Shown here piece by piece: positions 1-64,000 of a DNA stretch of 64,000 nucleotides. The stretch lies in the NCBI GenBank assembly GCA_031213475.1, contig JARUPZ010000017.1, forward strand, positions 6,898,167 to 6,962,166. The letters are read 5' to 3'. This DNA is from Nereocystis luetkeana (taxonomy: Eukaryota; Sar; Phaeophyceae; Laminariales; Laminariaceae). Position numbers and translations under genes: made by a program. The notes below the pieces were generated by a model, which had not been told where the DNA came from, did not search any database, and saw only the letters and a list, made by a program, of their open reading frames with translations. Numbering within the stretch: position 1 is the stretch's first letter; each line of letters begins with the position of its first letter.

Positions 1-1466
1 GCTCCAGCTGGTGTATCATACGTGCGTTCACCTCACGACCAAACTACAACCGAGTGCTACACTTTGCTGATGTGGGACCGTGCAGGCGGGAGGTAGGAGT
101 GGAGGCCAGAGAGTGGTCGTACCGGCTGAAGTCTTCCCAAACAAGAGTGAACAACCTGGCATGCCATACTTTTTGAGGGCCTAGGCCCCAACGGGTAGGG
201 GGTGGACCGTAACTTCACCAAGTCCGGCGGGAAGGCTTCATAGCCTAGGCATTTTCTGGTGGGTGAGCTCGCGCGAGTTCCACACTACCAGAAGGAGATG
301 ACTCTCCCTCGGGTGGCTATCTCCACCGCACCTGCCCCTCTCGGGGGTCACGTCGGGTCGACGTGCCCGAGCGCCAGTGGTAATAGCAGCCTGCTCTGCT
401 GTTGCACCGAGACCTATGCGTGAAATTGGCACACCGCACGAGATATGATATTGGAAGTGTGGTGATGTGATCCGCCGGAGGGTTGAAAAACAAATAACAT
501 GCTAACTGAAAATTGTGGCGAACGTTTTGTGGTGTTGTGGCCTGTGTGTGGCATATCACAAACCACGCGTTGTTTGCTCATCCTGATCAGTACCGGGCTC
601 TGCCCTGTCCGTTTCACTCGCGCTTTGACGAAGTACGGGCTCTTTTGAAAGAATAAACAATGCCCTAAAAGTATACTGTCGCATAGCAGACGAATGAGTA
701 CGGTTTATGTGCACCATGAGGTCTGTCTGATGATCTGCATGACTGTATCTCTGCTGAAAAACCACAAGCTAGCCCTCCCTGATAGTCCGCATTGTATACG
801 TGCGGTGCTACCTGGCTGACCTGGTGCCAGCTCTGTATGAAGAAAGAGGCAGTACGTCATGAACCATCTACTTGCGCATATCCAGATATATGTTCTGGAC
901 CGCTTCCACAACTGAAAAAAATTGAAGGCGCACGCTTCTTTCGTTTTGTGTATCGAACGTACGACTGCCCCCACGCCTGGTCGACGTTCTCTTAGCGTGG
1001 ATACGATGCCAATGATGCAGACAATGATGTCGGCTTGTAGTCGTTCGGGGGAGGATGCCCGCCGCGGCGAGCTGTATGAGACAAATGAGAGGTCGACGAC
1101 AACCCGATCGCGTGCATGCTCGCCGACAATCGCGTCACTCATCATCTAAACGTTGCCACATATTTTGTTCCTCTTTTGCGACATTTATGCTTTTTCACGC
1201 CCCCCCTCCCTCCTCCGAAATGTTGCAGATCAGTCTATTGGGAATAGAAACGGTGCTCCGTCTCGAAAGGGATGTGACCAATGGCCAAATAAGTAAGGCA
1301 AGCAACAATTGAGCACACCCTCCTCCACAAATGCAAACATTATGAATAGGCCTTTATATATACATTTTTAAACTTCGAAATATACGCTCGTAACTCACTA
1401 TCACAGTACCAGAACTACCAATACTGAGGTGTTAGCACTTAAATACCCATCAAAGGAAGGATTGAC
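1..1466. other. Non-coding stretch, nothing recognised
   Basis: Only short overlapping open frames on both strands, none with a recognisable domain, a codon-like composition or consistent splice sites. I see no repeat copy of the families described elsewhere in the window. Confidence 0.5.
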
Positions 1467-2562
<1,096 letters not shown>

Positions 2563-3430
2563 ATGGTGGAGTAGTGAGGCTGTTGCCACGAGTCTGTTGC
2601 TGTAGCCATGAGACTATGCTGCTTTCGACTGTCGTTAATATCAACGAAGGGCAAAAAAGTTTTGTGACAAGTACAGACTACCAGGTATGTTGTTTTCATT
2701 ATGCCCAGCTTTGTACATTACATTGATTACAGCCGAGTTGTTGTCGATTGATATTTATCAATAATGTTCGAGTTCTTCTCCTCCTGTTACCACCAGCCAG
2801 CTGTTTGTTGTTGCCGGGGACCAGCTGCTGTTGCCGTGAGTATGTATTATCGGAGGCAAGCATAATAATAACAATTCGAGAGACAGTCGTTCGAAAAAAA
2901 ACATTGCAAATTCAGACAACTTTTTCATCGTGCCTCAACCGTACGTGTACCTGTACAGGAATAAACACAGAGAAGAAGCTGCTTCCTACAAATACATGCG
3001 AAGTGATGTTTTAGGTTATTTAGCCTTTCTGTTCTTTGGACGCTGTTATTGACACGCAGGTATAGCAGTAGGTAGTATCGCATATAATAGTAGTGGAGTA
3101 GGATTGATAGTAATAGTAGCCCATGGTACCGAGTCTATGATGCTTCTGGTAATGCCTATTCAATAGCAGCAGTAGTACCTGTGTATTTAAAGTAGTAGCC
3201 ATCGTCGTAGTCGTTGTGGTGTCCGCTATTAATTGCTGTTTTTGCCGTCTGCATGCTTCTTTTACCTGGGCAACACCAGTAGGCGTGCTATGAGTATGAG
3301 AGAATGCGACTTAAACGCAACGGAAACGTCAGTAAATTGCATACGAAGTATGCTTGAACATACGTGATTCAGGGGGCAGTCTGGGACTCGGCTGTCCGCT
3401 GTCCTGCGCCCTGTTTGAGCTCTCCGTGAG
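2563..3430. other. Non-coding stretch with scattered triplet remnants
   Basis: No gene seen. Short GTA/CAG-like remnants around 3050-3210 suggest decayed edges of the triplet array. Confidence 0.4.
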
Positions 3431-3527
3431 TTAACCCCTTTAGAACCGCAGTCCCGTTTTGGGGACAAAGCACTTGGAATTTGACTGGTTTGTCCCCACA
3501 ACGGGACTGCGGTTCTAAAAGGGTTAA
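3431..3527. mobile_element. Palindrome family C, copy 1
   Basis: A 97-bp element whose left half (TTAACCCCTTTAGAACCGCA) is almost the reverse complement of its right half (ending CTAAAAGGGTTAA). GGGGACAAA/TTTGTCCCC forms the inner stem. Other copies lie at 23689, 42070 and 49975. It is probably a non-autonomous, MITE-like palindrome; no transposase is encoded. Confidence 0.85.
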
Positions 3528-3670
3528 GCAACAAGAAGAATTATACCAAGAAGAAGAGTACCCTGGCCAGCATCAGCATCCCTGTAGTATTCCTCTATGA
3601 GGCACCATTTTACAGTAATAATGTAGTATTCACCACAGAAGGAGTTGTAATCAGTTCCTGCTGACTATTA

Positions 3671-3792
3671 TTCCAGGGGACCATAGTTAATAGGACCACA
3701 TATATATTGTAAGGAAAAATGTTATATATATATTAATAATTACCAGTATATTTTATGTATACCATAGGTCCTATTAACTATGGCCCCCCGTA
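3671..3792. mobile_element. MITE-A copy (diverged)
   Basis: Left arm GGGGACCATAGTTAATAGG and right arm CCTATTAACTATGGCCCCC are inverted repeats around an AT-rich core. This copy has an extra TATATA insertion in the core. Confidence 0.85.
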
Positions 3793-3959
3793 GTATTGCT
3801 CTCTCCTTCGTGCTGTACGCTAACCCATGGCTCACATTTCCGCCAAGAACAGCTACACGTGTGTTACCTGTGGCTCTCTCTTCGCCTTGCGACGCCCACG
3901 GGATTTCACGTTGCCTACATCCCGAAGGGGAACCTTGTATATATATATATGTCATATTG

Positions 3960-4515
3960 TTTGCGCTATGCTCTCAGCGCTCCTCACCGGTTCTTGGCCG
4001 AAGTTGTTTGGGTGTATCGTGCTAGTGCGAGATGAGGCTCACCTTACGGGACGAAACTGCCTCATCGTGACCCCCGACCCCGACTGTGTCGGGGGCGGCC
4101 TCGGGCGTGCTTGCACCGTGCCCTGGCTGCCGGCTGGCCGGGTGTGAACACGTCAGCCGTGAGGTGAACCAGTTGGGTGGTCGATACTTGATGTATCACA
4201 GTCTCGTGGCCAAATGTTTTGGTTGTCGGCCTACCTTTGCCCCGTCAGGCCTATACTTGGCCCGTAAAACCCTCCCCCAAGTATATTATTAGTTATATGA
4301 TTAGGGTGGCCTTGACAGCTGTGGCCGGGTGTGATGTGCTCATTTCTTGCAGGCGCTTCTTATTTGAACATCAGCTGTGATTTGGACGAGTTGGGTGGTC
4401 GATACCTGGTACTGTTTTTAAAACGGTGTCGTGGCCAAAGATTTTGGTTGACGGCCTACCTTTCCCCGACAGGACTGACTACCTTTGACCCTTCAAACCC
4501 TCTCCTGAAATATTT
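3960..4515 (+). repeat. Diverged direct duplication, period about 220 bp
   Basis: The block GTTGGGTGGTCGATAC...GTGGCCAAA.. TTTTGGTTG..GGCCTACCTTT occurs at about 4170-4250 and again at about 4390-4465. A weaker third match (TTGGCCGAAGTTGTTTGGG) lies near 3994. Each copy keeps a short open frame with the motif LGGRYL. I do not recognise a protein. Confidence 0.6.
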
Positions 4516-4882
4516 TTGTTTCGAGCATGGGGATGTATGTCCTTGAACGGGTGCCTTTCAAGGAGGGGAAAATGTGCCGTCAATCGACATACAACCTCGC
4601 TCGGTGACGGTAAAAATGTTTTGTTTTCGATGCCAGCACCTAGATTGACCTCTTCTGCTTTGGCCGAGGCGGGACCGAGGACGAATACTCCGCGGCTCTC
4701 AACAGCTCATGGCGGCAAGAGTGAGGAAAAAATGGGCTGGGGTGGCCGGCCTCATGTTCCGCCGTTGTTTGTGCGTTGAGAATCGGGCGTTCCAGAAATG
4801 AGTGTCGAAATTCCTATTCGGGCTATTATTTGACGCGTGAAAGCACGAGTTTTGCGCACAACTGTTAAGATTTATTTGTAGG

Positions 4883-5027
4883 ATGGTCGAGAAACGAGCG
4901 GCACGAGCCTCTTCGGCTACTACTAATATGCACGCCGAGCGATTTAGGCTTCGTGAGGCAGAGAAGACGGGGTCTTTGATTTCGACCGAATTGGATGAGT
5001 TTACACCGCGGGAGGAGCCGTACAGAG
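4883..5027 (+). CDS. Possible first coding exon, unknown protein
   Basis: A true ATG at 4883 opens 48 charged, helical-looking residues (start MVEKRAARASSATTN, end TPREEPYR). They run to a good donor (CAGAG|GTGAGG at 5028) in phase 1. I could not find a continuing exon, and no family is recognised. It may be the start of a plus-strand gene, or chance. Confidence 0.25.
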
Positions 5028-6703
5028 GTGAGGTACAAACAAACGGTGTCTACGGTTTTGTTTTTTGTTTACACGCAGCAGGCAGCAGCAATGGCAATGA
5101 TTGCCATCAATGGGAATGATTCCCATTAGGCACCAGCAATCGCAATGGCGAATACTCGTCTGTGTCATTCAGCACCAGCGATTGGAATGACTTAACTTGT
5201 CATTTATTTCCATTGGGCACCAGCATCACATGAGGCGTGGAGTTTCGATGGTGTTGTAAAGGCGTTTTCCTTTTTCATCGTGTAACCTCCAAGCAAAAAT
5301 GAGACTCATGAGCATGTACCGGTTACGACGCGGTACGACGACGTGTTTTCTCCTCCTCGTGCGTCACTGGGCTCCCCTGCCCCGACTATCGTGCCAGAGG
5401 CAGTCTCGGGCCTACATAATCTGCTACTACTACTGCGGCTATTCGTCCGCTTCCTTGGTAGCGTCCTCCTGCTGTTCTGTTATGTTCTGCTGCTGGTGCT
5501 GCTGCTTTGCTTGCGATATGCCTTTTAGCTGCTGACCCCCGGGTGAGCATGTTATTGTGCTAGTCAACTCCTCTCGGTGGTGTATCTCCGCGTCTCGAAG
5601 TTGAAAGACGGATCTATCTGCTTCGGAAGCTGTACGAGTATCGTCTCGCAGATTACGCTCATTTTATATGGCGTCTCGGCGGAGGTCTAATGCCAGCGCA
5701 GTTTTCGTATGGCATGTACCTGTACGATATGCTGCTGCTGCTTGCTGCTGCTAGCTTGCTGCACCAACGCACTTGCCGGCGCTTCGTACTGTTAATTAAC
5801 TCGACCGACTGCTACTCAACTCATTGTTTTGTATATATCCGTACAGGAAATATACAGAACGGACGCCGGGAGGCTCGTACAGAGTACTTTGTAGCGTTGC
5901 TTGCTGCTGTATATGAACGAGTAATGCGTTGTTGGGTCGGATGGCGGATGGAAATGTTTGTATTTCTCGTGTTTGCAGCGTCTTCTTTCTCTTCACTCAA
6001 AATTGGATTTTCTAATACACCCCATGGTAGTACTGTCGCACTACTAGCCTCGAGTGCCTCGAGTTGCATACAGGTACGCCCTTATATAGCCATTACGGGC
6101 ATGCGCCCGCCGCGGCGAAGCCCCCTTGTATTGTTTTATCACATTGCAGCCCAATGGCTATGGATGGACGCGGTTCACAATCTATTGTGGGGGGAAACGT
6201 ATGCTGATGGAAAACTTCCACAATATATTACGGCATGACCATCGGTCCACAGTGTATTGTGGTGAGCATGTCTATCAACTGACTACTGTCACTACTACAG
6301 ACTCTTCCCATCAAGTTTATAAATCATCTGTGGTCGCTGACAATATTCATCAATACCGTAGTCTGTTGTGGTCGCCTCTGGATGACCGTAGATTTCTCCT
6401 CTGGTTTGTGTCGACGTAATAGACTATGAGCTGAGTCCGGGGTGGGATATATTCTGATGTGAAACGTGAATCAACTCTGTGTGTTCTATACTGGTGCCCA
6501 TCAATACTAAATATTAACTCCGTCTTGTGTACGGGTTTCCATATACGGAAGACCTTGTCGTTCTACCAGGGGCGGGGGAGCACCCTACCGACCTCAATTC
6601 TTAGGAGGGGCGGGCTGCCCGCTGCCGTACCCACTCTCAAGCTATGTATTGTTATGTATGTCCTCGCTTCTACAGTAGTAGCAAGGAGAGAACGGCGATC
6701 TGT
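5028..6703. other. No supported gene
   Basis: Plus-strand frames here (for example 5690-6238) are long but have no domain and a composition shaped by CTG/GCT repeats. The palindromic phrases ATGGCAATGATTGCCAT and GGGAATGATTCCC at 5089-5126 stand next to repeated GGCACCAGC words. Confidence 0.4.
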
Positions 6704-7246
6704 CTACCGCTTCTTTTTTGAAGTTTGAAGTTTGGATATGTGCTTCGAAGAATGACAGGTTTCAGGTGCCCCTCGGTCACAATAGGATAGTTCGACGTGA
6801 GGAGTAGAGAAACCACAGTCTGTGGGCCCTCGACTGCACTCCCAAGTATTGCGGGGTACTATTGGTGATCGCAGCACGAAATACTCTTGACACTCCCAGT
6901 CTGCTCGGAGTCCTAAGAATACTGGGGGCATTTCTGAAAAGTTGGCCCCCGCGTTTATGTCTTTCATCTGATTGATAACCCCATGCGATCTGCCACTTCC
7001 CCTGGGTCGCTCGGGCTCCCCTAGACGTACATGTGAACGTCGTAGATTTTCCGGTGCTTCAGCACCCCAGGCCATCCAGCCCACCAGGGTTATTTGTTTC
7101 AGGAAAGGTGTATCAGCAATCTGGGACCTTGCATGCAATGAAACAACGCACCGGGCAGCAAGTTCCTCGCTTAATCGCTCTAGGTCAAGCGTCCCAGAGC
7201 TCCCGAGGCACACCTTCCGTGTCAAATGCAACAAAAGTGTCTTCAC
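6704..7246 (-). CDS. Open frame, possibly the 3' exon of the LRR gene
   Basis: An unbroken 180-codon minus-strand frame with protein-like composition (for example LDLERLSEELAARCVVSLHA) ends at a stop at 6704. It has no ATG of its own, because its first codon is GTG. If real, it must therefore be an internal or terminal exon. The upstream acceptor is weak (GCGATGAG or ACGAG). It lies downstream of the membrane exons of the LRR locus, so a cytoplasmic tail is conceivable. No family is recognised. Confidence 0.25.
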   Translation of the reverse strand: MKTLLLHLTRKVCLGSSGTLDLERLSEELAARCVVSLHARSQIADTPFLKQITLVGWMAWGAEAPENLRRSHVRLGEPERPRGSGRSHGVINQMKDINAGANFSEMPPVFLGLRADWECQEYFVLRSPIVPRNTWECSRGPTDCGFSTPHVELSYCDRGAPETCHSSKHISKLQTSKKKR

Positions 7247-8160
7247 CTCGTCTCATCGCTCGTCGGCTATTTTGTGTCGGCGACTAAATCAGATAATCAA
7301 ATCGAGCAGCAAGCCGGCACACACGAAACCGACTTCTTCAGCACGTATACTCTCGCAGTCTCCCTCTGTATTTGGCCGTCCTGGGATCGATGCGGAGTAC
7401 CCCGAGTCCGTTCCAGACTTTTTATGTTAGATGGCTTGGTGTAGTGCGCCTGCTGCAATGGACCACATTACAGCAGCAGCAACAGCAATGAATGGCAGCA
7501 GACACCAAAGCGCGCGGCGTTGAAATCGATATTGGAGTTGAAAAATATCAACCCCCCACAGCATATGGCCCCCCGCCTATGACGACGTTCAAGGCGGCTT
7601 CACACTGATATGGATTTGCCACAAGGGCCTTCCCCCAGTGTAGTAGTTAAACGCGACCCGATCAAATGCACTACTCGAATTACTGTACACTACATGTAAC
7701 AGAGATGATACAATGATGCTTTCTTGCTCCATGCGATATATTTGCGCGTTCGCCGGGACGACTCGGGGTCTACTCGACGCACCGGTATGTGCCGGAACAT
7801 GACGTCTCTGGCGTTCCCGCACACTAGGCGACCTTGTACGCCAAGGACTACTTCTTGCCGGAAAGGTGTATATCGTAGCACCAGCGCTTAGAATCCGGGC
7901 ATTGTTATTAACTGAAATCGCTAATGACTATATATCCCCGCATATTCGCTTGGGTGACGGGAACGGTCTATCGCAGCGGGGGGCCTAGAGTAAGCTCTGG
8001 GCTCGCAAACAGTAGTAGCCACAGCAATGGAGACTCCCCTCTACCGCTCACTGGCACACAAAAGCGTGGTGCGCATGGGGGCGGGCGCGATTCCCATACG
8101 CACCACCACGTGTATGATACACCCAATCCAGCCGTTTGAACCGCACGTAAACACGATTAC
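7247..8160. other. Intergenic or intronic DNA
   Basis: No supported gene or repeat. A minus-strand frame at 7690-7881 has basic residues but no usable start, splice sites or domain. Confidence 0.35.
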
Positions 8161-8235
8161 CTGGTACCATGGTATGTCACAACGGCCCACCGGGTATACC
8201 AAGTCCATTACAACACGAGACTTCAGCGTCCCACA
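8161..8235 (-). CDS. Candidate exon, Cys-containing segment
   Basis: A 75-nt segment bounded by TATCAG| and |GTAATC encodes CGTLKSRVVMDLVYPVGRC and more, in phase 0. The gap to the strong donor of the upstream membrane exon (8273) is only 38 nt. That is too short for a normal intron, so the connection is unsettled. Reading on past its donor gives a further hydrophobic stretch. Confidence 0.25.
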
Positions 8236-8273
8236 CTGATATACCTCTAAGCCATCGAAAAGTCTGTACTCAC

Positions 8274-8467
8274 ATCTTTATGCCAACCGCAGTACATACC
8301 ATAACCAAAATACAACGCGTAGAGGCCCAGCTCTGCACCACAGCTACTCTGGGCGAACTCCGATAACACAACGCACACTTGAAACACAGAGAGAAACACC
8401 AAGCCAGCTATCGAAGTTGCAACAGACACGGGTGTTTGTGCTGCCGCGTTTGGGGGCATCCTCCGCC
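8274..8467 (-). CDS. Transmembrane exon of the LRR receptor-like gene
   Basis: Acceptor CCCGACAG| at 8468 opens the frame and a consensus donor AAAGAT|GTGAGT closes it. About 64 codons hold a hydrophobic helix (SIAGLVFLSVFQVCVVL) and a second apolar, Cys-containing stretch (LGLYALYFGYGMYCG). This follows the LRR cap and Cys-rich exons on the same strand, as expected for a membrane-anchored LRR protein. The family of the membrane part is not recognised. Confidence 0.45.
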
Positions 8468-11400
8468 CTGTCGGGATTTCATCGCCCCACGAAGAATGTC
8501 TTGGACGACATAGTTGCACCATGGCACGTCATGACGAAAACACGAGGTGCACCATAGCGACTTCAAGCAGGTGCGTCGTGCACGCCTGACGTACCCAATA
8601 GTTTGAGCCACCGCGACGGGGTCCCTCTTGGTGTGTTTGAAAAGGGTGGAGTGTCGAGACATCTGCCCGTATGTTGCAGGTATCCCTCCACTGATTCACC
8701 ACAGCGTTGCGTTGTAGTCACTCAGGCCTGAACGAGAGTTGATACCGCCCAGTGAGTGTCTTACTCGGCGACTGCCCAAACACCACGAACGGCGACAAGG
8801 CAACGAAGCATGAATGACTACGTGTGTGACAATGGGTACGCATAAAAAATGGTGAACGCCAGGTTTTCTATGCCCTGCCATCGGTCTGCCTTCGACACGA
8901 GCTTTTGGATACCGTACACCACTCAGGGTATATAATAAAGGGGTTACACAAACAAGGGTCGAGTTTTTTCAAGCACGTTGCGGGCATACAGATCGGTTCG
9001 ACAACGCTGGCACATTTAATTTGTAGACCACTTTCTTCAACGACCTCAAACTGAGATATTGGAAATAAAGATATTGGCAAGGGTGCTTTACCCGCCGGCA
9101 TGGAAACTGTAGGAACGACGGCCGCCGCTAGAATCTCACCGCAAGTGTAGCCAGCCGTTCCACTTTGGCAGGTAAGTCCTTCGTCGCAAAAGACCGCCTC
9201 TGCTGGAGTACACTCTGCGCGGTACACGGTTGAGAGAAGGAGCGGCCTTGTTAGTCGTTGGCGGGGTTTGCCAAAACATCGAGATAAGCGACGCGTACAG
9301 CGATAATACGCATATGGTGCCAACACATCGCTGCCCAGGGGTACAAACGGTTTGACCGATATCGGCGTATTGTTCTGCAGCCATCACGCCTTTCTGCAAG
9401 AGTTTCAACTTTACTTCACGAAAGGCGGTAGTCGAACGTTAGCCTCGCCGCACGTGCCATCCCTGGCATCTTCGGAGTCGAGGAAGACGAACGGCACAGT
9501 GCTGCTCATAACGATGCAACAGGGACGGGGTGGGGGCGGGGTGTGGTTGTGAACATTAAAAGGAGTATTGCTGTTACTTACCGCCACGTGTGGGTGTCAA
9601 AATCTTTGTGCTCTGCACATAATGTTCCACGCATACTATCTACAGCGTGCGCGATAGATCCTATAAGCGCTGGGGCATACCAGAGCGCATTACGCTTCGA
9701 CATTCAAACAAGACCTGGGGCGACCTCAAGCAAAGAACCACCTATTTTCGCAGAGTTTAACGTGTGTAGCTGCTGCGTATCTTGACCCGCCGTGCTGGAT
9801 CAAGCATCCTCGAACAAGATGCAGCTACTCGAGCACTACACACCGAAACGGCCTTGGGCGTGGTCGTGTGGTGCTTACAACTCCTGCACTTACTTGGGAG
9901 GGAGGCACTGTAGCTCTGGGTTATCCTCAATTTCCCTACATGCGAATGCCTCAGACGCGCACGAGGACCAAGGGGGAAGGGCGCACGACTTTAGCAACAT
10001 GGCAGGCATGGTATACACAGTAGTTGCCGCACATTTAGAGGTCGTTGTTCAACAGACGACGTAATTATGCAAATAGACGTTGAGAGGCAAGAGGTATCGA
10101 TCCTTTAACGCAAGGTGCTAAGAACACGGAGTACCCGGCCCACGAATGCCTGCATTAGTTTTCGTTAGTGTTGGGCGTTCCACACGCAGCAGAGCATTGG
10201 AACCCGTGACTTACAGTCTCGAGAGGTTCACCAGGGGAGAGAAGAGGCCAGCAGGCAAGGTGGTCAAGCCGCATCCCATAAGGACCCTGATCATCACGAC
10301 CAGCGGCAACGTAATTGAAGACGGAGGGGCAGTCGTTCCTAAAAATCTGAAAACTAGAAAAAGCCGCCATGACGTCTACTATATTTAGTACACGTCGATA
10401 GAGTCTAGGAGCATGCATTTCTTTTCGAAGTTGGTACGAGCCTTAGTTGCTCGACAGCAACAGGTTTGTGGTCGAAGCTCGACCGCAACAAGGGAGGCAA
10501 TGGTCACATGGTAAAACAAAGCGCGTGAACTCGTGAAGCAGGTGGCGAAGAAAGCTCGACAGCGGCAGGAGACAGATAGTCACTCGTGCAGTAATTCGTG
10601 GAGCGATTTGAACGCGAGGCAAGCACTACCGTAGCACTGGTGCAAAGAGCAGCCGTAAGGCCGAACACGAGAAGCGTGCCACGGCAGCCGTGACCGTGTC
10701 ATTTCCCGGTGTTTATTTCCTGAGGATCTATACACATGTCAGTTAAACACTTCCTTGGGGGTTGTGTGTGCGGAAACACTATTTCTGGCTCAAAATGGGA
10801 GATGGCTGAAGGACGAGCTGCGCGGACTCTCGATTGGGGGGTTCTGAAGTCGTTTAGGTATTTATCATCAGAACCGACTTTATGGTTTTTTCAAGGTTGA
10901 GCGTCTGATCCCTATTTCGGGTCTCAACCGAACCCGTGCCGAAAGAAGTTGACCATTCCAGCTGGTTGGTTGCTAAGAATAACGATGGGTCTTGGTGAAG
11001 TTGGATCAGATTGTTTTCATTCGTTGTGCCGATCACCCGTCAGCCTCTTTTATTTTTCGCTGAAAAAAGGGGCTGTATGATCCGGATCTAAAATGCGATT
11101 CATTTTCCTGACATAAAGCGTGCCCGCTTTACCCGACGAGCAATCCCATGGCCTAGGTTAATATCGACAACTATTCCCCGATCGTACCAGGTACGATGCC
11201 GGGTACTTATTCAATTAAAAAGGCCGATTAGTTAGACACAGTTTCGACTTACACATGCCCCCCCTATTGTAGGAGCCATCACGAAAAACAGGCGACTTGT
11301 AAAATGCTGAATAACTCACAGTACTTCCAGGTTCGCGAGTTCTGCGAACACATCTTCGGGGAGTTCCACATCGTTGAAGTCCAGGTTCCTGATCAATTAA

Positions 11401-14400
11401 AGCGGGGGTGGTGCTCAGAGGAACCTCAACTTGCGTCAAGCAATGGTGCTTTACTTCAGCGCGAGCAACCATGGTAGTATGAAGAGCCGAACGTCTGGTT
11501 TTGGCCCAGTCCTAGCACAGCATGTATATCGTTGCAAACGTGCCCCGCTGCAAATGCCATCACCAGCGTTCCTGGTTCCGTGTTGTAGGTAGCTAGGTGA
11601 ACGGCTTGTGCCTATCGTTTGCATGGTCAACAACTCGGTGTAAAGCTTCATCTATGGCCGCCTCTAGTGCCGGAAACCGCTTCCACATCTCGCCTGCGCA
11701 CCTACGACCGAATTCACGGATACCTTGCCAGATCCCGGCGCAACGACGGGCAATACATCTTACAAAGCGATGGGTCTCCCGAAATAAAAAAGGCCAATGC
11801 ACATCTCCAACTTCAAACACAGCGGGGTACGTAATAGGCTATTAGATGCGACGCGTGCTGCGATGAAGGTAGCACGTTTTGGCTAAGATATTGTCTAGAT
11901 GACGGTGGCTCCTTAGCCCAAGAGTCGTCGGAATTCCATTCTTCATTTGGCAAATAATTGTCTTCGTATACCTAGGTCATGACAACATTCATCAACTATT
12001 GCACTCTGATTACTCTTGGAGTCAGATTATGTGTGACATACTAATAGTAGAACAGCTCCCCAAGCGGAGAGCCTAGGATACGAAGTAGTGTACCTCTTCT
12101 GTAGAATGCATCATGTTTTCTTTGACTACCACAGCAGAGCGGCACATGTTGTGGATGCTTTATTTACTGAGGGCACCTCTAAAACCAGTGTGAGGCAGGT
12201 GTTTTTTAGCACGTTCATAGTGTTTGCGCAGCGCGACGTGCAGGGGGCTGAAGCCTTCGTAGCTGGCATGCTCAGCCTTTGTCAAACTCGCGTGCAGATA
12301 GTCAAGACAGCCTCCAATCCAGGACTGGGGCCACGGAAATGCCGATGGAACTCACAGTACGCGAAGCTCCGTCAGCCCCGACAGCCATGGTTCTACGATC
12401 GTCAGACTATTGTCCGTGAGCTCCCTATCATGGCGCACGACGCGAACAGACGACAAGATTGATCAAACTTTAGCAGAATTGGCTTGACAAGAGTATACAC
12501 GGGGACGGTTGAGATTGTCAGTCGACCCGAGGTTTGGCTTCGGTCGGTTTTCTCCGGCTGACAGTACTATTAACAGCAATTTCCCCCGACACACGAACGC
12601 ACACACGGTCCAGTACGTCACATGAACTTTGCACTGTACCCTAAAAGGTATCATGTACCCGGTGTCTTTTAACGAACGAGTCCAGCATTACACAACCTAA
12701 CCGAGTCAAACTGGGCTGTTGTTCACTGATGCATCCATCAAAGAATGAAAGCAAGAACGCCTCTACCATGCGTCCGATAGGCCTCGCGAGAACCTCATGG
12801 TGGCGCGAAACCGTCGGTGTGATTGTGCCCGTGCCTCGATCATGTAAGGCATCCCTTGCGTTTACCTTCAACAGTGTGCAACGCTAAACACAACGTATAG
12901 TGAAGGCGTTGATGCAGCAAGTCATATGTGTGCAAGACACAACGTTCAGTCAAGGCGACTATTCGACATGTGATGTGTGCTCCCGATATAACTCACAATG
13001 TGTCCAACGCCGAGAGATCCGAAAACACAATATCGGGCAAGCTTCTGAGGCCATTGAAAATTAAGCTCCTGGCAACCGATGGCATCGAACCATCGCACAA
13101 AAAATGGTGAAAACGAAATGGGCATAATATCAGCAGCGTCGGGGCATCGATCGAAAGGAAAGTTGACCACGGGTGTTTCAACTGGGTATGCTGGAGGACC
13201 GTGTAGAAAGAATCGATCTCAGGCGTGCATGGCGGCACCGGCGACGAGTTTCGGTGCACACTAGAAGGATCGTCGTAATTTCCCACTTTTTGTACACGCC
13301 GGACGAAGTTGTAGATAAACCACTGAGAGACACCGGACACGTCCGCATCCTAACTAGGGCCTACTTGGGGTGATACAGTATAAAACTGCCCGAATAAGGC
13401 GGAGAATGGTGGCGCTGTCCACCCGATCCAGCGCCGGTGTTTGAGCGATCAGATGCAGAAGTTATCAATCACAATGGACCGGGTTGGTGTCGTGACCCAA
13501 ACTACAGCAGGTTGATGCCTGAAGCGCAACGGGTGCGGGACCGGTCGGGTCCACCCGATAGTTGTGATCACGAAACGAGCAAAACAGCCGCTGCGGCATC
13601 TAACAACAGTCAACACTGCGGAAGTCGCACCTAAATTGTACCAACGGCGTAATCAACGTGGCAAAAGACGGTTTTGCCAGAGCTTTCAAAGCATCATGCT
13701 AAGGTCTTCTGAACCGTGCTCTTATGGCGGGCATCATGTTATCCCCAACGACGTCATAGGAGTTGGAATGTTATCATTTTCAGCACCAGTTTACCTCCAT
13801 CGACATGGTATCGCAAGCGGATGTTATGATAGTTGGCGCTCTTGCTCACACGTGCCTTGTATCGATAGCGCATGGCCTTCACAGAGACAGAGGGCATAGA
13901 CAGTTCATAGCGCAGAAATACTCACAGATTCTCCAGCTTTGTCAGGCCGGCGAACAATCCTTCGGGTATGGTCCGAATCCCAGATTCGCTGAGGCCTCTG
14001 GACCGACGACGAATTACCACACAAGGGGACAGCGACCCAACCAAGAACGTCAGTAAGGTGGCACTGGAACGGTCGGTACTCGCGGTAGTGAGAAACGGCG
14101 CACTCGCTACGCGCAGCAGTCGCATCACTAGCGAGATGTCGTTATTGTTGAGGACGCACACCACGGTAGAGGTTCACTGCTTGTCTTCTGAGCCGGCCTT
14201 CTCACACGAGAAGCTCTACAACCTCACCCAAGATCTGATTTGGGGGAGGAAAGTGAAGGGGCTACTATACACGGTGATGAGCAGTCCGATGGCCCGATAA
14301 GAACCATACAACGAAGCAGGCCTGACAACACAACGTTGGCGTTCCGACAGTTTCGAGTGAAGACGCCCCCGTCTTTTGGGGAAACAATTATGCCGACAAG

Positions 14401-17400
14401 GACTATTACGGGGGGGCATAGTTAACAGGACCAAATATTGTTGGTAAAAATGGTTAAATATATAGTTTTTTATGTACATCATAGGTCCTGTTAACTAGGG
14501 TCCCCCGTAAGAGTACCTCTGTCGTGTCGAGCGACGTCAAACGAGAACGAAATATGCAACAAAAACACGAGCGACCACGAGCATTTTCTCCATAGAAGAG
14601 TATTCGCGTTGTATGCGAAACGGCCAGCGACAGGAACCGTGCTACGGAAAACGGTCCCGTTTGGCTCCAAATGTTGTGACTGATATGGCACCCCTCGTCT
14701 ACGGCTTATGGCACTACGCAACATATTGGTAGTCCCATTCCGTGGCAAAAACAACCCCACCAGAAAAAAAAACAGGATTTTTGGATGAGGGATAGAGCTC
14801 CTCGTGGTGTGCGAGCCTTTCGTGAATGTTTCCCTCGTAAATGTTCGGTGGGTCTCTACCGTAGCACTCACAAACGCGTGAGCTCCGTGAGGCCGTCGAA
14901 CAACCCCACCAGGCTGGTCGTATCCGTCAGATCGTTTCTGTCGAGAAACCTGAAGAGGTTTGGGCGAAAACAAGTGGACAAAGATAATTCATGCATTAGC
15001 GACCATCAAGGCACGTCCGACGCTATAGGTCCTCGATTCGCTGGACACGAAGCTACCACTCAGGGAAAGCTAGCTCCGGGGGCGGTTACTCCCGTTGACC
15101 TTTGATATGGCACGTCGAAACACCAAGTGTTCGCGCCGTTTTTTCCCTACGTGGAAGGCGCCAGGGTGCGAGTAGACATTCCTGGCGCGTGCTCCGGGAA
15201 CGTTGGCACCCTATTTTGTGTGAGGCGGCTCCCTTGGTTACAGTATAATATAGGAACCCTTTACCTGTCGTCCCAAACGGCTTTGATAAAAGCTAAAACC
15301 GCACCGCTATGAACATTCCCCATAGCCTGGGTTCCCGTGAATGATAGGGAATGGTGGGTCAGAAAGTGCTCACTCCGTCGTAGCACGCCTCTCCTGTGAT
15401 AATCGACGACCTACGACCCGTTCTACGATAGAGATAGAATATTTTTGCTATTTTGTTTCTGAAAGACGCGGTTGCTTGACCCCAAGTCGTCGGAATGTCA
15501 ATCTCGATTTCGAAAAGAAAACATTTTTTTTTTTGTAGACTTGGGCCATTGGACTATTCGCCGCGATGCATTTCGATTTTTGCTGATATCAGTTTTCGGG
15601 TGAGGTATGGAGCTTCTCTAGTGAGGAGCCTCAGAACATTTAGGGTGAACCTCTATCGTAGAACGCCTCCTACGGAGATTCCAAACCCTGTGCGAGATAC
15701 CAATCAAGCTATGTACCGGGGGCGGGGGGTATTCGATAGGAGAGACATGCTCGATTTCATGCATGGCCGTAGTCGTATGACCATAGACCCTCGCAACCCT
15801 GCAGTGCCGGGACTGAGCATGTCGGGTTTTCACCGACCGGGCAGACATTGCTTGCCCCTAGCGCGAAGCGCCGTGAAATGTCCGGTGAGTCGCACGAAGG
15901 GTGAGCTTCATCATATGCTGCTTGTGAGGCGGACTTGCATATGGATGACAGCTTTAGTGAATTAATTTAATCTCCGGCGTAGCCACTTCCAGAGACAGCA
16001 ATGGGAGTACCATGAAACTGCCTCCTGGGTGCCTTATCTTCAACACTACGTGATACGATAAATCCCCCTTGTTCGGGGTATAGGTTGTTTACCTCACACA
16101 AATAATCTAACTCGACGACCAGCTGTGGACAACTGCCAAACCAAATGTTGTCTAGCTCACGTAGTGAGCGGCATATTTTACAATGTCGTTGCCAACTGAC
16201 GCCAACCCAAGGGGGGAGGGGGGGGGGTAGCCACCGACGAATGCTACAGGAGGGGTGACCTTATACCATTATGAGGCTCTTGAGCAGTTGTGCGTCATAC
16301 CCAACCCAACCGAACACGATCTCATGACAAACTAAGCAACACAAATGGGTTTTCGCAAGCCTCCAGGCACTCTTCAACCCCAACCGCGTACTAACTGCAT
16401 CGCAGAGCTTCCTAGACACACCGCCTCTACCCTCGATCATGAACGAACTCACAGCTCTTGCAGTAGGGGAGTCCCCGAGAAGAGACACACGGGCAGGGTC
16501 TCGGGCGTCAACTCGTTGTTGAAGAGCCGCCTGGTCACAACCGGGGCGAACGTCGACCAACGGGCGAGGGTTCGCTAGTCTTGCACACGGGGATCGTCGC
16601 GATACCAAGGTGTTGCAGGGGGGCGGGCAGGCGGGCGATGACTCTCCGCCTAGCTTAGCGTGCTTTGTCTATTGCTAGGGGTGTGAGCATGCCTGAATAT
16701 AGCCCGGGACGGGTGAGACAATAGGGGGTAGTGCCTATTGGTTCTATGGGGCTCTTTTATTTGTGGGGAGCGTCATGCCTCACCCACATGACTGTTTTGT
16801 TTTAGCGAACGTATCACCCAAACCGAGCTCACCCCGATGAAAGACTCCACGGCATAAGTGCTTGCGAGCAATACCGTGCGAAATGCTATCGGATATCGGG
16901 TAGTTCCTGGGTTGAGAGGCTCCGTCAGTCACAAACATTTCGGCCAGAATCTGTTTCCCCGCGTCCGGGGACGACATCCAGCGTTCAAAATCCCAAAGCC
17001 CCGTGAACATGCAGCGACACTCAGTAGCGACCCCGGTGAGAACTACTTATGCGCTCGCTGGGTTTTCTGAAGCGCTGTTGCTGCCATTATCTGTTCACCA
17101 ACATCATCACCGCTTACTGCGCTGCACTATGTGGCACTATGGTACCCAGCAGTGGGTATTCCCCGTGCTGCTTTCTCGATCCCTGTGCGCCTTCAACAGT
17201 GGCAAGATGATGCCATGTGTAGCCTGTGGAAGCGTCTATCAATAGAGAACCGACGAGCAGGTGTTTCAAACGGCTCGCGGTCAGAGCCCACCGCGCGGCG
17301 AGCACGTTGTCTTCGCCTCTGCCTCAGGCTTACATCGTCGTGAGGCTAGCAAGGTCGGAAAAGGGCTCCCTCGGGCAAGCTGACCAGATCGTTGACGGAG

Positions 17401-20400
17401 ATGTCCCTGAACGAAAGCGACATCGTGAACACGAACACAAGCATTAACACGAGTGGTGCCAAAACGCGCGTGGTCACAAAACGGCCATGTACAACGGAAC
17501 CGACGACACCACCCTGGCTCTGACTTGTGCGCTACAACGAATGAGCTCGTCCAATTCGCGGTTGTGGTGACTTGCGCGACTATAGCTCTCTTAGTACATC
17601 ATTAATGTTTGAACATTATAACATCAATATATTGGCCAGAGGCTACTGCTACTACTAAAGACGCACGAACGACAGTGTTCCAGGTTTGTTTGCGATACCG
17701 TTGTGATGAATGGCGCGATTGAAGTCCGAGGTTTTAGGAACGCGCTGTTGGAACAGGTGTACTGCAAGTGAACGCCGCAGCCGAATGCAAGTCTAATCAC
17801 TCACAAGGTCTCGAGCTTCGCGAGGCCATCGAACAATCCTTCTGGCACGGTCACCAGGCTGCTGCGGTGGAGGTCCCTGGGCGAGAAATCGTCCTGACAA
17901 CCCAGGACGAAACAGCGGCAAATGTCAAGCAGGCGCCCTCGTATACTTCAGTAGGAAGGTCAACATATGGCAGGCCACGAGTGAACAAGATCCCCATCGA
18001 GGCGAGCAGGTCTCGACGGTGCATGACTTTTAGTAACGCGGACTACGAGTTTTCGTGATTGTGGTGAAAGGCCACTGTACCAGGAAGCCAGACACCAAAA
18101 GCAAGCGGTCGCCAAGATTTGCTTTGTCTCCACACAAGCAGCCGTCTCCAGGATACAGGTTTACTAAGAGCTACCTTCGTATGACGGTGGTACAACGCGT
18201 AAGCCAGCCTCGTTGGAAGAGCTGAGCTGCACGATTACCGAGCAGGTTTACGATACAAACGATTGCAAGCCATGTCCGACATCGTATGTGCCACAACGAT
18301 TAAATTCTGGCATGCTTCGCTGTACCGGCGACGCGCGGCGCTCTAAAGCAACACTTGCGTCCTGGCCGTATATTTGATCTCGTGCCAGCAGGTACAATCT
18401 CCGGTGGCGTGCTCTATTTTTTGTGTGCACTCACAAGAACGTCAGCTCGGACAGGCCAGCAAATGTCCCTTCGGCGTACGACGATACGCCGAGGCTGTCG
18501 TCGAGAAGTCTGAATACAGACAAACCCAGTAGGGCGACGGCGGAACACGGAAATCACGCGCGCACGATGGCAGCCCGACGTGATTGCAGGGACGAGAAGA
18601 ATTGTGTACACCGGTTAGGTTGAGCGAGTGTTCAGTCTAGCCCTTGGAGTGTCCACGGGTCCGATTGCAACCTCCCCCTTAGGCCTGCCGTATATTGTAT
18701 CAGTATTGGCCAAGGCAAATAGAGACAAACGTGTACAGGTAGGTTGGGTGCATGGACAGTGTACACGTGGGATTTTTCACAGGGCTCATTGCAACCGCCC
18801 CGTAGGCATAAACAGATCGCGTCACGGATGCTAGCCTGGGCCCGGGGTGACGCTGAACGCTTGCGTTGGCGAAATGACGAGGCATCCCCATCGATGAAGT
18901 ACCCAGCCCACGGTGGGGAATGGGATCAGAGAGAGGAGCGAAGCGAGACGAACTCCCAAGCGGGGTCTACGGTTTAAACTACGCGAGCAAAACATCTTAC
19001 TTAGCGAGACTGAGAGGTAGAGACTTACGAATACGTTTAGGGTCGTAGGGGTCAAAGAAATAGGTGGGGGGTCGGGTTAGCTGAGTGCTATCCACATGGG
19101 CCCCTCCGCACTACCATGGTAGTTTTCAGGCCAACAGGAACACAACAAGGACGCTTGTAAAACAGGAGACCATCCGTAGTACCTGAGCGGCCGTCAGATA
19201 GGTCCAACGTCTTGCAGGGCACAAGCACAAATAAACGTGGAACCGCCCTGCTGAAGGACTCAACCCTTCCATATTGCACGTCTATCTAGGGCTCCTATCG
19301 CCGGTCGACCGTGAGTGTCCTTCTCGTCAAGCCTCCCAGATTTCCATGGGGGCAGCATAAAACACCCTTTACGGTAGATACGAAAAAAAACGCACTTTTT
19401 AGCTGTAGGTTACTCGGACCGTTGCGATACATTTCTTGTACCCGCCACCCTCTGGTACGGTATAGCCTATATTGCTGCAGGCTATTTCGAATTTCACATC
19501 AGGGGCAGTATTCACAGCTCACAGCGCGTCCGTTGCACATGCTACAACCCGGACATGGTTGAACGCCGGCCCCACCGTCTGCAGTGGATTGCAAAGGCTG
19601 CGTTTGGGTACCTTCCGGTGAGAAGCTGGTCCTTTACCACAGGATGTTTGGGTCCCTGCAGAATATTTTGCGGTGCATATTCTACGCGGCTCAGGGACGT
19701 AGTGCGACGCCGTGCGAGTCACTCTCAGTCTTTCGATGTTGGCTCTCCCGAACTCCTCGAAGCATGACGGCAAAAACGGTACGTCGTCGTCCGTTAGGTC
19801 GCAACCGGTGAAGGCCCTGCAAACGGGGGGCAGGTGGCGTGCACGCGGGAACCTTGCCACAGCTCGCCTAGATGGCCGTTTACTCGTGACATACCCTGTC
19901 GATGGCTTTGTTTCGCTACGTGTATCCTTTTAGTGCAAGAAGCCCGTCGCAATTTTTTTCTCAAAGACCGTACCTCGAAGTATGTAATCACGGACTGGGC
20001 CGTCATTCGAAACCTACACACGTCATCCGGAAAATATTCATTGCAACAGCTGGTGCACTTCTGAACCTTGCTCGCCGTCGGGGTGGTGGGTACTCGTCCC
20101 CAGGGTCATCGGGCCGAAAACTTGTGTCTGCAATCATAAGCAACTAACTGCGATACCGCAATATGCTACAGTAGCTCTCTGCAGTGGAAGCTTACTGACT
20201 GCTCGGACGTGCTGCACAACCCCACCATGAACGCCGGTACCATCGAAGTCGATGCCATGCAGCGTCAGGTGGCTCGAGGCCCCTGCGGCACCCTATAAAT
20301 GTCGCTGGCAAGGCGCATCGATGTGTCATTTTCTCGGGTTAACGCAGGACCCTCGTTTCGTTCCTTTGTGGTTTGGCCGTATAAGACCGTCTCGGCTCTT

Positions 20401-22278
20401 CAACGGGCTGAGCACGCAATTCACGACTGGTCCACCGTTGTGGTACATATGAACATGCTATTGCGCTGAGGCGTGTCATATCTCACATAGATAGTCGTAT
20501 CCCCCGAAAACGTGCATTTGAAGACGTCGCTGGTAGGATCCAGGCACGAGTTGCTGCTGCTGCTGCTGCCGACCACTGAGTGTTGAAATCCGGAAGTGGG
20601 GAATAAGCGTGGGATGGAATAGTGAGGGGTCTGTGACCTCGCACTGCACGTGGTTACTGCCTGTGCGGCTTTGGGATCGACGAACGGGGCTGAATTGGTT
20701 GTTACTGTGATGTTGTGGTTAAACACGACGAGGTGTTCTACGATAGAGGTTCACATTAAACTTTCTGAGGCTCCTCACTCAAGGAGCTCCTTACCTCTTC
20801 CGAAAACTGACTTCAGCAAAAATCAAAATGCATCGCGGCGAATAATCCCCCATGGCCCGAGTCTACAAAAGTTTTTTTTTTTTTTTCGAATATCAAGATT
20901 ATTTGGCATTCCGACGATTTGGGCTCAAGGAACCCCAGGTGCTGACTGCTGCCACGGCTGCTTTTATCACCACTGCGGATGATCGACCTCTGGACATTCG
21001 AATACTTGGGGCAGGTAAGGCGTTACGGACGGACGCATAGAGGAGGGCAGGAGGTTCTGCAACCAATGTGCGACGCTAGTCGACTCAGTAGCGTAAGCAT
21101 GATACAGTACCGTACCGTTCTCAGCATAATTTCTTGAAAAAGCACTGGTTTGATCGGCGGGTTCCTATTACTGTGTACAAGCACCGTGTAGTGGAAATGT
21201 ATTGAACGACCCACAGAATTTGTTTTTGTGCGGAGCGCGGGATGCATATTCAGCTACATGGTGCCGGCATTTAGTGCGGAAATTTCCCAAGCAACTCTTT
21301 CGGGGGAACATGGTTGATGAGACCAAATAGTGTTATTAATATTGCGGGGGACCATAGTTAATAGGACCAAATATTGAAAGTAGAAATTGTTAAATATATA
21401 CCAGGTAGATTTTATGTATACCACAGGTCCTATTAACTATGGTCCCCCGTAATAGTAGGAATAGCGAAATATATGGTTTTATATGTGTACCGTAGGTCCA
21501 ATATGATATGGTCCCCGGCAAATACTGTACGTACAGACAGCAGTGCTACGGAACCTATTTGTTTCGTCATCGAAAGCTTGTGTGTGTCGGATTGTTTCCA
21601 CATAAACGTTCATGTGGGTGGGCCAAAGGTTAGAGTTAGGTTTAGGCTTGGGTTTGGCGGCATACTGGTACCGTTCGGTGTGTTTCTGTGTTATCCACTA
21701 GTAGGGCGTCCTATTATCTCCACTTACCATCTGACAGCGTGCGGGGCTAGTTCCGTTCATACCATCCGCACACAATATAAAATGGAAACTGCTGTGCGGT
21801 GTGCAGAACCAAGCGGGTGGCAATATCATCCTACTAGACTATTGCCGGAACCACGCGCTTCCCCACGCAATAACTCATGTATTCCATACTGTTCGTCCGC
21901 GCCAGGTATGAGGTATTGGCAGGCCTCGTATCTAGGCGGTAAATTTATACCAGGTACACCGTAACACCGCGCTATCATACGGATTCGCGCCATCAAGGCG
22001 CACTTGCTTCGTGGAATGCGACAACGACGCACCTGGTACCTCTCCGCCTCGCCGATTTTGATATTCGTCACTCGGGTCGCGGAGTCTAGCGTGTAGAGCG
22101 AGCGAGTGCCGTCCTGCCTGAACCTGAGCCTGTAAGGCCTGTTGCGGCCGTCGTCGTATCGGACCACCGTGAACGTGATGCCGCCCTCCGTCACCGACAA
22201 CGTCCCCCGAGTCGCACTGGAAACGCCAGCGTTCGCCAGCATCACTCCCAGCAGGGAGACTCGCCCGGTACTGATCAT
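8274..22278 (-). CDS. LRR receptor-like gene, exon-per-repeat (model)
   Basis: Composite model, 5' to 3' on the minus strand: signal-peptide exon (22278); Cys-rich exons (about 20567, 20060, 19816); LRR cassettes at 18435, 17805, 17334 (frameshifted), 16453, 16100 (irregular), 14872, 13926, 12997, 12356, 11320 and 10215; cap exon (9894); Cys-rich exons (9501, 9212); membrane exon (8467). LRR exons share phase 2 at both ends, so any one could be lost, gained or swapped without breaking frame. Introns run about 260-1150 bp and hold MITEs. Known background: one-LRR-per-exon shuffling has been described in brown-algal LRR-ROCO genes. No ROCO GTPase domain is seen here; signal peptide and membrane segment suggest a surface receptor instead. 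Joins across the N-terminal Cys exons and beyond the membrane exon are unproven. The 17334 frameshift leaves open that the locus is a pseudogene. Confidence 0.55.
8868..9212 (-). CDS. Cys-rich extracellular exon of the LRR receptor-like gene
   Basis: After an acceptor (CGCAGAG| at 9213) the frame reads CTPAEAVFCDEGLTCQSGT and stays open for about 115 codons to a stop at 8868. Many cysteines are present, including CMPATC and DPCLC. An internal donor (TTGCG|GTGAGA, exon end 9140) would give a short 73-nt version ending GYTCG in phase 1. That matches the phase-1 start of the membrane exon. Either ending is possible. The Cys spacing suggests a secreted, disulfide-bonded module next to the membrane. 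Confidence 0.45.
   Translation of the reverse strand, partial: CTPAEAVFCDEGLTCQSGTAGYTCGEILAAAVVPTVSMPAGKAPLPISLFPISQFEVVEESGLQIKCASVVEPICMPATCLKKLDPCLCNPFIIYPEWCTVSKSSCRRQTDGRA
9420..9501 (-). CDS. Exon following the LRR cap
   Basis: An 82-nt exon between GAGCAG| and TTTC|GTGAAG. Its first base completes the split Asn codon left by the cap exon at 9894. The exon encodes TVPFVFLDSEDARDGTCGEA and a short remainder, ending in phase 0, which fits the CAGAG| acceptor of the next Cys exon. Confidence 0.45.
9894..9935 (-). CDS. LRR C-terminal cap exon
   Basis: A 42-nt exon (ATGTAG| ... CCCAA|GTAAGTG) in phase 2/2 encodes EIEDNPELQCLPP. The NPxLxCxP form is the classical end-cap of extracellular LRR arrays. 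It stands directly downstream of the last full LRR exon at 10215. Confidence 0.65.
10215..10286 (-). CDS. LRR cassette exon (72 nt)
   Basis: GATCAG| ... AGACT|GTAAGTC. Exactly 24 codons in phase 2/2, reading VLMGCGLTTLPAGLFSPLVN and then LSR, with the closing Leu split by the intron. Confidence 0.75.
11320..11388 (-). CDS. LRR cassette exon (69 nt)
   Basis: TGATCAG| ... GTACT|GTGAGTT. 23 codons in phase 2/2: NLDFNDVELPEDVFAELANL plus EV. Canonical LRR spacing with one residue fewer than the 24-aa form. Confidence 0.75.
12160..12324 (-). other. Ankyrin-like fragment
   Basis: After GGCCCCAG| the frame reads SWIGGCLDYLHASL, then YEGFSPLHVALRKHYERA, and ends at a stop at 12160. G-F-S-P-L-H-x-A-L is the ankyrin-repeat helix signature. 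It begins only 31 nt beyond the donor of the LRR exon at 12356, too close for a normal intron. It is more likely an unrelated fragment or decayed exon than part of the LRR protein. Confidence 0.35.
12356..12424 (-). CDS. LRR cassette exon (69 nt)
   Basis: ATGATAG| ... GTACT|GTGAGTT. 23 codons in phase 2/2: ELTDNSLTIVEPWLSGLTEL plus RV. The L..N.L core and GL..L end are conserved. Confidence 0.7.
12997..13068 (-). CDS. LRR cassette exon (72 nt)
   Basis: TTGCCAG| ... ACATT|GTGAGTT. 24 codons in phase 2/2: SLIFNGLRSLPDIVFSDLSA plus LDT. Confidence 0.75.
13926..13997 (-). CDS. LRR cassette exon (72 nt)
   Basis: GGTCCAG| ... GAATCT|GTGAGTA. 24 codons in phase 2/2: GLSESGIRTIPEGLFAGLTK plus LEN. 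A textbook IPxGLFxGLxxL repeat. A short LRR-like phrase upstream (LNNNDISLV, about 14130) lacks clear splice sites. Confidence 0.8.
14406..14510. mobile_element. MITE-A copy in an LRR intron
   Basis: TTACGGGGGGGCATAG at the left and GGTCCCCCGTAA at the right frame the usual AT-rich core. It lies in the intron between the cassettes at 13926 and 14872. Confidence 0.95.
14872..14949 (-). CDS. LRR cassette exon (78 nt)
   Basis: CTCTTCAG| ... CGTTT|GTGAGTG. 26 codons in phase 2/2: FLDRNDLTDTTSLVGLFDGL plus TELTR. Two extra residues in the loop before GLFDGL; the same length as the cassette at 16453. Confidence 0.8.
15415..15669. mobile_element. MITE-B copy 1
   Basis: Terminal inverted repeats GACCCGTTCTACGATAGAG and CTCTATCGTAGAACGCCTC, flanked by a perfect 4-bp duplication CTAC (15411-15414 and 15670-15673). 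It is in inverted orientation relative to the copies at 31054, 49539 and 60829. No coding capacity. Confidence 0.9.
15717..15955 (+). repeat. G-run-linked conserved motif (family D), long copy
   Basis: A G-rich run is followed by ATGCATGGCCGTAGTCGTAT, ACCATAGACCCTCGC and GCAGTGCCGGGAC. Further downstream come GAGTCGCA and TTGTGAGGCGGACTT. The same order occurs at 48290-48625. Shorter copies are at 35740, 48785 and 52683. Confidence 0.75.
16100..16195 (-). CDS. LRR-like exon (96 nt)
   Basis: A pyrimidine-rich acceptor (TTGGCGTCAG|) and a weaker donor (TATTT|GTGTGA) bound 32 codons in phase 2/2: WQRHCKICRSLRELDNIWFG, then SCPQLVVELDY. It resembles an irregular, Cys-containing LRR. A second donor (GTGTGAG|GTAAAC) would end it in phase 0. 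Without either donor the frame stays open about 40 codons further. Confidence 0.45.
16453..16530 (-). CDS. LRR cassette exon (78 nt)
   Basis: GTGACCAG| ... GAGCT|GTGAGTT. 26 codons in phase 2/2: RLFNNELTPETLPVCLFSGT plus PLLQE. Confidence 0.7.
16780..17010 (-). other. Coding-like segment, unassigned
   Basis: The minus frame reads MFTGLWDFERWMSSPDAGKQ and continues through HLCRGVFHRG to a donor-like GTGAGC, then a stop at 16780. MFTGLWDFERW could be the tail of a decayed LRR, but no clear acceptor is present. Confidence 0.3.
17334..17406 (-). pseudogene. Frameshifted LRR cassette exon (73 nt)
   Basis: Splice sites are intact (CGTTCAG| ... GACGAT|GTAAGCC) and the first part reads DISVNDLVSLPEGALF. 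The length is 73 nt instead of 72, and the frame then meets TAG. Dropping one base near CTTTTCC restores the DLASL ending. Inclusion of this exon would break any mRNA. It is either a dead cassette, skipped, or a sequencing or assembly error. Confidence 0.7.
17805..17876 (-). CDS. LRR cassette exon (72 nt)
   Basis: TCGCCCAG| ... ACCTT|GTGAGTG. 24 codons in phase 2/2: DLHRSSLVTVPEGLFDGLAK plus LET. Confidence 0.8.
18435..18509 (-). CDS. LRR cassette exon (75 nt)
   Basis: GTATTCAG| ... TTCTT|GTGAGTG. 25 codons in phase 2/2: LLDDSLGVSSYAEGTFAGLS plus ELTF. It is the most upstream well-formed cassette seen. Confidence 0.75.
19723..19816 (-). CDS. Candidate N-terminal LRR-like/Cys exon
   Basis: Acceptor GTTTGCAG| is followed by AFTGCDLTDDDVPFLPSCFE, then ANIERLR, and a possible donor (AGA|GTGACT). 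The spacing recalls ribonuclease-inhibitor-type LRRs with two cysteines. Start in phase 2, end in phase 0; the upstream join is not resolved. Confidence 0.4.
19974..20060 (-). CDS. Candidate N-terminal Cys-rich exon
   Basis: An 87-nt exon between GGTTCAG| and TTCGAG|GTACGG, phase 0/0, 29 codons starting KCTSCCNEYFPDDVCRF. CxxCC and a later Cys suggest a small disulfide module upstream of the LRRs. Confidence 0.4.
20487..20567 (-). CDS. Candidate N-terminal Cys-containing exon
   Basis: NSCLDPTSDVFKCTFSGDTT leads to a donor TAT|GTGAGA in phase 0. The acceptor lies inside a short CAG run (20551-20568) and cannot be placed exactly. It fits between the signal-peptide exon and the CxxCC exon. Confidence 0.35.
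20730..20940. mobile_element. MITE-B copy, right end missing
   Basis: Left terminus GAGGTGTTCTACGATAGAG and the body (GAAAACTGACTTCAGCAAAA, GCATCGCGGCGAATAATCCC) match other copies. The right inverted repeat is absent. Confidence 0.85.
21299..21521. mobile_element. Older MITE-A split by a younger MITE-A
   Basis: Left half CGGGGGAACATGG...ATAGTGTTATTAAT lies before the younger copy. Right half AGTAGGAATAGCG...GGTCCCCGGCAA lies after it. Together they make one diverged element. Confidence 0.8.
21342..21452. mobile_element. MITE-A copy nested in MITE-A
   Basis: TTGCGGGGGACCATAGTTAA ... CTATGGTCCCCCGTAA with intact palindromic arms, inserted in the core of the older copy. Confidence 0.95.
21622..21660. 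repeat. Degenerate telomere-like words
   Basis: GGTTAGAGTTAGGTTTAGGC and following TTGGGTTTGG resemble decayed TTTAGGG units. Short and possibly chance. Confidence 0.3.
22033..22278 (-). CDS. Signal-peptide exon of the LRR receptor-like gene
   Basis: ATG at 22278 opens MISTGRVSLLGVMLANAG, followed by VSSA. This is a typical secretory signal with cleavage expected after VSSA. About 60 further residues follow (for example GGITFTVVRYDD, IKIGEAERYQ) to a donor CAG|GTGCGT at 22032, phase 0. An alternative donor (GAGAG|GTACCA, exon end 22040) would give phase 2. A GTG at 22302 is in frame but is not a eukaryotic start. The downstream domain is not recognised. It is the only signal-peptide exon upstream of the LRR cassettes on this strand, hence the assignment. 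Confidence 0.5.
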
Positions 22279-22727
22279 CTTGATGACTCGCGGGGCTATC
22301 ACCTAGCCCTGTGGAAGGGCGCGGAAAACAAGATGTCTATTAATGGTAGAAGAAGCGCGCAACAAGGGTTTCGTGGCGCTAACTACTGCAGAGTATCGAG
22401 ACCTTTGCATGCACATCGGGGGGAGGGGGTGGGGGGGGGGGGCGGGGGGCAAAGGCGCGACAAATCAGAACAGCACATGCAATTCACACCGAAGTAAGTG
22501 AAGAGTAACGGGGGGCGAAACAAGTAAAGTGTGAGAACTACAAAGTACATACATGTATGTACAAGCCGACGTGAGGGGCGTGGGCCCAACTTCACCTCTG
22601 AATGAAAAAGACAGGACTATTCAATAGTCGCGATATTATATACCTGGTACCTGAAATGTTCGGTCATAAATGATGAGAATATGTGACCTCAGGCAATACT
22701 ACTACAGTAGTAGTAGCAGTATTAATA

Positions 22728-22832
22728 TTACGGGGGACCATAGTTAATAGGACCTGTGGTATACATAAAAACCTATATATTTAACCATTTCTACTAACAA
22801 TATTTGGTCCTATTAACTATGGTCCCCCGTAA
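22728..22832. mobile_element. MITE-A copy, near-intact
   Basis: 105 bp, arms TTACGGGGGACCATAG and CTATGGTCCCCCGTAA, flanked by TA on both sides. Confidence 0.97.
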
Positions 22833-23688
22833 TAGTGCATTACTGGTGCCGTATTCCTCATTGTACCAAAACCACTACGGTAGTATTGGTCGTGAAAGAG
22901 AGTGGGAATATTCGAGCCGCCTATCTATGCCAAGCATGAAAATAAACAGTGTAGTAGGATAAAGTATGGAACAGGAGAGAAAAAGAGCCATCCCACAGTG
23001 GGGGTGCACCAGAAGTTCCTGGGCCCCTCACAGTAGGAGCTCAATATCTCACCCGATACAATACTTGGGGAAAAATCGTTCGTGCCACACCGACCGGCAC
23101 ATGTATGCGCGCTAGTCCTGAAGCGAACATACGAGCAATTTGTTCATGCGAACGTGCTCGGAAAGGGACTTTCTTTTTCAACTGACTGCGAATCCGACGC
23201 CGTAAGAATTGGCCTTACCCGGGAAAATCGGGCCCTCACCCCCGCCCCGACCCTCTTGAACGGTCTGTACGCTGTGGGGAAGGTGTCCGGGAACAATCAG
23301 GCCCAAAAAAAAAAAAAAAAAAATCCGAAAAGAATAATCGACCGTGATAATAATTACTACTACTACTACTGCTCCCTGTACGGTACGTTTTTTTTTGTCG
23401 CTCTTTCCATTCAAAGTACCATACAAATATTTACGGGTCCAACATACACTACTGCTGCACGTACTCCGAACTGAAAGATTCCGATGCGTTCGAGTTAAAT
23501 CCGTGATTTTGGAAAGGGAAGGCAAACGTGCGGGGCCCTTCACACTATTACATAAATAAGAAAGAAGCACAATTTGCTGGGAGGCGGGCTGGTTTAGTAC
23601 TGTGTAAGCCCCCTGTATGCCGTACACAAATTGTCATCGCTGTACCTCACATCATCACCGTGCAGTACGCGGCAGGTGAGATGATAAT

Positions 23689-23795
23689 TTAACCCTTTTA
23701 GAACTGCAGTCTCGTTTTGGGGACAATTGGGGACAAATTACTTGGAATTTGAGTGCCTTGTCCCCAAAACGGGACTGGGGTTCGAAAGGGGTTAA
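23689..23795. mobile_element. Palindrome family C, copy 2
   Basis: TTAACCCTTTTAGAACTGCA at the left, GAAAGGGGTTAA at the right. The GGGGACAA block is duplicated inside, making it longer than copy 1. Confidence 0.85.
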
Positions 23796-24082
23796 TAGTT
23801 GAGAAGTCCAGGCTGAGTTTATATAATATAATATGTTAGAACTTACTGCAAATAATTTGTGCTCATCGAGGAAGGCCACTTTAGATTATGCATATTATTT
23901 GTAGTGCATACATACCTGGTAGCCAATAATATGCCCAGCGTTGACGTCACAACGAGCCGCGAGCGTCATCCAAAGCAGCAGAATACCGACTGCCGTACTG
24001 TACAGTAAGTACCAGGTGCCATACATAGGATTGCCCCTGAACGAAGTGTTCTGATTTCGATGGGACGTATATACATGTATTC

Positions 24083-24188
24083 TTAAGGGGACCATAGTTA
24101 ATAGGACCAAATGTTGTTAGTAAAAATGGTTAAATGTAAAGGTTTTTATGTACACCATAGCGGTCCTATTAACTGTGGTCCCCCGTAA
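24083..24188. mobile_element. MITE-A copy
   Basis: GGGGACCATAGTTAATAGG...GGTCCTATTAACTGTGGTCC..CCGTAA; the left tip is decayed. Confidence 0.92.
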
Positions 24189-24997
24189 TAATATTACTGA
24201 GGAACACGCAAATAGCATCCTCTCCGAAATATTAGTATTCGCACTTGAACCACCAGGTACCACTATTACTACTACTCTACTGTATGTAGGACGAAAAATA
24301 CCCCTTTTGATGCATGAGTAAATAAATAAATGTCTTTCAAGTATTAAGACATCAATATTGAAGAGTACATCATATTTTTATTTTTTTTATTCTTATTATT
24401 TGCCTTCTGACAATGTGCAGGGCGTTATTCATCCAGAATGAAAAAGCTGACATAATTCATCGAATACCACTAACTTCATCGCACCAATTCTCCTTCCCTG
24501 CGTGTACTCACTTGCACCCCCACCATTTACCGAGATATTTTTACATATTGAGATGTAGGAGGGGGCAAAGACAACGCATAGTGTATCGTAGATACACCAT
24601 GGAAGGAAGTAGAGATAGAAGGTAGATAGGCCTTGTGCATAGACATGTTTTCCTTCGTTTCCGGAGATTTCTTCTTTCAGGAATGTTTTGAGTGATCAAC
24701 GTCGAAGTTCATGCTGCACATTGTCAGATGGCAAGATATATATATATATAGAGAGAGAGAGAGAGTAGTAGTAGTACCAACCGAGAGAGGTACTTACACA
24801 CAAAACCTATTAATAGCATGTGCGTATATGCTGCAGTAGTAGTAGGCAATATGTTGTCTCGTTTTCACTCGTGCAAGTAGCGCTTGGTTGTTGTCGCTGT
24901 TGCATACCAATCTGTCGCTCAAAAACAAAGAACGCAATAAGCCCTTATATGAGGGCACACAATGGTACCAGATATATATGTGTCGTACAAAGACCTC

Positions 24998-25099
24998 TTA
25001 CACGGCACCATAGTAATTAGAACCAAATATTGTTAGTAAAATATATACCAGGTATAGTATATGCTAACCGTTGGTCCTATTTACTATGGTCCCCCGTTA
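24998..25099. mobile_element. MITE-A copy, core diverged
   Basis: Left arm CACCATAGTAATTAGAACC, right arm GGTCCTATTTACTATGGTCC; core partly replaced by TATATACCAGGTATA. Confidence 0.88.
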
Positions 25100-26039
25100 T
25101 ACTATTAACGGATCCGAATCACAATGTTGTGCAATCCCATCACCTCCGACCGTGTGTGAGGTGCCAGGCAGGTTCAAGAGCCGGTCGGGGGTTCACATGT
25201 GGGTCCTCGCCAATAGAAAAGCAACGACAGCAAAAAAGGGGGTAAATAGCGCCCAAGCTGGCAGTAGGCACAGGAGGCAGAAGGGGGGTACCGGTAGAGT
25301 TAGAGCAGACGTCCAGCGCTTTTAGTTTCCGCGTTTTTTTTTTGTTATCCTTTCGGGGTGTTTATGAGTGACCAACGTTTGAAGCTCACGCCATACATTG
25401 CCGGGTGGCAGGAATACCAGCCTATTATTATGAATATTACTAGTATTTTGCGTTGTCTTCCTGACAGTAACCTTCCCTCCCTGTCTGTGTAGTTTTTGGT
25501 GTTGATACTAACTAGCCTGAATGGAAAGAAAAGTCTACTGACTGTATGTAGCAATGTACAGCAAGCACGGTATTATCATAACCTGTACGCCTCCTTTGTC
25601 CCGCATTATTGACCTGGAATTATGAGTAAACCACCAACCATCTTATTATGGGGTGCAGATCGTACCACCCCCAACTACAGCGATATTTACGTTTGTCATA
25701 TAGATAGCTTTGTATACGCTTCGGTCTTCGGGTTTACGATGTACAATGTGTATGGTCTAGGACATTGAACTCCGAGCCTGGATCTCGTTTGCTGCGTATA
25801 TAGAACGAGACCCGTACGCTGTCACTCTGAATCTAAACGCGCATAATATCCCCTTTCATGTCTTGGAGGACCCTGCTTGGTGTACCCTCCTCCCCTCGGT
25901 GAACCCTCTTGCACCCTACTCCTCGTCAGTGTCCCACCCCCGCGCGGTTGCCGGCAGTGCTCCAGATCCTTCCCTTCTCCCCCCATAGCAGACCTACACT
26001 CGGGGCAGCCTCCGTGTTACATGGCGAGATTTACATCCC

Positions 26040-26345
26040 GCAGGGCGAGTCGTAGGGGGGGCATGGATAGAATCCCATGCTCAATGGGAGCTCCCGTGGG
26101 ACCCCGCCGGGAGTTTCGAAATTTTAGAAGGACTCCTACGGGACCTCACGGTATGCTATGGAATCACGTGGTCTTTCAGTGGGATCCCAGGGGGGGAATG
26201 ATTGGAGTCTTGCGCGGTATGCGGCGGGATACCGTGGGTGCCCGCGGGGCGTCCCACGGATTCCCGTGGAAGCCCCATGGGCTCCCGTGGACTCCCACAG
26301 GACCCCGTGGGGGTTTCCCGCGGATTCCAACGGGAAAATACACCC
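26040..26345. repeat. Degenerate GC-rich minisatellite of palindromic words
   Basis: Words such as TCCCGTGGAAGCCCCATGGG, CTCCCGTGGACTCCCACAGG and CCCGTGGG recur every 12-18 bases with many self-complementary cores (CCCGCGG, CCCATGGG). Confidence 0.6.
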
Positions 26346-26460
26346 AAGATTGTCAATGGCCGGACAGAATAATTGGATGCTGATAAAAACTAGATAAATA
26401 ATGTACACCAAGTATACCCGTATATACCAGGTATCGTACGCCGGTCGCCCCGGCGGGCTA

Positions 26461-26565
26461 TTACGGGGGACCATAGTTAATAGGACCAAATATTGTTAGT
26501 AAAAATGGTTAAATATACAGGTTTTTGTGTATAATATAGGTCCCATTAACTATGGTCCCCCGTAA
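26461..26565. mobile_element. MITE-A copy, near-intact
   Basis: 105 bp with full arms; flanks GGGCTA| and |TAGTGG show the TA target duplication. Confidence 0.97.
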
Positions 26566-26575
26566 TAGTGGTACG

Positions 26576-26905
26576 CTTGCCCTCGAATGCTGCTAGAAGG
26601 ATTGATGCTGGAGTTTCGAACCCCACGTGGGCCGAACGTTAATAAGAAAACAAAAACGCGAAAAGATTGCTTTTTAAAATATCGGAATCAACCGCTGAGA
26701 GTTCCTAGTAGTATTGATAGTACGAGAAGCGTGGGTTTGTGCCGTGGGCGCGATTCGAGGCGACTCCGCGAGGGGGGCAAAGGGCTGAATGGAGTCTTCT
26801 CGCGATACAGATAAACTTCAAAGCGAGAACCGTGGTGGGGATCTGAGTTACACGGCTACTACTCTAGGAAGAAGAGGGGAGAAAAATGCGCGAAACCATG
26901 AATGG
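26576..26905 (+). mobile_element. SINE-like element, copy 1
   Basis: A tRNA-like head with a B-box resemblance (GAGTTTCGAACCCCACG) is followed by a body (GCTGAATGGAGTCTTCTCGC, GGGGATCTGAGTTAC). It ends near ATGCGCGAAACCATGAATGG. The body is shared with 55039, 58695 and, reversed, 47868. Confidence 0.65.
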
Positions 26906-26925
26906 GTATTTGTAAGAATTCGATA

Positions 26926-27027
26926 TTCCGGGGGGGTCCATGGTAAATAGGACCATACGTTGTTTTTTTTTTTGTAAATATAGATAAATGTATAGGTTCT
27001 GGTGTGTACCGCGGGTCCTATTTACTG
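26926..27027. mobile_element. MITE-A copy, right end truncated
   Basis: TTCCGGGGGGGTCCATGG at the left; the right arm stops at GGGTCCTATTTACTGCAG. It directly follows SINE copy 1. Confidence 0.85.
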
Positions 27028-27651
27028 CAGATGGCCGAGCGAGTCGAGTCCACTTGTGATTACGTGGATGGGTGGATGAAAACAAAAACGAATGAAAATG
27101 TTGAGCTGAACTAACCCGATTTTCGGAATGTTTGGGAATGTTTCGGGAATGATTGTGAGGGCCTTTGCAAAGGATTTCCACATGCACATGATGGGAATTG
27201 TCATTGTTACCCACACCCCTTTACCCCCGACATGCCCAACCCCTTTTGCTTCGTTATATTTCTGTCAGTTTTTCTTCATTGATGTTCGTCCGTTTGCAGG
27301 CAATGTGGAGAACGTTTCACGCCCGTCTGCTGCATGCAATGCAGTTCGCCGTTTCCGACCTTCTAGTCCAACCCAATAAACACGACAACATTCATAATAG
27401 GGTTTCTGGTGAAAAAACAAATCGAAAACAAAGATCGGACGCGGCCAACCCTGAACAACTACAACTAAGTAAGGCGGTTCGCCTTATCATTATTCGCCTT
27501 ATCATGCCCGGGAGACCGAAAGGTAGAGGCGTGCGTGTGTGATATCATGTATTTTATGTGCTCAGCTGCGCATCATATATATGAAAAAGAAGCAAGGCGT
27601 CAGCCGACGACGATGTGATATAAGAGTAAGCCAGGGTAAATCATAAAGCAG

Positions 27652-27787
27652 GTCGATGCTCGCCCTCGCCCGAAACGAAGATACACAGACAGCAACAGCA
27701 GCAGCCGTACAACAGGAACTCACGGAGAACACGACCCTGCAGAAGTTCACCCAGAGGATCCACTGCCCATCCAGATGGAATTACAGG
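27652..27787 (+). CDS. Candidate internal exon, unknown protein
   Basis: Between AAAGCAG| and CAGG|GTACGT. 45 codons start VDARPRPKRRYTDSNSSSRT and end DPLPIQMELQ. Basic/Ser then acidic composition; no domain and no linked exon found. Confidence 0.25.
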
Positions 27788-27865
27788 GTACGTTGGCGGT
27801 AAACTACTGCTGTATGTACTGCGTGTATGTCGTCGGTACTGAAAATAGGACCACCTTGTACATTA

Positions 27866-27983
27866 TTACGGGGGACCATAGTAAGTAGGACCAAATAGTG
27901 TCAGTTTAAAAGGGTAAATATGTAATACTTCGGAGTAGGTTTTTGTGTGTACCTTAGGCCCTATGTAATGTGGCCCCCGGTAA
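27866..27983. mobile_element. MITE-A copy, 118 bp
   Basis: TTACGGGGGACCATAGTAAG ... GTGGCCCCCGGTAA with an extra segment in the core. Confidence 0.9.
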
Positions 27984-28139
27984 ACGTGTCCCACAGTAGT
28001 AATGACGGGGTATCCGGCAAGATGTTTTCAAGGATGTTAAAGTGGCCTCTTATGGTGAGGAGGGAGATCGTGTTCTGCAGTTCGGGACATGACCAGAACA
28101 ATCAAGGAGCGGCTCAGCCGCGTTTCTGGCCTGTTCCTG

Positions 28140-28200
28140 GGCCGTTTTGGGCCCGGGTCGGGGTTAGGGATGGGGATAGGGATAGGGTTAGTTTTCTGGT
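28140..28200. repeat. Degenerate telomere-like words
   Basis: GGGTCGGGGTTAGGGATGGG, then GATAGGGATAGGGTTAG. A short G-strand-like run. Confidence 0.3.
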
Positions 28201-28850
28201 TCGGATGGGTCTGCAACAGTATCTACGGATCCCACTAGGGATTTCTAGCCCGCACTAATTAAACTCCTGACCCCCTTAAGATCCTACCGGAAACGTTTCT
28301 ATTAATAGTAGTCCTCTATTGCACCCTGTGCCAGTGCCAGTATGTGCTGAAACCCTGAACACTGAAGATTTCTCTCATCGGGGTAAACGGCAAAGCCTAC
28401 GAGTGAGCGCCTGTGGTATTGAAGCCGCACGCTGGCGTAGCCAACGGTATTTTGTAAGCTTTGTAACGTCGCCGAAAGGAGCGATACAGCATGCCCGAAG
28501 TGTCGATATGTATGTAACCCTCGCCAACAGGGCCTCCCCCGAAGGCGCAGCTCTGAAAATCGAATGTAACAGAATGTTACCCATAATCTTGAAGAGACCA
28601 CGCGACGACGTTAGGCTAAGAAATATGAAAGCCGCAAGTAGATCGGAAAAGGGTCGGGGACGAACACACTCGAAGCAATCGCCAAGAGGGACGAGGCTAC
28701 GTGTAGACCTACCGCCCATCTTGTAATCGTGGCATAGACATCCTTAGTGAGAGCCAGCACCTTGGTCTAGCGAATAGGAAGCGAAACAGAAGATGCAGCG
28801 GGAATCACTTCATCAAACAAACGTCGAAGCACGCCGCTAAACAGCGCAAA

Positions 28851-29060
28851 ATGGCGTCGACGGCGGAGGATCCAAAAGAAGAGCTTCGTAGCGCGACTGC
28901 CGAACGTATGTCAAGCGCAAGCATAGAAATGCGCCGAAGAAATTCCGGGGATAAATATTTTTTTGCAAGTCCCAAAAGCCGCATGCAAGAGGAGAAAAGC
29001 AATACACGGTGGCCGGCGGAACGCTTAGGAGGGTGCATTCGAAACGGGACCCATAATTAA
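28851..29060 (+). CDS. Small ORF with good start context
   Basis: GCAAAATGGCG gives a favourable ATG context. 69 codons starting MASTAEDPKEELRSATAERM, hydrophilic, with no domain recognised. The opposite strand is also open, so coding status is uncertain. Confidence 0.25.
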   Translation: MASTAEDPKEELRSATAERMSSASIEMRRRNSGDKYFFASPKSRMQEEKSNTRWPAERLGGCIRNGTHN

Positions 29061-31050
29061 GCAAACGAAGTGACACTGAAGGAACCCGGCGAGAGTATGC
29101 CGTGTTCGTGTCCGAAGCAGAACACCTTGTAACAGCCAACTCCGGGAACACACTAAAACCATAAACTGGGTGGGTTGGTGTCGAATTGAGGCACGCCAGA
29201 CGCTAGGTGCTAGGCCAGAGGTGAATACACGATGTGACTGAGAAACCAACGATAAAAGCGCAGACGTGAGGTCATGAACGCCGCAGCAGACACCAACAGG
29301 ACAATTTCAGCCACCCGCTAAGGCTGATCGAGGGGGGCAGAGGAACATTCTCGCGAAAGTTTAGGGATCTATGGGACGCATCGGAATTTCTTAAATCACA
29401 TCGCGAGTCGGTCCTCCCCTGTCTGATGACGCTGCAGGCACCTCTATCCGTGTATGGCGTCCCGTGAAATAGTTCAAAATAACGGGTAAAAGGCCAACCC
29501 TCATCATTTCTGGATCGTCCACAAACCAGACGATGTAAGGGTAGGTTGGAGAGGTGTCCGGCGAGGCGTGACGGGCGATTGTTCCCAACCAACAGAGGCC
29601 TGTTTTTGTGCAGGCCATGTACCTAGAGTGCTCCCTGACTGGAAGAGCTTGGACGTGGTGAAGACACAGAGTGCACGGGACGACGTCGTATCACAGAGCG
29701 CGAGAAACACCACCCCGGGGACCGCGATATTTTCTGGTCTACAGCACCGATGCGCATCTGGCGGGTATAGGCGGTTGGCTTTGGCAGTTTGGCGATGGTA
29801 TGACCGAGCAGTCGACCGGAGGGTGTAAAGTTGGGTGTGTTACAGATGCATCTCACGTTCCCAGGAGGGGCTGATAAATCGTGCATGGCTACAGCAAACA
29901 CCATCACGACCGCAGACAAGCTGGTGCCTCGTGGTATGCTGAACAACAAGGCGTTTTGGTAGCGGTGTGATGTCTTCGAGGGCAGGGGGGGGGGGAGATG
30001 TTGCGGACGAGTTGGGTGCGTACTCGGTGATATCGACCGGTCGATGTGTAGGCACGATGTAGAAATCGTCAACATCTCGTCAAGGCTTGCATTGAGCAAC
30101 CCAACCGCCGCGGTTGGGGTCCCGTCCCTGCATGTTGGAGGGAGAGAAGGTTTGGAGGAGCCTGTCACGAAAAGGCCAGCCATCGGCGGCGTGAGGGGCC
30201 GGTCCCTGGCCCACGATGATAACATACACCCGCTTGAAGGAGGACTCGGTGTTGAGTACGGTGGCCTCAATGTCGTTCTTGGCCCCACCGGCGATAGAAA
30301 CCCACAGGGTACTGGCGGAGGGTGTCTATTATGTGAGCGACGCGACGGTGAAAACTCGAGACGGTGAAGGTGTGATGTCCACGACCGATGCAGGATGAGC
30401 CCTATTGACGCCCGGCTGCCAGGTCGCATACAGCTAGTTGGTCGCGGTCCAAGCCTTCATGCCCACCATTGTTAGGAAGGCCGACGACGGTGAGGGAGGG
30501 GCAAGGAAGGCGGCCCTTGCGTACTTCGCTGGGGAGAATCCCAGTGACGGTGCTGACGGGGCTGTTATAGGCCCTCTCGATGCGCGGAAGCTAAACGACC
30601 ACCCCTATATTGTCGCATCCACGCACTAACGTAAGATAGCGAGGATATTCGTCGGCGGGTGGAGGCAAGGCCATGTCGAAATGTCGTGATGAGATCGTAG
30701 GTGGTCGGTGAACGAGACGAACACTACCGCCGTCGGTAGTTTGAAGTTGGCCGTTTATCGCGAGGGGAGGACTCACGAAGCAAAGCGGACGGCGTGACGA
30801 GGTGATCTAATGTAAACGAGCGTCGGTAGTCGGTCGTGGAGGGTAGCCCGGTGAAAGGAGTCGAGTGGTGTGATGAAAACAAAGGAGTTCGGCGCGTTGT
30901 TCGTGCGCCCAGTCCGAATAGGCGTGGTGTATCGGCGACGGAACGGAGGTCACGGTCGACATCGGTTCCAACGACGGGTTCCGCCAGGTTAAGCGTCGGT
31001 TGTGGTGGAGTCGCAGTAGACAATACTGGCGGTGGTGGTCCTGATACGGA
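29061..31050. other. Long open frames without recognised genes
   Basis: Both strands are unusually open (a 268-codon minus frame at 29623-30429 and several plus frames). The composition is GC-rich and repetitive (GTCGG, GGAGG words). A plus-frame phrase at about 29740-29800 (STDAHLAGIGGWLWQF) faintly resembles the RNase H motif of retroelements. I do not call a gene. Confidence 0.35.
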
Positions 31051-31053
31051 GGG

Positions 31054-31298
31054 GAGGTGTTCTACGATAAAGGTTCGCCCTAAATTTTCAGAGGCTCCTC
31101 ACTTGAGCAGCTCCATACCTCACCCGAAAACTGACTTCAGCAAAAGTCAAATTGCATCGCGGCGAATAATCCCATGGTCCGAGTCTAGAAAACGTTTTTT
31201 TTCGAAATCAAGATTGGCATTCCGACGATTTGGGCTCAAGGAAGCCCGTCTTTCAGAAACAAAAGAGCGGAAATGTTACCTCTATCGTAGAACGGGTC
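31054..31298. mobile_element. MITE-B copy, intact
   Basis: Termini GAGGTGTTCTACGATAAAGG and CTCTATCGTAGAACGGGTC, flanked by exact AGGG duplications (31050-31053 and 31299-31302). Confidence 0.93.
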
Positions 31299-34132
31299 AG
31301 GGCTTCCCTTGAGAGAAAACGTCTCGCGGAGCGAGAATATTCCCGATCGCTGTCCGGAGCAGTTGGAGACGATGGGGGGTCTTGCAAGACAAGCTTGTGT
31401 GTGTGTTCAGATGGTCGTTGGGGGCCGGGTAAAGGTCTGGTCCAAGGACGAAGCCCCCGGCGGCGGGATGAGGGTGGCAATAAAATCGCAGTTACAGACG
31501 CCCGGCGGCTAAACCCCCATCAGCCAGTGTCCAAGGAACTCCAGTGGCAGCGGCGGAGCGGTTGCGAGTCCGAAACAAAATCAGGCGCGAAGAGAGAAGG
31601 GGTGCGGTCGGATTGGAGACGTCCGAGGTAGGAAACAGAAAGACGACGTGCGGCCGGCACCCTTTCCCAGGAGTAGAGCGACGGCTTTTTCAGAGTTAGA
31701 AGGAAGCTCGTTAGTGGAATCTTGAGTAGCATTCCGGCCGACGGGATAGTAGCAAAGCGAGTCGGCGGTGGGTTCTCAAGAAAAACTTAAAGGGAATTCG
31801 GCGGCGGGGACTCGGACAGAACGCGGAGTAGCGGAGAGGCTGCAGAGTGAGTCGGCGTTGGAGTCTTGGGCAGAATGTGGACGACAAGAACGGCCGGAAG
31901 GCGGGTCATCGGCGGGCGTTTCAACGGAGCTTAAAACAACGACAGTTTCGGACCGTTGACCTGTATCCGGGTTGGTCATGCACAACCCGTGGCAACCTAA
32001 GTTGCCAAAGTCTTCAGAGAAGGGAGGCGGGGGGGGGTGATGAAGGGGTTCGACAGCGTGGAAAAGAGCCAATGCATCTCAAGTACCGGCGTGGAGGGAT
32101 CATGCAAGCGAAACATATGCTAGGGTAGAGTAGATCTCCACAGTGTGCGGGCTAGAGAGATGGTCGGGCCGTGTACTGTCCAAGTCAGTTGATGTCTGCG
32201 GGAGGCTAGAGAGGAAATCGGCAATCCTCGTGGCCAAGCCCTTGTGTGTTCCCAAATGTAGGGGTCGTCCGCCCTCGTGAGAATGGAGATCCAAACGGCG
32301 GAGAGGGCGTAGGCTCCACCCCCGAACATGACGATAGGATACCGGAGGAGACCTACCGCCGGACGCCGTGGTACGTGGCCCGGAGGTAAAAGGGTCGGGC
32401 GATTTCAGAAGAATGCGAAGTCGAGTGTGAGGAGAGAACGGTCTGAACCATTTGTCTGAGTCACCTCACACGTGGAGTTACAGCATATATACACCGCACC
32501 CCATTAGGATAACCGATTTCGGAGGAACGTGTAAACTGCTATCCCGACGATGAAAACTCCCACGGCCTAACAATAACCAGACCACCGAAACAAATCTGCA
32601 ACTGACGAGAATGATTTTTTGATGTTTTGGGGTTGAGGGATGCCGTCACTCAGAAAACGTTTCTGCCAAAGAGTGCTACTGTGCGTTTCACCTCTACGGT
32701 GTGATGCGCATCGGTTACACTTTTGAGGGGGGGGGGCTCAAATATATTCGGAGCTGTCGAGCTCAAGCGATTAGAAACTTCCGGCCAGTATGATGCATTT
32801 ACTATGAATAGTATTACGGGGGAACATAGTAATAGTAATAGTAATCAGGACCAACTATAGGTAAAAGAGAGTGGAATATACAGATTTTTGTTCACACGAC
32901 GGGTCTTGATTTACCGCGGCCCTCCGTGCTAGCTTGCTTCCGACGTGAATTGTGTTTAGACTACCGCAGCACAGCGCATAGCAATGTTGGTCGGGCTGGT
33001 TGCGGGGCCACAACCTTCTTCAAAGTCATGTTTCTGGTGAAAGCCTCATGTGACGATGTCACAGGAAACAAGGTGCCACCCCAAGAGGGGCATTGCAGCT
33101 CGGGGGTGGGAAAGGAAGAAAAAATTATCGCCCCCAAGAGGCCCGGGGAGGAAGAGGGGACAGCACAGGTAGCTTGCACCGGGGGTGCAGAGGATGTGTG
33201 CGGCGAGAGGTTGGTCGCGGGCACAGGCGGCGTTAAAAAAGGGGTGCGCTTGTGGGCTAGCGGTGGCACGGGCATAAGAGATGCAAACCTACGGAGGGAA
33301 CTCGTGGGGGGGTGTCTTTGCTGTCAGCGGTCCAGGACAAGCATTGCGGTCACAGGTGTCGTTCCTTCTCCCTATCGGTGCATACCTTCTGCTGTTTCGC
33401 TCAAGGGCTTCACAACTCCCGCCGCTCGTCGGTATTCGTCGGGTGGGTCGACAATCAATCTCATCGGTCGATTCGACAAAAAAAAAAAAAAAAAAAACAC
33501 TGTGTGTACAACAAATGCGGCGCGAAAAAACAAGTAAAACACACACAAGACCAACGATCACACGAAACAACAAGCTCATCCTTGAACAAGCTCATTCAAG
33601 GAGCACGGACGAGAACCTACGCGAAGAAAAACGGTCGGCACAATCAGTCTACGCTTCAAATAGGTTCGGCCAACAAAGTAACCTGGGAACAAAAATACAT
33701 CGGTCAAGAGATTGACTTTGAAAAACATTGGCCAACAAACGGCTGCTGCCCTTGTGCGCGAAATTCGAGCCAAAATAGACCCCAGCTGATCCCTGTTGAT
33801 CACCGAGAAACCAGCAGTACTCAGTACATACAGCGGCAGATCGATCGGCAGTTTTCGGTCGCATCCGCGCACGCCGACGGCTGCGTCAACTACTAACAGA
33901 GCAGCAGCGGTTCATAAAAACAGGCGCTGCCCATAGCTCCAGCAGTGCACGAGAGTACACGAGCTGACCAATCGTCGACAAAAAAAAACAGCCCAGAGTG
34001 CGCACAAGCTCCTAGTTCCCGTTTCATTCTGAGAATGTTCCTAGGCGGTCGTGGGCTACGATTAGCGTCTAGAGCCAAACACCACCAGGCCAATTTGACG
34101 AAGCTGCGCCAGGTCGCGACGTACGGCTCCTT
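31299..34132. other. No supported gene
   Basis: Plus frames such as 32926-33537 are open but end in a poly-Lys tract from the A-run at 33478-33498. No domain is seen. The 3' flank of the methyltransferase gene begins at the right end. Confidence 0.4.
32814..32927. mobile_element. MITE-A copy, degenerate
   Basis: TTACGGGGGAACATAG left; right arm decayed (GGTCTTGATTTACCGCGGCC). A GTAATA triplet expansion lies in the left arm. Confidence 0.75.
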
Positions 34133-42915
<8,783 letters not shown>

Positions 42916-43415
42916 TACACGGGGCCTACGCGTCAAGCCTCTGCTAGCCTACTCCTATTCGCGCCGTGTGTTTTTGTTGGGGACCCAGCTTCGCCCAACA
43001 GCCAATAGCAGATTGACAGCAGTTCATGAACGGATGAACGGCGTCCGCGCAGTGGGTTTCTCATCCTAAACAGGCGTTCTAGTTCGGGGCTATGCAGTTT
43101 CCAATCCACTCCTCCGGCCTCCGGCTCAGTGCCCCGCCGATGAGCAGTAGCACAGGAGAAAGTTATCACACTAGGGTCACGTGTCTTCATTTTTTAGGCT
43201 ATCAATTTCCCAGCTAATGGTGGGGCGAAGGGGAAGCAGCTACCATCCATAATGGGACAAAAAGGGTTTTCTATTCCCTGTAGTTGCGTGCTAGTTCGGG
43301 AACCGGGAACATTGAACTCACACCGAGCAGGCTCCAGCACCCCACTGCCGCTCAGTGCCACAGCACTAGCACCAAGTGGAAAGCGCAAGCCGCGCAAGCA
43401 CGCAAGGCCGCAACT
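42916..43415. promoter_or_regulatory. Putative bidirectional promoter
   Basis: The 500 bp between the divergent ATGs of the methyltransferase (42915, minus) and the LYR gene (43416, plus). It contains two related blocks (CTAGTTCGGGG...CTCAGTGCCCCGCC and CTAGTTCGGGA...CTCAGTGCCACAGC). No TATA box is obvious. 5' UTR lengths are unknown. Confidence 0.45.
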
Positions 43416-46400
43416 ATGTCGGGGCACGCAAATATGATGTCCTTGTACCGAAACATCATCCGAAACGCTCGAGTCTACCCGAGCAAAAGTCGGGATCGCG
43501 TGCTGAGGGAAATTCGCTTGGAGGTGAGTTGCAAAGCAAACTTCCCAGTTCCCAGTTCCCAGCCCAGCACCCAGCACCGAGCACTATTATTACACCACCA
43601 GAGGGGAAAACAACTCGTATGTTCGACCATAGGTACGCGTATGGTGCTACCGCGCTGAGGTATAACACGAGCTGCTGCATACATATAACATGCATGTTTT
43701 ACGTCAGGGGCGAATTCGACCGCATTGATTCAACGGATAACTGTTTGTACGCGTATTGGGTCTATCAGGTATCATACGCGTTCTTCACCAGCAGTACATT
43801 CCAAATTGTGTAGACTACTGCTGCACGTACCCAAAGGCACGTTCTAAATGCCTCGTCAAGGATACACCCTGATGGAACGCGGCTGATAATGATGATGATG
43901 ATGTGTCTCGTGGAGAGAATCGCAGACGGATGATGACGCCCAGTAATCGTGAGATACACTTGCGTTGTTTCAATATAACATAAAAAGAGAGAGATGGCTT
44001 GAAGAAGGTGTATATGTGGCCGTGCTCAAGAGAGTCGTTGTTGTGATGACGGAGAGGTGTGAGTATGCAGGACTCTCTATCGTGGGGACACGGCGGTAAC
44101 CATCCCCGAGCAATTCATGCAAGAACCCAGCCCTTCAAGACGCCCTTTGGTAGCAACCAAAACCACGATAGCCTTGGGCTGGTAAGCCGTCTACAAGCTG
44201 CGTGAGCGCCGAGCAGTACTTACGGGTAGGATAATTCATGTTGATTGCCCCCGTTCCGTGCGACTTATTGCATCATCCCCCAACGCCGCAGTGGCCGTAG
44301 CTGAAACCTTCACTTTGTACCTTCATTTTTTCTCTCAGGGTTCCCTGAAGGGTTGGCAGGCGTTTTTGTTCTCTCAAATGGTGAGGGAAAGGCTTGATCT
44401 TCTTGTGTATAAGGGCTCCGGATGGGGAGATATACATCAGGGCTTGCGTTTATATGCACCAGGTGGTCAACTAAACATAGGGTATAAAATAGACGGTTTA
44501 AATAATGATACCATTTCATGTTTAGAGATGAGATATCGAACAGGATCAAGTCAGTGCCAAGTGCCGGAGGAAGAAGGCAATGCCGAGTTTCGTTTCCCAG
44601 TTTTCGTATCTGCCAAACCCACGTTGTGTGTGTTTTTTTTTGTTTTCTTCTCAGGTCTCGACTCGGACTCTGGATCGTGCTTTCTTGTAGTCGGTATACT
44701 CGTATACCCGTGGTACAGAACCACCCAAAATAGTGCCATTGTTTGCAGTATCCGCCCTAACTACTGCGAGTACCGTCCGTACGCGCGGTATCACATCACA
44801 CGACATCTTCGAGAGTGCAGGCAGCAATACTCGCAGTGTATAACCCGAGATACTGCGAGTATGAACGGTATTGAATGCATGTCATCGATCCCCGAGGCAG
44901 GACGAAACGGTAAAGTACTGCGAACTTGAGCCGTATTCTCAGCGTGGAACCCCGAAATACTCACGCTGGAGATACGTGGAAGCACACGCAGCGGTATTCA
45001 CAGCACATGGCCCCCGGTGTGCTGCGATTACTCGCAGTGCTAGCAAGTCTCGAACCCTGAAGTGCTGCCCCCGTGCTCGCTGTGCCTCCAGCATTGCTCG
45101 CCGAAAAATATTTTTGCGCGTTACCCCTCACCGCACTACTCAAGAGCATCTATCGCTGCAGCGGTCAGTAAAAATGTACCAGGTATGCGAATTTGCTTAA
45201 TAAGTGAGCCGAGATTGAGCGGCGAGAAAATCGTTACTCGTAACTCATCGGGTATTGCTCGCGCCTGCTGCGTTCCTGCTGCTTATGGTACTCGTATCCC
45301 GACCAGCTGATCCTTACCCCACGATTCCAGCCGTCAGATCGTGTGCAGCGAACAGTCTGAAAGAGGCACACGATCGTTAGGCCTCTCCTGGCAGGTATGC
45401 GGTTCGGTTGTTTCGTGCCTAACTCCCAGTAAAAAAAATCATGTGGACGACGCGAGCATTTCTGCTTGTAGTATTAGTACCGTAGTGCACCGGCACAGTC
45501 TGATTTTTGACCGGAATATATATATATATATATATTCCGATATATTCTAAAGTTCAGATACTCTTGCCGAGTGCGGCGGAAGGACACGACTACTTTTGAA
45601 TTTACTCTTACGGGGGGGCATATTAAATAGGACCTACGGTATCACTTGAAAAAAACTATATATTTCGCCATTTTTACTTACAATATTTGGTCCTATTTGC
45701 TCTGGTCTCCGGTAATTGTCGACTGCGAGCACGCGTCGTGTTGTAATAGCGTTTTCGTGCCCTTTCCGAACAACGACGATGAGCCACCATAATCCTGAGG
45801 GTCACTCAGTCCGAGGGGTCGAAGGCGTCAAAGGCGACCCACAAAGAAACGCAGTCGGGATAAAACGGTAGCAACCCCCGAGGCCCGAGAGGTCGAAGAG
45901 GTGAATCGACGCTCGCAGCAGCAGCAGCAGCAGCAGCATCAGCAGCATCAGCATCAGCAGCCGCAGCGGCAGCAGCAGCAGCAGCAGCAGCAGCACGAAA
46001 CAAAATCATCGATGTACTATTTGCCGAATATCACGTCAGCAGCTGACGTACGTACCTGCGGCTTCAGTAACCCCCAGGATCTACCACAGAGAGAGAAAGG
46101 TTTGACGCCGCCGAGGTAGGCGAGGGGAAGCGGTGGCGACCGCGACAGGCCGAGAGAGCAAAGGTATATTCAGTAGGTATGACGTACTAGCACGCGTCTT
46201 ACTAGGTATACTGCTATCATGACCTTAACATTATGTCAATATACCCCCTTTCCCTCTCCCTCTCCCTCTCCCTCCGCCCTCGCCACCCCCCCTGCCCCTC
46301 CCCCCCACGCTCGACCCCCTCTCCGAATTTTCACTTTTTTGAAGTTTCGAAAAAACTCAACCGAGAACGACCCGGTGAAGATAGACCAGCAGAGGCAGAA

Positions 46401-46467
46401 GGCGATGAAGGGACTGGAGCAGCTGATGGTGTACACTAAAATGGATACGGGTGGCATGAATCTGTGA
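43416..46467 (+). CDS. LYR-motif mitochondrial assembly factor
   Basis: Two exons, 43416..43523 and 46345..46467, joined in phase 0 (TTGGAG|GTGAGT ... TTTTGAAG|TTTCG), give a 76-aa basic protein. L-Y-R is at residues 10-12 and the family's second signature, the E-F-R-x-N segment (REIRLE|FRKNSTEND), spans the splice site. The C-terminus is MDTGGMNL. LYR proteins are small three-helix adaptors that bind mitochondrial acyl-carrier protein and serve complex I, complex II/III or Fe-S assembly. Which member this is cannot be told from the sequence alone. The frame is open upstream of the ATG without another ATG, so a short upstream exon cannot be excluded. The single 2.8-kb intron carries a MITE-A and a CAG run. 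Confidence 0.85.
45608..45715. mobile_element. MITE-A copy in the LYR intron
   Basis: TTACGGGGGGGCATATTAAA left, GGTCTCCGGTAA right; arms partly decayed. Confidence 0.9.
45915..45996. repeat. (CAG)n with CAT/CGG interruptions
   Basis: Triplet run in the LYR intron; poly-Gln and poly-Leu frames are artefacts. Confidence 0.95.
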
Positions 46468-46507
46468 GGCAGACCTCTCACCGTTCTTTTCGAACGTGTT
46501 GCTGTCA

Positions 46508-46615
46508 TTACAGGGGAACATAATAGTACATAGGACCTATGGTGTACACCAAAACCTATATATTTGTATATTGTTACTAACAATATTTGGTCCTATTTAC
46601 TACGGTCTCCCGTAA
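46508..46615. mobile_element. MITE-A copy just downstream of the LYR gene
   Basis: Begins 40 bp after the LYR stop codon: TTACAGGGGAACATAATAG ... CTACGGTCTCCCGTAA. It probably lies in or near the 3' UTR. Confidence 0.9.
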
Positions 46616-47060
46616 ATGGTGATGAGGGTCTTGGTGAAGGTGGTGGTGGTGGTTGTGCTGGTGGTGGTGTTTGGGAGTGGTAGAGGTGATGCAGTATGAT
46701 CATTGTGCTTCTTGTTGTTGCCGTTGCCATCGGTGTCAGTGGTGCTATGTGCTGGCGTTTGATCATGGTGGCGCTGGTAGTTGCGGCGAGTTGCGGAGGC
46801 GGTGATGGCGGTGATCAGTTGTGGTGGAGGTGGTGGTGGTGTCTTGTGCTTGCGTTGGTGTTGGTGTCACGGTGAAGGTGGTGGCGGTGGTTAGGGGGTG
46901 GTGTTTTTGTAATGGTGTGGGCGCTTGTGTTGTTGATGCTGGAAGTGGTGTCGGTGGTTTTGGTGGTGGTGGCGGTCGCGCCAGTAGTGGCAGTGCTGGT
47001 GGTGGTGGTAGTGGTGGCGGGGGTGGTGATGGTGGTACGCCGCTTAGTGTTTGCTCTTTG
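46616..47060. repeat. GGT/GTG-rich low-complexity tract
   Basis: Degenerate GGTGGT and GTGGTG triplets. Open poly-Val/Gly frames are artefacts. Confidence 0.85.
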
Positions 47061-47082
47061 GATCGCCTTGTTTGGTGTTTGC

Positions 47083-47520
47083 CCCGGTGTCAGGACTGTC
47101 ACCTTGGAGAAGATCGCAATAGGTTAGACTTGTGTCTTGTTGGCGGGATGCAGCGCCAGACCAAGGGGCATCGCCATCAAGAGCCCGATCACTTTACAGT
47201 CCGGCGTTATTGCCCTGAGCCTGTTGATCAGTGGGCGGTATGTCTGCCTGGCTGTCGTCTTCGTCTGTATTTCCGTCTGTCTGTCCCTCTGTCGGTCTGC
47301 CTGGCTACCGGTCTTTTCTGTATATCTGTCTGTCTGTCTCGTCTGTCGTCTGCCCGTCTGTGTTGTATGTGTGTATGCTCGTCGGGCCTCTTGTCTGCAT
47401 GACTACCTTTATGTATCTCTCTTTGTCTCGCGTTCCCATACCTGTCCCATCCGGCGCTTCCTTGGTTCGTGCGGGTATCAGGTCTGTCACCTTGGAGCAA
47501 AATCCTTTGGGTGGGCCGAC
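47083..47520 (+). repeat. Two-copy duplicated word
   Basis: GTGTCAGGACTGTCACCTTGG (about 47087) and GTATCAGGTCTGTCACCTTGG (about 47474) flank a CTGTCTGTC-rich stretch. No gene recognised. Confidence 0.45.
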
Positions 47521-47867
47521 CCAGCAGTAGCGGAGCCGCAGATACAGTCCACCCCGTGGACAAACGACGCCGGGAGACCGCCCGTTCCTTCTGCGCTCCG
47601 AACCCTCACCTAGCCTTCACGTGCTAGGTTTAGAGTGAAGGGGGCCGGCCAGTGCAAAGGGCCAAGCCGCGGTCTCCTGGCGTGTTTGCTGTTGGCGGCG
47701 GAGGTCGGGACATTCTCCATGGCAGTTCGCGGGCCCGGTCGGACCTTACGGGTCGGCTCGTGTCTTGGTCGGGTCGGGTCCGTTTTGTACTCGTTTTGTT
47801 TTCTGTTTCCATGTATCATGTTCTTCCTCCTATTTTCTTTTTCTTCCTCCTAGTCGTAGCTCGCTTC

Positions 47868-47975
47868 TGTGGCAGGCTCTTCCCCCCCACTACGGTTCGT
47901 GCCTTTATTTTCGTCGCGATAAGTGCTCCAGCCTTGTCCGTCCCTCGTCGAGTCGCGTCGAATTTTGACCTGGCC
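47868..47975 (-). mobile_element. SINE-like body, reversed fragment
   Basis: The reverse complement reads AATTCGACGCGACTCGACGA, AAGGCTGGAGCACTTATCGC and AAATAAAGGCACGAACCGTAG. This matches the SINE body at 55190-55290. Confidence 0.6.
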
Positions 47976-48289
47976 TGACCCGCGATCACTTGAAACCGTC
48001 CCGACCCGGCCCAACCCTACCCGACCTGTGCGATTCCGAAGACCTCGGGTCGGGTCGTGATCCAATAAGAGCACTGACATTAGTAGTTTCGGTTACAGTT
48101 TTCGGTATGTTTTTCTTTCTTTCTTTCCCCCCCCGCTGTCTGCGGTTTATTTTCTTCCTCCTATTTTACTATCCTTTTTCTTTCTTTCCCTGTCCTTTTC
48201 CTTTTTTCCTGTTCTTCCTTGTTGTGGGAATGTTTGGGCTCCTTTTGGGTTCTGTGTTTCGTGTTTTCTCTATTTCTGGGGGGAACGTA

Positions 48290-48625
48290 GGCGGTGGCAG
48301 GGGAGGGGGGGGGGGGGGGGACGGTAGATTTCCGAAGGGACTGTCATCTCTGAGGGGGGGAATTTGCAGGAGCAGGGGGGGCGGAGGCGAGGGTGTTCCC
48401 ATGTCATGCATGGCCTTACTCGTATGCCCATGGACCCTCGCATCCCCGCAGTGCCGGGACGGAGCCGCGGCGGGCTTTCACCAAACCAGACAGGCACTGC
48501 TTGAGTGCCAAGCGCGAAGGGCCGCGAGGGGTTCGGCGAGTCACAAAAAAAGGATGGGTCGGCATCCTACCAAGAACCGCTTTGTGAGGCGGACTTTCTT
48601 GCGTAAGGATGACGAGGATGACGGC
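48290..48625 (+). repeat. G-run-linked motif (family D), long copy
   Basis: A run of about 16 G near 48307, then CATGTCATGCATGGCC, CGTATGCCCATGGACCCTCG, GCAGTGCCGGGACGGAG and TTGTGAGGCGGACTTTC, in the same order as at 15717. Confidence 0.75.
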
Positions 48626-48784
48626 ATCGAAACATTTAGAACTCTGGGGGGGGACACTCTCTTTTTCGTTGAGGAGGCAACAGTCGGGAGTTGGTACTAT
48701 ATTCGGCTTGACCTTCGCTGAGGGGAAACCGGGAGGGGTGTGGCCCTATCCAGTCGCGCGTTCTCCCTCAAGACGACAGAGAGG

Positions 48785-48850
48785 GTAAGGGGGGTATGTG
48801 CCCACATGTCATGGCACGCATGGGCCGTAGTGGTATAGCCATAGACCCAG
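48785..48850 (+). repeat. G-run-linked motif (family D), short copy
   Basis: GGTAAGGGGGGTATGTG, then CATGGGCCGTAGTGGTATAG and CCATAGACCC. Confidence 0.65.
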
Positions 48851-49073
48851 AGGGACGGGGTCTGTTTTCAAGTATTTCACTACTACTGTACAAATCGGAT
48901 GATTTCGGAAATTTTAAGCACTCGTAATGACGAGTTGGGTAGTGTGGGCTGTCCTATCCATCACCCCAACTTGCCGCAGCTGGGCCAAGTCGTCACCATC
49001 CCTAACTATGGGTGGCGGCCAACCTCTGCCGGAAGCAAATCGTACCTTTGGAGAAGTGCCGCAGTCCCGGAAT

Positions 49074-49353
49074 GAGGCGTTTCTATGACAGAGATTCACC
49101 CTAATTTTCTAGAACTCCAATATTCCCCCCAAAGATATACTACGGAAATCTCAACGGGGATTAACATGCGAATGCGACTGATACTACACGCATCTCGTAC
49201 GTGTGCGTACGTACGCAATATGCCCAGCAATGTCGAGCACACATTACTGTACACGATAACCCTTCAACTGGCGCCCTAGCCCTGTAAGGGGCCCGCGGTG
49301 GCTCGGAAGTTTTTTTTCCGAAATGTGACACCTCTATCGTAGCGGAACGTCTC
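49074..49353. mobile_element. MITE-B copy, diverged
   Basis: GAGGCGTTTCTATGACAGAG left; CTCTATCGTAGCGGAACGTC right. Flanks GAAT/GAAC are near-matching 4-bp duplications. Confidence 0.75.
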
Positions 49354-49538
49354 GAACCGATTCCACAAGGCAGGTAGGGTGGAACGGAATTGTAGCCTGG
49401 AATTCGGGACAAGGGTCTACGGAAAAAAACTCTAATGAAATTCTCGATGAACCTTGCTGACGCGTTTTTTCCCCTCCTTCCCCTCTTTTTTTCGATTCCG
49501 CTGGTGTACAATTACTAGATGGAATTTGTACTATTAAT

Positions 49539-49776
49539 GAGGCGTTCTGCGATAGAGGTTCACCCTAACGTTTCCGAGGCTCCTCAGTTGAAGAGCTCCA
49601 TCCGTCGCCCGAAAACTGACTTCATAAAGAATCAAATTGCATCTCCTGATGAATAATCCCATGGCCCAAGTATACAAAAACGTCATTTTCCGAACCAAGG
49701 TTGGCGCACTGCGACGATTTTGGGTTAAGGAATATTTTTTTGGCGGAAATGTGCTACATCTATCGTAGAACGCGTC
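49539..49776. mobile_element. MITE-B copy
   Basis: GAGGCGTTCTGCGATAGAGG left, ATCTATCGTAGAACGCGTC right; body matches the 31054 and 60829 copies. Confidence 0.92.
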
Positions 49777-49974
49777 AATGGGGCTGTCTGTTCCCGAAAC
49801 TCCCAACAGAGTCCGCCCATTCGATTCGTAAACAGAAGCCACAACAAATCGGAATATACAACGGTGCGCTACACGCCAACGGTACTAAACGTTTCGGCAG
49901 CGAAAATTGTGGCTGCGTTTCGCGTCTTCCTAGGATTTTGTTTTCCACACCACGTAAAAACCCGTGTTTTCTCT

Positions 49975-50074
49975 CAATCCTTTTAGGACCGCAGTCCCGT
50001 TTTTTGGGGGCAAACCACTCAAATTTCAAGTAGTTTGTCCCCCGACACGGGACTGCGGTCCTTAAAAGGGTTAA
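49975..50074. mobile_element. Palindrome family C, copy 4
   Basis: CCTTTTAGGACCGCAGTCCC left; GGGACTGCGGTCCTTAAAAG right, then GGTTAA. The arms pair almost completely. Confidence 0.9.
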
Positions 50075-50989
50075 AGTGATCTCCCTCCCTGCCGTAACCC
50101 CCAAGACTTAAACAACTCCCCTGCCAGAGATCCACCACCAGCGCGCTTGTTATCCGAACACTTTTTTTTTTTTGGCGGGGGGGGGGGGGTGGAATAAATA
50201 AACGTTGCTCTGCTTCAGAGTGCGATGATCAAAATGAAAGGAAGGAGGGAGGGAGGCAGGGGCGTGGGTGGGGAGAAGGAAAGAAGGGGAGGGGTGGCGA
50301 ACGTTCCCAACCTTATGACCGTAGCTCTGCGCCCCCCCGAAAATATACAACGAGACAATAATGAGCGGGGGGGGCAAGGGACTAAGGGACCGTGCTCGAA
50401 ACAATTAGCACTGTAATCGACCCTCAAACCACATGATACCAAAGCAAGTCTTACACGAGACAATGTGACCTGTGCTTCGCATGTGAAACCGTTTATTGGT
50501 GGTCCCGTGCGTCCGCACGCTTCGTTCGGGAAAGCCCAATGTGAAATCCGTGGCGAGCAGTGCAGCACACCCACCCCGCACCCGCGGCTGGCGTGTCACG
50601 AGCAGACAGTGACCGTCCGTCGACCGATGGTTTCCTAGCTGGCGTTGTTGTCCAAATCCACGAAACAAAACGCGCGTCGAACCTGCGCTCGGGTCGTGCA
50701 TAGCGGTAAGGTGTACCAGTATAATTTATAATGACGTGTGTAAGAGATCAGGGGAGCAAGAGACCACGGGTATAGCGACATTCACCCCCTACCCCCGGCC
50801 CTCCCTTAAGTCTGCCCTTCTATCCCCCCTTGCCCACAAGAGGCTTGCGCAATAGTGTCGGGTTTCACAGAGCGGTAGGCACTCGCGTGCATCTCAATAC
50901 TATACAGCAGGATAGTCCGAAGGCCATCCAAAGGATGCAAAACCCAACCACCCACCCACCCCCAGCCTAAAGAAAAAAACACCCACGTG

Positions 50990-51450
50990 ATAAGTGTCGC
51001 AAAAGCAAAACGCGCCATAAAAGTGCGGCGCTGACTAGTATTACAAAACAAAGGCGATGGCCGAATGGGGAAAAAAACAAGCGGGTGAGGTCTCCACAAC
51101 GTGATCGTGCCCCCCCCCTCCCCCCAAAACATCGATCCTTATGTTTATTGCGCGGGAGAATAACTACAAGAAATAACGAGTAAGGAATATCCCTTCAATT
51201 ACAGACAAACGCCGACTACGTAAAAGGGGTAAACAAGCCGAGATGGCTTCCACAACGTGATCGCGCCTCCCCCCTCAAACAAGCATCCAGACGTTTGTTC
51301 AACCCAAGAAAAAATAACAAGAAAAAAGCATGCCTTCAGAGTCAAAATTACAACCAAAACACCGGATAGGAGAAACACGTCGATCTAATCTCCACTGCGT
51401 ACCCCCCCCCCCCTCCCCCCGCCAACATTCATCCGTATGTCTACCCGGGG
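50990..51450. repeat. Three diverged tandem units, about 150 bp each
   Basis: CTCCACAACGTGATCGTGCC (51090), TTCCACAACGTGATCGCGCC (51248) and TCTCCACTGCGTACCCCC (51390) recur with C-runs and A-rich spacers. Confidence 0.6.
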
Positions 51451-51962
51451 GTGGGGGGGGGGGGAACAACAAGGAACACACCCCGTCACAGCCAGCGCGA
51501 AACTACAACACCGATTATTATGCTAACAGAACCCTCAGCCATCGCCGCAACAGCAACAGAGGCAGAGCAAATCAGCGGTAGCAATAGCTGCAAGCCAAAG
51601 GCATCGGCAGCAGCAGCAGCAACCGTGATAAACGCTAAACGTCCAAGATCACACCAACATGTGCCTCGTAAAAAAACACAACCACCAACCAGCCAACCGA
51701 CCAACCAAAAAAACCAACAAGGAAAAAAAAAACTTGCCCGACAGGAGTCTTGCCGGCGAGTCCGGAGCGCATACTCTACACGTTTTCCGCCGACCGCCTC
51801 TGAAGCATTCAAAACACACCAAACAAACCCAGACCCTACAAAATCAAAACAAGAAACACTGGTCCAGTCAAGACAAGGTTCTACCAAAACAAATCCTGCC
51901 ACGGAACCCCCTGCCCCCTGCCCTCACCCCCGGTATGCATACATTACTCCGCTTTCGCGGAA

Positions 51963-52437
51963 ATATCAGTTTATTCCCCTATCCTACTATTAGTAATAGC
52001 GTACTGCTGCAGATCTAAGACTTCATAGCGCAGAAACACGCCAACTATTTAACATGCACAACTCCCTATTGTTTCCTTTCAAGCGTCGCCTGCAGCCATC
52101 GTCCTTTTTGCTATTTTGACATATTTATACCTACTTGGAAAATGTTGTAGGATAAATTGTGCAGCCGTAAAGTCGACATTTTGCCGATGTCATAGCTCGC
52201 GGTCATATCAGTTCATTCCCCTATCCTACTATTAGTAATAGCGTACTGCTGCAGATCTAAGACTTCATACCGCAGAAACACGCCAACTATTTAACATGCG
52301 CAACTCCCTATTGTTCCCTTTCAAGCGTCGCCTGCAGCCATCGTCCTTTTGCTACTTTGACACATTTATACCTGCTTGGAAAATGTTGTGGGATAAATTG
52401 TGCAGCCGTAACGTCGACATTTTATCGATGTCATAGC
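51963..52437. repeat. Tandem duplication, 242-bp unit
   Basis: Two nearly identical copies (ATATCAGTTTATTCCCC.. at 51963; ATATCAGTTCATTCCCC.. at 52205), each containing CTGCTGCAGATCTAAGAC and AAGCGTCGCCTGCAGCCATC. Confidence 0.93.
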
Positions 52438-52682
52438 CGAGCTTTCTAAGGTGTCTCGTGGCCAATACTACCATCACCAGCTACCAGACTGCAACCACGT
52501 CCCGCCGATAAAACTGACTGGCATCAGATATATACACCCCCTAAACGTTAATGCAGCAGAACGTAGCAGCAGCAAACAGGCGGGCGAAATCAGAAGGAGC
52601 CGGAGGGAGGGCGGGCGGGGTGCTCATTTGTTGCTTGCCTTAGTCATGACACCATGCGTCCCTTCCCAGACGGACGGACGGA

Positions 52683-52750
52683 CGGGGGGGGGGGGGGAAT
52701 GGGCGTACTCGATACCACGCATGGCCGTAGTCGTATAGCCATAGCCCCTC
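52683..52750 (+). repeat. G-run-linked motif (family D), short copy
   Basis: A 14-G run, then GTACTCGATACCACGCATGG, CCGTAGTCGTATAGCCATAG and CCCCTCGCC. Confidence 0.7.
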
Positions 52751-53169
52751 GCCTCCCTACAAAGCTGAGACGGGGATGGGGATGTCGGGGGGAGGGGGGG
52801 GTCTGACCGCCGCTCTCGCCAACGCTACCAGTACCACCAGCACCACGATGTCGCTGTCGACTACTCCAAGTTGCCATGTGACTTGCCGCCGCACTCGCCG
52901 ACACCACCGCCATCAACACCGACCATCACCACCGTCACCGGGGTCAACACCGATTCCTGGAAGGTAAAGGATGCCGGCTACCAACACCCGCACCAGCTGC
53001 ACCAGCACATGGGCCACCGCCGACAGCTCCAAGGTATCCGGTGAACGCCGCCGCCACCAGCACCATCACCACCACCAGCACCGCCATCACTAACACCGCC
53101 GTTGTCACTGCCGACTGCTCGAAGGCGCCGGTTGGCGGCTACCACCACCACCACCACCACCGGCACCGG

Positions 53170-53287
53170 CACCGGCAATGCGCGTTTGGTCGCTCCCTAT
53201 GACCAAGGCGGTGACCTGGTCGACGTCGATGGGTCCCTGCAAGCCCTTCCCCGACCGCAAGACCCGCACGGTTTTCTCTATTATTTG
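53170..53287 (-). CDS. Candidate minus-strand exon, unknown
   Basis: After TGGCCGCAG| (53288) the frame reads QQIIEKTVRVLRSGKGLQGP, then IDVDQVTALVIG, before a Gly-rich repeat. The plus strand is open here too. No partner exon is found. Confidence 0.25.
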
Positions 53288-53918
53288 CTGCGGCCAAAAA
53301 AAAACGCCAGAAGCACGAAAAAAAAATGAGGGTTGAGGAAAAGAAGAGAGGATTAGCCATCGGACGGAAAGTGGGAGCGGCGTGGGGGTGGGGGTGGTGG
53401 GGCGGGCGGGCGAGTCGTGACTCGGATTGAAAAAAACAAAAACAAAAACAAAGGGAGACCAACATACCAGACAGAAAAAATGAGCGAACAAACCATTTGT
53501 TTCACAATACAGATGACGTACCTGGTACGTATTAAAAACAGAAAAACAAAAAACGCACCCAAGCACCAACCCAACCAGTGACTCTATCAAACTGACACAA
53601 CAACTAATCAGCCACCCTTTTCCTCAGAAAAAAGAACGACAATTGCACTACCAAAATGATGGCATACTATCGAACAAAGGATCGAGATACAACAGAAACC
53701 CGTACCTGGTACGCACAGCACTCATGCAACGAATACCAGCACATACGTGCCAAAAAAAAATCAAAACCATGAGTGCACCCCGAACGGTGAATGGAAACAT
53801 ACATGAATGATCGAGTAGACGACCACGAAATACATAAAATACCAAAAAAGGTAGCAGGCTAGCTGTTGCTCGAAACTCGCGCAGCAGGGTACGTCAACTC
53901 GTGGGCGGTGGTGTGATT

Positions 53919-54035
53919 TCCCACGTACTACTGGTACGATCATCTGATTGGTCGACATAAAAAACACCGGTTTCCCACGTGCTACGAGTATAAGACCATC
54001 TGAATGGTCGACATAAAAAAAAACACCAGTCCCCG
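53919..54035. repeat. Tandem duplication, unit about 63 bp
   Basis: TTTCCCACGTACTACTGGTA / TTTCCCACGTGCTACGAGTA, each followed by CATCTGA(A/T)TGGTCGACATA. Confidence 0.8.
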
Positions 54036-55038
54036 GTCCTTGCTTCCAGGAGCGTTTTGGCCGCGGACGTCTCAGGCAACTCGAAACGGGTCCCGAAATA
54101 AACAAACAGGCCATTCCTCGGGATTTCCCCGCGTTTTTGTGCGGGATTCGGGGTAATCCCATGGTCCCGTGAAGAGGTTAAATCCCGTGCCCACGCAAAC
54201 GCGCCCCGCACATATTATAATATCCCGCTCCCAAATCCCGGAAACTTGGAACTCCCCTTCTCGCACAAACATGTCTCGCGGTGGCCACATCCCTTGCAAA
54301 TAGCACCGCTAGGTAGTGGGGTACCGGAGCCCCGCGGGACATAATCCCGGAATCGAAAAGGTATCCCGAGAAAAAGCCCTGAAAAAATGGTCTCGTCAAA
54401 CTGAGAAACACGAATAATATGTTGAAAGTAGAGAGTCCAATCCGCTCGAACTTACCTATGCAACACACAACAGCAGATTCCTTTTTTGTTTGTTTCGGTT
54501 ATGTAAGGCTCGCGGCTTACTACTGTGGTGTCGATGTTGAGTGTATACGCTTCTGAAGGGGTTTGTATGGTGGCATTCTCCGCCGAGTACAAATGTTTAG
54601 ACCGATAGTCTACTGTAAATTCTTGAATAAAAATTGAAAAAAAAAAACTGCCTGAATTAACAACTCCCAACTTCCCTTGTACACATGTCGCGTGCTGTAT
54701 AATACCGAAACGAAATAGTACTGGTACGACAACAAAACCATATGATGAGGGTGAGACAAGATCAAAACTGACCCCAAAGAGTAGTGTCTCGCAGGTTACA
54801 CTGAAAAAAACACACCACCAGGAGCAGGATTTCTACAACAAAAATAATGAAAAAAAAAGACGAGCGTTGTTGATTGAAAAAATCGTACAACACCAGTCCC
54901 ATTCTGTTTTTACCCGGTATTCGCTCGGCTTAGATCAAAAGAGTATGCCTACACGCGTTAAATAACAACAAAAACCTTCAAAAGTGCCGTGGGCATGGCG
55001 AGAAGAGAGTCGAAATTTTACATTGCCGCCTAATAACA

Positions 55039-55355
55039 TACCCTATGCCCCGGTGGTTCAAGTTGTTAACCTCGAATTCTACGTGTTGGAGTCCTGGGTC
55101 CGAGCCCCAGGTGGGTCGGACTTTGACTTTATTTGCAAAAAAATATATAAAAAAGGATTCAATTGTTGAGAGCGCCTTGCAGCGTGGGTAGGCACAATTC
55201 GATGCGAGCCCACGAGGGAAGAAAAGGCTGAAATCTTCTCGCGATAAAAATGAAGGCACGTACCGTAGCGGGAAGGGGGTAGAAGAGCCTGCTATGTGAC
55301 CCCGGATCTGAGTTACGAGTTGGAAGGAGAGAGAGAAGAAGATGCGCGAAGATAA
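55039..55355 (+). mobile_element. SINE-like element, copy 2 (most complete)
   Basis: tRNA-like head: A-box-like GGTGGTTCAAGTTGTTAACC and B-box-like GGGTCCGAGCCCCAG. Body: AGAGCGCCTTGCAGCGTGGG, TCTTCTCGCGATAAAAATGA, ACCCCGGATCTGAGTTACGA. Tail: ATGCGCGAAGATAATGAATGG, then A-run. Confidence 0.75.
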
Positions 55356-55377
55356 TGAATGGGATGAGAAAAAAAAA

Positions 55378-55445
55378 AAAACGGGGGGCCATCTTAAATA
55401 CGACCTACGCTACACACAAAAAACTATATATTGGAGTGTTTGCGA
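55378..55445. mobile_element. MITE-A left half, directly after the SINE
   Basis: ACGGGGGGCCATCTTAAATA, CACAAAAAACTATATATTGG; the right half is missing. Confidence 0.7.
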
Positions 55446-55829
55446 TTTTGTTTTTTACTTCTACTACTCCAAACATTCTTCCCGAGGAAACTTTTTGAGG
55501 TAAATTTCTGAAAAAAACGCGAAAAGGTACTTCAGCGAAGTCAGGATTTCATCAAAAGTTGCGGTAACTTTTGGCTCTCTGTTCTATTGGCCTACACGCA
55601 CCGAGCATTATCCCGACGCAGATCTCAAATCTCGAAGGATCAAAACACCGAGCATCTTCCATGCCACCATGCTGCTTGCTGTACGCATCACAACAACCGC
55701 TGGGAGCACAGAGGCTCGAGAGGTGTAGCTTGAGTATAGCGCGCACGACCGGCGTTGGATTGTGCCAGCGGGCCGCCGCCGCTGCTACGTAGGGTACACG
55801 CTTTCGCCCACTTGGTGACGACGTGGAAG

Positions 55830-55928
55830 ATGCTTCGTCCCAAAAAAGGACTCACAATCACACTCGTACTCGTACTCGTGCTCGCACAGAGCGCGACAGC
55901 TCGTGTATCATTTCGATTCCACCACACT

Positions 55929-55961
<33 letters not shown>

Positions 55962-56147
55962 GCCGCGACAGTGGCGGCGGAACGGAGCCCGCCGGCGCTG
56001 TGGCGTACGTGGGCTAAGCGCAGCAGGAGCAGGAGCAGCAGGAGGCAATCCAACAATGGAAGCTGGTTGGTGCTGGTGCTGTGGTGCTTGCTGGTGCTGG
56101 TGCTGACGTTTATTTTTGTTGCTCAAGCTGCCCCTAGCCGCGGCTAG
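55830..56147 (+). CDS. Possible small membrane/secreted protein
   Basis: The ATG starts MLRPKKGLTITLVLVLVLAQ, a convincing signal-peptide shape, and a second hydrophobic stretch (WLVLVLWCLLVLVLTFIFVA) lies near the C-terminus. Between them is a poly-Ala tract coded by (GCA)n at 55924-55962 and a Ser/Arg-rich part. The apolar runs come from repetitive CTCGTA and CTGGTG words, so low complexity alone may explain it. No homologue is recognised. Confidence 0.3.
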
Positions 56148-57036
56148 CGCTTGATAGCTGCCGCTTGCCGTGCTGCTGCTTGCAGTCGTGGGATGGCAGT
56201 GGTTGCACCGCTGTCAACTCTGCCGCCGAAATGTTGCTGCGCTGCCGTTGCTACTCCCGAGCTGTTTTCTTGTTTTTCGTTATTTTTTTGTTTGCCGCGT
56301 TTGCCTCAACTCCCCCCTTCCCTTCAAATTTTCGGAGGCGTCGCCTGCAGGATTTGTTTTCCCTCACTCGCACACACACCGAAATCAGGAAGGGAAGGAA
56401 AATACACTTTTTTTAGCGCAAGTTAAGTTGTTGTTTTTTTTTCACATCTGTCGCAAACGCTCTGTTAACCTATTTTTATCAACACCATTTGTCGCAACTT
56501 AGCACCAGTCACCACGCTTGCCCGTGATCACAGGGACCGCTTGATCTTAACATTAACGCCTAAACGATCCTTACATTCTGCTCAGACCGGTAGGGGATAG
56601 GGCATGCCCTCAAGTTGAGCTGGGTGGGAGGAGCCCGAGATCGGTGTCCCGTTTGACCGGAAATCTCCGGAAAAGGAATTATACAGACACAGTTTTACAT
56701 ATAGTTGTTTCTATGCATTCCACCAAAAAACACACCCACAACAGTTGACGGAAGCTACAACCATCCACCAGCACTACAGTAGCAGCTTTTCCTGTTAAGG
56801 GTAACCCCCCCCCACACCCTTTGCCTGTGGAACAAAACAGCAACCGAACCAATCATACACCTGTATTCGGAGCGTGAGGGCCGACAAAGCGCGGGGGCGA
56901 GATCAATGTCGCGGCGCATGTGCCACACCACGAGTCCACGCAACGTAAGAACTCGGCCACCACCGCTGTGATCGACAACGACTTTCGCTACAGCAGTAGA
57001 TTCTCCCCTGTCAACCCCTACTGTAAGAGGGTGAAC
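56148..57036. other. No supported gene
   Basis: Overlapping short frames only; no repeat family member seen. Confidence 0.4.
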
Positions 57037-57038
57037 TA

Positions 57039-57143
57039 TTACGGAGGGCCATATTAACTAGGACCTACGGTACAAACAAAAACCTATATATTTATCTATT
57101 TTTACTAACAATCTTTGGCCCTATTTACTATGGTCCCCCGTAA
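57039..57143. mobile_element. MITE-A copy
   Basis: TTACGGAGGGCCATATTAAC ... ACTATGGTCCCCCGTAA; reverse core orientation (CTATATATTTATC). Confidence 0.95.
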
Positions 57144-57373
57144 TAATCATAGCAGGTATCCCTCCATTGGTGTTCTATATTTTTTGTTTTCGTCTACAGT
57201 AGGTAGTCCCCGTTCTTGAGGAACCCCGCGACAAAAAACACCGGCATATAAGGCACCTCATTTTTTTGCCGATCCATTTATTTTCCACTACCGACGGCGA
57301 AGGAAGGGCCCGTACCAACGCCAATAAGGGACGTCGGTGCCTATGCAAGGCACATCCGATCCCGAAGGCACTA

Positions 57374-57479
57374 TTACGGGGGACCACGGTAAGATAGGAC
57401 CAAATCTTGTTAGTCAAAATAGCGAAATAAAAGGGGTTTTGTGTGCACCGTAGGTCCTGTTCAATACGGCTCCCCGTAA
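57374..57479. mobile_element. MITE-A copy near the 3' end of the kinase gene
   Basis: TTACGGGGGACCACGGTAAG ... ATACGGCTCCCCGTAA, ending about 60 bp beyond the kinase stop codon. Confidence 0.9.
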
Positions 57480-57536
57480 CACTGCTGTGATAAAAGGCTG
57501 CTTACAAGGAGAGCCACCTACTCGTACTGCTTCTCC

Positions 57537-60500
57537 CTACTCCACTGGTGTCACCTTCACCGCGCTCTTAGCGATCGAAAGCCCCGCCGCCTGTCTGGCC
57601 TGCTCCGTCGCGACTGCCCTGCCTACAGCCACCGCCGTCGTCTCCCCGTGTCTCCGGTTGAGCTCCCGCTTCACCTCGGTCACGCGTTGCTCCATTCGCG
57701 TCGCAAACGTTTCCTCCAACGACTCTGCCGATCAGGGCAGCCACAATAGCAGCAAGCAAAAACAAGAGGAACAGAAGACCGTGAGCGATCGACGTGGAAG
57801 CCCATGCCGTGCGTTGTCGGAATGCAAACGAACCAAACACCGTGACGGGCTCTCTTGTCGGTGAGTTTTTTTATAAGATCTCGCACATTTTTTTTTTCAG
57901 GCGGGCGTCAGCCCGCCACGGCGAAGTCTCCCTTGCAAAAACACGAACAACGAGAAAAACAGAGAGAAGTTCCGGAATTTGCGGAAAAAAAAAAACCAGG
58001 AAAACTTGGAAACAAGAAAAAATGCGCGAGAACATAACATGGAGAAAAAAGGAAATATAGGACAAAAAGCCCTTCTCGGCAATAACGGCCCTGGCTCAAT
58101 CACAACAATTATTTATAATTCCCCCCCACTCCCACATTCTACGTTTTTTGTAGAGCACACGTCGGCCAAGGACTTTTCGAGCAATACAACGTTTTCAACA
58201 TGGAACAATGGACCAATCAGAAAACCGCGAGCGAGGAACGAACTGTCTTTTTCTCTCCCACAACGCGAATATGGAAGGAACAATAAAAAAGAGAGAGGGA
58301 GAGAGAGAGAGATAAATCCCATCTTCTGTACGAGGCACTTCATCCTATCAAGTAGATGGCATCCATGTGGTGCGGTAAAGGCTGTATATAACACCGGTAT
58401 AGCTCCGACCACTCTGTTCCCAAACATAAGGGCCATTTCCGTACTATTAGTAATACACACACAACGTTACTCAAACTTAGGGACAGAGTGGTGAGTTTCA
58501 TGTACCTGGTATCATATATTAACCTAAAACATCATATACTTCGTGCATATATTTGGCACATGCAGTTAGCATTGTGTCGCGGTCAAATGCCTCCAAGTTT
58601 CAAGTCCTAGTTGGAGGTGGTTTCGCGAGATACGACCTTCGGATGGTCCATCCGATTTTCGGCTGGCCCAGCTCGTATGTGTCATGTAGGCTTCCTATAT
58701 TATTCAAAGGTTGGTTAACCTCGAATCTCGCTGGTGTTCCGGTCAAGGGTTCCAGTCAGGTACGATAGACCATGTCTTTCCCCAAATGACGCCAACAATC
58801 GAGAGCGCTTCTTGCACCGTGTGTAGGCGCAATTAGACGCGAAGCGGCAAGGAAAAAAAAAAAACGCTGAACCCTTCTCGCTATTTAGAAAAAAGGAAGG
58901 CAGTACCGAAGTGGGGAGGGGGGGACAAGAGGGGGGCGCGGGGGGGGGGGGGGGCGCTCCTAGGTGACCCCGGATCTGAGTCACGAGCAGGTGGAAGGGA
59001 CAAAAAAAGGGCGAACGTAATAAACGACCAAACACAGCACAGCAAAACAGACCGAACCTAATGCCAGGGAAGAACAAAAACACACAAAAAAAAAAAAAAC
59101 AAGCAAACACAGTAAAAACGACCAAACCTTCAAACGTGACGAAAAAACAAACACCAACAAACAAACACAACAAAACAGACCCAACCTATTACGGGGGGCC
59201 ATAGTTAACAGGACCAAATATCGTTAGTAAAAATGGTTAAACATATAGGTTTTTATGTATACCATAGGTCCTGTTAACTATGGTCCCCCGTAATAGTGAT
59301 GGGGGAAAAACTAACACAACACAATGAAACAGGCCGAACCGAATGATAGGGAAGAACAAACAAACAAACAAACAAACAAACGAAAAAAACGAAACAGACC
59401 GAACCTAATGGTGGAGAGAGAAAAACGAACTGACACAACCAAATAGACCGAAGCTATCACCAACCAGCATGCATGTATTGACGGAAGCTTACCTATGGCG
59501 GCGACCGGGTGGAGATAAGCGTGAGACAGAAGACCTCCGGCGCCAGCGATGCGAAAACGGTCGGAGGGGTCCCTTTGCAAGCATCCACGCAGGGTTTCCA
59601 CCAAAGCAACATCCTTCTGCGATATCCCGATGGGAGGGGGTGGAGGTCAGCGGAAACCGACGAGGAGCGGGGGGAATAGCATTTATATAAAATTACACCA
59701 GGTATACAGAGGAATGGTCCTCTCAGTGGCCATTAATACCGGCACTAGTGGCAACCGGTACAATTCGGGAAACCGCCACTCGGCTTCATCCCGCCTGTGC
59801 CAAGCGAGTTCACCGGCGCTAGCAGTACTCAGCAGCAGAACACTATAGTGGGGTCACTGCTGTGAGCGGAAACCCTGACCTCGGGGGACACCAATCGATA
59901 CTGCTACGGGGGGGGGGGGCATAGTAAAAAGGACCTACGTTAGACCTATGCCAATGGAAACGCGAAGTTGAAAAGTTTTTTTTCAAATATATGGCTTAAA
60001 AAAAACAGCCGAAAAAATTCTCGTACCGCCGCTGTGGGGAAAAAAGAGAAAAATGTTTGATTTTTTCTTTTTTTTTCCCCAACGGCTGCAGGCGGCGCAA
60101 TTTGTGTTTTTCTGGTCGCAAATTGTCAACACGGTGATCGAAACCAGCTCGTGCGACGATCGACCCTCGATCTCGACATAGACTCAGCCCACGGCCAACC
60201 CACTCGGTATCTGGCAAGCCCAACGAGTATAGATGACGGCCTCGAAGATATCAGGCGGATCCATGGTCTAGGGGGCGAGAGCTTGCCGGCGGCGTCCTAC
60301 GGTATCCTCCCAAACCTGAAAAAAAGACTATTTTTTGCCATTCGAGACGGATGGAGAAGTTTTGTCTCCTGTTTTGTGCAAACCAGCGGTCAAATGTTTT
60401 TTTATCACACGCCTGGTCAGCTCCCGCCACATGACACCGGCGATGGTGTGAAGACGATGACCCTAGGGTGGTTCGGAGCCCCTAACGAGCGCACTCCGTT

Positions 60501-63500
60501 CAGAATTCGTGACGCAATCGTTGGTTTTGTTGATCGATGTCTGTCGAGGACTCGGAATCTCGCCGCTTCGAACCAAAGATCGGCCTGAGTTTTTCTCAAG
60601 CCGATGTTGGCCCAACATCGGCCCCAGATTTGCTTTTTTCGGGCTTTTCCAAAAGTTAGGGATTTTTTTTTTTTTTAGGTGGCCCATAGGAAGCGTGTTC
60701 TGAAAAATTTTGGTAGGTATCTTTGAAATTCAAACTTTTTATTGCAACTTCGCTGTACCATTGGCATAGGTCTTACACACAAAAAAAACTAAATATTTCC
60801 TTATTTTTACCCACAACAGAGGCGTTTTACGACAGAGGTTCACCTCAGATTTTCTGAGGCTCCTCACATGAGGAGCTCCACACCTCGCCCGAAAACTGAC
60901 TTCAGCAAAAATATGATTGCATCCCGACGAATAATCCCGAGGCCCCAAGTATAAAACTTCTTCGTTTCTCGTAAAAACACCATCTATTCCGACGAATCGG
61001 CGCTAAGGAGCCCCGCCATTCGGAAATAAAAAACGGAAAATTGCTATCTCTATCGTAGAACGCGTCAACACGTGGTCCCATTCACTATGGTCCCCCGTAA
61101 TATTATACTATCCATTATGCTAATTTTAATTCGAGAATAACTGGTGTGCAACATGGACTACCGTTCTCCGAACAACGAACGCGTACCGCCGCGGGTGCAG
61201 CCAGCGCCGCGCATGGTCGCCTTGAGGTGTGCCGACGACTCGAGAAACAACACATGAACACATGTAACAACACGATATGTGCTCGGGGGTTGCCGATGAA
61301 ATAATCCCTCGGAGAATATCTCAGCTCACCAGGGTGGCGATGGGGATGGTGTGATCTCTGTTTGTAATGGCGCGCATCTTCTGCAGCATGCCCAGGTGAG
61401 AGAATGGAGTTCTACCTGATAAAGAGGGGAAACAAAATAGGCAGAGGGAGGGATAGGGAAAGCGAAGGCGGAAGGGAGGGAGGGAGGAAGGAAGGGAGAG
61501 AGGAAGGGAGGGAGGAAGGAAGGGAGAAAGGAAGGAAGGGAGGGAGGGAGGAAAGGAGGAAGGAAGGAAGGAAGGGAGGGAGGGAGGAAGGAAGGAAGGA
61601 AGGAAGGAAGGAAGGAAGGAAGGAAGGAAGGAAGGAAGGAAGGAAGGAGGGAAGGAAGGAAGGAAGGAAGGAAGGAAGGAAGGAAGGAAGGAAGGGAGAA
61701 AGGAAGAAATAAAGGAAGGAAGGAAGAAAGGAAGGAGGGAATAACAAGTGGGGGGGGGGGGGGAGGGGGTTAGAAACATAGATAAAAAAGAGCGCTCGCC
61801 GCAGGAGGCCGGTACGTCGAGACGCAGAAGAGACGGCGAAAACAAAAAAAAATGAGCAGAAAAAAAAAACGCGGATACCAAAAAGCAGCCTCGCGCAATG
61901 AATGAAATGCGTGATAACGCGACACGAAGGGCCCAGACGCACCCTGGGGTGGGGCGGAGAGACGCAACCCACAACCCCAGCAGCACCGGATGCACTCCGC
62001 ACCGTAAGCATGCCGTAGCTCTACCGTGACCATGGAGTAGTAGTACCATGACCGTACCGTTGGCGTGCCGTGGCCGCACCGCACCCGACAGTAACCGCAT
62101 GGTGACCGTACCGTAGCCCTGCCGAATAGGCCCCGCCACCGCACGGTTGGTGAACTCTATCCATACCGTCATCGAACCGGGACCACGCCGCTAACCACAT
62201 CAACACATGTGCCTGAACCGTACTGTTGGCATACCATAGATAACCATACCGCAACAATACCGTGGGCGTATCGGGACCACGCAGAAACCGTACACACCAT
62301 AACGATACCGAGATTGTCCTGTGGCGGTACCCGTACCATACAGTAGCCGTATCGTGACCGTACCGCAACTAGACCAAATATATACTGTGGTAACCGCAAC
62401 CGTTGGCGAACAATGGCCATACCGTAGCCGTACCGTAGGCGTGCGGTGACAATGACGTGACCGTACCAAGACCGAAATGTGGGCGTACCGTGACCTTACC
62501 CGTAACGTACAGTAACCGTATCGTGACCGTGCCGTGGCCACACCAATTATGTACCGGTTTCCGTAGGCGAACAGTAGCCATACCATAACAATACCGTGGA
62601 CGTATCGGGGCCATGCCGTAACCGTATACGCAATTTTTCAAGGAGCGTGGTATCTATCATAGCTGGCTGTGCTGCACCTTTTGTGTTAGACAGTCCGGGA
62701 AGAGATGGCGATCGTTGATGTTCGTGTGATGTTTTTTTTTTCGGTTCGATTGCTCTTGTTTCACTGCATGCCCGTGAGTCGTCACTCTGACAGCACCCCA
62801 AGCATCAGGCGTGTTTCCCTCTGTGTTCACGACTACCGTGCGTTCGTGCGGTGCAGGCAACACTCCAGACAGCAGCCACTGTACTCAGCAGCCACGAGTT
62901 GGTTAGTGGTGGGAACGGGAGGAACTCTATGTTGAAGTTGAGAGGATATACGCGCGGCCATGTTAGTTCAGGTTGTACGTTGAGTTCATCTTGTGTACGC
63001 CTTCTTCATATCTGTCTGGTATTTTTTTAGGTAGCCGAATCTCGATTTTTCTGGTTTTCGGATCTTCCTAGGGCACCAGCACCTTTGTGTGACTAGTAAT
63101 AGACTCCTTTGTCTGAGAGTTAATGTGAGAACAGCAGAAACAACCAAACAAAACACCATGACCGTTCCGTGGACGAACTGTGACTGCACCAGTACAGCAC
63201 GATAACCGTATCGTGACGGTAACGTAACAGTACCAGACACGTATGACCACCGTACCATAGCCGTGCCATAACCGTACCGCGATCGTATCATAGCCACAAC
63301 GAAACCGTACCTTAAGTTTACCATATACTATATTTGAAACTGTACCATATCCATAACAATACCCTATCCGCACCGTACACATCATACCATTGCAAGGCCT
63401 AAACCACACCATACCCCAATCGCTCTGAAAACATGTATCTGTACCGCACCGTGCGTCATCTGGTACAAAATGCAGCCGAGGCTCCAGATGTCGCTCGCCC

Positions 63501-63603
63501 TGCCAAGCTTCATCACGGGAGCCTGCCGGCCGGTTTCCGGGTCAAAATCCCCATTCCCAGTGTCCTCAAACGCCTCCGGACACATATAATTCATTGTCCC
63601 CAG
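57537..63603 (-). CDS. MPS1: Mps1/TTK-type kinase, C-terminal exons (5' part off-window)
   Basis: Four exons in phase: 63450..63603, 61330..61415, 59493..59616, 57537..57724 (stop). The first covers the activation-segment end: GTMNYMCPEA, a family-typical insert (DTGNGDFDPETGRQ), then SDIWSLGCILYQM of helix F. The second reads GRTPFSHLGMLQKMRAITNR. The third reads LVETLRGCLQRDPSDRFRI, the helix H/I region. The fourth is a charged helical tail (MEQRVTEVKRELNRRHG). The sequence GTxNYMxPEA plus the long insert before SDxWSLGCIL points to Mps1/TTK, the dual-specificity kinase that starts the spindle-assembly checkpoint at kinetochores. The usual Pro-Pro-Glu-Ala is Cys-Pro-Glu-Ala here. ATP-binding lobe, catalytic loop and DFG must lie to the right of the window. 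Introns of 0.8-2.0 kb contain MITE-A, MITE-B, a SINE and simple repeats. Confidence 0.88.
58695..58995 (+). mobile_element. SINE-like element, copy 3, in a kinase intron
   Basis: GGTTGGTTAACCTCGAATCTCGC head, GTGTAGGCGCAATTAGACGC, TGAACCCTTCTCGCTATTTA and GTGACCCCGGATCTGAGTCA body. The head is diverged and the inner G-run is expanded. Confidence 0.65.
59020..59460. repeat. Tandem AACAGACCGAACCTAATG units
   Basis: Units such as AAAACAGACCGAACCTAATG (59045), AACAGGCCGAACCGAATGAT (59327) and AACAGACCGAACCTAATGGT (59393), separated by AACAAACAAAC spacers. A MITE-A interrupts one unit. Confidence 0.8.
59189..59293. mobile_element. MITE-A copy, near-intact, in the kinase intron
   Basis: 105 bp; left flank CCAACCTA, right flank TAGTGATGGG. 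It sits inside a tandem unit whose uninterrupted relatives read CCTAATGG. Confidence 0.97.
59903..59960. mobile_element. MITE-A left fragment
   Basis: TACGGGGGGGGGGGGCATAG, then AGGACCTACG; no right arm. Confidence 0.55.
60151..60588 (+). other. Open frame inside a kinase intron
   Basis: A 145-codon plus-strand frame with mixed, protein-like composition (TSIDDGLEDIRRIHGLGGES, RIRDAIVGFVDRCLSR). The first codon is GTG, no ATG is upstream, and no domain is recognised. It could be a decayed transposon gene. Confidence 0.3.
60756..61100. mobile_element. MITE-A disrupted by MITE-B
   Basis: A partial left half of MITE-A (CATAGGTCTTACACAC, TTATTTTTACCCACAACA) and its right arm (CACTATGGTCCCCCGTAA) flank the MITE-B at 60829-61066. 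Confidence 0.85.
60829..61066. mobile_element. MITE-B copy, intact, nested
   Basis: GAGGCGTTTTACGACAGAGG ... CTCTATCGTAGAACGCGTC, flanked by exact AACA duplications (60825-60828, 61067-61070). Confidence 0.95.
61455..61745. repeat. (GGAA)n/(GGGA)n purine microsatellite
   Basis: GGAAGGAAGGAA units for about 250 bp just upstream (in gene sense) of the kinase exon at 61330; polypyrimidine in the sense strand. Glu/Gly/Lys/Arg or Ser/Phe/Leu/Pro frames are artefacts. Confidence 0.97.
61995..62645. repeat. Degenerate ACCGTA hexamer array
   Basis: ACCGTA, ACCGTG and GCCGTA words recur (GTACCGTAGCCGTACCGTAG) over about 650 bp of kinase intron. Confidence 0.85.
63155..63415. repeat. Degenerate ACCGTA hexamer array, second block
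   Basis: The same words (CCGTACCATAGCCGTGCC, ACCGTACCGCGATCG) about 500 bp from the first block, same intron, ending about 35 bp from the kinase exon at 63450. Confidence 0.85.
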
Positions 63604-64000
63604 CTGCCGAGGCAGGGAAGGAGGGGGGGGGGGGGGGGAGGGAGGAGGATAGTGAGCAGCCGAGGCGGTGCAAACGTTGTTGACAATGTTGCTGCTGTCG
63701 TTCTCGCATAAGGCGATTGCCACAATCTAGTCCGTGGTCGAAACACAAAGCCGAACCGACAAAAAATCGAACCGAACCAAACCAAACAAAACCAAACCGA
63801 ACAGATCAAAACAGCCATGAACAAAACTAAATCAATGTCGACAATACCCTGGAGCCTAGTCCGTGGTCGTAAGACGGAACCCTGGCAAACAAGGTCCGAA
63901 CAAAAACGAACGAATCGCAATCGAACCGAACGAAACCGTAACACAACAACATACCAAACCCAGCCTGACCGAACAGAAACAACCGAACGGAAACGAACCG
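63604..64000 (-). other. Kinase intron at the window edge
   Basis: No kinase exon seen. CTAGTCCGTGGTCG occurs twice (about 63728 and 63857) among AACCGAACCAAACC words. Confidence 0.5.

Follow-up and report, generated by a model that had tools for sequence, protein, structure and literature searches.

A likely degraded member of a clustered brown-algal family of putatively secreted leucine-rich-repeat proteins with fixed cassette order

The array of single-repeat exons found in a 64,000-nucleotide stretch of the Nereocystis luetkeana genome (the window; C17:6898167-6962166, within a 465-Mb assembly) likely belongs to a gene copy that has recently decayed, one of a brown-algal family that expanded in a cluster and encodes leucine-rich-repeat (LRR) proteins, probably secreted to the apoplast or cell wall. 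Such a family, which would owe its diversity to the duplication of genes and of exon blocks, would be a variant on an already known LRR exon logic. It is a second family in which the free shuffling of LRR exons in brown algae becomes testable, and its answer so far, in the six genes read, is a fixed order with local block expansion. The clustered genes also provide candidates for extracellular recognition proteins in brown algae, about whose surface immunity little is known.

Results

A single-repeat exon array in the window

The minus strand of the window holds, from position 18509 to 10215, ten exons of one LRR apiece with phase-2 borders (cassettes); nine of them, 69-78 nt long, keep the frame and the tenth, of 73 nt, is frameshifted (Table 1). 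The original prediction had counted eleven such exons; ten of these stand, and the remaining one, of 96 nt, gives way to a 42-nt LRR C-cap exon on comparison with the paralogues A, B, F and H. The predicted start and end of the LRR exons in phase 2 hold: the cassettes are bordered by AG and GT, with the first base closing a codon and the last two starting the next, and the phase is backed by homology among genes. A cassette scan of positions 9801-18600 (minus) found 9, whereas 100 dinucleotide shuffles gave 0.06 on average and never more than 1; across the entire window, the count was 10 on the minus strand and 0 on the plus strand. Multiple-of-three length and phase 2 were conditions of the scan, so that the 83/83 cassettes with lengths that are multiples of three are not independent evidence. 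Unlike this count, the near-constant length of each cassette type is independent evidence for cassette exons: h is 69 nt long in 12 instances, i 69 nt in 13, and d and e 78 nt in six each, while a and j range from 72 to 75 nt. Among all 83 cassettes, 72 nt is the length of 43, 69 nt of 25, 78 nt of 12 and 75 nt of 3. The profile search against Pfam LRR families that had been proposed for the conceptual protein was run with a paralogue array, a mixture of cassettes from two genes, and matched LRR_8 (PF13855) at 1.2e-45. Rfam and tRNA searches of the window gave no matches.

Table 1. Parts of the window gene in transcriptional order (window coordinates)
Feature	Position	Strand	Length (nt)	Remarks
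E1, start codon, likely signal peptide, first part of N-terminal module	22033..22278	-		ends in phase 0
E3, short Cys exon	20487..20575	-	89	ends in phase 0 in the relatives' frame
E4, LRR N-cap exon bearing Cys	19727..19816	-		GAGAGT at donor position
Cassette a, one LRR	18435..18509	-	75	
Cassette b, one LRR	17805..17876	-	72	
Cassette c, frameshifted	17334..17406	-	73	intact 72-nt c in A, B, F, H and P
Cassette d, one LRR	16453..16530	-	78	
Cassette e, one LRR	14872..14949	-	78	
Cassette f, one LRR	13926..13997	-	72	
Cassette g, one LRR	12997..13068	-	72	
Cassette h, one LRR	12356..12424	-	69	
Cassette i, one LRR	11320..11388	-	69	
Cassette j, one LRR	10215..10286	-	72	
LRR C-cap exon	9894..9935	-	42	phase 2 to 2; homologous exon in A, B, F and H
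c1 exon	9449..9501	-		ends in phase 1; donor GC in window, GT in A, B and H
c2, Cys-rich exon	9140..9214	-		phase 1 to 1

A family of ten genes on one contig

Exon searches recovered ten genes of this type on C17, an 11-Mb contig, and the cassettes were read in six of them: W (the window gene), A, B, F, H and P. The gene plan consists of a likely signal-peptide exon, an exon with eight cysteines (E2), two short Cys exons, the LRR cassettes, a Cys cap and a Cys-rich exon. The original prediction had joined a signal-peptide exon and Cys-rich exons to the array, and both were recovered: E1 and its hydrophobic N-terminus, judged by eye to be a likely signal peptide, are conserved in A, B, F and H, and E4 and the cap, c1 and c2 exons are conserved together with their cysteines. 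B and F have a common 16-cassette layout and alignable flanking DNA, and A and P share the core followed by h-i-k-i-(k-i)-j. The contigs C1545, C995 and C673, each matching the first probe at 100%, were considered as paralogues and rejected, since their identity of 99.86-99.97% over 17.3-19.6 kb makes them redundant copies of the window locus.

The N-terminal module has no Pfam, NCBIfam or PDB match, and E1 alone gave two Pfam matches, both far under the cut-off; joined, cap, c1 and c2 of gene A had no Pfam match either. Across the genome, E1 has 66 matches at E<=1, counting redundant contigs. A single-protein search of viral_contigs, sensitive to close relatives only, confirmed no viral relative of the module. 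The secreted LRR family was not described in the literature titles and abstract openings searched; Zambounis et al. 2012 reportedly annotated all Ectocarpus LRR genes, so an earlier description may exist.

An intact protein of the family would start with a signal peptide, followed by an N-terminal module made of about 60 residues and the eight-Cys exon. Two short Cys exons would then cap the solenoid of 10 to 17 LRRs, each encoded by one exon, and a Cys cap with a Cys-rich tail would complete the protein. The LRRs would make an extracellular ligand-binding arc, both secretion and binding being predicted, with a putative role in the recognition of microbes or cell-wall molecules, or in immunity. 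All borders from E4 to the cap are phase 2 and fall at the same repeat position, within the concave β-strand, so that block duplication of cassettes can lengthen the arc without a frameshift. This seems to have been exploited mainly for blocks, namely a pair of b and c close to the start and h/i/j/k blocks that follow the a-j core, while the order is otherwise fixed. The genes would have diverged through duplication of whole genes and of blocks, together with faster change at residues of the concave face.

Such faster change is observed: concave dN is 1.9 to 4.5 times that of the rest in 14/15 gene pairs, the excess being absent (1.1) in the closest pair, B-F. The dN/dS of the core cassettes is 0.21-0.46 in the 15 gene pairs, which share history and from which cassette pairs of unequal length were dropped. 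Concave dN/dS never exceeded 1.0 in the six gene pairs examined, and positive selection is thus not demonstrated.

Cassette order and alternative readings

The cassettes do not look like freely shuffled units: their order is fixed, and the genes differ mainly by block duplication. One order, a-b-c-d-e-f-g-h-i-j, is kept in all six C17 genes read. Across the six genes, 390/415 best counterparts belong to the same cassette type (label shuffles: mean 42, maximum 79), as do 160/174 in the first four genes alone. The type labels were assigned by similarity, and a test of in-order runs, which is independent of the labels, gave longest runs of 9/9 for W to B and for W to F, 10/10 for H to A and 15/16 for B to F. 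The run exceeds all 2000 shuffles in 28/30 ordered gene pairs; the weaker ones are W to P (7/9, reached by 11/2000 shuffles) and A to W (8/17, reached by 12). With other tie-breaking in the four-gene run, W to A (7), A to W (8) and F to A (10) merely equalled the shuffle maximum. The comparison of cassette order across paralogues, set beforehand as a refutation test of the predicted shuffling, thus came out against it. A shuffling cassette receptor of the kind proposed for LRR-ROCO genes, secreted or membrane-bound, with exons swapped, recombined or alternatively spliced, is therefore very unlikely. It would fit the uniform single-LRR phase-2 exons, which resemble those of LRR-ROCO genes (PMC11378527), as well as the range in cassette number (10, 10, 15, 16, 16 and 17 in the six genes). 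This variation arises through the b-c and h/i/j/k blocks, and against shuffling, only 3/83 cassettes have their nearest cassette within their own gene (8/58 in four genes), the other 80 being no nearer to it. Limited exchange is possible, as B_c2 scores higher with P_c (94) than with B_c (78), and copies of j match one another at different positions. The redundant contigs, which may stem from one individual, show no cassette differences over the covered array.

The membrane exon of the original prediction, at about 8467-8300, was not borne out, as the homologous DNA in A, B and F has no common open frame. A membrane receptor of the plant receptor-like-protein type would have the same ectodomain, with a transmembrane segment and a short tail in 3′ exons. 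In W, A and B, the c2 exon closes in phase 1 and is followed by a good GT donor, so coding sequence may continue, and some B-F windows 3′ of c2 reach 0.75-0.78 identity, on par with the cap exon (0.77); a further exon and a membrane anchor could thus exist. Although the frame at 8467-8300 is hydrophobic, the stretch shows no conservation as coding sequence in A, B or F, and no exon was recognised downstream of c2, which makes such a receptor unlikely, and a secreted protein remains the preferred reading. As to the state of the window copy, it is probably a pseudogene, judging from its lesions. E2, present in the nine other C17 genes, was not found there and left no convincing remnant; c is frameshifted, its 73-nt form being identical in C995 and C673, the two redundant contigs that cover it and may derive from the same reads; the c1 donor is GC; and the E4 donor, GTGAGT in A, B, F, H and P, is lost, a lesion seen in one contig, as the three redundant contigs end before E4. 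It is rather improbable that the gene is instead functional and divergent, having lost E2, skipping c and using unusual splice sites. Apart from c, its nine cassettes are open and have strong splice sites, its dN/dS (0.28-0.46) is similar to that of its relatives, and the phase-2 borders would permit c to be skipped. E3 ends in phase 2 in A, B and H versus phase 0 in the window copy when read in the relatives' frame, and when E1 is joined to E3 in the other, open frame, the phase at E4 is correct. Against this stand the E4, c1 and c lesions and the fact that this gene is the sole one of the ten without E2.

Relation to known LRR systems

The original observation that no ROCO domain is visible at the locus is borne out: none of the 47 ROC (PF08477) matches listed for the genome at E<=0.001 falls on C17; COR (PF16095) had no match at E<=0.1, and introns could hide one. 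One ROC match was tried as an LRR-ROCO gene and rejected: L035, extending 7.8 kb upstream, has no LRR exon, and the match beside it is probably a small GTPase. From this one match and the 7.8 kb upstream of it, no LRR-ROCO gene was demonstrated in the genome.

The exon logic is nevertheless shared with brown-algal LRR-ROCO genes, as had been predicted: PMC11378527 describes 72-bp phase-2 exons of one LRR each. LRR-ROCO genes likewise form a multigene family, and faster change at concave sites is common to both. The C17 family differs in its signal-peptide-like start, its Cys caps, an order fixed by cassette type and lengths of 69, 72, 75 and 78 nt, besides lacking a ROC match on C17. A broader proposal, possible but short of probable, is that brown algae have a second recognition system, independent of ROCO and diversified in the germline. 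It would consist of secreted LRR proteins with an ordered cassette grammar (core a-j plus an expandable h/i/j/k block), joined to a so far undescribed Cys module at the N-terminus, which this genome would also put on other secreted protein types. An LRR-exon system of thousands of genes likewise has tandem LRR exons of constant length, extreme phase-2 bias and expansion by duplication, but its exons are of 90 bp and widespread shuffling is reported, whereas the C17 genes keep their 10-17 cassettes in one order. Plant LRR receptor-like kinases and proteins share the extracellular LRRs, predicted here, and phase-2 introns are common in Brassica LRR-RLKs (PMC4654520); in contrast, no transmembrane segment was recognised in the C17 family.

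Typical-type LRRs are common to the C17 family and the extracellular animal LRR proteins (LGR4, LRRTM, acid-labile subunit, TLR, VLR), and LGR/SLIT-type genes have single-LRR phase-2 exons. The C17 proteins differ from these in an N-terminal module without database match, and no membrane or signalling part was found in them. The best solved relatives of the C17 LRRs are LRRTM, the acid-labile subunit and LGR4, followed by TLR and VLR; cytosolic SHOC-2 and designed LRR proteins match too, more weakly than the top ones.

Exon structure of the window gene

The predicted array of single leucine-rich repeat (LRR) exons on the minus strand of the window was borne out: ten are present, nine in frame and one (c) frameshifted, and a cassette scan found nine in the array versus a maximum of one (mean 0.06) in 100 shuffles. 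Upstream of these cassettes lie E1, with the start codon, E3, a short Cys exon, and E4, a Cys-bearing LRR N-cap exon, and downstream c1 and c2. Cysteines occur in all of these except E1, in agreement with the Cys-rich exons proposed, and E1 carries what is, judged by eye, likely the expected signal peptide. The 96-nt exon of the original prediction is, from comparison with paralogues, most simply the C-cap exon read from another acceptor, and across the supposed membrane exon no reading frame is kept in genes A, B and F. A block of ~100 bp 3′ of c2 (window 8553-8447; A 29932-30032; B 29847-29945) is conserved in the window gene (W) as well as in A, B and F; it has no open frame shared among the four and is perhaps 3′ UTR or regulatory.

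Exons of the window gene (window coordinates) and related genes (C17 coordinates)
Feature	Position	Strand	Description
E1	22278-22033	-	upstream of array
Cassette a	18509-18435	-	single-LRR exon
Cassette b	17876-17805	-	single-LRR exon
Cassette c	17406-17334	-	single-LRR exon, 73 nt, frameshifted
Cassette d	16530-16453	-	single-LRR exon
Cassette e	14949-14872	-	single-LRR exon
Cassette f	13997-13926	-	single-LRR exon
Cassette g	13068-12997	-	single-LRR exon
Cassette h	12424-12356	-	single-LRR exon
Cassette i	11388-11320	-	single-LRR exon
Cassette j	10286-10215	-	single-LRR exon
Cap	9935-9894	-	42 nt, 3′ of cassette j
Gene W		-	a-j (c frameshifted), 10 cassettes
Gene H	6570418	+	a-j, 10 cassettes
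Gene P	6686079	+	a-j + h i k i j, 15 cassettes
Gene A	6837952	+	a-j + h i k i k i j, 17 cassettes
Gene B	6887204	-	a b c b c d-j + h h i j, 16 cassettes
Gene F	6740030	+	a b c b c d-j + h h i j, 16 cassettes

The window also holds copies (e.g., 14402-14514 and 22726-22834) of a palindromic, MITE-like element that is ~110 bp long and whose inverted arms measure 29-31 nt (ACGGGGGACCATAGTTAATAGGACC). The arms give 19 matches at ≤3 mismatches and none in 100 shuffles; one copy lies in the intron that separates cassette e from cassette f. Long trinucleotide-repeat tracts at 1450-2574 and ~36000-36250 yield spurious single-residue frames.

Relatives in the genome and state of the window copy

The assembly comprises 465 Mb in 1987 contigs, and the window spans 6898167-6962166 of its contig JARUPZ010000017.1 (C17). 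Searching the assembly with E1 gave 66 matches at E ≤ 1, a count that takes in the redundant contigs, and with E2, an eight-Cys exon, 54 matches at E ≤ 0.001. Ten loci on C17 contain both E1 and E4, with c2 downstream in all ten and E2 in nine, the window gene being the sole exception. Cassettes were read in six of them (W, A, B, F, H and P); in P, E4 and the cassettes were read directly and E1, E2 and c2 were placed by search. E4 and c2 also match less strongly, side by side, on contigs C2, C13, C14, C16 and C28 (E up to 10), which suggests further genes, and in one C16 copy (L036) five 72-nt phase-2 LRR cassettes lie 3′ of an E4-like exon.

The best candidate for an E2 remnant at the window gene is an unconvincing 17-nt match (E 0.011). 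The E3 end extends 4 nt beyond that of A, B and H, the E4 donor position reads GAGAGT, the c1 donor is GC, and intact relatives are present. The 73-nt c is identical in two short contigs, C995 and C673; a third, C1545, does not cover it. All three match the start of the window, from its first base to 17.3-19.6 kb, with 99.86-99.97% identity, and were rejected as paralogues and taken as redundant copies of the locus. The window copy is a probable pseudogene; speaking against decay are the open frames of all cassettes other than c, an ordinary dN/dS, and the E1-E3 phase, which fits E4 when another open frame is used.

Cassette order and selection

The order tests used 83 in-frame cassettes from the six genes, nine of them from W. 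The best counterpart in another gene was of the same type in 390/415 comparisons (label shuffles: mean 42, maximum 79). Across these six paralogues the order is fixed by type, which does not support the free shuffling originally suggested. The label-free in-order run exceeded all 2000 shuffles in 28/30 ordered gene pairs, the exceptions being W to P, reached by 11 of 2000 shuffles, and A to W, reached by 12. A four-gene run with other tie-breaking gave the same type in 160/174 best counterparts, the in-order runs of W to A, A to W and F to A being just level with their shuffle maximum. The nearest cassette lay in the same gene for only 3/83, and length is nearly set by type (h and i, 69 nt; d and e, 78 nt), a and j each varying by one codon. 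Because of these order, distance and length results, cassettes hold positional identity, with block number distinguishing the genes.

Across core cassettes, dN/dS was 0.21-0.46 (15 gene pairs). At the concave positions (residues first, third, fourth and last two, fixed from the LRR register prior to counting), dN was 1.9-4.5 times that elsewhere in 14/15 gene pairs and 1.1 times in B-F, each comparison drawing on seven to ten equal-length cassette pairs, unequal ones excluded, and the gene pairs not being independent. Since concave dN/dS exceeded 1.0 in none of the six gene pairs computed, the faster change would be relaxed or diversifying, short of proven positive selection.

Nature of the family

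The protein is probably secreted. The solved chains closest to its LRRs are animal extracellular LRR proteins, cytosolic SHOC-2 matching more weakly. Fold, clustering and concave change point to a putative role in the recognition of microbial or wall molecules. LRR-ROCO genes, in the available text of PMC11378527, share 72-bp phase-2 exons with the C17 family but carry ROC, for which C17 had no match among those listed. The available text on Tetrahymena (PMC6564038) describes 90-bp phase-2 LRR exons, a like exon logic in another lineage.

EsV_1_7_cys is a family expanded in brown algae; the assembly gave 150 scored matches of 1710 candidates, and 14 control genomes none (the eight named controls being prokaryotes). 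On these counts a brown-algal source is likely.

The N-terminal module had no Pfam, NCBIfam or PDB match. E1 plus the eight-Cys exon also starts genes in which no LRR was seen in the short stretches read (L027, L028, L029, L030). Ten copies, mostly 17.5-20.7 kb apart, lie at C25:3083199-3265679, and many at C3:0.05-1.66 Mb, one followed by PTPEP-type repeats, again with no LRR in the short stretches read. In the short stretch C8:11178300-11186299 (L030), the module is followed farther on by an EGF-like piece and a zincin-like HEMGHVIGIG motif.
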